From Neospora caninum Liverpool (lineage: Eukaryota > Apicomplexa > Conoidasida > Eucoccidiorida > Sarcocystidae): 64,000 nucleotides of DNA. Below the pieces are notes generated by a model that saw nothing but the letters and a program-made list of their open reading frames with translations, did no database searches and was not told the origin of the DNA. The position numbers and the translations under genes are program-made. The stretch is taken from positions 2,190,793 through 2,254,792 of the forward strand of contig NC_018392.1 in assembly GCF_000208865.1 (NCBI RefSeq). The letters run 5' to 3'. Positions 1 to 64,000 of the stretch are shown one piece after another. The stretch's first letter is position 1. Each line of letters starts with the position of its first letter.

Positions 1-475
1 CGATAAATCCACCACACCACAGATGCTAAATTGAATGAAATTGATCCGTTGTGTACAGTGTGGAAGCATTTCCCCGATCCCGTTTGCTGGTACAAGCGCA
101 AGAGTCTTCTGCACTTCTCAGACAAGCGCCCTATTGGCGAGAGCGATACAGACTTGGACGAAACGGCTTCAACAAAAAGGAGACTTTCAGGAGAGAAGGA
201 GACTCGGAACAAATCCAGAGAGGAGGAAATGCGCGACACGTGGACGGATGCGTGGAACAGGCAACGAAAGAGACCGTACTGCTTCCTTGCTCTGTATCCT
301 CTGAAGACTCTCTGGATATTCACCGCCGCTCGCTCTCTCCTCTGTTGGAGCCTGAGAGGAAAAGGAACAACATGAACAAAACGAGAAAAACGTTTGAAAG
401 CCAGAAAACGTCATTTTCACATCTGTGTGCAGATGTTTACCCGATACATTCTGCGCGGAAAATCCTCCTGGTATA

Positions 476-510
<35 letters not shown>

Positions 511-3500
511 GGATAAGGCCGTGTCGCTAGTTGCGAGACGAATAGCAGAACACAATTTCCAAGCGCTTTTAAAGCGGCCGTGTGGAGCAAGAGCGCGAAA
601 GGAAATCGTGTTGCAGATTGTGCTGTCTGTCGGTAACTGCGGCTTATCTTACTGGCAGAACATCCCCAAGAAGATGGAGCCGGCGAAAATGCGGCAGCCG
701 ATTTTTTTCTGGAGCGCTGATTTTCGCAATTCGTAGCGCCTCATCAGGGCTTGGATGCGCACCACGCGGCGAGAGAAGCTCGTGTACAGACTGCAGGAGA
801 AACGAAGCGACTTATGAGAGATTCATGCGATCTGAGAGCTCGGACTTGATTTACATATCGAGAACAGCCCCGGTCTCTCAAACACTACGCCTACATGCAC
901 ACATTTGAGCACATACATCGATACATGCATCTACCTGTGCATATATCGTGTACTATATATATGTTTTTCCTCATGCGTACAGAAGAACAAGGAAGACGGA
1001 ATCGGTTAGATACGCAGCGTGGTGGACGTCTGAAGAACGTGGTTGGCGAGGCCTTACACGCGGGCTTTGTAGGCTCGGTAAATGGACTGGAGCTTGAGAA
1101 TCAGCGGCTTCAAGTTCGCCATGACGGTTCGAAAGTGCTTGTCGATCATAAGCCACCCGGTTTTCCTCAAGAAGATTTTCGTGTTACCGAGCTGGTACTC
1201 TTCCTTGGGGATAGCCAGGCGATCAAGCATCGTAATGCACGCCTGCTTCATGTCGCTGCCTTCCTGTCAACAGAGACAAGCGGCGAAATGACAACCAGGC
1301 ATGCGCAGTGTATGATTTCCACGGAGTCTCGTTGAACCAGGAGGCGAGACAAACATGGCAGAAGCGACGCGCTTCTTCCTGTGAGCGAAAGAGACGGAAC
1401 CGGATCGGTTGGCCTTGGGGGAAGGAAAACGATGGAAAATCGAAAGAGCCGGAAGGACGGAGAAAGCGTGAAGGCAGGACACAGCCACGCTCCGCTAGCA
1501 AACTGTGTCACAAAGCCTGAACCGAAGACGCAGGAAAACGCAGCCCTCCGGGGGCGGAAAGTCGCGAAACCAACGAGCATAAAAGTGCCTAACACGGGAA
1601 AAAAAGAAGAGAACTAGAAACATGTTTTGCGTCCGAGGTGTCTCTACATAGAAACGTTTGGGAGAGCCGCAACGTCGCTCTGGGGTTCTGAATTTCGTTT
1701 TTCTCTTTGGCGTTGTGTGTCGGTTCCTGCCTTTGCTTGGCCTGCTTGGCTACCGTCTTCAGGCACCGGGGTATTTCTTGTGAGTCTCCCTCGGTTCGTT
1801 TTTCCCAGAGTTGTCTTACCACTTTCGCTCCCAAGACACTCATCAGCACGTTGTTGTCCTGGACAAAATCTTGGAAAGACGCTCGGTATGCAAAACCTTT
1901 GTGGATGATGGCAACGGCTTCCAGCACAGACAAACTGATCATCTGCCCTAAGGTCGTTTCTGTCTCAAACACCTGAGGCTTCTTCACTTGGTTCGGCTTA
2001 ATGCACCTAACAGAGAACACAGATATGCACATATACGCTTGTAGAGAGAGATGTTTTCTTGAATCTGTATGTACCTAGACGTATGTATGTTTACGGACTT
2101 GATCGTTTGCATGAAACCATGGATAGAAGTATCGATTTCAAACTTTCCACCGTCTCTCCTCGGCTGCGTTTCTTGCCAAAGACACAGGGGTTTGGGATGG
2201 AACGTTACCCCTTTTTTCCACGGCGCCTTTGCGAGCTTGACTAGGCGCCTCAGTTTATACCCCAATAGAAGCCTGACTGACTCCTAGACAGCCCCTGTTT
2301 CGCCTCTGTGCCTTCAGCGAGAGAAGTGAGGAGGAACTTTCGAATCACCTGACCTACTAGCAGACAAACAGGCGTCCCTAGGCAAGAGAGAGAGAGGCGC
2401 GCGTTTTTCGACGAAGGGAAACAAGAACGGGGAAGGCACAGAAATCCCAGCATGGTGTGACGCTGGCGCGTGTGGCTCACCGGCCGAAATGGGCGTGAGA
2501 GGACTTGAGGGTGGTCATGAGGCCCGTCATGGATTTCTGGAATTTAGACCCCACGAATTTCCCGCGCATGTTTTTCGTGTCAGGAATTTCGATATCTGCG
2601 AACGCGTTCTTCATGCAGAGGTTCTTGGCACTCTTGAAGACAACGAGGAGCTCGTTCGGCAAACGCATTTTGTTTTTGGGCACAAACTCAGTTGTGTCGT
2701 AGGTGACCGGAGCCGCCGTGTGCACGATCAAGAAGGAAAGACGCGCATCGCCTTTTGGAATTTGGAAACACGGATTCTTAATGTTCTTGTGACATGCGGC
2801 AGTGAAGGATTCACTCGAACCTTGACACAAGACAAGCACACACATATACACAGACACACACCAAGACAAAATACACAAGTATGCATATATGCGTATATGT
2901 ATACCTATTTATATATATACATATATATAGATATTGATATATATGCGTATATATATACCTGCATGTGTATGCATTTACATATTTATTGGTAATGTTATAA
3001 CGAAGTGTGCACGTGTAGGTATGGACGTGTGCATGCATGCAATTCTAGGCTGACACGTAGTCACTTAGATGCTTGAAGAGGAAAGAAAGGCTCTATGCAC
3101 AGGAAGAGAGACATATCGAAGACAAGAAAACGGCGGCCTCATCTGAGGAGAAACCTCTGAGAGGGTGCATGCAGAATTTTAGAGCTGATACTGGCCGTAG
3201 CTATCGAGCCCCGCAAGTTGCGATGTGGTTGGGACGCCTGCTTGGTGGAGAGGCAGGCGGGCATGCATTTTTTCGAAAAAATCCGGCTAATGGAAGGTTT
3301 CTCTGCATGCGCGCATGCGTACCTGTTTGGATCAGACACTGCTCCTCAAGGTAGGCAAAAATCCCAGCCTTCGGCTTGTCAAAAACCTCCAAGACAGTGG
3401 CGTTGTCCGAGTAGACAATCATAGAGTGGTCAATACCTTCTGCCTCGTACTCGACTTTCTAACGACAGGACAAAGAAGTAAGGGAGGATTCGCCGACCCC

Positions 3501-6069
3501 TCGATTGGATACAAATCACGAACGAGCCTTCATAAGCACATCCGTGCAAAAGCTTATACATACATACATACATACACATCGATATTTGTGTGCGTGCGTA
3601 GCTGCATGTAAATGTGGGGATGTGCATGTGCATGCACTCGCTTCCTCGCGAAGCAAAGTGCTGTGCCTCGAGCCACTCACCTCAGCCTGGAAAACTTGTT
3701 GAATGAAGAACTGCTGCAACCTTTCGTTCGCGTAGTTGATAAGATACTGTTCGTAGGAGTTTTTCTGGAAGAACTCGAATCCGTAAATATCCAAAATCTG
3801 CACAGCAGAACGGCCAGAGAAACCCAACACCTTGATGGAAAAACCACATACGCACACAAATCAAGGGCTGACGCACGTACGTCGCCATACCTGTGTAGTC
3901 GAAAATACATCCATAAATGCATATGCGCATAAACATATAGATACATATACGCATGTGTGCGCAAATGAATGGATTTGCAGGTTTGTCTCTACGGGGAGCT
4001 GTGGGCGCCTGTGTTTTATCACAGACCGACCCACACGGGAGGCTAAGAACAGGAAATTGGGAGAAACAAGACAGCTCCACCTAGCGCGCAGGAGCGGTAT
4101 CTTGATGAGAGGAGAGGCGCTAGCGCGCGGCCTGTATTTCTTGCTTTCACGCGAAGAGGGCTAGAAGCCGCAACGTGAACAAGTAGAGCCTCGTTTGGCC
4201 ACAGACGCAAAATGCACGGAAACGACGAAGCGAAGCTGCAACGCGAGTAAAAACGGAATAAAAGAGAAGAAAGCTCAGAGGATTTGCCTCTTACACCAAT
4301 CCACGGCTTCGATTCTGCATCGAATTGAATTTGTTTGTTCACACTCTTGACAATGTAGTCAAAAAGAGTGTTGTAAAGCTCTTTCGCCATGGACCGAATC
4401 ATAACCGTCGCCTGATCTGCCGACAGAGGCGATTTAATCACGTTCCCCTGGACCTCCACGATATTGATTGTAACAGCCTAAGCAAACATCACAGCCACCC
4501 AGAAGACATACATTATAGATATATCCAAAACACTGTATGATATTTGTCAGGCTCTATCTGCATATATATATATATATATACATGCATACTTATGCGTATT
4601 TATGTGTGTGTAGAAATACGTATACATGCTTGTGGGTGTTTGTAATTATCGTTGTAGGTTGAGGGCAAAGTTGAAGGACGAAAGTACGTGAGTGGGAAAT
4701 CTATGAATTTTCCGTCAGCATGGCAATACTTTCCTGAACTTGCACTACACTTGCACTGCCCGAGAGACAACGGAAGACGGAAGAAAGTAGGGCGTGCTCA
4801 TCGTCAGTCTATCCACAGGAATATATGTACATATATACATATACACATATATGTACGGCCCCTCTTGTGCTGAAGCATGCTGAGAATCCTCACAGAGAAT
4901 GAAAAAAAAGGCAGAAGGCAGGGAAAAGAGAGGATCGAGGAATTCAAAAATCGCAGAGAGAAGAGAAAACAAAGGGGCGTCATACCTCATTCAGAGCTGC
5001 GGCGTCGGCTCCAAGCAGCGAGGCGATCATCTGAAAGTCGTCATCGTTCACGACTTTTCCAGCTCTGTGATACACCACACGAAAAGAACATTACACCCTT
5101 TAGAGGCAACAAAATTCAAACATTGACGGGCTCGCGCTCTCTAATAAACACAACCACACATAGACATATACAAGCATACATATATTTAAATATATATGTG
5201 TATAGAGCGGAAGAGGCGACTTCAGAGACACGGAAGGAGGATGAGTGTTGACAGATTCCACCTGGGCGCGATGTGAGCTGTTTAGGGACGATGCTCTTTC
5301 TACGCGCTTGTGGGAAAGAGGAAGAAGGCAGAGAGAGAGAAATAAGCACGAAACGACGCACGTCCCTCAGACCGCCAATAGCCAACACAACGGAGCAATG
5401 GATCACATATTCCACAGGAGTGAAATGCAGAGATCCATAGAGAAGAAAATAGAGATACAAATATAGAATATTTTTTGATTCAACATGTGCCTTACTTGTC
5501 AGTTCCCATAGCTTGAGTGTTTTTGTATTTGATGTTTCCAGCAAGAATTACAGCAGAAAGGCATTTAAAGTAGTCAAGCTCTTCTTCCGGGGAGAAGAGC
5601 AGTCTGCGTGGCGACACAAGGCACAAGACATGGAGGCACTCCATGTGTGGTGCTTCCTCCAAATCTGAGTGCATGCAGATGCGTTAAATTCAGCTGAAAT
5701 ACGTTTGCCTTCTTCCGCTTCCCTCTGCGCCTGGTCAATCTCTACGGAGCGTTAGACATTCATCAGACAAGGCCATTTTAGGCAATGGCGGGCGCGCGAG
5801 GGGCCGCAACAAAAATCCGAGCGAAGGCGTATGTGTACATACACCGGAACCTCCCCTTCTCTGCGTGTCGCGGTTTGCAGAGGATCCGCCTTAAAGTAGC
5901 TGCTCCGCTTAAGAAAGTCCAAATGTGGAGACTTTCTCGGAAGGCAGTCCGCTAAACTTCATTCCCTCTGTGTGCCTGTGTCTCGCATGCGCGATCCCTT
6001 CGGTCCCACATTTCCCTTGTCCAGACTCCTAGGCGTCTCACACCCTACCTGCACACGCCAAACTCTACA

Positions 6070-6106
<37 letters not shown>

Positions 6107-8755
6107 GCAGGCATCGGTGCATGCACATTTTTAAATTCTAGAGACGAGGACAGCGTGCGTTTCTGTGCTCACTTGAGCTGTTGTCGGACTTCCGCGAATT
6201 CTTTCAAGTCGTTGACAGTTTCGACTTCGTAGCAGCCGGATTTGTTCAGGAATTCGTACTGGGGGGCCTCCTTCAGCGCGCACTTTTGCTTTTCGTCCGG
6301 CTGCAGGCCTTTGATCATTTGGTAGAAAATATGATAGCTTCTCTCGCCCTGGCCCTGGAACTCGATACGCGACAGCTCAAGCATGTAGTTGCTGACGATG
6401 CCTCCGTGGATGCCGCCGGTGGGCGCAACGTCGAGAGACACGAAACGACCGAAACGCGAGGAATTGTTGTTTCGGAGTGTCCTGAAAAAAGGCCGAAAAG
6501 ACGCAAGGGCAACGCAGCTGGAGACACTCTCAGAGGCCGTGTGTGAGTGGCCTGGAGCTGGATCTGCCCAAAGTGTCTCCTCGTAAGAGACACTTGTGGG
6601 GCGAAACGGACCGAGAGAGCCAGCGAGTCCGGAGAGGGGCGTAGGCACCGGGGAACAAGACGCGACAAGTGCAGCCTTCGGTCCCTCGGACGCTCCTTTT
6701 TCGCGAAGGTTGGATCGAGGCACGAATGCGAAGAGAAGACCAAGACTCTCTTGGATGTACGACTGCGTAACCGCGTCGATGCAGGAACCGACAAAGTGAA
6801 ATCGGCAGCGAGTGCGCGAGGCAAGTCTTCTGAGATCAGTGCAGAGCACCACACCGCACTAAGCAGGCGTGGCGTGTGTCGGCGGGCAACCCCTCGAGGG
6901 GGCGAGAGAGGGAGAGAGGAACGAATGGGTTCGAGACGACTGTGAAAGACACAAAGACGGTACTCTCGGCGAAAGGAAACCTGTGTTGTGCTGAGCCTCT
7001 GACGAGGAACAGAGTCTTTGGACGGATCCCAGTCTTCACTTACTTTGCATTTCCAATGGCCTCAAGAAGCGGGTTCGCTCCAAGAATGATTTCCTGGATC
7101 TTATCACCGCCCGTTCCCGACTTCGAAGTCGCAAAGTACTGCATAAGTTGACGCGCAGTCTCTGTCTTTCCGGCTCCGGATTCACCTGACAAAAAACATG
7201 GCGATTGCAGGGACACGACACATGAGTCTGCCGCTCGAATCGCCGTGTTTCGAGGCATCCGAGGCAGGCTGCCGAGTTCTGCGTCCTCTTGTGTCTGGTC
7301 TTTTCTTTCTCGCGTGCGCGTGACAACGCGAAACAACGCTGCACGAGACGGAGGTTGAGGTTAGAAACTCGACACAACCTGACAGCTCTGGGGGTGGCGT
7401 GCATGCGTCCATGGAAAGGGCGAGGCGCTGCCTTCGACGACACCAGCGGAAACAGTGATGCAGGCGCAGAAACGAAGGCCAATAGAGCCGACATAGACTT
7501 CCAAAAAGATATCTGTATGGAGATATATGTATAGAGAGATGCACGTCAGTCCAACTTTATGTTCATCGTTCACCATCTACACAGACATTCATGTATATAT
7601 ATATATATATATATAGATAGATAGATATATTACATGTGCATGTATAGGTGTACGTATAGACGTATGTAAGCACGTATTGATGAAGAGGAGATGGAAGGTT
7701 TTGCGTACCACTGACGACACAAGATTGGTTTTCTTTTGTCATTTTGAGCATGTCCATCGCAGTCTGAGCGACGGCGTAGGTGTGGGGAGGGACATCTGTC
7801 GGGAAGCCTCGAGAGGTGTCGGCGTTCTGGTACTTGGTCACAGTTGCAGGCTCGTAGAGACCGGGAATGAGTTTGAACGGGTTCATCGCCACCAGCAGTC
7901 TTCCGGCGTATGTCTGTCAACATTTCCAGGCAAGGCAAGCAAGGCGACATGCAGAAGACAGCGAGACGGGTCAGGACAGAGAGAAAAAACGCCACCAGAG
8001 CGTAGCGGAAGGAGCAGAGCGAGGAGATACAGGAGCCGACACGAGAGAGACAGGGGAGGCAGGGTTTGCAGGTGATAAGGCCGTCTTCGGGGAACCCGTA
8101 ACCCTGTTCATGTGCATAGATTAAGGAGAGACAGGCTTCGTCTGATGCGCGTGTGCGGGTTGATTTGACGAACGGAGCTCAGCAAATGCAGGTGCTCACT
8201 GGCACCTGGATACGCATTTGATATCTCTCGACGAGCGCGCCAGAGAGTCTCTTTGGGGTTTCGAGGAGTCCCTTCCGAATGTTCCGTTTCCAGCAGTGTT
8301 ACTTCCCCTTCAACCTGGGCCTCTTCTGTGTAAGACAGGCTACAGCTCCTCAGCAGGGGGGGGGGATTCGTTGGGATAAACTGTCACGTTGTTTCCTGTG
8401 TGAAGAGACTCACGTAAATCTGATCCCGAACGTATCTTTCCCGCATGACCTCGAGGGCGCAAGCCTCGTTGGCGTGAGGCAGTTTGGCGAGATCGACGAC
8501 GGTGACGGGATCAATGCCGACATTGGCGTTAAGGCACTCGGCGACTTCGACGGTTTTCGTGTTGCCGTCGATATCGACTGTGAGCTGTGTTCCGCTGATG
8601 CTCTTCACAATCGCCTTCACGTACATTTCCTCCTTCGAGGGCTCTCTAACAAACACCGGCGAGCCGAGGAGGTAATCGCCCAACTCGACTGCGGAGTATT
8701 TCCGCTCCACCTTCTTCTTGGCGCCCCCGCCTTCTGCAGCCTTCTTTGGCGGCAT
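1..8755 (-). CDS. Unconventional myosin heavy chain, class XIV-like, with multi-IQ neck (partial at left edge)
   Basis: Actin-based motor. I join exons 8414-8755, 7709-7913, 7044-7185, 6173-6481, 5496-5603, 4986-5064, 4295-4477, 3681-3797, 3323-3458, 2481-2820, 1820-2006, 1058-1263, 653-790 and one starting at 351; all phases agree. The protein shows the P-loop GESGAGKTE (about residue 183), switch [10 protein letters not shown] (234), switch II DIYGFE (459), HFGRCIKPN (about 650) and the converter [13 protein letters not shown] (about 736). IQ motifs follow: [26 protein letters not shown] and [18 protein letters not shown]. The residue 16 before the DALAK-equivalent RSMAK is Asn, so the TEDS site is neither acidic nor Ser/Thr, as is common in apicomplexan class XIV. 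The ATG at 8755 sits in CAAAATGCC context. A neck with several IQ motifs recalls Toxoplasma MyoH rather than MyoA, but the tail lies outside the window, so I give no symbol. Introns carry TA microsatellites. Confidence 0.9.
477..509. repeat. (AT)n microsatellite in myosin intron
   Basis: Uninterrupted alternating A and T of about 33 bases. It lies between the second and third IQ-coding exons of the myosin gene. A similar run lies at 7594-7615 in another intron of the same gene. Confidence 0.95.
6073..6103. repeat. (AT)n microsatellite in myosin intron
   Basis: About 31 bases of alternating A and T in the intron between the motor exons 6173-6481 and 5496-5603. It is flanked by GCATGC-like bases (atgcaggcatcggtgcatgc). 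No coding content is visible around it. Confidence 0.95.
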
Positions 8756-11090
8756 TTTGGCTGAGGTGAGAAAAGAAAGAAATCGGGAAGAGGAACGCCG
8801 TGGAAGGCCCCGGCGAGAAGAAAGATTTCGTGTGGAGAGAGCAAAAGCGAGCGCGGAGAGGTCTCGCTCGCGTGCAAATTCAGAAGCCCTTGCGTCAGAA
8901 AGGGACACAAGATGGGGAGAGGTGCGAAGCGACCTGCAGGGGGTAGCGATACACTATATGGTCCTATCTACAGCTAGAGAGAAACAGGGGTCTGTGTGTG
9001 CGTGGAAGAGACTGTTTGGGTGCGTTTGCGAGCAAGAGAAAAGGACGCGACGAGGACAGAGTTGAGGACAAGGTTTGGCGGGGAGAGAACTGAGCAGGTG
9101 ACAGAGGCGAAACGGATGGGTCAGAGAGCGGAAGAAAAATCGGCGCAAATGGGCATAACGCGAGAAAAAAGGCCGGGACACGAGGATGAACTCGAAACCG
9201 AGAGGAGTGGAGACCAGCGAAAACGCGGCTTGAAGCGCTGAGTTCTCTCAGAGCGGCCCCGGACGGTCTCTCGATGGATCCCCGCCCGAGGCTAGGCCAT
9301 TCATTTTTCGCTTGTTGTCAGTGTTTTTTCTTTGCGAACCCTCCCGCGCAACGGTCACAGCCTCCGAGAGCGGCGCAGACCAGAAGGGAAAGCAAAAGGA
9401 TCAAGGACGGAGAAGGGAAGAGGACTGCCCGAAACGCGGGGGATGTGGACGACGCGGAATGGGGGCTCTCGACGCCCGCATTGATGCAGGTGAGCTGTTG
9501 AGTCCTCCGGCAGAAACAGGAAGAGAAAGGAAGGAGCACATCAACCCCTCTTCTCTTTCTCTGTGCAGGATCCGGAACGAATTGCCGGATTCAGCGGAAC
9601 AGAGTCGGAAAATCGGCCGGTCTGCGAGGCTGAAGGCGCTCGCGGAGCCGCGTCATTCCGCGGAAGAAGAGCGTCGGATTTTGAGTTTTGGAGACAAGAC
9701 ACAGCTGCGTCGAGGAAAGTCGCATTTCCTCGAGATTGACACATTCAGCTTGTTCTTTCTCACGAGAGAAAAGGCGAGAAGCGGGAAAACGGAAAGAAGT
9801 TTGCAGGCGGAGACGCGAATCCCGCGGAAATTCGGAAGGGAAATCCGAGTCTCTCGGAAGCACGCGCTTGTCGAGCCGCGCCAAATACGGGAAACACGAC
9901 GGCCGAGAGAGCAGGCACGGACGGACTGGCTTAACGCCAGAGAAAACCGAGAAATTCCAACGGGCTCCGCTCTTTTTTCCGACGGGGCGAAGAGCGGATG
10001 AGGCGAAGATCCCAAGACATCAAAGAAAAGAAATTCATGCAGGAAACGGCTCAAAAATCGACCAGAGAGGGCCGGCCGCGCGAACCTTCACAGCTAGGCG
10101 CGTCGACCGGAAGCTCTGGGGCTGTGCCCGGAGGAACCGCAGGCCGAGAAACGGCTTCGCGGAAAGGAGCGAACAGGGCGTTGTCGAGGCTGGGAAAAGG
10201 TTCGGAAGAAGAAAAGCGCGACAAAAGGGGAACGAGGTGCGGTTTTCCCTCTTGTTTTTCGCGAAAACACGCCAAACCCCGAAGCAGCTCTCCTTTGCCC
10301 CTGTGCAGCGCGATGTGTATAGCCAGCGCGAATTCGGGAGAAAAAGAGTGCCTTGCAGGGACACTCCGACGCTCTTGAGAGAAAGAGTCCCTTCTTTGTG
10401 GAAGACACTCTGGGCGTTTTCTGCGCATGTAACAGTGCGATTGGTGTGAAGACGGCTGGGAACAGGCAAAACGCAGGGAAAACCCGGCTTCGGAGACCGG
10501 CTCTAAATGACACAACGCGAGTTTCCTTCTCGCAGGAAGCTCGTTTTCTGGTCACCGCGCGCTCGGGTGGAGCTTTGCCTCGCATTCTCACTGTATTCCC
10601 GAGGTTTGCGCCTAAACAGCCTTCACAGGCTGACACGAAAAGCGTGGGAGAGACACAGGACGATCACACATTGCAGATGCGCCGAGCGTGGATCGCGACT
10701 TTCCGTCTTGGTTTGGCTTGCCGCGGGTGCGCTGGTCAGAGTCGCCTTTGTTTCCGGCAGTGTGGCGTTGCCTGCGTGTGTCGACATTTAGTGCCTTTCT
10801 TCGGGAAAGGCCGCAGAGGAGGCGGCAACAGGGAAGAGAAGGAAACAAAAAGGACAAAGAGACACTCGGCGAAACGCGAGTTGTATCTCGGCTGCGCACT
10901 CAAAACGGACACCCGAGGAAGACCGCACATTTTCCTTTCTGTTGCACGGGATGTGAGAGTCCAAAAAGCCCAGCATTACGGGTAAACAGAGTCTCGTACG
11001 TCTGCGTCATCAAGGCCACAGACGCAGTCCTAGGCCACAGACGCAGTCCTCTGCCCAGGCGCGTGCGTGTTGCTCGATAGGCAATTCTGT
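8756..11090. other. GC-rich upstream region of the myosin gene, no gene recognised
   Basis: About 2.3 kb upstream of the myosin ATG. It is purine-rich on the plus strand. Long open frames on both strands translate to low-complexity Lys/Arg/Glu or Ser/Phe-rich strings without recognisable domains, so I treat them as non-coding. It probably holds the myosin promoter and 5' UTR. One GAGACGC heptamer, a motif class known from Toxoplasma promoters, is seen near 9808, too far away to assign with any confidence. Confidence 0.5.
11014..11050. repeat. Short tandem duplication, period 19
   Basis: The 18-mer ggccacagacgcagtcct occurs twice, at 11014-11031 and 11033-11050, with one base between. The copies are identical. 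It lies at the change from GC-rich to AT-richer sequence, just before the stretch that carries mitochondrial-type DNA. Confidence 0.9.
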
Positions 11091-11750
11091 CAGTTATATC
11101 CATGGCTGCTAACACGGTGTTCACTTACACTTGAGAGGCTACTGGTAGCAACAACGTGGATGAAAATACCGCATTCGCGGCGGCGTCTGTGCTGCCTTGG
11201 TTCTTTGCCGGCAAGAAAAGTTCCACAGCCCTAGCTCGCCCGGTCTATATAGAGTTGAAAAGACGCCTCTACGAAAGTCCATGGATATTCTGAAAGAGGG
11301 ATCGGGGAAACTGGACCGTTCGCTTGCTCCAAAAAGTAAGTGGCTACGGATTACTCAGACCGGAGACAAGATTCACCTGGAAGTAAATATGAAGTGATTA
11401 GAGGTACACGTACCTCGCTGGTGTGGTTAGACGTAAAAGCGCACAAAGTACGCTTACAGACAAGCATTTGCCAGAAACAAGTTGCAAGGCAGATTGGTTG
11501 AATTGAGGAGTCTAGTATTATCCATACGTGCCAGCGTGAAAGCCCCGGTATCCAATGCAGCGCTCCGCCTTGGCCATTGAAAACCACCCAGAGTTAAAAC
11601 CCTGTATTCTTTAACTCAGTTCATTAGCGTTAGGTTTGATATTCTGTACCATCCGGTCTAAAATCGTGGTGTTGTGCTTAGCATTTCCTAGGCTCCTTAA
11701 CATCGCAGCTGTATAAATATATCGCACACTGAACGGAGTTTTCTAGCACA

Positions 11751-11868
11751 AGCTTCTGAAGTATATCAAACGCTACAGTGATACCTGTAATTATTTGGAG
11801 TACAAACGTCACGGCGACAACAAAACCAAAGGAAGGAGGTGAATTTAGATTTAGAGCACAGCAACACA
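11751..11868 (-). pseudogene. Nuclear mitochondrial fragment: cytochrome b, N-terminal part
   Basis: The minus strand translates to a stretch containing CALNLNS, then FGFVVAVTFVLQIITGIT and VAF. This matches the first transmembrane segment of coccidian cytochrome b, a mitochondrial complex III subunit. After GCGTTT one base appears to be missing relative to the mitochondrial order (ATATACTTCAGAAGC follows), which shifts the frame, and the similarity then ends. There is no start codon, so this is an inserted fragment and not a gene. The next part of the same gene appears in the fragment at 47032-47129. Such inserts are known to be abundant in Toxoplasma nuclear DNA. Confidence 0.88.
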
Positions 11869-11894
11869 AGAAAAAGCGGACTGTGGGTTCGTTT

Positions 11895-12009
11895 CAGTGC
11901 CCAAGGCGGACCACTGGATTGTATACCCAGGGAACTGTGCTCCCATTAATAAGGGTCATAATGTACGTCAACAGGCATGCAATACAAAACAGATACCAAC
12001 TGAAGTTAG
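11895..12009 (+). repeat. Dispersed 115-bp segment, copy 1 (related to 47431-47545)
   Basis: Reading CAGTGCCCAAGGC ... CACTGGATTG ... GGAACTGTG ... ATTAAT ... CAGGCATGC ... AACTGAAG, this stretch aligns end to end with the reverse complement of 47431-47545, at roughly 75-80 percent identity by eye. Both copies sit within about 0.4 kb of a cytochrome b fragment and in the opposite orientation to it. That suggests a mitochondrial origin (rRNA or another gene piece), but I cannot identify the source. Confidence 0.75.
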
Positions 12010-12961
12010 GCTCCAGCTAGTATGATCAGCACCATCGTACTAGGGCGGTATTAAACGCAATACCTTTTCAAAACCGGTACGATTACAGATCGGTTGGTTT
12101 ACAATATAAAACCTAACCGTAATGAACTGAAAGAATACACGGCTCGCTGACGTAATGAGACGCAGCCAATAACAACTGCTGAATCTGCTGGGGCTATGGA
12201 ACTCCTACACGAGACAGTGGGGGGAAAATGTAAAACCAAGCTTTTCACGAGTGGTGATAGGAAGCGGAGGACCCCACCTCAAATGCTGTTGACATATCGC
12301 GCTCCTTCCCGCGCGTCTACTCGTGTTCTAAAACCCCCTAAACACTCAAGAAGACGTTTTGAATGCCTTTGCTCTCTCTGAGTTGCCACTCATGCTCGGC
12401 ATGCACGGATAAAGGAAAGCGAACCATCCGTCAGCAGCTGTGCGCGTGCATGTATATAACCATGCGTGCTTCTACGGAAACTTGTACGTGACTGTGCGTC
12501 CATGCGTCTGGTGAACACACACATCCCTATGCGTGTACCCATCTCTACAGACACCTGCACATGAGTATGTGCGCCTTTTGTAGTTATGAGAGTAACATCG
12601 CGTTTTCCCAGAAGAAGCTGTTTTCATGCAGCAGAGCCTGTAGTCTTCTGTAGTCCGCTGCGGTGCGATTGCAGAGGACGCATCCCGTGAGGCTGCCTGG
12701 TCCCTATTGCTAGTGAACATCGCGATATCGCCGTTTCATCCATTTTTTCAACCTCGACGCTTCTGCATGCACTAGCCGGCAAGCCTTACCACGGGTAAAA
12801 TGAAGGCCCCGTACCAAGCTCGCAGAAATTTCGAATTCTTCACATCCAGAACATACACATTTCATCGATCTATAAACCGAATCACGAATTCAGAGAGGCA
12901 TGTGCACCTGCGAAGCGTGCGTTCCTTGTGTGTCTTCTAGAAGCCAATCCTTTGCTGAAGC

Positions 12962-12962
<1 letters not shown>

Positions 12963-12993
<31 letters not shown>
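12963..12993. repeat. (TA)n microsatellite downstream of BRCA2
   Basis: About 31 bases of alternating T and A, some 180 bases beyond the BRCA2 stop codon on the downstream side. It may fall in the 3' UTR. Confidence 0.95.
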
Positions 12994-12996
<3 letters not shown>

Positions 12997-13175
12997 AGCT
13001 ATATCAAAGGCCGGTGCGTTGCCTGTCGCATGGAAAGATTCTTCGGGTATCCGGGTACCAAGGCACGGGGTTTACTTGCGTGTTGCGTTTCACGTGGACA
13101 CTCCGAGTGCCTTTACGGAAAAAACGAACCTGCCGCAAACACACCAAACAAGCACTTGTGTGGACTGACAGGACA

Positions 13176-16100
13176 TCACACTCTTCGCGCACCGACAGCA
13201 GTCGCTACTTTTTCCATTGCGAGTAGAAGTCGCGAGAGAGCTGTGGGTCGAGACAAATGCATGCCCGGCTCGAGAGAGTCTCTCTGTCGGTATGCAACGA
13301 CGTCGCCTCCCTCTTCTCCTTTACTGCCTTCTCTCTTTCGCCCGTCGCGTTCGCGCTCCGTTTCTCCTGTCTCTTCTCCAGACTCGCTTCCCTCATTCTG
13401 CGCTTCACGCGAGGCCTGTCGTTGCCCTAACCAACTTCCCCGTGACGAATCTGGGCACACAGGCCCCCGGTTCCGACCGCGCGTGCTGTTTTCGTCGTTC
13501 TCCCGTTGTGATTCCCCATGAAAAGAAACTCTTTCCCGCTCCCCGCGCTGTACATGCTCCTGCTCTCGGTGGGCATGAGCCAGAGGCTCGTCCCTCCCAA
13601 CTGTGGTCTTCGCAGGCACCGCTTCCAAAGCGCCAAGACACCGATAAAGTTCTTGTATTTCGTCTTGGAGAAACTGAAAAGCCTTTTTTTCAAACATGTG
13701 CCTGTCTGAGAAACATGCTGTTTCCTTCCAGTCCACAGAGGAAGTCCAGCTGTTGCCGGCTGCAACTCCGCCAGTTTCCTTCCTCACTCTCTTCTCGTTG
13801 TCCTCAACCCAAGGATCTCCTCTATCGGAAATGCATCCTGACACCGCCGCCGACCCCAAGGAGGCCTTCGCCTTGATCTCGCTCTCCTGGTGTCCTCCTC
13901 TCCCGCGGCGAAGTCGCGGTGTTGCCACGCTCTGCCTTTCACTGCCGCGATCCTCGAATTCCTCTCGTTCCTGGTGCTCTGCCGCGGGTTGCGCGTCTTC
14001 GTCTCTTCTACTCGCCGAAGTATCGACTGCGCTTACAGTCTCATTCTCCTTCCCTCCCTCTGTGCAGGCGGTGCGTGTTTGATTCGTCTCTGCCACGTCC
14101 ACGATCCCTTCAGATTCCATGTGTCTCTCGCCCTGGGTTTCCCGCCTTTCTCGCTCCCAGGTGCTTGCGCGTTTCGGAGATCCACGTGCCGTGCTCGTCT
14201 CTTTCCCCTCTCGAGTTCCTTTCCCCGTTCCCTCTTCTCTTTCCCCGAACTGGACGTCGCTCCCGTCGCCCCTCTCTCCGCTTCGCCTCTCGTTTTCGAT
14301 GTTGCGGGAGACCGCAGCTCTCTGCGCCTCCGCAAGAGAAGGACACGAAGAGGACGAAACTCCAGAAGGAAGCGACGGAGGCGAAATCGGCGCTCGCGCC
14401 TCGAGCGATCCACTGGCGACGTGGAGAAGTCTGGGCGATGCCGAGAAGTTGAAAATGCCCAAACGGTGATCCTGGCCTTCAAACTCGACATTCTGGAAAA
14501 CTGCCCAGCGTAGAGATATGGAACGCGTCGAAGACGGGTCACAAGAGGAAACAGCCGGGTGTTCAAGCACGGCTTCCGAAGAACGTTCTCTGTCGTTTCC
14601 GTCGCGTTCAGCGACTCCGCCTTCGTCAGCGTGAAGCACCCACCACCGTTTGAGACCGTCTTGCCTTTCAACTCTCACAGGCCGCGCTTCCTCGCGACCG
14701 CTGCCTCCGGGGTGTCTTCGTCTCCCAGCCCCTAGAAGGAGCTGTCGATATCGCAGCAGCATTGGACAGCCACATGGATCGTCCTCCCACGGCGGGTTCT
14801 CGTCTCTCGCTCCCTTTGGTCCGCCAGCGGTTCCTGTCCCCCCCAGCTCGCTCGCCATTCGCTGGGGACTCAACGCAGGGACGGCCGGGATGCGGCTGGA
14901 GGCAACGCGAGGAGAACCAGATCGCGCAGATGACCGAGAGCAGGAGTTGGGCGCGGAAGAACGCGAAGAAGCGGCCGTTCGCTCTGGAGCGACACACGAC
15001 TCGAGGCGTCGCAGGCCAGAACCGACGCTCGAAAAATTCCCAGACGTCTTGACGCGAATGCAGCAGAGCTGGTCAGTTGAAGTCCACAGGAAGGCGACGA
15101 GCCCTCCACGCGCATGCCAGTCGCTGACCGGCCAAGACGCGACACTCCCAGAGAAGGGAGCATGTGAGGACACTGGAACACAGACAGGAGACACTTGGTG
15201 ATCTTCGAGCAAGACGAGAACCCCGACAAGGTCGTACACCATGCCGGGCACGATGCCGAGTGAAGCCGGCGCAGCTCGGGTTCCTTCGCCAGAGAAACAA
15301 AACGGAAAGAACGGCTCTCGAGCTTCGTGCGGCTTCGCGTCTTCGAAACCATCCCGGGGTTGGACCTGCATGCGCATCGAGTCTGGCCGCACATGTGCTT
15401 CCCGTCCCTCTCTTCCTTGGCGCTGGTGCACCTTCTGTGGCCATTCTCGCCCGCGTTCTGTCTCTTCCTGCTTCAGAGAAAACGTCAGACTGTGAAGCCG
15501 TGAGAAGAGTGGCAGTCGACAGAGACCGAGAAGGACTTCGACCGAAGCCAGGGGGAGAACGCGGCGAGAGACAGACGAAAGAAGAGCCGCGCTTCCCTGG
15601 GTCTCCGCTTTTTCTTGCGGCGCCTCTGGCTCTGCTCGAAGCCAAGGCCGAGAAGCAAAGGATCTCTCGTCGTTTGCTGGCTTAGTTGACACGGAGACTC
15701 CAGCGAGTCGCGTTCGTCTCCCGGCTTCCAGTCCTTTTTCGCGCAACGTCTTTTGCGTATCGTTCTCGTCCTCTCTCGGGGCGATCTCGGGCGCGACGCT
15801 GAGTGGGATCTTCCCGTCGGCGAGTTCCCCCTTCTGTCTTTTCCCAGGCCTCGCATCTCCTCCTGGTTCGCCCGCAAACTCCACCGCCCGTTTCTGCCGT
15901 CCTTTTTCGAGTTTCCCTCTCGCCTTCTCCCCTCGAGTCCGACGGTCGTCCGCCTCACGAGTCGCGTCTTCCTCGGGTTCCTCTGCGTCTGCGCTTGCCG
16001 GGTCGGCGGTCTGTAAGACGCCTGCGTCGCCTGCCTCGCTCCCGGGGTGCGCTGTGTCTTCTCCGCGCCCAGCTTGCTGCTCGGCGTGAACAGAGAGAAT

Positions 16101-19100
16101 CCGTGTAGCAGATCCATCCAAGGCAAGACGAGAGGAAGGTCCGCGGGGAAGGACAAACGTCGAACGAAACGCAGCCAGCGCGTCTTGTAGCGAGGTGGAG
16201 ACCATCGACAGCGGCAGAGCAAAGGGGACTGGACGCGACCGGCCTGGGGTGATGGCACCGACCGGCATGCAGACCGAGAGAAAAGACGAGGACAGAGAGG
16301 AAGACGAGGACAGAGAGGAAGACGACGGAGAGGACAACGCAGCACACGGAGACGAGGAGAAAGAAGATGTACCTGAGGCAGGGGCGAGGCGAACGATCTG
16401 GAAACCGGTTCTGCAAGAGAGAAGAGCAAAGCAGCACGAGAGAGACACACCGCGTGGAAACTTAGAGTTCACATCGCATTCTCTGTCTCTTTGTTTTCTT
16501 GCCTTCTACCTCTCCAGTTCGAGTGCGATCTCGAAGCCTGGGCCTGTGCAGAAACGCGACCTCTGCCTTTTCAAGCAAAACCCCGAACCTACACTCTCGT
16601 CCCGCGCAGGACTCGACCAGAGACAGTCCTAGCGAGGACCAGACCAAGAGCGGTGACTACCGGTACTAGGAAAGAGTCGATCGCGCTCGATCTTGTGACG
16701 AGACAAGATGTCTCCCCTCCTGGGGTGGCCGCCCTGTCGAAAAAGCGCGACCAAGTCTCATGACTTCGAACCTCGCTCACCTGTGCGTTCCGTGGAGCCG
16801 CACCAGTCGCAGGCCTTCGCGGCCTTCGATTCCGTCTCTTCTTCTTCTCTCTTCTTCTTCTGCCGCTGCAACAAACTCCGAGAAAGTCCGCTCCTTCCCC
16901 TCTCCCCGCCGTCCATCCTCTTCTGTCCCGCCCCGTTTTGCCCCGCCTCGTTCTCGCCGCGGCCTTGTCTCCCTCTGTGGCATTCGGGGCAGTGCGCGGG
17001 AAGATGGAGCGCAGAGGAGGTTCGAGAGCTTCACGCGTTCTCCTTCTTGCAGATCCGCGAAAGGCGTCTCTTCGTCTGCCCCAGGGTGTCCTGAGAGGGT
17101 GACCCAAGCGAGGCTCCGGCGGAAGAGCATGAGTAGACTCGCCTCGTTTTCACGCTCTTGCGTCTCCCCCAACGTCCCGTCGAGACAGCCGCATAAGCGG
17201 AGGATGGAAAACGCCTTGCCTAGACGGGCATCGGCCTCTGTGGAACCTCGCGGGGTGGGCGGCAACCTGAGTGCATGCGTGCCTCGTTGGTCCTGCGCGG
17301 CTTCGCTCGCTCCGTCTGTCTGCGCAGGGGAGTTGAGCGCGGTGCCGCCGGTGGGCGCGTCGACCGAGGATACCGCGATTGAGGCGAGGTGAGGCAAAAC
17401 ATGCGCGACAGAGGACGAATGCGGCAAGCAACACGGAGTGGAAAGCACAGCGGAGAGCGCTGACGACGAGGCAAATGCGGCGGGGGGTGCGTGCGCTTCT
17501 TCCTCCAGTGCACAATCGAGGGCATTCTCGATGTCGGTCTGAGAGACACAGAAGGAAGAAGGCGGCATGAACCCCGGCGACGGCGAAGAAAACGCGGAAC
17601 TCGAGACAGCAGACGCCGCGGAGGGAAACGCGCGCGACGGCAGGTGCGGAGACAAACTGAGCGACACGGAGACATTTGAAAAAGATGAAAATGAGGCAGA
17701 CGAGGAAGTGGAAGGAGACGAGGAAGTGGAAGAAAACGAGGAAGCGGAAGAAGACGAGGAAGAGGAAAAAGACGAGGGAGAGGAAAAAGGCGAGGAAGCA
17801 GAAGAGGACGAGGAAGAGGAGGAAGACGAGGAAGAGGAGGAAGACGAGGAAGAGGAAGAAGACGAGGAAGAGGAAGAAGACGAGGACGAGGAAGTAGCAG
17901 CAGGCGCGGCGAGTGCGAGAGAGGAGAGTTTGTGGAGAAATAGGGAATCGATGACGAGGAATTCGATCTGGGCGTGTCCCTGTTTTGCCAGGTTTTGACG
18001 GTCGTTCACCCACGAATCCTCCAGCCGACTCTGCTGTCTCTCCAAGTGTTTCAGCTCGTCTTCCTCGTCTGAGGCTGTTTCTGCAGAGGCTTCTTCGTAG
18101 GCATCCGCATCGCTGTTTCCAGCCGCCTGCTTTTCTACGCGATTTCGCGATGGAGCCGCATTTTCAAGTTCTTCGTCGCGGTTTCGCGCGGACCTCCGCG
18201 TCCACGTCTCCGCGATGGCGTCGCCCTCATCGCCCTGAGATCGGCGACACGCTCGCTTTTTCGCCCTCTTGCCTTCTGTTTTTCGCCGCGCTTCCGCGAC
18301 TTTCTCTCGGAGGATGTCCCATTCCTCCTCGCGCTTTGTTCTCACGGTTTCTTCTTCTCGCTGTCGCCAGGCGCGGTACTCTGTTTCCGTCATCAAAACG
18401 ACCTCCGTCTCGCCGTCTCCCTCGGCGTTGTTCTCGGAGTGCGCCGGTTCGTTTCCCTGGGCGCCTCCTTGCCGCGCTTCCTGCCTTCCCCACGGACTCT
18501 CGCCTGGCGGTTTCTGTCTCCGCACCCGAAAGAGCAGAGGCCCTCTCCGGAGGACGATCACGTCCACCACGGAAACCTCTCCAGGCATGCCACGGCGCAG
18601 GCCTTTCAACGCTTGGGGAACTCCTCGCTCGTCCTCTTTCCCGTCGTCGGTTCGCGCGGTTTCGCCCCTTCCGCCCCGCCAGCGCCCGAGAGGAAACGCG
18701 GCGCGACAAGAAGAAAGAACCCGGAGAGCGCGGCCTGGAGACGCGGCTCCGCGGGCTGCATGAGCATAGGGCGGCGAAAGGCAAGAAGGCGACGCATGCG
18801 GGAGGAATCGCGGGGGAACCGCCGAGCACGAAGCCCCTGGAAGAGAAGGAAGCAAAGACGGAGACGGACGTGAGCGAGGAAACGCAAAGAGAGGCCGGCA
18901 TGTCGACGCGTGCAGAAGCAGACAAGCCGAGACAGGGAGGTCCAGAGGACAGCACGGCTCCGACAAACCGCAGAGAGACGCGCCCTGGACAAAGACCCGC
19001 CGAAAGGCGAACCTTGGGAAAGGCCTGTGCTGCTCCGCGCCTTCTGGACCTGCCTCGCTTCGGTCTTTTCTTCGGAAAATTCGCTCGAACACAAAGGCGA

Positions 19101-22100
19101 GAAACGGATCGGCTACTCGGGCTTTCAAGGAGTACCAGCCGTCGGAGACGCGCAGCGACAGGGCGTCTTCCCCGCTGGAAAACGGCGGATGGAGAATTTC
19201 AAGAACCATCGGCGTCGCAGGGGACACGTCGCCCTCGCAAATCTGCCGGAGCACCGAGCGCCGTCCCGCGGCTTCTGCCTCAACGCGACCAAGCAACGCC
19301 TTGAGAAGACTTCGCGGACTCGGAGGCGGCGGCGGAAAAGAGCCCAAACTCGGTTGAGGAGACAGTGCAGAGAGTGGAGAAGGAATGAGGGAGGGGGTGC
19401 CGGCCTCGCGAGGAGGCTGGAGGACGAGAGACGAGGGCCGGGAACTGGGACGGCGAGAACAGTGAGAGAGAGAGAAAGCAGGAGAGACTGCGGGGCTGCT
19501 GATCCGTTCTGTTTCGTTTTGGCGGCACGCGACGGCCAACGCAAAAGTCTGGATCCATCGCTGAGCAGCTCGGAGACAAAGGAGGCTGTAATGGTTGGTG
19601 ACCCAAGCGCGGGTGAAGCGTCCGTTTGATTCGCGGAACTGCGCCCGCAAGTCCCCTCTTTGATCGCCTCGACTCTTGCCGTTCATTTGCGCCTCCACTC
19701 CCTGTGAAGCAGAAAGTGTACAAGGCGCTGCTTTCTTCAAATCGCGCTTCCACTGGAGGTAAGTCTGAACCATGTTGAAGAAGTCGTCCACTCCTCCGAG
19801 GAGGATTTCTGCCTTTACGCCGTCTTCTCTTTCGCTTCTGCGTGCGTGAGCCTCGCCGGAGGCTTGCGTCGCTGTTCTCGGGCTTTGCGCGCATCCAGGC
19901 TCTGCCGGTGTTTTGCAGGAAAGCAGAAGAAAGCCTCGAGCGGCCTCGAGAGACCCGCAGTAGAGAGGAACGCTGCGGGTCTGGAGCGGCTCTGGGAGGC
20001 ACAGCAGCCAGAGCCCGCGGTCAAGGAAAGAACGCCGAAAGTCTCGGAGTCCGCCTGCAGTGTGAGAAGCCGAGAGGAGAGCAGAGAGCGGCGCGAGACA
20101 CGGAGGTCCCGAGGCAGGAGACGCAGGGCGCGGCGAAGGCTGGTCTCCTGAAAAAAAAGAGACTTGCGGCATGCAAATCGACGCAAGACGCGCGTGCCTC
20201 CCCCACAGCCATCGCAGGAGAAGAGCGTTGTGATGGAGAGGCGCAACAAGTCCTCCTGCCTTGACCTCGAGGGAGAACAGCCGAGAAGACTCGATTCCAG
20301 ATGCAATTGCCGTGCTCCTTTCTCTCCCTGCGAAATCGTCCTCTTGTTCTCCTTTCCGGTCGCATTCCTGTGTTCCTTTCCCTGCCTCCCCCGGTCTTCG
20401 ATTCTCTGCTTCCTCTCGACAGTTGTGTCGCGCGCGAGACCCGTTGCCTCCGAGAGACGCCGTCTGCGAGTTCCGCCGTGGAGCCTTGAAGTGTCTCCTG
20501 TCTCTGGCGACCGCGGTACGGGCGCCTGGGGCTCCACCGCTGGCCTCCGCGGGGCGAAGGACTCCCAAGCCGGAGGCGCCTCGCCGTCGCAAAGGCGGAG
20601 GCCGAGAAACACAAGAGAGGGACAAAGAGGGAGAGGGACTAACGCTCAGACTCTCAGAAGCAACCGGCAAGGAAGGGGTAGAAGGAGACGGAGCGGGAGA
20701 TCGTCTCGAGGAAGGAAGCGCAGAAGACAAAGGAGACCCTGGAGAGCCCTGGCCTCCTCCCGCGTCTGCCGACAGTGGCGGTTGCAGTTTCGCTTCCTCC
20801 TGCTGAACGGGGACACGGTTGGATGCAGGCGAAGATCGAACACGAACAAACGGAGACCCAAGGGAGCTAGGCGGGCGTTCAGTCTCCTCCACCGTCACCG
20901 AAAGTGTCTCCGTCCGGGCTTCGCGCTCTCCCACGCTCTCGACAGAGCCTGCAGGCCGCTGTGGAATCGATGCATGCGGAAGCAAATCTCGAGCAAAAGC
21001 TCCACCAACCCGCGAGAGAGAAAAGGAAGGACAGGAAGATGACGAACACGGATGCGAGGAGGCAACCACAGGCGAAACGAACGCAGCCGAAGTTACGACC
21101 GGCAGATTTGCTAGAGGGTTCCCTAGTGAGATGGCGACACCCCCCTCCACTGCCCCTCCACGATTAAAGGTTCCACTTGCCTCCTCTCGGCATTTGTCAG
21201 AATCCTCGAGTTCAACCATCTGCCGCGCCTTTCGCCTCGCTTCCTCACTCACCGTCACACTGCGTCCTGAGGCGAAACGGAATCCCCCGCTCATCCCTGT
21301 CTCCTGTCTCTCCTTCTCGCTCCTCGACTCCTGGCCTTCTGCCCGGATGTCGCCCTTCTCGACCATCTGTCCACGCTCCTTCTTCCCCTCCGTCTCGATA
21401 TCCTCGAGTTCAAACATCTGCCGCGCCTTTCGCCTCGCTTCCTCACTCACCGTCACACTGCGTCCTGAGGCGAAACGGAATCCCCCGCTCATCCCTGTCT
21501 CCTGTCTCTCCTTCTCGCTCCTCGACTCCTGGCCTTCTGCCCCGATGTCGCCCTTCTCGACCATCTGTCCACGCTCCTTCTTCCCCTCCGTCTCGATATC
21601 CTCGAGTTCAAACATCTGCCGCGCCTTTCGCCTCGCTTCCTCACTCACCGTCACACTGCGTCCTGAGGCGAAACGGAATCCCCCGCTCATCCCTGTCTCC
21701 TGTCTCTCCTTCTCGCTCCTCGACTCCTGGCCTTCTGCCCCGATGTCGCCCTTCTCGACCATCTGTCCACGCTCCTTCTTCCCCTCCGTCTCGATATCCT
21801 CGAGTTCAAACATCTGCCGCGCCTTTCGCCTCGCTTCCTCACTCACCGTCACACTGCGTCCTGAGGCGAAACGGAATCCCCCGCTCATCCCTGTCTCCTG
21901 TCTCTCCTTCTCGCTCCTCGACTCCTGGCCTTCTGCCCGGATGTCGCCCTTCTCGACCATCTGTCCACGCTCCTTCTTCCCCTCCGTCTCGATATCCTCG
22001 AGTTCAAACATCTGCCGCGCCTTTCGCCTCGCTTCCTCACTCACCGTCACACTGCGTCCTGAGGCGAAACGGAATCCCCCGCTCATCCCTGTCTCCTGTT

Positions 22101-25100
22101 TCTCCTTCTCGCTCCTCGACTCCTGGCCTTCTGCCCCGATGTCGCCCTTCTCGACCATCTGTCCACGCTCCTTCTTCCCCTCCGTCTCGATATCCTCGAG
22201 TTCAAACATCTGCCGCGCCTTTCGCCTCGCTTCCTCACTCACCGTCACACTGCGTCCTGAGGCAAAGTCGAACCCTCCACGGTGCATGAACAGGAGGCCG
22301 TCGGCAGAAAGCGTGCCGTCGACGGAGGCAGGGGGCGTGTCTCCGCGATTTTCGCCTGGGGCGCTAGCTCGAGCCTTGGTACGTTCGGCTGTATGTACAC
22401 TGGAATGGAGAGGAAGGGAGTCGTCGAAGAAAGCAAGGAAATGCGAAGAGATGTCTTCGGCATCCTCCTGCAGGGTTCTGTCGACCTCTTGTGGTGCCTG
22501 CTGTCTGTATGCTTCGTTTGAGTCTTCTCTCCCCCCATTCGTCCATGCGGTCTCGCGTTCTGGTTTCATATAACTCCCATCTTGGCTGTCTCTTGTGCGC
22601 CTCGCTTCTTTCGGGTTCTCGCGTCTCCCCTGCACTGCCTCTCCTCCGTGCCCTGTGGGACCGCCCAAAGAAAAGCACGACAGCGGGACAGGGGGAGAGG
22701 AATGTGCCGAAGAAGAAAAAGGAGGAAGCGAAACGTTGGAAAGAGAAGCACTATGGCGGGAAGACGGAAGGGAAACGGAAGAAGATGCACCCGAAGAGGC
22801 AGCAGGAACCGCGTCGAGATCATCGAGTTCAACGGCCATAACATCAGCGAGGTCTGAGGGGGTCGGAGAAACAAACAGTCTGCTTGGGTGAGAAGGAAAA
22901 GGCAAAAACCTATCCTTTAAACCAGGGGAAGAGAGGGAGGAAGAAACGGAGCAAGGAGCGGCGCGAGAGACACCACCGATCAACGGAGAAGAAAAATGAT
23001 CCCGGTGGGAAGAAGGCGGGTTTGAGACAGGATACGCAGATGAGGAAGAAGAACCAGGAACAGGAGGATAGCAAAACGACGAGGATGAAGCAACTGAGGG
23101 AGAAGAAGACGAAGATGAGGAAGAGGAAGAAGATGATGAGGAAGAAGAGGAGGGCGATAAAGGCGTTGAGGAAAACAACGCTGAAGAATGAGAACTGAGG
23201 CAGGCGGGAGAGACACAAGACGATTGCAACGAAGGAGCAGGAAAGTGGGAAGAAACAGGGCTACGCGACGAGGCAGAAACAAGAGAAGAGGGAGTAGAAG
23301 GGGAACAAGGAGAGCGCAATGGAGGCGATGAAGAAGATCCGATTAGGGGAGAGAAAGGCGACGATGCATCGGAGAAGAAAGGAGAAGAGGTTGCTCCAAG
23401 CTCCTTGAACGCTTTATTTGGAGGAGGCGTATTAAACTCACAGACAACTCCGGCCTCGAGAAGGTCGTCGAGCAGGCTGAACAGCTGACTGCCGGGAGAC
23501 TCTTTGGAACGCATCGGCGAGACAGAAAGAGAACCGGAAAGAGAAACCCGACCGAAAGACGAAGAGGAAGAACAGGAAAAAGAGGATAAAGAAGGGGAAG
23601 AAAGGGAAGAGGAGGAGCAAAGCTGGGCGGGTGCAGAAGGACGGGAAGATCGCGGCGCAGGAGAGAAGCTACAAGAAGACGAAGACGCCACCGGAAAAGA
23701 AGAATGAGAAGGGAGAGAAGAGGAGAGAGAAGAGGACAGAGCAGAAGAGGAGAGAGAAGAGGAGAGAGAAGAGGACAGAGCAGAAGAGGAGAGAGAAGAG
23801 GACAGAGCAGAAGAGAGAGAAGAAGAGAGAGAAGAAGGGAGAGAAGAGGAGAGAGAAGAGGACAGAGCAGAAGAGAAAGAAGAAGAGAGAGAAGAGGACA
23901 GAGCAGAAGAGAGAGAAGAAGAGAGAGAAGAAGAGAGAGAAGAAGAGAGAGCAGAAGAGAAAGAAGAAGAGAGAGAAGAGGAGAGAGCAGAAGAGAGAGA
24001 AGAAGAGAGAGAAGAAGAGAGAGCAGAAGAGAAAGAAGAAGAGAGAGAAGAAGATGGAGAACAAGAGGACGAACGCGAAGCGCCAGACAAAGAAGGCGCA
24101 GACGTGGAAGAAGAAACGACAGGAGAGGACGCAGACGAGGTGTAGACAGCGGCAGCGGAACGGAGGGAATAGACAGGGAAAGGAGAGAAAGAGACATATG
24201 GTTCTGACCTTGAAGAGGCGGTCGTCGTGGTAGTTGCACTGCGTTGAGACTCGGCCGGACACACAGTTGATGGACTGGAGGAAGGCAAACACTTTGACAC
24301 GACAGACGGAAGGACAAAGGAGCAAGCAGGCAAGCCACGAGAAGTCGCCGACAAGCACGGCGAGAAGGCGGCCGGAGGCGGGGAGAACGAAGGCACAAAA
24401 AACGAAGACGAAGAAGAAGAAGAGAGAGACGATGAAGAGGTAGAGACAGACGATGAAAAGGAAGAGGGAGAGACAGACAATGAAGAGGAAGAGACAGACG
24501 ATGAAGGGGAAGGGAACGAAGAAGATGAAGAGGAAGAACGCGAAGAAGATGAAGATAGAGATACAGACGATGAAGAGGAAGAGTACGAGAACGAAGAGGA
24601 AGACGTTGAAGGCCACGGCACAGCGTGGTGTCGAGAGGTCGAAGTGAGACTGTGAGTTGCCCTCGAAGGGGAGGGAGATTCGCATGCCTTTTTCTGGAAA
24701 TGTGGATTTGCTTGAAACTGAAGGTATCTCTGATCAGGACTGGAGATGCGTTCTTGATCGCAGCTTCTCTCATCCGCGCCTGCCGCTCGCTGGAGAGGAA
24801 CGGGCTGGTGTGCAGGCTCGAATGGGAGCAGAGGACTCCCCGGCAAAAGCTGTGTCTCCTCGTCTTCGTCTTCACTGTCTTCTTCCTCCTCGTGCACCCA
24901 GCAAACCCGGAGACTCTCCATCTCGCGAGGCCTGTTGTTGGGGAGACAGCTCGGAGACAGCAGAGCCGAGGAGGCGAGGGGGACGCCGCGGGCGAGGTCG
25001 AGGGCCGGAAGCTGGTAGGAAGCAGCGACGAAAGCGAGGAAGAGAGGAGAAGATCGCGCGCAAGATGAAGACGAAGGAAAGGAAGACGATGAAGGAGAAG

Positions 25101-25278
25101 AAAGAGACGAATGAGAAGACGAAGAAGAAACGGAAGACGATGATACTGAAAAAACAAGAAGGCGCGAAGAAGGAAGACCCGGCGCTGTCTCAGGGGCCAG
25201 GACACGGGATTTTGAGCAGAGGCAAAGAGACACGCTCTCGCTTTCTTCTCTCCTCGCCAGGCTCGCGCACGGACGCAT
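13176..25278 (-). CDS. BRCA2: BRCA2 homologue: RAD51-binding recombination mediator with six BRC repeats
   Basis: BRCA2 loads RAD51 onto single-stranded DNA for homologous recombination. Exons 16781-25278, 16373-16410 and 13176-16243 join in phase to 3,867 codons. Residues about 1000-1350 hold six BRC repeats, FxxASGRSVTVSEEARRKARQM, with the RAD51-contacting FxxA. The C-terminal region follows BRCA2 order. A helical part has TNHYSLLCLRAAQ (about 1890). OB1 has SDGWYSLKARVADPF (about 2043) and VDVIVLRRGPLLF (about 2243). A charged helical stretch (about 2295-2335) could be the tower. OB2 has LQEGERVKLSNLL. OB3 has VYDLVGVLVLLED (about 3180) and LGIFNFSASPR (about 3440). The N-terminal thousand residues are mostly Ser-rich, low-complexity sequence. 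The ATG at 25278 directly follows an in-frame stop. A later Met (MESLRVCWVHEEEE) is another possible start. The 129-base second intron is in frame and stop-free, so it may be retained. Confidence 0.87.
17686..17895. repeat. Purine-rich triplet tract coding poly-Ser in BRCA2
   Basis: On the plus strand this is a run of gaa/gag/gac triplets. On the minus strand, the coding strand of BRCA2, it reads as more than 40 almost uninterrupted Ser residues followed by Ser/Phe/Pro-rich sequence. It sits between the OB1/tower part and OB2, so it acts as a long linker inside the DNA-binding region. Slippage would change its length in steps of three and keep the frame. Confidence 0.9.
21203..22275 (-). repeat. 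Tandem array of 198-bp units encoding BRC repeats
   Basis: Units start at 21203, 21401, 21599, 21797, 21995 and 22193, exactly 198 bases (66 codons) apart: five full units and a partial sixth. Each unit codes one BRC motif and a charged spacer (FELEDIETEGKKERGQ...). The units are nearly identical at the DNA level, silent positions included. One site alternates: in protein order the spacer reads Gly, Arg, Gly, Gly, Arg (GDIG/GDIR). The first BRC in protein order reads FDFASG instead of FRFASG, and the last reads MVELED instead of MFELED. Confidence 0.97.
23700..24055. repeat. agaagagag-type tandem tract coding Ser/Leu-rich region of BRCA2
   Basis: Imperfect tandem copies of agaagaggagagag-like units. 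The minus strand codes SSLSSSLSSALSSS-type sequence at about residues 408-526 of the BRCA2 protein. It has no recognisable domain and is probably disordered. Because the copies are short and similar, this stretch is a likely site of length variation and of assembly error. Confidence 0.9.
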
Positions 25279-26073
25279 TCATGGCTTTCTCGGCAGACAA
25301 GCAGAAACAAAATCAACGAGAGGAGGAGTCTTCCAGCTATCGGAATCCTTCGCGAGTTGGCTTCAATTTTTCAGGTCACTTCCTCTCTGCCTTGCGCGGA
25401 CTGTCCCAGGAAGAGTTTCGGTGTGCAAAACAGGAGTGGTGGGAGAAGACAGAGGAAAAGATTGTTTCCGCGAGACGAGAAGAAGGACAAGACAAACTCA
25501 AAATCGCTTGTCGGGCGCCGCCTGACCTCCATCCTCGAGGGGGGTGGCTCCGCGATTTTTGCGCGCGAAAAAACGCATGCACCGCGAAAAAAAACAATCG
25601 GGACTGTACGTCCACGAGCATCGAAGTGTTTTCCGAAAGCTTTTCTCTTTCTTATTCAACAACGTTTGACTCTGTCTCTTCCTTTTCTCTCACCGTCTCC
25701 TTCTTCTCGCCCTCGCCTCTACGTAGACTAGCCACAGCTGCTCTTTCTCTTGGCGAGAGCCTGCCGACAACTACGAGAAAAAGGCCATCTCGACGCCTTC
25801 TCTTTTGGGGTGTTTCTTTGCCTCTCTTCTTCCATTTTCTGGCGTCTTTAATTCTTTGAAAGATAACGGAGAAAGGCGAGTCTCGCGTCCTCAAGGAAAG
25901 GCACGGCCTCTCTGGGGTCTGTCACGAGCAGAATTCGGCAAACTGCATGCGCTCCGTGGAGACACCCCTCGCCCGCGCTGCTGACACTGTAGGAATGAAA
26001 TTGTCTTTTCTCGCACGTCGTTCGGGCCTCATCTCTCCTTCCCGTGGGGCTTAAACATATCCTTGTCTTCTTC
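25279..26073. promoter_or_regulatory. Divergent intergenic region between BRCA2 and TRM5
   Basis: About 800 bases separate the BRCA2 ATG (minus strand) from the first TRM5 ATG (plus strand). Two GCATGC cores are present, at 25575-25580 and, as TGCATGC, at 25944-25950. This motif is known as a cis-element of Toxoplasma promoters. No open frame here carries a recognisable domain. Head-to-head spacing of this size makes a shared, bidirectional promoter likely; start sites cannot be read from sequence. Confidence 0.55.
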
Positions 26074-29000
26074 ATGCTCGGCTCGTGTGTTCTTTCCCTC
26101 CTTCTTTCTCCTCTCTTACTTCTGTGTGGCTGTTTCTCTGGTCTCGCCTCGGCTAACACCGCCGCGCTCCTCGTCAGAGAAGCCCCAGCTGAAGCTTCTC
26201 CTTTATCGTCCCTCCGGAACGCGTCATCTCCTCGCATTGCCTTCCTTCGCGTGCGGCGTTCCTCTCCGTCGTTTTTTCCCCCGTTTCCTTTTTTTCCACA
26301 TCCCAGCGACAGGAGCTCTCCCCGCGAAGGCGAGGGGCGAGGAAGCAGTCGAGGCACCAGCAAAGGAAACGCACCTGTGCGCGAGGCTTGTCTTTTGCGC
26401 GCCGCGCCTCATTCACTCCCTTCCACTTCTCTCTCTTCCGCTGGTCTGCTTACCGGCCTCGTCTCTTTCTCTCCGATTTCCTCCTGCTCGCCTTCTTCCT
26501 CCCGGGGCTCTCCGGTCCGTCTCTTCCCGCTGACTTGCAGAGGCAAAACGACGGAAGAAAACGGAACGAGAGAAGACAGACAGTCGAAAGGCGACCGAGC
26601 GGAGGAAAGCAAAGGGTTCTGGAAATCCAGTCTAGATCGGTTTCAGACACAACGAGAGGGTGCTCAGGAGGCGGCCGCGCCGCGCTCGAATCAGGAGAGG
26701 AGGCAGAGGCAAATCGAGGGTGAGGCCGCAGCGAGAACAGCTGAGGCGGAAGTTCCGAAGAAAGCAGCGAAAATGGAGTCTCGGGCGGATGAACCGGAAT
26801 GCGAAAAGGCGGAGGTTGCGGCTGCCCGCGAGCGGGCGAATTTCAACCCTGAAGAAATCGGCCAAGACCTGACGCTCACTTTCCTCCGCGTCCCCGAGAA
26901 ACAGATCAACGACGTGCTCAAGAGAATAAAAAAGTACGCAAAAAACCCGCAGGAAAAAGAAAAGGCGAAGGGACGGAGTCGGCAAGAGAAACAGCCGACC
27001 GGATTTTCTCTTCTGTTTCTGCCGAATCCTCCATCCGAAACTGCATTCGCGTCTCACCCCCGATGCCGCCTCGCTGTTCATCGATCCGGTCTGTGGGGAG
27101 GAAAAAAAGCGAGAAGGAGAGAGAGAGGCACACGGCGTATTGCTTTCCGCGCCGTCCCCTCGCTGCGCACAACACTTTGAAGCTTTCGGACTTCCACGTC
27201 TCTTTTCCTCGTTCACCGGTTTCTCCAGTTGTGTGGCTTGTGTCAATGTCGCCACTCTCGAGGCCACACGCGCCCCGAGAGTATATGGGGTTTGCGAGTC
27301 GCAGCTGTTTCGCTGAGTTTCTCTGTCGCCCGTGGATTTCAGGTTTCTCTTTCATCGCCGAAACTTCAAGTCGGTTCGCGACGAGGACTTCCAGGCTCCC
27401 TGTGCCTCGGACAACGCTCTCTTGGAGGAGTCTGCGACGCTCCACGAGACCGCAGGGAAAGAGGAACCGAGCGCAGATGCGTGCAAAGAGGAGGGAGCGG
27501 ACGCTCGTGCAGGAGACTGGCCCATCAAGGAAGGAGAATGCGAGGAGACACCAGCAGAAGCTCCAGAGACGAAGAACCAACCCAAGCGATGGAAACGGAT
27601 TCTTCTTTCGGAGGAAGTGCAAGAAGGTCAGAACGACAGAGAAGCAGGGAAAGCGGGGGGGGGGGGGAGTGAAACGAGGAAAAGAAGGAAAGAAAGGCAA
27701 ACACAACTTTGATTGTCACCGAGGGACGACGCGCAGTTCGCCTTTCTGACGGTGGATAAGGAAGGCTTTCTCACTTTCTCTCTCTCCTCTCGCCGATTTT
27801 GGAGACCCGCAGAAAGCCGTTTTGTCCCCGTTCGTCTCACGGGCGCTGTTCGTTGCGAAGGCGCCCTCGGCATAGACGGCTGTCTCTTTCGAGTTTCGAG
27901 TTTTAGCTCCTCTCCAAACCGACAGAAACATTTGATCACCAGCAACGGCGTGGCATCGTTTTCCACCGCATTTGCTCTGCCTCGGAATCCTCGTCGATGT
28001 GAAACGCTTGGCCCCAAACGCTGAATGCCGCGTTTCCTGCGCGGCTGCTCCCGAGACAAGTTCTTTATTCAGGACGCGGCTCCGTCTTTTCAGTCCTCGT
28101 TCTCTGCTTCTTCCTTTGTTTCTTTCTCTGTTTCTTTCACCTTCTCTTTCTCCGTTGTGCTCTCGTTTTCTTTCTGTTTTGCTGTGTGCGCAGATCTTTC
28201 GCAGCTTCCGAGTAGTGTCCGAGAGTGGCTGCTGGCTCAGAACGGCTTCGCTGTGGGGCGAGAGCTGGTGCATCTTTCCTATGCTCATTTGACAGCGGGT
28301 GAGATCCCCCCGAGATTCCACGTGTCGATGCGTTGCCGACCTAAACGCGGGATCGCCTTTCCATCACCCTCGGGGTCGCCAAGTATCCGGAGAACTCCGA
28401 AAAGAGACACACGTGCTGCTGGGGAAACGATGGAAAGGAACGCGTTTTCGCCTTCTAGCCTACGTCGCTCTGGCTACGTCGGTGGAGCCGAAAGCTCCAA
28501 GCACTGGAGATGTGCTTGCGCTCTGCGTTTCTTCTCTCGCTCTTCTGGGTTTGCGTCGTCTCCGCTGTTTCTTTTCTCGGCGGATTCCTTGTGAACTTCG
28601 CGGCGGTTCTCGCCTGGGACGCCCTTGCCTCTCGCTTTCACCTCGTTCGGAAATCCGCTCTTTTTCACTTTTTTCTCCTTTTGTTCTGCGAGGTGTTTTC
28701 CTGTTTTTGCTTCTCTTTCTTCGGCTTCTGCTGCGTCTTCTTTTTTTCCTGAAAGTTTTGTTTTCGTCGCTCTCCCGTTCCGATGTCTCTCCTTCGCAGA
28801 AGAAGCGATGCAAAAACTCGTGCCGGCAGGCCTGGAGATGCCTCGACGCTACGAGACGATCGGCCACATCGCGCACTTGAATCTTCGAGACCATCTTCTC
28901 CCCTACAGGTTCCTCATTGCGCGTCTCCTTCTAGACGTAAGAGTCTTCTTCGCCTCCGCGTCGCCCCTTTCTTCCTCTGTTCTTTCTGTTGCCTTTGGCT

Positions 29001-32000
29001 CGCTCTTTTTGTGCCGCTCCCTTTGCCTCCATTTTCTCTTTCGCGTAGCCTTTCAGCAACGGCGCGTTTCCCTCAGTTAAGATCCCCTCTTCACCAGTCG
29101 CTCGAGGTATCGGCGCCGCGTCTTGTGCGGGTCGTGGCTGCTCGGCTTTTGCGTTCGCTGTTTTCGTTCTGTTCTCTGATGGGTCTCGTCAGCGGGCGCA
29201 CCGCTCTTCCAAACTGGCGTTCCCTGTCTTTGGAAAAGAACGTCCGATTCTTCTCACAATCTTTCCCTCGCTTCTCTCGCTGCGCAGCCTTCAGAGTTCC
29301 CCTCTTCTCTCTCTCTGAACCTCGGGAAGGCATCGCCCGTCGCTGGTCCTGAAAGACGGACATTCCTTTCTCTCCCTCGGTCTTCTTTTCGATTCAGAAA
29401 CAACTTGGATTGAAGACGGTCGTCAACAAGACGGGAATTGCTTCGCAGTGGAGAGAGCTCCAGTTTGAGCACCTAGGCGGCGAGCCGCGATTCATCGCCC
29501 GTCTGGTGAGCAGAAAGGAAATGGAACAGCAGAGAAAATGTTCTTTTTAGCGCATCCGAGTCGAGCTACAGGTTCGCCTTACCACAGCATGCATGGATGC
29601 TACATGCGTCATGCAGTTGCCAACATGAGAAACTTCTTTCTTCGGAAAACACCTACGAAAAGCGGATTACGTGGGCGTCAAGAGTGCCGTTCTGTTGAAT
29701 GTATTTCCACAAATGTACAAATGGAGTAACTAGGCAACAAAAACTGTCGTCAAACGTCCTCATATCCCGACGTGTCTTGCCTAAGAGGACCGTGTAAATG
29801 ACAAGGGACAACAGGAGGCCTGCTCGGGATGTAAGAATCGGATCTGCTGAGAAAGGCTGCCGATTGCGGTGTCTCTCCTTCTCTTTCGGTGTTTCCACGC
29901 TCCGTTCCGTCCCTTCATCTCTTTTGTGTCCTCTTCTCCTTCGTTTGTATCCCGCGGTTTCCTTGTAGAAAGAGAACGACATGCAGTTCGAAATCAACTA
30001 CGAACGGGTTTACTGGAACTCGAGGTGAGCGCTGCGCATGCGCGGCAAGAGACGCGAAGTCGACAACGCGGAAAGGCTCTTTACGTCTTCAACGCGCTCG
30101 AGGGGGGAAACCGACACATGGAAATTTGTTCTTTGGAATCGTTCCACATCATCCGTGGAAAGCCGTCTATGTGGCAGTCGGCGCCTGCTAAAGACTGCAG
30201 AATTCGAGAAGAAATAAAGGTTTTAAACATGCAAATTCCAAGCCAAGCATGTGCGTTGAAACGCCCGTTCAAAAACACGTCCGTCGTAGCGGGCGTGGCC
30301 AGTTCATTTCAAAAGGTTTCTGTCCGCGAAATAGGAAGAACAGCATTTCGGAAGAAGGTGATTCAAAGATTGGAAACTGTCGGGGAAAGGTGATTCAACG
30401 AGTGGAAACTATCGGGGAACGAGTCGCGAAAAAAGTCTGTTTCGAGCGTTGGGAAGCGACTGGGGTGGGTCTGAAAGTCGACAGCGAAAGACCTCAGTTA
30501 GACGACAAACGAGGTCAACGCGTGGATGCCCGCAGACGAGGAGCTTTCAGAAGACGCTGCGAACGCCTACCGAGATACTGCGGTGCCAGTATTCCGCATG
30601 TCTTTGTCTTCTTTCCTGCGACGGTCTTTTCTCTGCTTTTCTTCCTGCATCGATATGCTTTCCCGCCTTCTCTGCGCGTCCCCTTCCCTTCCAGGCTGGC
30701 AGCTGAACGCGAGAAAATCACTGCGGAAGTCCCTCGGTCTTCCATCGTTTGTGAGATCCTCTCTCTCTAATCTTTTGGAGACTAAAGCGTCTCGCCTTCT
30801 CGGCACGCATGCGTGCTTCGAGTCACGCGCTTTCTTCTTCTCTTTCTTCTCTTTCTTCCCTTTCTCTTCTTTATTCCTTTTCTTTCCCTGCATTGAAGCC
30901 TTTAGAAGCGTATAAACGCCTCTTCCAGGATCTCCTGCTTCCCTTGTATTTCCCGCGCCTGGTTCTCTCCGCTGCCATCGCCTAGTCGTGTTCCTCGTTC
31001 TGATTCTGTCTTCCTCACAGCTGTTTGTTCGCACCTTTCTGCTCCGTCGTTAGCTCTCTCTTTGTTCTCGTGTCTCTCCGCTTCCGCGTCTTCTTCTTCC
31101 TCCCTCGCGGTCTCCTCGTTTTCCGTGTTCTTTCACGTAGTTTCTCTATTTGTCCACTTTTTCAGTGGATTGCTTCGCCGGCGTGGGAGCTTTCTCTCTC
31201 TTTCTCGCGCAAAGACGCAACTGCCTGGTTCTCGCGAACGACTTCAATCCGAACGCGGTCATTTGCATGAAGAAGAACAGAAGCCTCAATAAGGTCCGAA
31301 CTGATTTCATCAGTCGCGCACGATACACCCACACTCTCCTCGAGAGTGTCAGTCTCGCTTCTCCTAACTGGCGTTTGTCGCTTCTTCCTCAATTCATCTC
31401 TGACCTCTCGGTTTTCGTGTCTCCCGGCACTCAGAACCTTTGGGGCTTTCCATTTCCTTCATCTCCTCTTCGTTTTCTTCTTCGTGTTTTTCGGTCTAGT
31501 CCGCCTCCTCTCTCTTCTTTCTTCCTCCTGTTTTGTCGCGTTCGTCTCCTCCTCTCTTCTTTCTCGCTCTTCGTCCTCGTCTCGTCACTCATTTCGGGGC
31601 AATCGTTTCGATCGTTTCTTTCCTTCTTCCTTGTCTGTTTCAGGTTTCCGAGGCGACCCTGCGCGCCTTCAATTTGGACGCGCGCGCGTTCGTTCGCCGA
31701 GCCGCGGGGTCTCCTGAGAAACTCGCGAGACTCGTGAGACTTCGCCGCCACATGGAAGAAAGCTGCACGCAGAAGAAACGGGCCGAGAACCAAAAGGGTG
31801 AAAACGGCAAGGCAAACCCCGAGAGCGAAGGCGAAGGCACGACCACCAAACGGAGGAAGACTGAAGCGGAGACCAGCGAGGCGGCAACCGACGCGCGCGG
31901 CGACGAAGCCGCCGACGGGGCTGAAGGCGGCTCCAGGCAGCGCAGCCCGAAACACCCGGAGGAAACGGCCGCGCAAATCGAATGTCACTACCTCATGAAC

Positions 32001-32301
32001 CTTCCTGAGCTTGCAATCGCCTTTCTAGGTACAGAGGACGCGCCTGTTCCTTTCGAAACAAATTTGAAAACCGAGGAAATCCGCGGTGCCAGATATACGC
32101 GTCTTGTGTGAGAATGAGAGAGCGACACAGGTTGTTGACAATTCCGCCACAAACCTTTCGTCTTGCGCCTTCCTCGACTCCTTTGACGCACACAAGCGTA
32201 TATATATATATATATATATATATGCGTATATCCACAAGAAGTCGTTTTCATTGTGGTATGCACAGCTCTGTTAAAAGCGGCGTATCTCTAAAAGTACACC
32301 T

Positions 32302-32347
<46 letters not shown>

Positions 32348-33422
32348 GGATGGTACTGTCGTATGCGATGTGAGTCTTGTAGACACTCCGCGTGGGTATG
32401 GGTTTTTCGTGTGTCCTTTTCCGCTTTTTTCTGTTTTGGAAATGTTCCATATTTCTTTTTTTGTCTGTCGCATGTCAGATGTCTTTCCGGGTCTTCTCGC
32501 TCGCAGCGCGGCGAGCTCGGAAGGGAGCCGCGGGCCAGGTGGAGACAGTCCGGAAAAGGAAGGCGAGCAAGGAGACGCGTTCACACACAGCGACACGACT
32601 CCCCTGACTGCAGAAGAAGTCCGCGACACAGAACGCCTGCGTCACCGTGTGCACTGCTACGCCTTCTCTCGGTCTAACCCTCCAGAAATCGAATTGAGAG
32701 TAAGCAGCACAACAGTCTACCGTCCCCTACCCCTCTCTACGTAAACATGCGTGGATTAGTATGCGAGACGCAAACATCTGAATTTGTTTTTATGTACATA
32801 TGGAGAATATTTATGCCTATCTTAACGTCTGCATGCAAGTGTAACTTGAGTTTGCCCCTGTCTAAAAAACGTTCTTCGTTAGCTTCCGTGCTCCAAAAGA
32901 CACGAATCGGTTTGCCGTACCAACTATCACCCGAACCTCTCGATGCGTTTATGCCTCCTGTGCTCCTTTCCGCCTTTTCTCTTTTTTCTCTTCATTTTCC
33001 CACCGTTTCCCGTTTCTTTTTCACACTTCCCGTTTTCGTTTCTCATTTTCTTTTTCAGCCGCGCGTCGAGCAATCTCTCGGCTTCTGGCCTGCAGACGTT
33101 CACGTTCGCGAGGTGAGTGACGCAGTGTCTCTGCGCTGATCTCTGCACCAAAACCTTTTTTTTTGAGAAACCGTCCTCTCTCGGCGGCAAAGACTCCGAA
33201 ACCGAAAGGCATTTCAGAAAGCAGACGATTTATATCGCAACCGTGTTGTGCGGTCTGACAAAAAGTGACGAAAATGCGCACGTGCGGCGGCGCCTGCCTC
33301 GGCCGCGCGTCTAATACAGAAAACGTCCGGGGCAGTCTGCTCGGTCATCAGAAAAACGTCGTCCGTCGCCCAGCTCTCACAATTCATTCCAATGTCTCTC
33401 TCAGGACGTATTCAACAGAGAC

Positions 33423-33462
<40 letters not shown>

Positions 33463-33824
33463 GTGTACATAGCTAGAGAGAGGCGTCTTTAATTCTTGAG
33501 GAGACACGCGCAATCGGCACGTGTGGATTCAGACTGGAGGCGAACCCATGGTTCTTTCAGTCGTTGCCGCAACTCTTTTTTGAGTCAAGAAAGTTTGAAT
33601 CTGTCACTGCTTTGTTCGATTTTCCTTCTCTTCGCTCGTGGGTTCATCCGTTCTTCCCATGGCCCTGTTGTTGCTTTCCTGCGCTCTCTCGTCGCCGACC
33701 CGCTTCCGGCGTGTTTTGTTTCCTTCTCTGTGTCCAGGTTCGTGATGTGGCTCCCAACAAACGCATGTTTTGCCTCACATTCGACGTTCCTCTCAGAGTG
33801 CTTTCGGCCTCTTCGTGCTCTTGA
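26074..33824 (+). CDS. TRM5: tRNA (guanine(37)-N1)-methyltransferase, TRM5 family
   Basis: Transfers methyl from SAM to G37 next to the anticodon, preventing +1 frameshifts. Twelve exons join in phase: 26074-26933, 27343-27626, 28194-28298, 28800-28936, 29398-29505, 29969-30024, 30695-30750, 31166-31293, 31644-32028, 32479-32699, 33059-33112 and 33738-33824 (826 residues). Diagnostic blocks are LTLTFLRVPEKQINDVLKR (N-terminal domain), RYETIGHIAHLNLRDHLLPY, YERVYWNSR, LDCFAGVGAF (SAM motif I), NDFNPNAV, FNLDARAF, MNLPELAIAFL (catalytic-loop NLP), VHCYAFSR and RDVAPNKRMFCLTF. Two charged or Gly-rich insertions flank the NLP motif. The ATG at 26074 adds about 230 residues, beginning with an ER-type hydrophobic leader (LSLLLSPLLLLCGCFSGLASA). 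A second in-frame ATG at 26773 has the stronger context GCGAAAATGG and would give a form without the leader. Confidence 0.95.
27655..27667 (+). repeat. Poly-G run in TRM5 intron 2
   Basis: Thirteen consecutive G residues about 30 bases after the donor of TRM5 exon 2. A ten-G run occurs at 8356-8365 in the first myosin intron. Both are common sequencing-error sites, but neither touches a coding exon in these models. Confidence 0.9.
30357..30420 (+). repeat. Two 32-bp tandem copies in TRM5 intron 6
   Basis: ggtgattcaa ... ggaaact.tcggggaa occurs twice in direct succession, at 30357-30388 and 30389-30420, with a few substitutions between the copies. It lies inside the intron between TRM5 exons 29969-30024 and 30695-30750. 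It has no apparent coding role. Confidence 0.9.
32303..32343. repeat. (AT)n microsatellite in TRM5 intron 9
   Basis: About 41 alternating A/T bases. A shorter run lies at 32196-32222 in the same intron, and a third at 33424-33459 lies in intron 11. These are the largest sources of expected length variation in this gene. Confidence 0.95.
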
Positions 33825-35539
33825 GACGATCGAGAACTTGGGGCGTTGGGGCAGAGCCCTCGCCGTGTCACCGAGGGGTTCCCTCTTTTCTGTCTTTTTT
33901 TCCCGCTCTGTCAGCTCTTAACTTCCAGCTGCGGTCTCTCCTTTCTTGCGTCCGTCGTCGCCTCCTGTCCCCCCCCTGTTTCCTCGCTGCCGGTTTTCTC
34001 CAGTATCTCTCTCCTCGCTTTGCCTGTACGGGCGTTACCAGACGATCGACCTTCTGTCTCTTCCCTTCGCACAAGTTAGAAGCGCAATTTCACAGGCGAG
34101 TGTGTCCAATCCAAAAGCCGATACACTTTGGCCTTTTTCACCTCCCAAGAAGATAAACAGGGCGGCCTTGTTCGGAACCCTTTCCGAGGAGTTGGAACTT
34201 TTTTCGTTTCTCGGCCTCCGTTCTCGCCGACGCCAGCCGCGCAGTCCGAGAATCGCAACTCTCAGAATCCATTCACGTTTCCTCGTTCAACCAAGCCCGA
34301 GATTCACATGCGTCGACGACGCACATACACAACTGGAGGGAAACTCAGCGATACTCGTAGAGAGACCGAATATTTATCTCCTATTGGGCTCACATGCACA
34401 AAGATAAATACATAAACTGGTATTTATGAATGCGCCTATATTCGAAGACAAAACTAATTACACATAGATTTGAATATCGATTTTAGACGGAGTTTCTCCT
34501 GGTCGCTTTTGGGTGTGTGTGTGGGATAGCAAGTTGTGTCGCGGACATGCAAAATTAATCGCTACGGAGTCTGTAGGCGGCTCGGAGGCAGCGCGCGCGG
34601 CGACACAAGGTTTCCGCGTATTCAAGACTCCGACAGTTCTGCTCGCGAAAAAAGTTCCGCGTCTCTCACAGGCGCTCGCTGTGTCGACTGGCCCATCAGC
34701 GAAGTCACTCTCGCCGAACAGTCGCGACCGCACGGCGCGCAAAAGGCGTTAGGAAATTCGCCGGAGGTGCTAAAAAAGTACCGAACTTTCCAGCGACAAA
34801 AAAGGGACGTTTTTCTTCGTGTTCACCGGTCCCTCTCGTGCATGCGCACGCGTTGCCCGAGCTAGCCCCAGGAGAGTTACAGAGTTCTTCTCACCTACAC
34901 GGCGACAGCAAACTCTGCGCAGCAATCAGTGCCTAAGTCCAGAATGCCTGCGAATCGCCTTTCTTCGTGTCAGCGAGAGGCGCACCCGTGCTCCAGCGTC
35001 GCTTTTGTGGCGCGAGAAAGTGGTATTTTGTCGCTGCCGATCTCACAGACAGCATCCGAAAAAGAAACCACCGTTTCTCTCTCGGACACACTCTGGCTCC
35101 GGAACTGAGCAGTCTCACATATCAAACGAACAAGTCTTTCCGAGTCCTTCCTCACGAAACGGGAAAACCACTCTGCACACCTCACTATATATACGTATAT
35201 AAAGTATATACATAGTATATATAGTAGGGCATTTTATACGCCTAGTCGGAAACAGTCGCGTGCGTTTGTGCGTCTTCCAGCTCTGTCCTGCTCTCCGTCA
35301 ACGCGCCGAGGCCCGTGCAAACCTAGGATACTGAAAATGACTCCACTTATGCGATACAGACAACGAAGTTCTTCTCCCCGAGCTGAAAGTCGATCTCTTA
35401 AAACCCCGCGAAGTGCAGTTTCGCTACTCCTGGACCTTTTTCCGTTCTGCCGCACCGACGCCGGGTAACCCATAGGCATCCTTTTCCATCTCTTTGTGGA
35501 GTGTTTGCCTCATTCTTCTTTCCTTTCCGCGCCGCCTCT
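33825..35539. other. Tail-to-tail spacer between TRM5 and the membrane-protein gene
   Basis: About 1.7 kb between two convergent stop codons. It should contain both 3' UTRs. No frame carries a recognisable domain, and I see no tRNA, no clear repeat and no mitochondrial-type sequence. A short tata-rich patch lies near 35185-35225. Confidence 0.6.
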
Positions 35540-38024
35540 CTAGGAAGACCAAATGCACGGGACGACGGTTTCAATCACCTTTTGAGCCTTTTCGCGCAGC
35601 GAGTCTTCCTTTCTGCAGCGGCTGAGGAGGGTGAGGCCGTCGAGGCGGAGCAGGGTGTTGCAACATCGAATCATGCACGTGACATGGGCAGCGCGGTTCG
35701 TGCTGAAATCGTCTTCAATGTCTTTGAGCATTCTCTCAAGAGAAGTAAGGATTTCCCCCGCCTCCGTCTTCTCGGCCTCACCTTTCCACGCGCCTTCCTG
35801 CGTGGAAGTGTCTCCACGTGTCTCTGCTGGGCTCGCAGGTCCGTGCTTGGGGCCCGGTCGATCCTCAGGCACGAGAGCGGCGAGGCGCCCAAACAAACGC
35901 GTGCACAAGTCCTCGTACGCCTGCTGTTTCTCAGACTCCTGCGCGGAGGCACGCAGCGGCCGAGCACTCGCCGCGAAGGCGGAATCCACTTGCGCTGTGA
36001 ACACAAAGAGCGATAAGCAAAATGAGGAGTTGGACGCAGGGAAGCCGACGCAGCCTCGGCACAGAGAGAGAGAGACAAAGAGAAACCCGGGGAAAAAGGA
36101 AGACAAGAATCGCCTTCCAGAAAACAAAGAGGAGACACACCAGACGACTCTCACAGAGGGCTCGCGGATGTGGAAGAGGGTGGGGAAGGCCACACCTAAG
36201 AATTCGTTTCTCGATCTTCGAAGAGGGAGGCACGAACAGAGAATACCTCCAATACAACATGTTAGAAACTGCCGCTCTGCTGCTCAGCAGCAAGAGTCAA
36301 GGCCCCGCGCAGACCCCGACTCCTGCTCTCTCTCTTCACAGGGGAAGACATCTAGTGTACAAATATCTCTATATCTATATGCATGTATCGGCAACTAGAA
36401 ACGACGTTTGGAGTTTATGGTTTCTGGAATCGACGCAGCGGGGCGGGTCGAGAGTCGGGGCCCGTTTCTGCATGCAGACGTCTCGGCGCTTCTCCCCCGC
36501 GAAGATTTTGACTGTCGATTGGAAAACCTGTGTCGAACTGAAAGCAAAGCGAGGACAAGTCTGTTTACCTGCGAGGGGTTCCTGGTCTCCAGAGGGAGCA
36601 CCGGGACTCTGTGCGTCTTCTGCGCCTCGCGATGTGTTTGCTGGCCCGTTGTCTTTTGGCGCTGCATCGCGCCTCCGCTGCGCGTGCGAACAGGTTGCGT
36701 CTCCAAGGTCTCGCGCTCTTTGACTCTCGCAGGCCGACGGCGATGTGCCTCTCTCTCGCTCACTGTCATTCACAGCTAGAGATGGTTCCTCCTCAACGTC
36801 CGAGACCTTGTGGTTCGCTGGGTACTGGAACCTCGTGGAGCTGGTGTACGTACACCCCGTGGCGCGTGCGCGGGGATCGTGTACGTCGTGCTCTTCTCGC
36901 GTGGGGTGGTGGCCTCTCCTTCGTCTCACAGCGCCATGCGACGAAGAAGGCCCCGTGAACGCCCCGTATCGTTCTGCCTCTTCTCTGCGATGGCGTGTCG
37001 AGCGTGGAGATGCCCCGCCTTCGCATGCGTCGCTTCCCTCGCTCTCGTCGCTCATCTCTTTTTCTCTCGCCTTCGATCCATTCCCCCGTGATCGTTCTTT
37101 GTGGCGTTTTCCGCCCCGCACCATCGCTTTCGTTTCGAGGCGCACAATCACAAAGACCAGCAGCGAGGCGACGCAAATGGAGATAAACACGAGCGCAGCA
37201 GGGAAACTCGACCTTCCTCCTCTCGCCCGTTCCCTCTCTTTCTCCTGTTCCCTCTCCCACCTTCTTCGCTCTTCGGACACTCCGGGGACTTCGTCTCTGG
37301 TCGACACACGTCCCTGCCGAGCCGGCGAGTCAGGGGCAGAAGGCAGGTGCGTGTCTGGGCCATCGCTGTCTCTTTTTCGACTGACTGATGCATGTTCTTC
37401 TTGCGCGGAACCGCGAGAGTCCTGAGAAAGCGACTGCTTCACATTGTTTTTCACGTCCTCGATTTCCCGAAGCAGAGACAAAAGAGCCTCTCGGTCGGCG
37501 GCAGACAACTCATTCTTTTTCTCCGCGCGGCGATACGCAGAGAGCGCCTCGAGGAGGTGAGCACCGACAGGCGAGGGCGGCGCGCGATCGTTGCCGCCAC
37601 TCTGCGTTCCAGAGACAGAGCGGTCGAGGTTCCGTGAAGCCGCGTCTGAAGGTGAAGACGAGGGCGAGGTCGCATCGGCAGCTGCGAGGACAAAAACGGG
37701 CGGCTGAGAGACAGGTAAGGTGTCGCTGAAGAAGAGGACGAGACAGAGGCCAAAGAGGGAGGCAAGGCGACCGCCGGGAAGAGACGCGCGGGAGGCGGGT
37801 CCGCGGGGGACGGGCGGAGGCGCCTGTCGTCGCCCGAGAGCAACGTCTGCGAGAGATCGGGCCGAAATCTCCAGCAAGGCAAAATGCAGGGCGGGAGAGG
37901 CCAAGGCGGCGGGAGAAGACGCGAACTGTGTTGCGCTAGACCGGGACTGGGCAACCAGCTGCGTCGTTTGCCTCATCCGCAGAGAACCGACGGTAACCGC
38001 TTCGTCTCGCTGAGGCAGACTCAT
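35540..38024 (-). CDS. Unrecognised membrane protein with two hydrophobic segments
   Basis: Two exons, 36569-38024 and 35540-35994, join in phase (donor GTAAAC, acceptor TTCACAG) to 636 residues. A hydrophobic stretch at about 88-118 (FGLCLVLFFS ... PVFVLAAADA) could be an internal signal or anchor. A clear transmembrane helix follows at about 275-295 (FPAALVFISICVASLLVFVIV). A predicted helix with many Glu/Arg lies between them (about 155-200), and another charged stretch just before the helix (about 250-270). The middle of the protein is a long basic, disordered stretch. The last 70 residues (LTSLERMLKDIEDDF ... CNTLLRLDGLTLLSRC) look like two or three armadillo-type helices, faintly like nucleotide-exchange factors of the SIL1/HspBP1 type, but not enough to name it. 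The ATG at 38024 gives the longest frame; Met17 is an alternative. Function unknown. Confidence 0.6.
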
Positions 38025-40260
38025 GGCGCCTTGACAGAAACCACGCGGCGAAAGGCATACGTGAGTGGAGAGAGTCGGAAAAAGACGCGGTCGACACAGC
38101 CTCTCAGGCGGGAGGCTGGACCTCCAGCAGCGAGCGCGGCGCTACGCAGCACAGAGGCGGCGGTCGCTTCGACGGGCTCCAAAGAAAAGCAGAACAGCAC
38201 GGGATTGGCCGTGCCGCAAAGAAAAGAGCGGAGAAGTGCCGGCCCTTGGGTGGGCACCGCTTTTGCGTACGAAAAAGACTTTTGCCAGCAGGCGAGGGAA
38301 GAAACAAGGCACAGTGTGTATGTACAGCGCAGAGCGGCGCCGCAGCGGGAAGCAAGGCGGCAGCGGCTAGAAAAATTGCATGAGCAGGAAGCCGAAAAGA
38401 GTAGCAAAATAAAGGAGAAGAAACAAAGAGGAGCGAAGTAGAGAGGAGCGAAAAACGGGCAGAATCCGTGAGAAAAGGCAGTGAACATGTGCCACCCTCA
38501 GACGAGCCGAGAGACGAGCCGCTAGAACGCGCAACCCGTGACGCTGGAAACGGAAAACAGAGTGGGACGAAAGAGTAGTGAAGAAGCGCCACACAAGGAG
38601 TGAAGGCACAGATACAGTGGATAGACCAGAATCCTACGGAAAAACGAAATGGAAAAGTGCATGTGCATCGAGTTGACTCGATCGAGGGTTCCCCCTGGTG
38701 TCTCGCGCGTTTGTCTTCCGCCCCCTCTTTTCTTCGAGGGGTCGGGCTGCAGCTTCACTTGTTTCCCTTGGTCTGAAAGGGACTTTCCAGGAAAGAAGAA
38801 CAAAAACAAGGCAGGAAAGAATAGAGAGAGCCGTGCGTTGCATCGCCTTGTGTCTTTCCCTCGGCGGTCTTGCCGCAACGGCGGTGACCCTAAACCCCAA
38901 AATGTTTTCGGCCCCCTCTGCATGTGCCAAGCGCCGAGAAGCACTTCCTCAGTTCTGAGCTGGATGGGAAACCTTCAGGATTCGCGAAACAAAGAGGATA
39001 CAGAGAGACGGATATTTACAGACGAATATTTACAGATAATATTAATAGATGATATTCATATATATACTTACATAGAGACAGAGCCGACCAACGGAAGGAA
39101 AGCGTTTTGGTGTTTTTTGCCGGTCCTCTCCTCGTGATGCGCCAAGACGAAACAAGGGAAGCACAGCCGTTTAGATTTTGGAAAGAAGACTCACAGCGAT
39201 TTCGACAACCAGGGAAAGCTGAGAAATTGCGACGTTAGTGTTGTATATGTATACATGATTTCGGAGGAGAGTCCTGTTCCGTGCAGGTCCGCCCGAGGCG
39301 TGTGATCCCCAGAACGACGCGTACGCGTGAGGAGCCGATGGACGATGGTGATTCTTTTCATTTCTTCCGAAATCTATTCATCTTTTCGCGAACCCTCGCA
39401 AGAGTCGCCTTAAGGTGTTCAGCGATGGAACGGTGAATGCACTCCACCATGGTAATGGAATACACGCGCGTGTTGTCACCTGCCGTATGAAGGCGAGACT
39501 CACGCGCTTTTTGCGAGGCAAAACCGAACTGTGCTCCGTACCGGAGGAAGAATCTCACTTTCGGATTTTCCTAGGAACTTGCTAAACTGCAAAGACTCTC
39601 GTCTGTCGCAGGAGCACAAAGCGTTAACAGTCACCTAGATGAAGTCACTCAAATCGGTGTTGTGTTGGGCAGTTCACGACAGGGAAGATTCCTGGGATCA
39701 GGTGTGGTACGAGAATGGAGAAGTGAAGGGAAAGGGGAGACAAAGGAGTGATCATGGAACGGGTGCTGCGCCGGCGGAAAAACGTTGCGCAAAGGCTAGA
39801 AATGAATATCCGTGGACACAACGCATTCGAGCGGATTGGACTACGGATCTCTGAAGTGATTCTTCGGGGGAAATCCCTCTCTAGCGTTTGGCCTCGATTT
39901 CTTCGCAAAGTGCACCTACAAGAGTGCCAGGCTCTCTGCAAGCTTTCCGGAGGATATTCCAACTACTTAACAGATTGGCGTGTGAAATTCGGGTTCATGG
40001 CTCTTCAGCAAACCGTCTGAGGTTTTTGAAAGTCTCCGTGTCCTGCACAGCATTCTCCACTTAAACCCTCCCCTTTCACGTCGATCGATGAATAGCCATT
40101 TTCCGAATGTCTTTGCCGAAACTCTCCGATACTTTTTCCGACGGAACACAGGAATTTCGCCGTCTTCAGATCGCCATCCTCTTGCACGCACAAACTGTCG
40201 ATTTTTCTTCTGTTCAAGCAGGCGCTAAAGTCTTCTACACTGCTTCTAGATCCCAATTTC

Positions 40261-40430
40261 AGCTCTGGGAAATGGGGGTTCCTGAAACGAACAAGAGAAA
40301 GTGTTTGAGGCGGCAAGGCAGAAGGGGGAAACGTGCACGAGGACCGGGAACCGGAATGCAGCGCAGGACGCCAAACGAACAACGACACCCCAAGAAGAAA
40401 CGGAATACACAATCCATAAGTCCGTCGAAC
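40261..40430 (+). repeat. Inverted duplication, left arm (copy of metacaspase 3' end)
   Basis: On the plus strand this reads AGCTCTGGGAAATGGGGG, then GTTCCTGAAACGAACAAG, GGCGGCAAGG, CGTGCACGAGGACCGGGAACC and AGAAGAAACGGAATACAC. It aligns with the reverse complement of 42208-42374 along its full length, with few mismatches and small indels. The matching part of the right arm covers the last seven or so codons, the stop and the start of the 3' UTR of the metacaspase gene. The left arm is therefore a displaced 3'-end copy without the rest of the gene. Confidence 0.88.
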
Positions 40431-41590
40431 ATTAGAGTCCGATGCTGCGATTTCTTTCCCCTACGAAGAAATGGTCTCGAGGGACGGCCTTCCGCAGGAC
40501 AACCTTGCAGAGAGACGTAACAGCAGTTGCTTACTACATACCCAAATACGAACTGCTCCACTGACTACCTCTCTAGTCACAAGTTGTTGCTTTCTCTAGA
40601 ATCGACGCTTTGCGTTCTCAAGAAAGAACCCGTCTGCGCCATTCTGTGGACACTCCCTACGTGTTTGTAGGCAGTGCAGAGCTATTCCACGGTAGCGGCT
40701 TTCTTCGTCGCTCGAAAAGGCACCTCGTCAGAGAAACATGGCTTCTGCTCCAGTTGCAAAAAGAAGAACTGGACATGCGGCCTTCGATCAGTTCGTTCTC
40801 CTGCCTCCTTTCCTCTGACGGTGCCGAGATAATTGTTAAAAAAAGCAAAGCGAGGGAAACCCCAGCGTAAGATGAGTGCAAACGCCTCCCTTGTCGATGT
40901 TTGAGAGCACAACGGTGATGGGACCGAGAGTCGCGAGCAAAAACGACCTTTGTCCATCTTGCCACATTCGAGTCTCTGCATGTATACCTGATTGTGCATA
41001 AAAATTAACCGCTCGACATCCGCGAAGTACCATACGCGGGTGTGCGTGTGTTGTGAGCATGAGACTCAGAATTTCCGTCCCAGCCGTCGTTGCACAGAAG
41101 CAACCGGGGACTGACATTGGAAATCAATTCTTGAAATCCTTCTTCAAACGATGAACAAACAGGAAACTCTCGTTTTGAATGTGCCCCGGCATTCATCTTC
41201 GGAACACATGCACAAAAGTGAGCGTTAACAACGTGGCACTGGCCTAACGGGCGCTTGCCCTAGAGGAAGAACACTGATTAGGTTTTCTTGCCGCTTTACA
41301 CGCACCACAATGAGGAGTTTCAAAACAGATTGCAAAACGAAACGAGAAAAAACGAAATGTTTTTTTTTCCTTCGGTTCGATCCTCAGGGGTCAGTGGCAC
41401 CAGAGCCAGCCTGCACCCTCTGAGTTTTTCCCAGTTTATGAAACAAAACAAAAACAAATTCTCTTCTAAAAAACAACACACTCTCTCGCAAAACGAATAC
41501 GGACGGGACAAGACGCCCAGAGACTGAGCTCCCAATGCTTCATTCAAACGCCTCAACCCTGTATGCCTACAGGGAAATCAAGGTGTCACA

Positions 41591-41790
41591 ACATATATAT
41601 ATATATATATACATACATATATTTGTATATATACACATATATATATATATATATATATATGTACATATATTTATATATGTATATACATATATTTATATAT
41701 AGATATATATACATATATTTATATATATACACATATACTTATATATATACATATATTTTTATATATATACATAGATACATATACATACAT

Positions 41791-41821
<31 letters not shown>

Positions 41822-41934
41822 TACATATATTTATAAATATATACATATATATATCTGTATGTATTTTTATATATATACATATATATATATATATTTACAT
41901 ATATACGTATATATATATATATATATATCAGCCA
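41591..41934. repeat. 340-bp compound AT/TATACA microsatellite
   Basis: Alternating (AT)n, tatacatata and tatttatata blocks run almost without interruption, with a further (AT)n at 42017-42042. The tract lies between the two arms of the inverted duplication, nearer the right arm. Open frames through it give only Tyr/Ile repeats and are not genes. Confidence 0.95.
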
Positions 41935-42011
41935 CTCATTGTCTGGCGTCAGACTTTTGTAGTGTCGATCGAAATCTATGTATGCACGAATTCAAATGCG
42001 TAACCGTGCTC

Positions 42012-42045
<34 letters not shown>

Positions 42046-42207
42046 TCCCGACACACAAAGGTGTACCTATATTCTTATGCACAAATGGAGACAACCCGTG
42101 AAGATTTTGCCTTGCGATGACAATGCTACACGACAAACTGTGTTTTATAGTTGTATATATTTGAAGATGCGAATGGAGAAAGTGAATCAGATAAAGGGAG
42201 ACTGATA

Positions 42208-42374
42208 GTTCGACGGACTCAACGCGTGTGTGTTCCGTTTCTTCTTGGGGTGTCGTTGTTCGTTTGGCGTCCTGCGCTGCATTCTGGTTCCCGGTCCTCG
42301 TGCACGTCTGCCCCTCATCCTTGCCGCCTCAAACACTTTTTCTTGTTCGTTTCAGGAACCCCGATTTCCCAGCT
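42208..42374 (-). repeat. Inverted duplication, right arm (metacaspase 3' end and 3' UTR)
   Basis: Counterpart of 40261-40430. It includes 42352-42374, the terminal codons (ELGNRGS and stop) of the metacaspase gene, and about 144 bases of the sequence beyond. The two arms are 1.78 kb apart in opposite orientation and could pair in single-stranded DNA or RNA. Confidence 0.88.
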
Positions 42375-45300
42375 CGTCTCCTGTCCCGTTTCCAGCGTCG
42401 GAGTCCTGCGATGTCTGTGTCGTTTTCGCCGCGTCCGCGATTTCTCGAGCTCGGACTTCGTCCAGGAAAGCGGGGAAGTTGTCCTCTGTGATCGCAGATT
42501 TGACGAGACCGGATGCCGCCGCGGAAGACGAAAAGGGAGTGAAAGAGCAGCAAGAGAGGGACGAACCTGAGGAAGGACCGGGGAACGGCGAAGAAGCGAA
42601 CGGCGAGGGGAACGTGGGCAGAGACGACGAGGAAGAAAACAAACAGGAAGAGGCGGGAAAACCCTGCGAAGAAGACGGACCAAACTGCGCCAGTTGAGAG
42701 GTGGACCGGCTGGCATCTTCAGAGCGGAAAGGATACGGCACACATTCCGGGACGGAGCGGAGGAGACGCGACTGTCTTACGGGGTCGGTTTTCCGCCTTT
42801 CCAGCATTTCTTCGTGCAGCGGGTAGACGGGGAGCGAAGACGGCACGGCAGAAGGAAAGACAGGACACGAAGAACGAAAAGGATCAGCCGAGAAAAGAAA
42901 GGGAGCAGCGGGGGAAGAAGGCACAAGACGCCTGCCAGCAGAGAGGGAAGAATCGAGGGAAAAAGGCCAGAGGCGAGAACCCGAAGAAACAGAAGCGAGA
43001 GACGATGGACACGCGGAAGAAACAACGGAGGAAGATCGCGAGGAACGAACTGAGGAAAGAAACGGTGAAACAGAAGACGATGCCGAGACAGACGACGTCG
43101 GTAAGGACGCGAGCGAAGAGACAGCACAGCACGAAGGGGAAGAAAAGGGAGGAGAGGAAGACACCGAGACTGGAGGCGAGAACGAAAGTGCGTGATGGGA
43201 AGAGGGACTACGTCCCCCACAGCTCTCTCTGCTGCTGGCGGTTTCGTTCATCACCGCCTTTGCCTTCTCGCTGGCGTGTAACGAACGCACTCCCGTCTCA
43301 CACCATATGTCCCGCTCTTCTTCTCGAACCCCCCGTTTCTGTCTTTCTTCCGCTGCTGCTCCTTCGTGTATGCGTTCGGCCGGGCGTTCGATTCCAGCGC
43401 GAGCTCCGCTTCGCTCGGGGGCCTTCCTAACGCTGCTGCATGCGCCTTCGCGTTCGCTCTCGCCTTGTTCCTTCACGTCCGGTTCTCCAGCAAACAGAAG
43501 CACGTGATCATGGAGTTTGTGTCTGCATTTCTCAAGACAAAACCTGCTGCTGGGTGCTTCTGGAGTCTCCTGCGGCCGTTCTCGCTCTCGGCCTTCTTCC
43601 CAATTCTTTTCTGCCTCGCTGTTCCGGTCCTCGCTCCCTTTTTCCCCTTCTCGCTCGTTTCCTTCCGAAGACGCGATTCCGCATATTCGTCCTTCGTGCC
43701 TATGCGTCTGTTGCCTCTCGCTTCTGCCCTCTCTGTCTGCGGGCGCTTCCGTTGCCTTTAACGCGTGCGCGACGGCGCGCCTCCAGATTTCTCTGGCTTT
43801 CTCGTCTCGCATCAGGCGGGCACCTGCTGACACAGCGTCAGAGCGATTGCTTGCGAGCTGCGGTTTTGCGTCCTCCGCGTCCTCCATCCTGCGACTGAGG
43901 GCGCGACACGGCGGCAGGAGACGCGTCCAGGCAGACACAGTTGAGAGACGGCGAAGGCGAGAAGGAGCACGGAGAGAGACAGAAGAGGCGCCAGGAGCCG
44001 AGGCGGCGTGGAGGCGGTCGGACGACTCGAGCGAAGGAGTCAAGAGAGCCAGGGCAAAGAAGGCTGAGGTTTCACGCGCGGCAGGCGACGGAAAAGAAAG
44101 AAAAGCCTGCGAGGAAGACGCCCGGGAGTCCGCGTCTCGAGAGCCGTTTCGTGACAAAACGAGGTCTGAGGGACGAGCAGCAGGAATCACGTAGGGCTGG
44201 CGGGCCGACGATGCCGAGAAGAACGCCGGATCAGCACACTCGTCTGCAATCGGGAAAAACAGGCGACACAGCCGCCAAGCGAGGAAACGATGAAGACGCG
44301 CAAGACCAGAGAGAGATCGTCCTGGAAAAAGCGCCATGGTGCAGCGCCGGCGCCCAGTCTCCTTTCCCCTGCGCCCTGGCACTCTCCCCCCGTCGCGTTT
44401 TCCTTTCTGCCTGACCCGCTGTTCCTTCTTGCGCCGGGAGCGCCCAGCCTTTGGTGCTTACGGGAGAGAAAGCAGAGCGACTGCGGCGGCGTGTGGGGTG
44501 TGAAGAGAAGCTGAAAACGTTCCTCTCCAGTGAAGAGAAACGACAAGCCTTCACGCTCGCTGCCGAATCCCTTTGCGGTGCCTCGGCCCACAGAGCCCCC
44601 GTTCGCTCTCTCCATCACCAGCGGCGAGAACAAGCTGCAAACAAGAAGAAGAGAACCTTTACAGATGTAGGCAAACACAACTCAGTCAGTAGATATATGT
44701 GTATATATATTGTCTATAAACGCAGATATTCTCCATATATATATATATATATATATACGCATATACATATATATGTGTATATGTGTATGTGCATATGGAG
44801 ATGGTAGAAGAGACATGGAGGATCGGGAAGAATCATCTCGTGTGCATTTCTTTATCGACGGAGGTGAAAAGAAAGAAGATGGACTTACGATGCATGTAGT
44901 GGCATCGGCGCGACTGCAGCGGCATCAGCGACGTCGAAGTAGGAAGCGCCTCGTCGCAGATTCTTCATTGCGGACAGGAGTCGATGTGTGAACCAGCCTG
45001 GAGAGCGAAGGACGCGAGGGAGACGGGAAACGCGTCGGGGAAGGGAAAGGACGAAAAGCAGCGGACGCGGAAGTACGAAAACGCCACCAGAGCGAAGTCG
45101 CCGCGCGTGAGACAACGAAGAGAACAGACGTGTTCGGTGAGAAGGAAAGAACAGAGAAAGAGGCGAGAAAACAGCGAGAGGAGACAACCGAGAGGAGACA
45201 GGGGAGAGCAACGGAGAAACGACGAGGGACACACGCAGAGGACAAAACAAAAAAGGCGAAGGAAGAAAGCGTTCAGACGAGAGGGGAAAGACGCGAGAGA

Positions 45301-48300
45301 AGAAAGGCGAGAAGCGATGGAAGAGAATACGACCAAATTTCCGTCAGCTCGTTCGCCACCCTGAGGTTTGGTGTATCCGCAGTTTCATCGTTTTACCGGT
45401 GGGGTTGTGAGAGCCTTGCAGGAGAACCTCAGCAGCAGGCGTCGCGTCGTCGGGCACCAGGACAAAAATTGACGCGCTTCCTGCGGGGTTCTTCAGATGG
45501 GCGAAGGATCAGAGAAACCAAGAAACGTAAACGGACAACCGGGCCGCGACACCACATGCGAGCGGCGTAGACAGACGAAAGACGACGACATTGGGAGAAG
45601 CGAAATGAAAAAGGAAAGGCCACACAAGGCGAGAACGCGTCCACGCGGGGCACCAGCAACATCGGGCGGGGAGTTCTTTCAGGAGGAAAAGCGGATGAAG
45701 CAAAAGTGGAAAGGCGCATGGAGAATGGGACAGCAGACCCGCGAGAAAGAGCGACCGTGGAGAGATACAAAAGACAGAAAAAAAGCCGGACGCTGGAGAG
45801 AAAGATGCAGATCCGGAGTCAACCGGCGGCGCATAACGCAGAGAGACCATTTGGAAAGGCGAAGCGCGAAAAGCGGGTCTCAGGCAGTGTTTCGAGCAAA
45901 ACAGAAGAGAGAGGTGTTAAGGCGGTGTATAAACAGAGCTAAAGAAGAAAGCGACCGAGAAGAGAAGAATGCCTTGAACGTTTCTGCGGCGGGGGACACA
46001 GCTTGTTGACGACGCTCCTGTGTCATAGAGAGAAGCGAGAAAGCTGCAAGCGAAAAGATTTATCTCGGCGATGATAACATCTATCCGTAGAGAGAGCCGT
46101 GGCGCCTGTGTCGCGTTTCTTACCTCTGGCAGCGAAGCAGAAATGGGAAAGAGAGCGCGACTCTCTGTCGCCTGTCTCCCAGGCAGGCCTCCAGACTCCA
46201 GGCGTTCCCCTCGGGCGAGTATTTCGTGCGCGGAATGTGAAAGAGCTGGCGAAAGAAATCCGGCAGACTTCACGCGAAAAGCGCGGTGAGAGTCTGTCGC
46301 CGAGCGGCCAGGCGTCGCTCGAGGCAGGAAGGAAGAGAGAGAAGAAAGAGACGAGGGGAGAGGAGGAACCGCAGAGCCGCAGGGGGGCAGAGCGGAAGGC
46401 GGCCAGGCAAAGAGGTATCCGTCCCTCTTGGGTTTTTGCAAAGCAAGCACGCCGGCGCCAGAGGAGCAATTGAACAGCGAAGGACCTGCAGAAACACCCG
46501 CGCAACGAATAACGTCGCAGATACAACGAAAGCGAGATGACAGAGGATAGCAGGCCGCAGAAGGACCAGACGGCGATCGAGACAGAAACAAGAAACACCC
46601 AAACCTCATAGCCTTTCCATATATATATATATATATATATATGAGTAGCTGCATGTGGGTGTAGCGGTAAACATGTATGCATCACCGTTTGGGTCATGGC
46701 CAACAACGGTTGTTGCGCAGAATCAACTGCACGCTCATTTCGGCCGGAGCGTCAGTCCCTATTTCTTTGGTGGCCAGAGCGATGCATGCATTTCGGCACA
46801 CGCACACGTGGGCGCAGATAGCCCGTCTGTGCATCGCATTCCGCTTACACAGCTGCATGCCGTGGACACGATTCGAGGACGCGCATGCACTCAGTCAACC
46901 CTGCACAGGTGTTTTAGAGCTGTTTTGGCCCTTTGTGCATGCGACACGGGACAGCTGCACGCCTCGCGTTTATCGGAAGCGAACTGCTGACCGCCTCGCC
47001 TGGCGGAGCGCGAAAGCTCGGCCGAGAGCGCTCTTCAGAAGCATCGTGTGCATTTGCTTGCGTTCAACATCTAGTTAGAGAAGTGGCAGCAGGATGGGAA
47101 TTTAGGACGTTGCATGCTACAACTGCCTCCTCTGAGCGCATGCACGTACGTCTGCATGCAAAACCCTCTGCGTTCATTATCCAGATTCACACGTGCAACC
47201 ACAAACCAGTCTCAACAGGAGACTGAAGAACGAGGAGAGACGGAAGCGCGCGCGCTAAGCTTACCTTTGAGACTATGAGAGGGAATCTCCCTTTTCTTTG
47301 CGGTGAAGCCGCAGCCAGAGAGAGCAGGCAGGAAGCGTTGCGCATGACAACAGTCGAAGATGAGACAGAACTGGACGCCTGCGAAAGCAGAAGAGCAACA
47401 ACGCCGAAGCGCCGATGCCCGACAACCTCTCTAGCTTCAGTTGCAATCTGATTGGTATCGCATGCCTGGTGACATAGATTACGATTCTGATTAATCGGAC
47501 CACAGTTCCGTCGGTAGCCAATCCAGTGCTCGGCCTTGGGCACTGTGAAGAGGCGGCGGAGCGGGAAACGAGTAGGAAACGAACGGCCAGGAAGACGCGA
47601 AGACACGAGGAGAGAGACAGCACAAGGTGGGAAACACGAGGGGCCTAGGCGACCAGGCAGCCACCGAGGAAAACTCAAAGAGACAAACGCAACAGGTGCA
47701 GTCCACAGAACGAATCAAGAAGTGAGTTCTTCAAACGGCGAAAGAGACGAAAAAGCGAGAAGGACGAGGAGGACGGGGAAGGGTTCTTGCTCCCGTCTCC
47801 GCAGAAGAGACAGGAGAAACGGGGAAAACAGAGGCGACCGAATGAGGTTTTGAAGCGCCTGATCTCGCTCCACGCACCTGGAGCAACGGAGTCGACAACT
47901 GCCTTCAGCTCAGACCCGAATATAAGCCGAAGAGGAACGCCGGGAGATTCAAAGTCGTCGGGCAGCAACGCACTATCCTGGAAAGGGACCCACAGCTCAG
48001 CCGACAAATCACATACGCGCAGGTCAAATGGGGGAAAGCAGGACGGGAGCGATGATTCGAAATCGACACAGATTCGTGTGCATCAAACTCCACAGGCAGA
48101 CTTCCATGTGCGTGTGATTTGAAGAAACTAGCCATACATGCCTCTTTCTCCACTGCTGTGTGAAAGACAAACTCATGCATACATCGGCGAGTCTGTGCAT
48201 TCTGCCTCCGTAACGGCATCAGGCACACGTACCTCTCAACTCTGTCGACGCCCCTATGCCGACACATATAATGCATATATATATATATACGTATATATAT

Positions 48301-51300
48301 ATATATATATTTACGTATATATATATATACTTATCCATATAGAGATGTATGTATACAAATACATAGATGCACCTACAGCTGGGGGCGGTCTATGCAAGCA
48401 TATACTCGTGCATGTGCCTGTATGCATCTTCAGTGGGCTGAGCGGCTCTTCTTTTTGAAGATGAAGGAGAGACAATTCTCTTTGCGCTCGTATATAAAGC
48501 ACATCTCTTGGAGAAAAACGGAGAAGGCGGAGTTGTGCGCAGGCAAAAGTGAGTTGACCTGACGCACGAAAATGCACAGTGGGAAGCGCGCGACCGCACG
48601 AGACGAAGGTAGGATCAGGCGAAACAGGCAATCCGGAGAGACAGAGCAGGAAGAAGCCGCGGAACAGCTGTCTTTGCAGGCAGCCGATTCGTCAAAACAG
48701 GCAGCCTACACGCTAGCGAAACGCCCCAGTTTGATGGCACATCCTTCTAGAGGCTAGTGAGGAACCTACGGAGATGTCCGAGAAGTACGGGTGAGCAGGC
48801 GACATCATAGCGCCGCAACCAGAAAAAAAGAAGAGGATCACATCTCCAGCGCAGGCGTCTTCGACAAGGGAGACAAGGTGACGCTGAAGCAGAGAGGAAA
48901 AACGGGGCACTGACCATGGAAAAGAAGAGGTTCACAGTTAACTCGGCTACGGTTTTTTGTCTGTGGCAACAGGATTTGCTGGCATGCGTCCAATGCGAAA
49001 GCATCTCTTACACACTCACGTGCCACACAAAACGTGCGTCTCGCACAGGTGGGAACACCTGCACTCTTGTATAAAACAGACGGGTCGAAACGGACATCTG
49101 CTGAAAGACATACATGCTGGTAATTAGGCATGCATGCATCTCTATAAACATATGCTTTGTGCCTCTGTATATGGCATCTCAGGGGTATCTGTGCATGCAC
49201 CGGCCAAGCGCAAGGAGCCGTGGAAGAGGTGCCTGCATGCCTGACAAGAGACACACTTGCCTCGTCGGATAACTGGTCAGCTCTGTCCGGTTTTGAAAGG
49301 CTTTCCACCTACGAGGATGTTTGCTTTGGTTGGCGAGTGAAGTGTCTCCTCAGCCTGCGTCGGTCCTGTCAGCGTCTTGTCTGTGTACAGACACCTGCGT
49401 GGAAAGGCGGAGAAGGCGAGAATGCGGAAGGATCGACAGAAGCGCTGAGACAAGAAGAGACTCGCAGGAACTGGCCTACGACACAGACGAAGGGAAATCC
49501 ACATTTGGGTTTCCTTTTCGCCGACAAGGACGGTCCACCCTTTCAATAGCAGTCGACAGTTTATCTCCCAAGAGAGCGACTGTTTTGAGTCTCGGGAGGA
49601 TGCGCGATTCAGGATCGCAAGTAGCACTGCATAGGACGACATTCCGAGACTCTCGATGAAAGGAAGAGAACCTTTTTCTCGCTTCCCGCCCCCCGACTGT
49701 TCTTCTTTTTCTTGGTCTTTCGGACCTCACCTGACACTGTCGAAGCCCAAGTCGTAGCGGAGGACGTTCGCGACACTGAGGCAGTCCGCCGCCGCCCCGT
49801 CTGAAGCAGATGCGACGCACAAACGGCGCGAAACGCGAGCCACGGGAGCTTCACGACGCTAGAGCGGCACAGGAAGGGAAATGGACGAGGACAAATCCCT
49901 CTTCGGTTTCCGGTACGCATGCACAAAGGGAGCGGGAGACGCACACACACTGGTACAGGTGGAGACAGGCGCCCGGCATTCCACCTCGAAATCGGGGCTC
50001 CTGTTTGGAGATATACAGCAAAACCTACGAAGCGGGACCCTTGAGTGTCGAGTGCGCATACACCCGAACCCGCACAGGCAAACGCGGCGCTTTCCAGCTC
50101 ACCAAGTTGGCAGAATTTTCCTAGGTAATTGCACCCCACACACAGGGCGCGTTTCATCGGCGGTCGGTCCTCGTCCCGGGATCTCCATCTTTTCCCGCTG
50201 CTTTCACGAGCCTGCGCCGTCTCCCGCTTTCTGCCTGGTTCTTCCCAGGTAGAACCCGTGTCGTCTTTCATCGCTGAGGAAAAGAGCACCTCAGACGCGG
50301 CCGGCGGTGTCTGTTTTCTGTGGTGCAACGAAGAGAAGTCGACCCTCGTGCGTCTCCCAGAGGCTTCGCCCTGTTCGCCTTGTGCGGAGAGAGGAAAAGG
50401 AGCGGAGCGGCTTGAAAGCCAGACTCGCCGCTCGCGTTCTCCATCGTCACCTCGATCGTCTCTTGCGTCTCCCCCCTCGCGTTCGTTCTTCGCCTGTGCC
50501 TCAATTGAAGCAAAGGCGGCAGCGAAGGATTGGACTTCTCCGCGGGGCGGAATCCTTTCGCTCTTCTCCCTTCTCTCAAGGCGGTCTGCCGTCTCCTGCG
50601 CCCTCAGATCGGGCGCTTTCAGCGCAGCCGGGAAAGGAAAGAAAAGACAATCTTGTTCTCCGACTGTCTCGGGTTCCAGCGGCATCGACGAAGAACGCAA
50701 GCACGAAAGCAAGTCGCTCGTTTTTTCTCGCTTCTCTGTTGGCAGCGGCGGCGAAACCCCCAAAGCAAACACCAAACCAGACGAAAAGAGAGAGGCAGGC
50801 GCTGTTGTGCGTGTCGGCGTTGTTGCCATTCCCGGAGGATATGCAGACGACGCAGCGGCGTCTTTTGCGAAAAAGAAGTCCGCCGGATCAGCGCGTTTCC
50901 TCACTCCCAGACAACGGCGATACGGATCGACAGACGCGAGAACCGAGATATCGACATCGGGTCTTTCCACTTCTGAAGAAGAAGACGCAATACGGAAATG
51001 GGCGACACCCGATTCAGGGACTTCTCCCTTCGCGCTCAAGTCGTCTGTCTTTCTTTGTCTCCCTTCTTTCTCTTCTCTCTGCTCTTCTGTCGCTGCGGTT
51101 TCCACTGCTTCGCAGTTCGCTGTTCCCAGGAGGCCTTGGAGCGGAGCGCAGTCTGCATCGTCTTGAGACTGTTTAGTTCCCGTGTGAGGCGGAACAGCGT
51201 TCTGGCTCCTGTCTAGACACCCGAGAGACTTGGCAGCTGTGTTGGAAACAAGCGGGTACACACCCGTGACTTCGCGAAATCCTGCGTAAGCCGCCAAGGA

Positions 51301-54300
51301 GGCTGAACCGGAGGAAGGGTCGGACCGCGAAAGCGAAGAGGAGGCGAAGCGTTGATGGAAGATGGAAGGAGAGAGAAGATGAGGTAGGTTGCTCGCGTTT
51401 TCTTCGTTCCAACCAGACAGTTCTGATTCGTTCGGGGTTCCGCAGCTCTGTCTGTCTTTCGTTCCGTTCCGATTCAAACGGGTGTCGCGGGCTCCGCAGC
51501 CTTGACCAGACAGGGGCGACCTTTCGCCCTCGCCGTCTCCTTTGGGGTTTCCGGGTTCACACTGCTCCGGCTTTTCTTCGATAGCATGTACTCCACCACA
51601 AACGTCTCCTTTCCTCTCCCTCATGGTCTCCGCGAATGCTCGGTCTACCGCGTTTGCGGCGTCGATACACTTGCTGTCTGCGTGGCCTCCCACTCCGGGC
51701 GAGGCGCTCGAAAGCGGGCGCTCACATCCCACGTTCTTGTGGACATTTCGCTTTGCGTCAGCTGCAACAGAGCCTCCGTTGCCCTCGTCCCTTGCCTGTC
51801 GATCTGAAGCAGGAGTCGAAGACAAAAATCTGGAGAAGGAAGAAGCGCTGTGGCGCGTCCCGGAAGAAGTCAGACACTGTCCGCTCTCTCTTCCTTCGGG
51901 AATCGACGACCTCTCCTGATCCGTTGACAGTCTACTGGCTCCAGAGTGCCTGTCCGTGGGAGGGAGAACGTCCTCCCCCGAGGCAGCAGAGGCAGGAAGG
52001 AGACGGAGAAGGTGAACAGATCCTGTCTCATCTCGGAAGAGGACTTCCTGGTCTCTCCGAGAAGGGTCGTCTGTGAAGCGCGATTCCTGGCCTGCTTCGC
52101 CCTCGTCCCACTGTTCTGCCGTCGTTGGAGTGAAAGAACGGCGCGTTGAGGGGGCGTGTCCGCCACAAGCAGGCCACGGCGAAGACACGGGAGACGAAAA
52201 GGCATTGCCTCCTTTCTCTCTCACCGCGCCTCGTCTGCATCTGGTCCCTCGACGGTCGATCAATGAACGAGGCGTTTCTTCGAGTCCGTCAAATCGCCCT
52301 AGAAAAGGCGCGAACGCGCTGGGATGTGTGGCGGTCGAGACCTGTTCATACAAGGACGCAAGGTGACACACTGACATGTTGTGCTGTTGGCCCGCGCCTT
52401 GTTTCCCGCATGGAGGTGCGGGCTCGTCGCCAGTGGAGGGACTTCGGGACAGAGACCTAGACGCCTCCACACCTTGGCCTGGCACGAGGGTCAGCTCTGC
52501 GCAGGAGGCGTCTTTACGCCTTTGCGTTTCCGCCGCACCATCGCCCTCTTGCTCCTGTCCCTTTCCTTTCTGCGCCTCGGTGGACTGTCTACGAGGGCCG
52601 TTTCTCCCCTTCGTAGGCCAAACACCAGGTCGTTCGATTGTTCCTTGTCTTTCTTTGCTCGGTTCGGCTCGCCGTGTCTTTTCGCCGGTCTGCATACCGC
52701 GCCCTGCCGCTGGAATGTGTCCTCCTGCATCCGGAATCTCTGCACTTCTTTTTGCCGTCGCACGTCCGCTCGGTTCACCGGCACAGGAGACAAGAAAGGC
52801 AGGGGAGTCCTCAATTTTCTCCGTCGCCTCATCTCCCAAGTCCGGTCTGCAAGGCAGTGTCAAGTCCTCGCTCATCGTTGCCTCTTTGCGCTCCTTGCCC
52901 TCTTTCGCCCTTGGCACAATCTGCGCATAAGAGACTCCATCACCCTTGGTCCGTCCCGAAATGAGGCTACCAGATAGTCCGAGACTCTCGCCCTTGTCTT
53001 CCTCCGGTCCCTTTTCCACCGGCGCACCCGGCTCGCGGGTGTTGGCGAGCGAACGTGAACTCTGTTTGTCTCTTCGCAGTGTCCCTTTTGCTTGGCTGCT
53101 TGCACGTCTGTCTTTCTGATCCTGACTGGAAACATCGCGCTGCTCGCGTCTCGGTGGCGTCTCGTCCTCTCGACGCTTCTGGTTGCTGCAAGGTTCTCCC
53201 GAGGAGTGTCGGAGACCGCCCTCTTCCTCGTGTGTAAGATTAGCGGACGGCAGAGAAGCAAGGCAGCTATCAACGTCTTCACGCGGTCGTCTCTGCTGCG
53301 AACCATTCACTGGAACCAAAACCGTGGACGAGGAAGCACAAGTCGAGCCGTACGTACAGCCAGAAGCAGGAGATCGTGGTGGGGTCGCGCTTGGCGAGGA
53401 GCGGTGTGTCCCCCTTCCTTCTGGTTTCCTGGCCTCTGTCTCTGTCTCTCGCTTTTTCTCTCCAAAGGCGCCTTCGCGCGCCGTTTCTCGCCATCGAGTC
53501 TGAACGAGTCCAGGGTCTGGGTGCGTTTCGCTGTTTGCCTCGGCCGCCGCATTTGCACAAGAAAGGTCGAAAGATTGCCCCTGCTCAGAGGAAAACGGAG
53601 TTCTCTTCTCCACACAGGGAGGATGCGAACCTGGGAACTGAAGCGCCGGTGAAGAGCCGGGAGCCGAATTACCGTCTCCCGGGCGTTCTGATGAGGGCTT
53701 TTTCTCCCGTTCGTGGGGGACAGGGACAGCCCGTTCAGACGTAAAGTCGCTTGGTTTCTTCGGGGCCGTGAGCCGGGTTAAAGTAGCACGGGGGAGGGAG
53801 CAAGAAGCAGAGGAAGCCGAAAGCGAACCTGAAGGCGAAGGGGAAGAAACAGGTAGAGGGGGCGCAGTGCGGAAACCGGGAAAAAGCCGCGACTCTGCGG
53901 GCGCAGGAGAGACAGAAGGGAAAGAGAGAGCCGGCGAAGCAAGAGGAAAGGCTGTCTGGCCACGATGCGTAGATGCAGCTGCGCATTTCTGACACATTTG
54001 TTCAACGGGTGCTGGCGGGGGTGCCTCGGGCCACGGCCAGGCAAGCTGGCGCGACGGAACAGGTGCGCGTCCACCAGGAGACCTCATCGGTTTTCCTCCA
54101 CGCTCGGACCCATCTTTAGGCAACGGTCTTAGCGTCGTTCTCACTGATGGCTGCGACTGCCTTGTTGACGTGGGGGTACGGCCAGCAGAACCCCCGAGCG
54201 GCCGAGGGGAGGGGGGAACTCCAGGTCGATTTTCGAGTCCGGCGTTGATCTCTGGGACAGTTCCATGTCTCGAAGCAAGACTGGGAGCTCGCGTGTGCAC

Positions 54301-54795
54301 ATTACCACGCATAGAACAGCCGTACGGAGGCGAAGCGTTGCTTGCGCGCTCCAGGTCCATTGCCTTCTGTTCATGTGTGGGCTCCTGCGGAGAAGCGAGA
54401 GGGGGCGTCTGAACGGCAGGCGCTGCTCGACTTCTCGACAGGGGACACGCTGCTCTCCCTGCAGCTGAGTTGGCATTGAAAGCAGCTATGCGGGGTGAAG
54501 AGGCGGTTTCCGGATCCTTGACCCGAACAATCTGAGGGAAGGCAGCAGTGGCGGTGTCCGGCTGGAGCGGACTCGTCGGCGTTATCTGGCGGGGAGACGC
54601 ACTGGTGTAGGTCGGCCGCAGGTCTGTGTGTGCTGAAACTTGGGCGACCGCGGGCGTCCCGACAGAAGCGAAGCCTCTGGATGTTACCCACGAAGGCGCC
54701 GGCGACACAGCTCCCAGTTTGCGCTCATGCTCCGGTGTACATACACCCGCAGCTGCCTCGTCGCCCAAGAAGAGGGCAGCCAGGCGGGCCAGCAT
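42352..54795 (-). CDS. Giant metacaspase-like (clan CD, C14) protein with Cys at the catalytic His position
   Basis: Exons: 50103-54795, 49731-49800, 49313-49394, 48770-48883, 47878-47995, 47265-47378, 46124 to about 46267, 45397 to about 45480, 44889-44997, 44462-44634 and 42352-44243, giving about 2,530 residues. A long disordered N-terminal part (about 1,545 residues) precedes a metacaspase core: RALCVGCNYLGKFCQL, DGAAADCLSVANVLRYDLGF, LYTDKTLTG, SPTKANILRHLVSLVEDA, GDVILFFFSGCG, ELWVPFQ, GVQFCLIFDCCH and GWFTHRLLSAMK. Family members have HYSGHG and D(S/A)CHSG. Here the catalytic Cys is kept (codon 47347-47349) but His is Cys (TGC, codon 48815-48817). About 630 further residues follow the core, in a last exon joined in phase by GTAAGC and CCGATTGCAG. 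The starts of exons 47995, 46267 and 45480 are uncertain, and alternative acceptors with consistent phase exist. An ATG at 44337 could instead start a separate gene, but the gap to the core would be only about 125 bases. Confidence 0.83.
44732..44758. repeat. (AT)n microsatellite in metacaspase intron
   Basis: Alternating A and T between exons 44889-44997 and 44462-44634. Similar runs occur in other introns of this gene at 46618-46642 and about 48276-48330. Confidence 0.9.
47032..47129 (+). pseudogene. Nuclear mitochondrial fragment: cytochrome b, VQHLVREV region
   Basis: The plus strand reads SSEASCAFACVQHL, VREVAAGWEF and RTLHATTAS, matching coccidian cytochrome b just after its first transmembrane segment (known order ...TSEASCAFASVQHLVREVAAGWEF). 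It lies in the intron between metacaspase exons 47265-47378 and 46124-46267, antisense to that gene. Its first bases, CTTCAGAAGC, are also the last bases shared with the fragment at 11751-11868, so the two inserts are consecutive pieces of the same mitochondrial gene. There is no start and no continuation, so it is a fossil insert. Confidence 0.9.
47431..47545 (-). repeat. Dispersed 115-bp segment, copy 2 (related to 11895-12009)
   Basis: The reverse complement begins CAGTGCCCAAGGCCGAGCAC and ends AACTGAAGCTAG, collinear with 11895-12009. It lies in the metacaspase intron between exons 47878-47995 and 47265-47378, about 300 bases from the cytochrome b fragment at 47032-47129 and in the opposite orientation, as in the other locus. 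Its source is not identified. Confidence 0.75.
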
Positions 54796-57700
54796 TTGGA
54801 CTCAGAACGAGACGCATGAAGTCAGGGAGACCTTTCCAGTCGCGTTCCCAGACATGGTGGGGGGGCGAGACATTGTAAATAAGGTTTAGGGCTGCAAAGC
54901 CGCCGCAGAAAAAAATTCATAGGCAAATGTGTGGCTCTTTTGAGACGGCGATACGGCGATGCCCGACGGAAGGCAGCTTCCACACAGCACACGTCAGCGT
55001 GCAACTGCACATGAATCGGGACGCCCAAGGATGAGAGAGATGAAAGTCCGACAGAAAAACGCTAGGGAGCCTCCATAAAAGCATGAAAAACTGAATTACT
55101 ATCTGACGACGCTCGGAAAAGTCAGAACATATCTCATTTGGAAAACAGCAGACCCAAAGATGTGCATTCACACAGTCCCGTTCGTACGCTGGATTTACTT
55201 TCGGTGTGTAGCATTCATCTGGAAGGAGATAGAATGTCAGATGAGGGGCGCAGAAAAAAGTATCAATGCACCACTCGAAAAGAAGGACAGTGCAGGAAAG
55301 GGAAGCCCATGCTCCAATTTTGACTGGGATTTTGGTACAGTCAGATTCAGACAGCGCCTGTTGTTGCGCGAGTCAAAAGGCGCGAGAGAAAAGAAGGCGA
55401 CAGACCTGCGCGCTGAATCGCGCAAAAACGTCCGTAGCAGCCCGTACTGTCGGGAGCCTGCTCCGGCAGAGCACAAAGGGGAAGCCACGTCATGGCTTAC
55501 TATTATGTTCGATGAAAACTGTGACCGCTGGAAAAGTGAACAAAATCCGCTGCCATACTGTTGGTGCTCTCTCCCGTGCCGGTCTACTGCACTAGCTTGA
55601 ATTCACACTGTCGACGATGGCGCCACGCGAGACGAGACAAGAAGAAAGGATGGAGCAGTGAAGCTAGAAAGAACGACGACATAGGAGAATGACATACAAC
55701 GTACACTTTCTGTTACTTTATCTTCGCGTGCTAACGAATACGTCGGTTCTCAACACTAAGTGTGCGCCCCAACTAGGACCTTTCACAGGAAATGAACACA
55801 CCAGTGTGTTGAAGGGAATCGTTTCCACGTCAAAAGAGGCACTCCCTCATTATCCCTCATGCCGCTATCATACTCCTTTCCATGCCCGTTCTGCGAACCC
55901 AAAACAAATCGAATACAGGCTGCAGTTAACCCATTTACTTTTACTGCAAGGTAGGTATTTCTGCCGTTCACGCGATCGGTTTGCTCAGCTGTACAACCAG
56001 AATCGAATCAGCGCAAGCGTGAACGTCAAGCGCACTCTTCTAACGAGTCCAGTTAGAAAGTACAGACATCCAAGATGTCTACGAAGATCGTGTACCAGGA
56101 CTGCACCGCTCACTTGATTATCCCAAAAGTCGAAGTGTGTCTCGAATGAGTCATGGACGAGGCGTGAGAGAACCCTTGCGTTCAGCGAGGAAGGGTGTGT
56201 AGCCTTTTTTGGTGAACAAGCAGTGGGAACTCCATGCCGAAAGGTGCGAGTGCCTTTGATACAGTTTGTGTAGAACGGTTTGCTGTGCAGGCGTGTCGCC
56301 GTATGACAGACGACTACCCAGGTGGGGCGAAACGTGTGCGGCAAAGAGAAGGAACTCTCCGTGCAGTGTCAACTCTGGGACAGAAAGGAGCGGGCACTTC
56401 TTGCTTTCGTCACTTGTGACACCACCAATTTCAGTCGATTTCGTATCGTGGACCACACAGACAGCAGGCGAGCGCTGCACGGGACGGAGTCACGATTTTA
56501 AGCCATGATGAACAGTGGAAAGAAGAATGCTGGTTTGACCCGGCATTTGATATGAGAAACAAACTCTTCCCCTTGTGGAAATAGGTATTTTAGCTGGAAA
56601 AACGGCATGTTCTTCCGGACTCTCACTCTACGGCAGTCGCGCTGGACGGCCTGTTAAAACAAAAGGCCTTCACATACTCTAGAAATGGACAAGGCATCAT
56701 TAAACGTGCCTACGTTTTTTTAGATCGCGATAACGAGGCAATACTCGCACACAACGAACCGCCAGGGTCCGGACTGTCAACTGCGTTTGGCGTGCTGGTC
56801 GTCAGTGATAGTGCCACGGCTTATAGACGGCAGTGAATTTCACCACTGTGTGTATCGAATCTTTTCTATGATCTTTTCCCGCTTACCGTCTCTTGCTTGA
56901 GTGGAGACCAGTGTGCGAGCACTGAAATCGCTGTTTTTCTCGTTCCTTGTCTGTTTACCACTGGTATGAACGGTCTGTCCTCTAGTTTTCGAGTTCACAA
57001 CCTGTTTTTCACACTGCAGCGTTTCTCGACTAGTTCTGCGCGCAAACGCGCCTGTGCACCGACACTGCATGTACTGCCGACACGAATTTTTCGTTTTTTG
57101 CCATTCGTCGGCCACAATCCCGCGGGTCTTGACTGGAGTTAAGTCAGTGCCTAGCTTTTTCAAGGCGTTTGATCGCTTTTATGGTTCCACTCGCCGTCAA
57201 TGTGTTCTTTAAAAAATCACCTGCTGGCTCGATATTCTGCGAAACAAGGAAGTCAATTATTGCCGGGGTGTCGTGGCAGTCTGCAGCTGGTCGGGTTCCG
57301 TTACCGAAGGAAGTGTGGCATATTCGTTGAGGTTCGAGGCCGACGACATCTTTTTTCGCTTCCTTACACTACTTTGCGTCTCTTAGGTATCGCTCTTTCT
57401 TTCAAGGGGTTTTGCTACCGGGTGCCGAACGGAGCGTCTCTGTCCTGCCGTAATTTCTCTGTTCCCGTGTCGCCGGCACAACGCTCGACTGGACTGCTAT
57501 GTAACCTTCCACGCTGTTCCCTTCCCCCGGCGTTCCATGTAGCTTTTTCTAGGGACCGCTGTTCGCAGGACTCTCCCTACGCTAGTTGTGCTCCGTAGTG
57601 TCTCTTTTAGCTGTTCCCTCTTATCTACAGGAGCTTCCGCAGAGCTGTGCCTTGCCGAGACCCAGTTTTCCCTCCCCAAAGCCTTCCCCCTTTGTTTCGT

Positions 57701-57820
57701 GGCGATTATCTGGAGTTCCCCTCTGAAGCCTACGAACCGTCTACCCGAAAGGTTGAAGAGCGGTTGTGTTTATTTCCCGGTCTTCGAGGGGAAACCCTCG
57801 CGTTCCTGGACGCTGCGGTC
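54796..57820. other. Divergent region upstream of the metacaspase and FG-protein genes
   Basis: About 3 kb between two genes transcribed away from each other, so it should hold both promoters and 5' UTRs. No domain is visible in any open frame. At its right end, frame 57611-57820 is open and continuous with the FG-protein frame, and a strong acceptor (CCCTCTTATCTACAG, exon start 57631) suggests a spliced leader exon further upstream that I cannot place. Confidence 0.55.
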
Positions 57821-60800
57821 CCAATGCCTTGCAGTAGCAATGACACGGGAGCAGGAGGCAGCTGGGTAGATACCCTTACGCCCGCGGCCTTTCTGGTTTC
57901 TCCCGTTCCTCTCCACAGCACGAGCAGCAGCCGAGAACACCAAGTTGCGTCTCTGAGCAGCGGCGCCTCGAATGGACAGAGGCAGGCTGCCTCCCGTGGA
58001 TCACTCCTCGCTCCTGCTTCGTCGCAGGCGGTTCCAGCCTCGGACACCCTCAGAGTCGCACCCGATCCGGCTCTGTGTTCGCAGCCTTCCCCGCATCTTC
58101 CCTCTCAGATTGGGTTGGTTTCTCAGCGCGCTGTGAAGTGGACTGAATCTCACGACGACGGACATTCCCTGACGCGCTACAACTCAGCGCAGAGCTTCGA
58201 GTCCGTCGGAAGCGAGCGAGATGTGTACTTGACGCCGACACCGTCAAAGGATGGAGTGGTTTTCTCACCCAACGCTTCGCTCGCAGAAGGTCCGCCTGCA
58301 AGGCGGACCCGCGGGGGGGATGCTGCCGTGCAGCGCGAAGGAGTGACGAGGTTGGAAAGCGGGTCTTCTCAAGAGGCAACTTTTCCCGCAAGCTCGCGTT
58401 TCCCGGAGTCACCTGAGCGTCACCCTCTGCGCTTGGCCGAGTCCGCGGGCTCTGCGGTGTCTGCTCATCGAGAAAGCCAGAGGGACGTCAGCGACACGCT
58501 CGGGTCCCACGGCGGGGCAGGGGACAGGGAGGTCGAGGGGGGGAATGGCGGAGTCCTGTTTTTCACTCCGATCTCTTCGCCGGTTAAAATCCGCTCGTTT
58601 TCCTCGTCGGCTGACGCGGCTGTGGCCATCAGGGGGGAGCGGCGGGCGTGCGAGCGAGGCGATGGCGTCTCGTCGTCCCAGTCTTTCCATGGAGCCTCGA
58701 AGGGAAGCGACTCGGGTTCTGTCGACTGGACTGCAATGTGTAGCCGGACGTACACTCCAAAGCTCGGCTTGCTGCAAAAGTGCTGTGATGAGACAGACAC
58801 ACGAAACGAAGAAGACGAAAATGACGATTCCGATGCGACACTCTCGTCTTTGCCAGAGGCGAGCGGCGCAACCTCAAGGTCGATTCGGCCTTTCGCCTCT
58901 GGTGGCAATGTTTGCACTCGCGCAAACCACTTGGGGGGAGAACCCGGTTGCCAGGTGTATCGACGCCCCGGCAACGCCGCCTCCAGTCGCTTTGCGCTCC
59001 GCCACCCTTGCCAGCGTCCTTTGTGTTGGAAAAGAAGCAGAAAGCTCGAAAGGCGCCTGCGGCGTGCGTGGCATCAGGACTTCCCGTCTGACGATCCCTT
59101 CGATCTGGATGCGTCTTCGAGTGCTCATCTCAGGGCCCTTCTCATAAGCAGCCCTCAGGAGTCGCGGCGCCTGCGAGCGGCGGGAGAGAGGGATTCAGAC
59201 AGGAGCGAAGAGGCGACCAGTGGACAGGCGGAAGCGGCAGCGGGAGAGCATGCACCCTCTCAGTTGCGCCCCTATCGCCACCCTGCCAGACCAAGGCGCG
59301 CTTCAGGGTCCACGGTCCACCCGCAACGAGGCGCTGGCGACGTGCCTTGGCCGAAGAAGACAGACGCGTTCGAAGGCTGCTCAGTGGCTTTGACGTCTTC
59401 AGAACGCAAGTCGCCGTTCTGGGAAAGACACGGGAGAAAGGAGTGCTTCGGAGAAGGCACGCGAGATTCTCGTGGAGACCAAGGGGCCGATCGAGTACAG
59501 GACACCGGCAGCGTTGCATTCGAACAGCCTTCAGGTGCGCGAAGAGGACGAGGCACCAGAGCCGACGTGGGTGAGAATGGGCACGGCTTTTCGCACATGC
59601 TGGGACAGAGAAGTGCGGTCGAGCTCGACCACGCATCGGAAGAAGGCTCGCCCCTGTTTGTGTCCCCCGTCACAGAATGCCTTCTCGAGCCGGAAGAGTC
59701 TTGTCGAATACCTTTCCCTCTCGGGCCGGCTGCTGGGGAGCTCGTTTCTCTCCCTTCCTCGCCACCCACCATAGGAGCCGGCGCGCCGCAGGCTCGAGGA
59801 AGTGTGTCTCTTCGCGACAGGCCAGAGGAGACAGGCACGTCCCTCCAGGGCACTGGCGAGGACGGCCTGAGCCAGAAGCAGAGAAGGGACTCCGTGTCTG
59901 ATTTTTTCACTCCGACGAGTCCGGAACACGAGAGAGAAGGCATGCCGTCTCTGCGGAGACGAGAAACAGGAGCGGGGGGGACTGGAGCCAGTGTGGCGTA
60001 TCGGAGACGGTCGCTGGGCCCGGGAGGGTGGGAAAAGTTTGAGGAAGAAGACAGCGAGGAGTCTGAGGTTTCTTGTCAGCGAGGAATAAAGAAACGCTGT
60101 CCGCCCTCAGAGTCACCCGAGATCGGCTCGAAGAGCGGGCCGCCGACTCTGCACTCCACGCACATGTGGGTTCATGAGGACAAAGATCGACAGAGTCAGC
60201 CTCTCGGAGGGGCGCGCCTAAGTGAAGGAGACAACGGCGACAGGCGCCTGGGGAACCGTTCCGGGCTGAGCCTCGTGCGAGCGGCTGTCAAAGCACCTCC
60301 CCCGACGTGGCACGCATGGGCAGAGGCAACGTCCGACGAAGAACTCGATCATGAGGATCGGAGACTTCCGAAGCGCCGGCGTTTCTCCGTGTCCACGTTG
60401 GAACCTCAGAGCTCGTCAGAAGAAGACATGGTTTCCGTAGAGAAAGGTTCCACGGTTCCGACAGCCAGCCCGCCTCGGGTTCCTCCAACAGAGCCAGCGG
60501 CGCCTTCTGTCCCTGTGTCCTCGGCACCTCATGCGTCGCTCTCTTCCTTGCCTGCGGAGCCTTCATCTTCCGTTTTCTCCCCTCTGCCGCCTGTGCCGGG
60601 GGGTCCGCAACGTGGGAAGGAAGAGGCTGCAATCGCAGCCTTGCTCGCGGCGCCGCCGCCTCCTCCACCTCCATTTTCGCGTCTGCTGAGGAAGCGAAAG
60701 CGACACAGCACAGGGGGAGTCGCGCGACGCATGCGCCTTCATGGTCCTGGCTTCGCAGGTCCGGGCCTTCCCTCTGCAGACGAAGCCACGCTGGTGAACA

Positions 60801-62509
60801 GTCTGGGCACGGCCTTGACGGCAGAGGAGACCCAGGAGCTTCGCCAGCGCGAAAAGGAAGAGCGGGTGAGGCACCAAATGCTGGAGAAGAGACGCAAAGA
60901 GGAGGAGGCGCGGGCTGCGGAGATCGCGAGACTCCAGAAAAAAACCGAAGCTGAGAAGGCTGCGGTGGCAGCTGCATGCACCTCCCTGGGAGCTGCGGCG
61001 AAGCCAGCAGGGGCGCACAGCGGCCTTTCGTCTCCGGCGCCGCAATTCGTCTTTGGTGCGAATCGCCCGGACGGAGACGCGAGCTCTGGAAAGCCGAACG
61101 CGGCTCCGGCAAGCGCACCTCTGGGAAAGGCCGAAGCGCGGCCCTCGGGAGCACAACTCGCCTTTGGTTCCGGCTCCGGCGCCCTCCCAACTTCCACAGA
61201 AAAGCCGACGGAGACGCCAGGGAGCGCAGGTGTCAGTGGAGCCGCAGCGGCTGCGCCGGTGCTTGTGCCGGGGCAACGGAGGCCGCGGTTGACGATCGTG
61301 CGCCCGTCTGCGAGTGGAAACCAGGCCGTGCCTTCGACGGGCGTCAAGAATGCGTTAGGCACGACGCCGGGCGGCGGAACTCTTGCTGCGGCAGCTCCTG
61401 CTCCGGCCTTCGGCGGTGGCTCTGGGCCTGCAGTCGCTCCCAAGCCGTCAGGAGCCGCAGGGGTTGGTGGAGCCGTTTTCGGAGTATGCACAGGGGCCGC
61501 TGGAGGCACACCTGATCCTGGAGCTTCTTCTCTGTGGGGGAGGCCTGGGAGTCAGGGACCAGACGTGGGCTCTACCGGCTCGGGATCTGCGGGCGACGGC
61601 CTTCTGCCTGGCTTCGGGTCCGCAGCGCTTGGCCCGGCAGGCGCCTCCGGCGCCTCTCTTGCGTTTGGCGCGGGCCTCGTTGGAGCCGTGCAAGACGGTG
61701 GCGCTGGAGCAGCAGGGGGAGGTGAGAAAAGAAGAACTTGAAGCGTAGCGGGTCGTTCTGTGTCGTGGCGGAGCCGCATTTGGATAGGAGTGGTCAGAAA
61801 GCGTCTGTCGGCAACTTGGTGGTGAAAAAAATGCACCAAAGGCCACAACACACAGCGATCATTACGCGTAGATGTAAATACAGATGGACAGGCGTGGAGT
61901 AGCATTCACTTCTGATCATTTCTCACAGTGGGAGCAGAGGGGCGCGGAGGATGTGTGTGCTGCGGCTTTCGAGGGGAACCGAACCCTGGAGGGGAGAGCG
62001 AATTACAGTTGAGAGGTGTGCATGCGTATAGCGTCTGAGAGTGCAGGAGAAATGCAGGGAAGGACTCCAAAAACTACTTACAGTCATTTCATTTTTCCGC
62101 GTTTGAATGCTTGCTTTTTCTCCTGCAGCCAATCCTTTCGCTTTCCAGCGTGGTGGGCGTGGACCACGGGGAATGCGCGGCAGGTGAGTATGTTGGCGCA
62201 GAGATGTCTTCACGTTAGCACCTGTGTGTGTCACAAGATCTTATAAAGGGAAGGAATAAGTTTGTGGAAAAATCATTCGTTAGGTAAATTTCTGCGCCGT
62301 GCATACGCCTAGCGAATGGCCAGCTACGTAGTTCTCGATGCGGAGCAGATAGCATTTTTTCCGACGGCTCTGGGACTTCGAGTTGTAGCACACGACACTT
62401 CACTCGAGATATGGTCTCGAAGACTTCGGCTTCTGCTTTTTGCACATTGTTTTTCGTTTCAGAATGTGTGGTGCGTTTTGCTGTCTGCAGGGGAGGCCGG
62501 AGGCGATGA
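57821..62509 (+). CDS. Nuclear FG/RGG-repeat protein, possible nucleoporin
   Basis: Main exon 57821-61721, then 62129-62183 and 62491-62509; phases agree (donors GTGAGA and GTGAGT, acceptors TCTCCTGCAG and TGTCTGCAG). Most of the protein is acidic, Ser-rich and apparently disordered, with several proline-directed motifs (FFTPISSP, FFTPTSPE, YLTPTPS) that look like kinase sites. A proline run is followed by a nuclear-localisation-type LLRKRKRH. Next come a charged helix (TQELRQREKEERVRHQMLEK...) and a Gly/Ala/Pro-rich tail with six FG dipeptides (VFGA, AFGS, AFGG, VFGV, GFGS, AFGA). The short exons add NPFAFQRGGRGPRGMRG and end RGGRRR. FG repeats suggest contact with transport receptors at the nuclear pore; the RGG tail would also fit RNA binding. 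The start is the first in-frame ATG, but the frame is open upstream to 57611. Confidence 0.7.
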
Positions 62510-64000
62510 TAGTGGTTGTCTCCCTCTTTCCCGGAGCAGCTGTGACTCCTCTTTTTTCAGTTCCGATATAGGCGCTCACTATTTTTCCGTTTTCTGGGAA
62601 ATCGACAGTGGACATTCTTTTCAGTTCATTCCCTGTGCATGCATTGAAGGATGCATCCACAACTCCAAGCAGATGTTTTTCTTCTGCGCCACGTATCTTT
62701 CTGGGCACGAGTCAACCGCTTCTCGTTCGAATGGCATTGCTGAACGGAACTGTGTTGTTCGGGAAACGCATAAACGAAGCCTCCTTTCCCCCGTTATTGA
62801 TACGAACATGGTGTATACAAAGCATATACGCATCAGGCAGATTCTCTTTCCGTTTAGAGATTTCACAGACAGGTCCTTCGATTGGAAAGCAACCAACGAG
62901 GGGGGCGCGAGACGTCGTTCGCGCCGTGACTGTTTTGTTTCGATGAATTCTTTGTTTTAGATCCAGCATACAGGAACGAGCAGGGAGCAATAGGGTATAC
63001 ACGTGAGCAGTGGACGCTGTTTTTTTCCGTGAGGACAACGCGGGAGGGGGGAAAGCGGCTGTCCAAAAGAATGAGCAAGGGCAGTCCGGTATCCTGACGA
63101 GAAGATTGTTCGGAGAGGTGGCTACACAGGATATCGAAGCAAAATCACAACGAAGCCGGGCAAGGCGTTGAAAGTGCTGACGCCATGATAGCCGTTAGCA
63201 GCCGCATCCAAAACTCCTCTCTCACTTTGTCCCCACGCACAACCCTTTATAGGTCGCTTAGGTAGTGTGTTTCAACCGACCTTGCAAACATGTGACCGAG
63301 GAAAAAGTTGAGATCAAAACATACAGGTCTCGCGTTTTCAGCGCGGTCGTTCTCTGGTTTCTTTCAAAGCATTCACATTTCCAGTGATCTGTTTATACGA
63401 ACCAACCTTCACACAGATTTCTTGGTTATTGCGGTTCGTAAATGGATCTGTAACGTCAGTATCTGCCCACATTACACTTCACTCCAGAAAATACGGGAGC
63501 AAGAATCCCCCTGTTCATAGTATCATGGGAGAGAGACGAACAGTCCAGCGACACAGCAGAGAAGCGTACGCCTGGTGATATTGGCTAACGAGTGAAGCAG
63601 ATTCTTATTTCTCGAGCGCAAGTCCCGCGTTGGTGTTGTCGCACCTTCTACGGACCGACAGAAATGAGGACGATCTCCAGAGCGCGTGAGTCTAGAAAGT
63701 AACAGGACCAGCACCAGATGGCCCAGATCCGGCTCCCTCAGTCACTCTAATTCTTGATGAGACGCTTCGAGTGAGGAGACAACAAGGCCTGGTATGTCTG
63801 GAAGTGCCGCTGGGCCACAACGTTCTTTGGTAGGCCACTGGTTCTGTTCTCTTCCGCTTAAACGGAGCTTTGCAATGATATATGCAGTAATCACTGGTAC
63901 AAGAACTCACTCCTCTCAGTCCTTCTTCTTGTAACTGGGAGTTCAGTATCTCCCAGTGACACCCATTCCATGCTAAACAGGCGAACGTCTCGGTTGTTTT
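62510..64000. other. Region downstream of the FG-protein gene, no gene recognised
   Basis: It should begin with the 3' UTR of the FG/RGG-protein gene. Open frames on both strands are short and show no domain or splice pattern I can support. I see no microsatellite longer than a few repeats, no mitochondrial-type fragment and no tRNA. Confidence 0.5.

Follow-up and report, generated by a model that had tools for sequence, protein, structure and literature searches.

Why should the BRC repeats of one BRCA2 protein be almost identical, down to the level of DNA, and how did they become so? This question is raised by a gene of Neospora caninum lying within the 64,000 nucleotides analysed here (the window).

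The BRCA2 gene and its repeat array

TRF reported a tandem array on the minus strand at 21202-22263, with a period of 198, 5.4 copies, 99% matches, 0% indels and a score of 2096. The first-pass annotation had described a 198-bp tandem unit with limits at 21203-22275; the unit is the same and the limits agree to within 12 bases. The array is situated in an open frame of 2,833 amino acids (16777-25278, minus strand). The gene model is as follows.

BRCA2 gene model, 13176..24921, minus strand: two predicted exons, 3,791 amino acids
Exon 1, 24921-16781, minus strand: predicted start, an ATG selected on comparison with Besnoitia
Intron, 16780-16411, minus strand: 370 bp, GTGAGC...TTGCAG, predicted splice
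Exon 2, 16410-13176, minus strand: joined reading frame uninterrupted up to a single terminal stop
DNA-binding-domain stretch including OB1, 18889..19320, minus strand: phmmer match to 1MJE_A (9.2e-5) and PF09103

Across the predicted splice the sequence runs collinear with that of T. gondii (LHGTHRTGFQIVRLAP versus LHGTKRTAFQIVRLAP). In the BRCA2 open frame, the Pfam BRCA2 repeat (PF00634) was found in six stretches (5.8e-31). OB1 (PF09103) scored above its cut-off on a 581-aa piece (18499-20241, minus strand; 3.9e-10) as well as on the whole open frame (1.3e-8), and the phmmer match to 1MJE_A covers residues 308-451 of that piece. The solved rodent BRCA2 DNA-binding domains 1MJE, 1MIU and 1IYJ were all matched by the Neospora sequence, while a three-sequence profile reached the solved domain at 0.019. 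In neither exon did Pfam match the helical domain, OB2, the tower or OB3, which does not amount to their absence; the NCBIfam search returned no match. An AlphaFold2 model of the DNA-binding region had a mean pLDDT of 32.7, too low for use of the fold. Taken together, the BRC repeats, OB1 and the match to the rodent domains support the earlier identification of the gene as an apicomplexan BRCA2, here the orthologue of a coccidian. Pfam matches to Con-6, Biotin_lipoyl_2 and DUF7312 within arrays were below cut-off in the Neospora protein and were discarded. Two other matches passed their cut-offs, Con-6 at 27.8 bits (cut-off 25) in P0001 and EKR at 39.1 (cut-off 27) in P0002; both are taken as probable composition effects of the repeats.

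The six BRC cores follow one another at an exact step of 66 amino acids. A 27-base core pattern allowing up to three mismatches matched six times in the window, against a mean of 0.00 in 100 shuffles. Among the best candidates scored in the species' own genome, the 198-bp unit occurred in these six places only, and PF00634 in five places, every one inside the BRCA2 gene; a dispersed repeat family is therefore unsupported. A scan of the window together with a further 200 kb from its chromosome (read in 20 pieces of 10 kb, with 2,207 N) returned 157 TRF rows, 12 of them with a period of at least 30 and at least two copies. In the DNA scanned, only the BRCA2 array combined a period of at least 90, at least 95% matches, divisibility of the period by three and an open frame. 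A 588-aa open frame on the plus strand (20807-22573) also spans the array and is taken as chance, the array being free of stops in three of six frames.

Variation among units and among species

The units, numbered from the N-terminal side, are as follows.

BRC unit 1, 22081..22278, minus strand: FDFA, MFEL; Gly marker; outer edge diverged
BRC unit 2, 21883..22080, minus strand: FRFA, MFEL; Arg marker
BRC unit 3, 21685..21882, minus strand: FRFA, MFEL; Gly marker
BRC unit 4, 21487..21684, minus strand: same sequence as unit 3
BRC unit 5, 21289..21486, minus strand: same sequence as unit 2; Arg marker
BRC unit 6, 21202..21288, minus strand: core only, MVEL (Phe to Val in the LFDE-like motif), then unique sequence; 87-bp match at 99%

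Of the six near-identical repeats previously claimed, all six cores are present, but only five are full 198-bp units; unit 6 resembles the others for about 29 codons before unique sequence begins. Homogenisation at the DNA level was borne out. Units 2-5 show no silent difference in any of their six pairs (about 41 silent sites per unit) and neither do cores 2-5 when compared with core 6 (four of four pairs), which has one replacement and no spacer. The sole variable base among units 2-5 lies at codon 48 and constitutes the Gly/Arg marker, whose order over units 1-5 from N to C (G, R, G, G, R) had been given correctly. Read as GRG GR, the marker would suit a duplication of three units (period 3), although a single two-state marker proves nothing. 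Compared with unit 3, unit 1 is changed at codons 1, 2, 4 and 5, which lie on the array's outer edge (three silent changes and FRFA to FDFA), and additionally by one Lys/Arg exchange at codon 60. The mean identity of the five full units is 0.979.

Homologue searches with the array-containing region (best 7996 candidates scored) and with an array-free region (best 1802) both recovered only Toxoplasma gondii GT1 and Besnoitia besnoiti; these searches were limited by protein length and other coccidia may be missed. Both relatives carry arrays, which were compared as protein, so that silent-site identity is shown for Neospora alone. T. gondii GT1 has four units of 65 amino acids, its record beginning inside the array, and Besnoitia has 16 units of 62; the unit number thus differs between species (6 in Neospora versus 16 in Besnoitia). 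Full-unit mean identities are 0.969 (T. gondii, three units) and 0.998 (Besnoitia, 15 units). Between species the cores are identical to 0.82 (Neospora-Toxoplasma), 0.57 (Neospora-Besnoitia) and 0.61 (Toxoplasma-Besnoitia), with 5, 12 and 11 fixed differences, respectively, of 28 positions, and no variable core site is common to any pair of species. Hence, contrary to what the first-pass annotation had named as a possible counter-finding, orthologous units are less alike at the protein level than units within one species.

The spacers are near-identical inside each species, yet show no detectable relation between species (918, 813 and 3934 of 5000 shuffles reached the observed scores), which leaves a single ancestral array unproved. 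The flanks do correspond. Upstream, FLAFFDDSL starts 55 (Neospora) and 51 (Besnoitia) residues ahead of the first core, this flank being unseen in T. gondii, whose record starts within the array; downstream, RRRG starts 232 (Neospora), 230 (Toxoplasma) and 214 (Besnoitia) residues past the start of the last core. Each species seems to keep its own copies uniform, separately. Fixed core differences, the lack of common variation and uniform, species-specific spacers point therefore to concerted evolution or to repeated re-expansion.

Explanations for the uniformity of the units

In our view the array is very probably a coding minisatellite within BRCA2, the units of which are homogenised within each lineage by exchange or re-expansion and the cores of which dock RAD51. 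Its near-identical 198-bp unit would comprise one BRC core and one low-complexity spacer. Through unequal exchange or gene conversion one unit may overwrite another, or the array may shrink and re-expand; in either case all units in a lineage would change together. The present data fit unequal exchange, gene conversion and fresh re-expansion alike.

The unit number itself, six in a single assembly, might be an artefact, a longer or shorter array having been collapsed or mis-joined, and this we regard as a real possibility that falls somewhat short of an even chance. A stretch of 1,062 bp made of near-identical 198-bp units is difficult to assemble, the record of T. gondii GT1 breaks within its own array, and the block reported for T. 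gondii ME49 is far larger (residues 760-1838, 'near 16' repeats; PMC4853372). Against this, the Gly/Arg and edge variants order the units and all of them lie in one open frame; moreover, an artefact would touch the count and not the existence of the array, since arrays recur in three genera.

Slightly less probable, and in fact a sub-case of homogenisation by exchange or re-expansion, are separate fresh expansions, in which every lineage would have retained a BRC repeat or two and amplified these recently, independently of the others and without ongoing exchange. The differing unit lengths (66, 65 and 62 amino acids), the spacers that do not align between species and the few variants accumulated in the Neospora array would agree with this. 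However, the array sits between matching flanks in all three species (the upstream flank in two), which would demand repeated parallel expansion, and core 6, at the edge, is silently identical to cores 2-5. This judgement is based on three species.

Other BRCA2-type proteins served as controls. A search with an N-terminal query yielded eight distant ones (best 8000 candidates scored); P0010 had no unit by the simple pattern used to choose control units and was therefore left out. In the remaining seven (P0003-P0009), all with more than one BRC-like unit, the mean identity of the units ranged over 0.33-0.62, so a BRC function by itself does not require identical units. In P0001 this pattern picked up one non-BRC match as well; the unit figures for P0001 were taken from the separate species array comparison. 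Pair identities of up to 0.90 (P0003) and 0.83 (P0004) show that local likeness of units also occurs elsewhere. That strong selection on protein and codons, rather than exchange, keeps the units alike is scarcely credible: the cores are indeed the conserved functional part (57-82% identical between species), but the spacers are almost as uniform within species while showing no detectable relation between them, silent sites are identical among units 2-5, and other multi-BRC proteins are divergent on average. On the silent sites and the spacers, functional constraint is rejected as the cause of identity.

Known BRC arrays and predicted RAD51 docking

The nearest parallel is Trypanosoma brucei BRCA2, with a unit of 132 bp (44 amino acids), 15 predicted repeats, 14 of them identical, and a number varying between strains (PMC2408642, Mol Microbiol 2008). 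Its array and that of Neospora are both tandem, in frame and virtually identical in DNA, at silent sites too in Neospora, with a degenerate most C-terminal repeat; Neospora differs in having 198-bp units and six cores, and arrays were present in all three related coccidian genera recovered. The lineages being unrelated, the two designs presumably arose independently. According to the same source, T. vivax has 1 BRC repeat and T. congolense 2-3, and T. brucei with fewer repeats is impaired in recombination and RAD51 localisation. The parallel is notable, as the first-pass annotation had held, but less new than supposed: for T. gondii TGME49_243265, a repeat block with 'near 16 repeat sequences' and an OB1 domain had been described in a 2016 review (PMC4853372), the relevant passages of which do not discuss DNA homogenisation. 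The GT1 units (65 amino acids) differ from those of Neospora in their spacer and in the five fixed core positions. Among the literature matches listed, judged by title and with most subscription papers outside the search, none dealt with BRCA2 of Neospora or Besnoitia, or with concerted evolution of BRC repeats in coccidia.

Vertebrate BRC1-8 share with the Neospora protein the FxxA core, a gapless BRC4 profile match and the match to 1MJE/1MIU/1IYJ. Their divergence, also asserted earlier, is confirmed by frog P0006 (six BRC-like units, mean identity 0.43) and by PMC2408642, where they are non-identical and unevenly spaced, unlike the near-identical, evenly spaced repeats of Neospora.

The arrays very probably represent a central DNA-repair gene whose own parts evolve in concert, and they are a warning that gene models of BRCA2 in coccidia may be interrupted or wrongly counted in the repeat region. 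The three related species allow the number of predicted RAD51 sites to be compared with recombination behaviour. Coccidia are not known to have VSG-type switching. Near-identical tandem BRC repeats were described as a T. brucei feature (T. congolense in brief) and antigenic variation through VSG switching was doubted as their reason (PMC2408642); this doubt grows now that a second, unrelated group has the same BRC design.

Each core would dock one RAD51 protomer by two contacts, FxxA (here FRFA) and a loosened version of the LFDE motif (here MFEL), and single-stranded DNA would be held by the OB-fold part; more units would then deliver more RAD51 per BRCA2 molecule. A profile of eight BRC sequences matched the BRC4 peptide 1N0W_B without gaps (1.6e-8), suggesting by sequence likeness that the coccidian cores bind RAD51; a plain phmmer search with two units, run on solved structures to an E of 10, gave no match. 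The LFDE-type motif is only partly kept (Neospora, MFEL in units 1-5 and MVEL in unit 6; T. gondii, MLQL; Besnoitia, LLQF). All three species carry Phe as the third FxxA residue, and docking may differ in detail because changes at the corresponding Ser of mouse BRC2 (FYSA) are mostly not tolerated (preprint PMC12803100). As a single BRC repeat suffices there for viability of mouse stem cells, six or sixteen units need not matter much. It is speculative, and on balance rather improbable, that a recombination-driven minisatellite in BRCA2 itself sets the RAD51-loading capacity of coccidia, homologous recombination under BRCA2 control re-copying and re-counting the repeats, with the number of docking sites drifting or being tuned per species, perhaps per strain.

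The Neospora genome contains a RAD51 gene. At the residues of the FxxA pocket (13) and the LFDE pocket (11), its product equals human RAD51 in 10 and 7 positions, respectively. For DSS1 a single match was found in the genome, extending over 19 of 60 positions (2.4e-4, under the family cut-off).

Gene model, identity and partners of the Neospora BRCA2

The gene was modelled on the minus strand of the window from the following features.

16777-25278, minus strand: open frame bearing the BRC repeats, 2,833 aa
21202-22263, minus strand: tandem array (TRF: period 198, 5.4 copies, 99% matches)
16780-16411, minus strand: predicted GT-AG intron connecting the array-bearing exon with the second exon
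End at 13176, minus strand: predicted second exon

Joined across the predicted intron, from an ATG picked by comparison with Besnoitia besnoiti, the exons would encode 3,791 aa. Pfam returned six matches to the BRCA2 repeat (PF00634; 5.8e-31) and a match to OB1, the first OB fold of the DNA-binding domain (PF09103; 1.3e-8); the helical domain, tower, OB2 and OB3 had no Pfam match in this BRCA2. The DNA-binding stretch matched the solved rodent BRCA2 domains 1MJE, 1MIU and 1IYJ (9.2e-5 to 6.7e-4), and a three-sequence profile of it found the same structures more weakly (0.019 to 0.062). Structure prediction of this region gave no usable model. A profile of eight BRC sequences, three of them coccidian, matched the human BRC4 peptide 1N0W_B gaplessly (1.6e-8); two BRC units alone gave no phmmer match to solved structures up to E 10.

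The own genome comprises 57,546,354 bases in 14 contigs. A RAD51 gene, with human RAD51 as best match, lies on contig C10 and a second RAD51-like locus on C13. Parasite and human RAD51 are identical at 140 of 195 aligned residues. At the positions that we take to line the pockets for the two RAD51-contact motifs in the RAD51-BRC4 structure, they agree at 10 of 13 (FxxA) and 7 of 11 (LFDE) residues. One DSS1-like match was found, below the family cut-off, and no Rad52 match, in a search whose positive controls were bacterial.

Other coding features of the window were noted. A 12-bp tandem array (TRF, 23707-24067; 29.6 copies, 83% matches) encodes an extended stretch of Ser, Leu and Ala in the N-terminal portion of the BRCA2 frame, across which the Besnoitia alignment row is mostly gaps. 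A second low-complexity array in the same exon (17693-17894; 9- and 18-bp periods) encodes poly-Ser. An opposite-strand open frame of 588 aa (20807-22573) spans the BRC array, probably by chance. A minus-strand frame at 8387-8953 matches the Myosin N-terminal SH3-like domain (PF02736; 3.1e-6; 27.3 bits, cut-off 27).

Uniformity of the Neospora array

Six BRC cores are spaced by exactly 66 aa, a count that rests on one assembly of an array of a kind hard to assemble. Unit 3 is the same as unit 4 and unit 2 the same as unit 5, the pairs being set apart by one base, in codon 48 (Gly or Arg). Silent and replacement changes were counted with each unit read in frame from its core (GF) onward, which gives it some 41.3 silent and 156.7 replacement sites. 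The first-pass annotation had described near-identical units that match at silent sites too, and this was borne out: silent differences among units 2-5 were zero in all six pairs. Unit 1 differs from these by two silent and four to five replacement bases; both silent changes fall within its first four codons, at the array's outer edge, and a third lies one codon further outward. Relative to cores 2-5, core 6 carries a single replacement base (Phe to Val in the LFDE-like motif) and no silent one.

TRF gave 157 rows for the window and 200 kb of its chromosome, of which 12 had a period of at least 30 and at least two copies; the BRC array alone combined a period of at least 90 and divisible by three, at least 95% matches and an open frame. 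Genome searches that scored the best candidates detected neither the 198-bp unit nor the BRC family outside this gene.

Arrays in related genera

Searches limited in protein length and in the number of candidates scored, including one with a second query region without the array, listed two whole-gene homologues. One is a partial Toxoplasma gondii GT1 record of 2,909 aa, annotated 'protamine P1'; it is truncated and opens directly with four cores spaced at 65 aa. The other, from Besnoitia besnoiti, has 4,044 aa and 16 cores at a 62-aa period. Full units within a species are 97.9% (Neospora, n=5), 96.9% (Toxoplasma, n=3) and 99.8% (Besnoitia, n=15) identical. Between species, core identity is 82% for Neospora-Toxoplasma, 57% for Neospora-Besnoitia and 61% for Toxoplasma-Besnoitia, with 5, 12 and 11 fixed differences, respectively, over the 28-residue core; no variable core site is common to two of the three. 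As a scale, Neospora and Toxoplasma are 38% identical over the 300 residues after the array and 64.5% over the DNA-binding stretch. Spacers are near-uniform inside each species, and between species align not clearly better than shuffled sequence (out of 5000 shuffles, 918, 813 and 3934 scored at least as high).

The arrays share flanks. FLAFFDDSL starts 55 (Neospora) and 51 (Besnoitia) residues before the first core, a comparison of these two species as the T. gondii flank lies outside the truncated GT1 record; downstream, RRRG starts 232 (Neospora), 230 (Toxoplasma) and 214 (Besnoitia) residues past the start of the last core. The question raised earlier, whether orthologous units might be more alike than units of one gene, was answered by this protein comparison: judged from one sequence for each of three species, Toxoplasma and Besnoitia being known here from protein, units in one gene are far more alike than those at the corresponding place in related genera. 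Together with the silent-site identity in Neospora, this pattern is the mark either of concerted evolution, through unequal exchange or gene conversion, or of an array that contracted and then re-expanded, alternatives that fit the data alike.

Known arrays and possible function

A homogenised array is known from T. brucei BRCA2, reported to have 15 predicted repeats, 14 of them identical, in numbers that differ among strains (PMC2408642); the Neospora array is therefore classed with the same design, in a second, unrelated lineage. The same source describes the repeats of other organisms with several, T. congolense excepted, as degenerate and unevenly distributed, and credits apicomplexans including T. 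gondii with 6-8. A later T. gondii review gives 'near 16' repeat sequences (residues 760-1838 of TGME49_243265; PMC4853372). Among the literature matches listed, none described Neospora or Besnoitia arrays or concerted evolution between them.

By analogy with BRCA2 in general, each core would dock one RAD51 protomer and the OB-fold region would handle single-stranded DNA. More units might deliver more RAD51. T. brucei BRCA2 with fewer repeats is reported to give less efficient recombination and poorer RAD51 localisation (PMC2408642). The viability of mouse stem cells with one BRC repeat counts against a strong effect of repeat number, even though several repeats are reported to confer resilience under stress (PMC12803100, preprint). 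In mouse BRC2, according to that preprint, the third residue of the FxxA motif is largely intolerant of change; since this residue is Phe in all six Neospora units, and also in Toxoplasma and Besnoitia, RAD51 docking of these cores may differ in detail.

A simple pattern picked out several BRC-like units in each of seven distant BRCA2-type proteins; the units of one protein were on average 0.33-0.62 identical. The highest pair identities were 0.90 (P0003) and 0.83 (P0004), so partial likeness of units exists elsewhere. In P0003 (1,659 aa), units spaced by 48-49 aa form a local series within an otherwise divergent set of 17, possibly a young local expansion. P0005 (1,212 aa) carries an OB1 domain and a fairly regular, less uniform array of at least seven BRC-like units, 48-77 residues apart, with a mean identity of 0.62.
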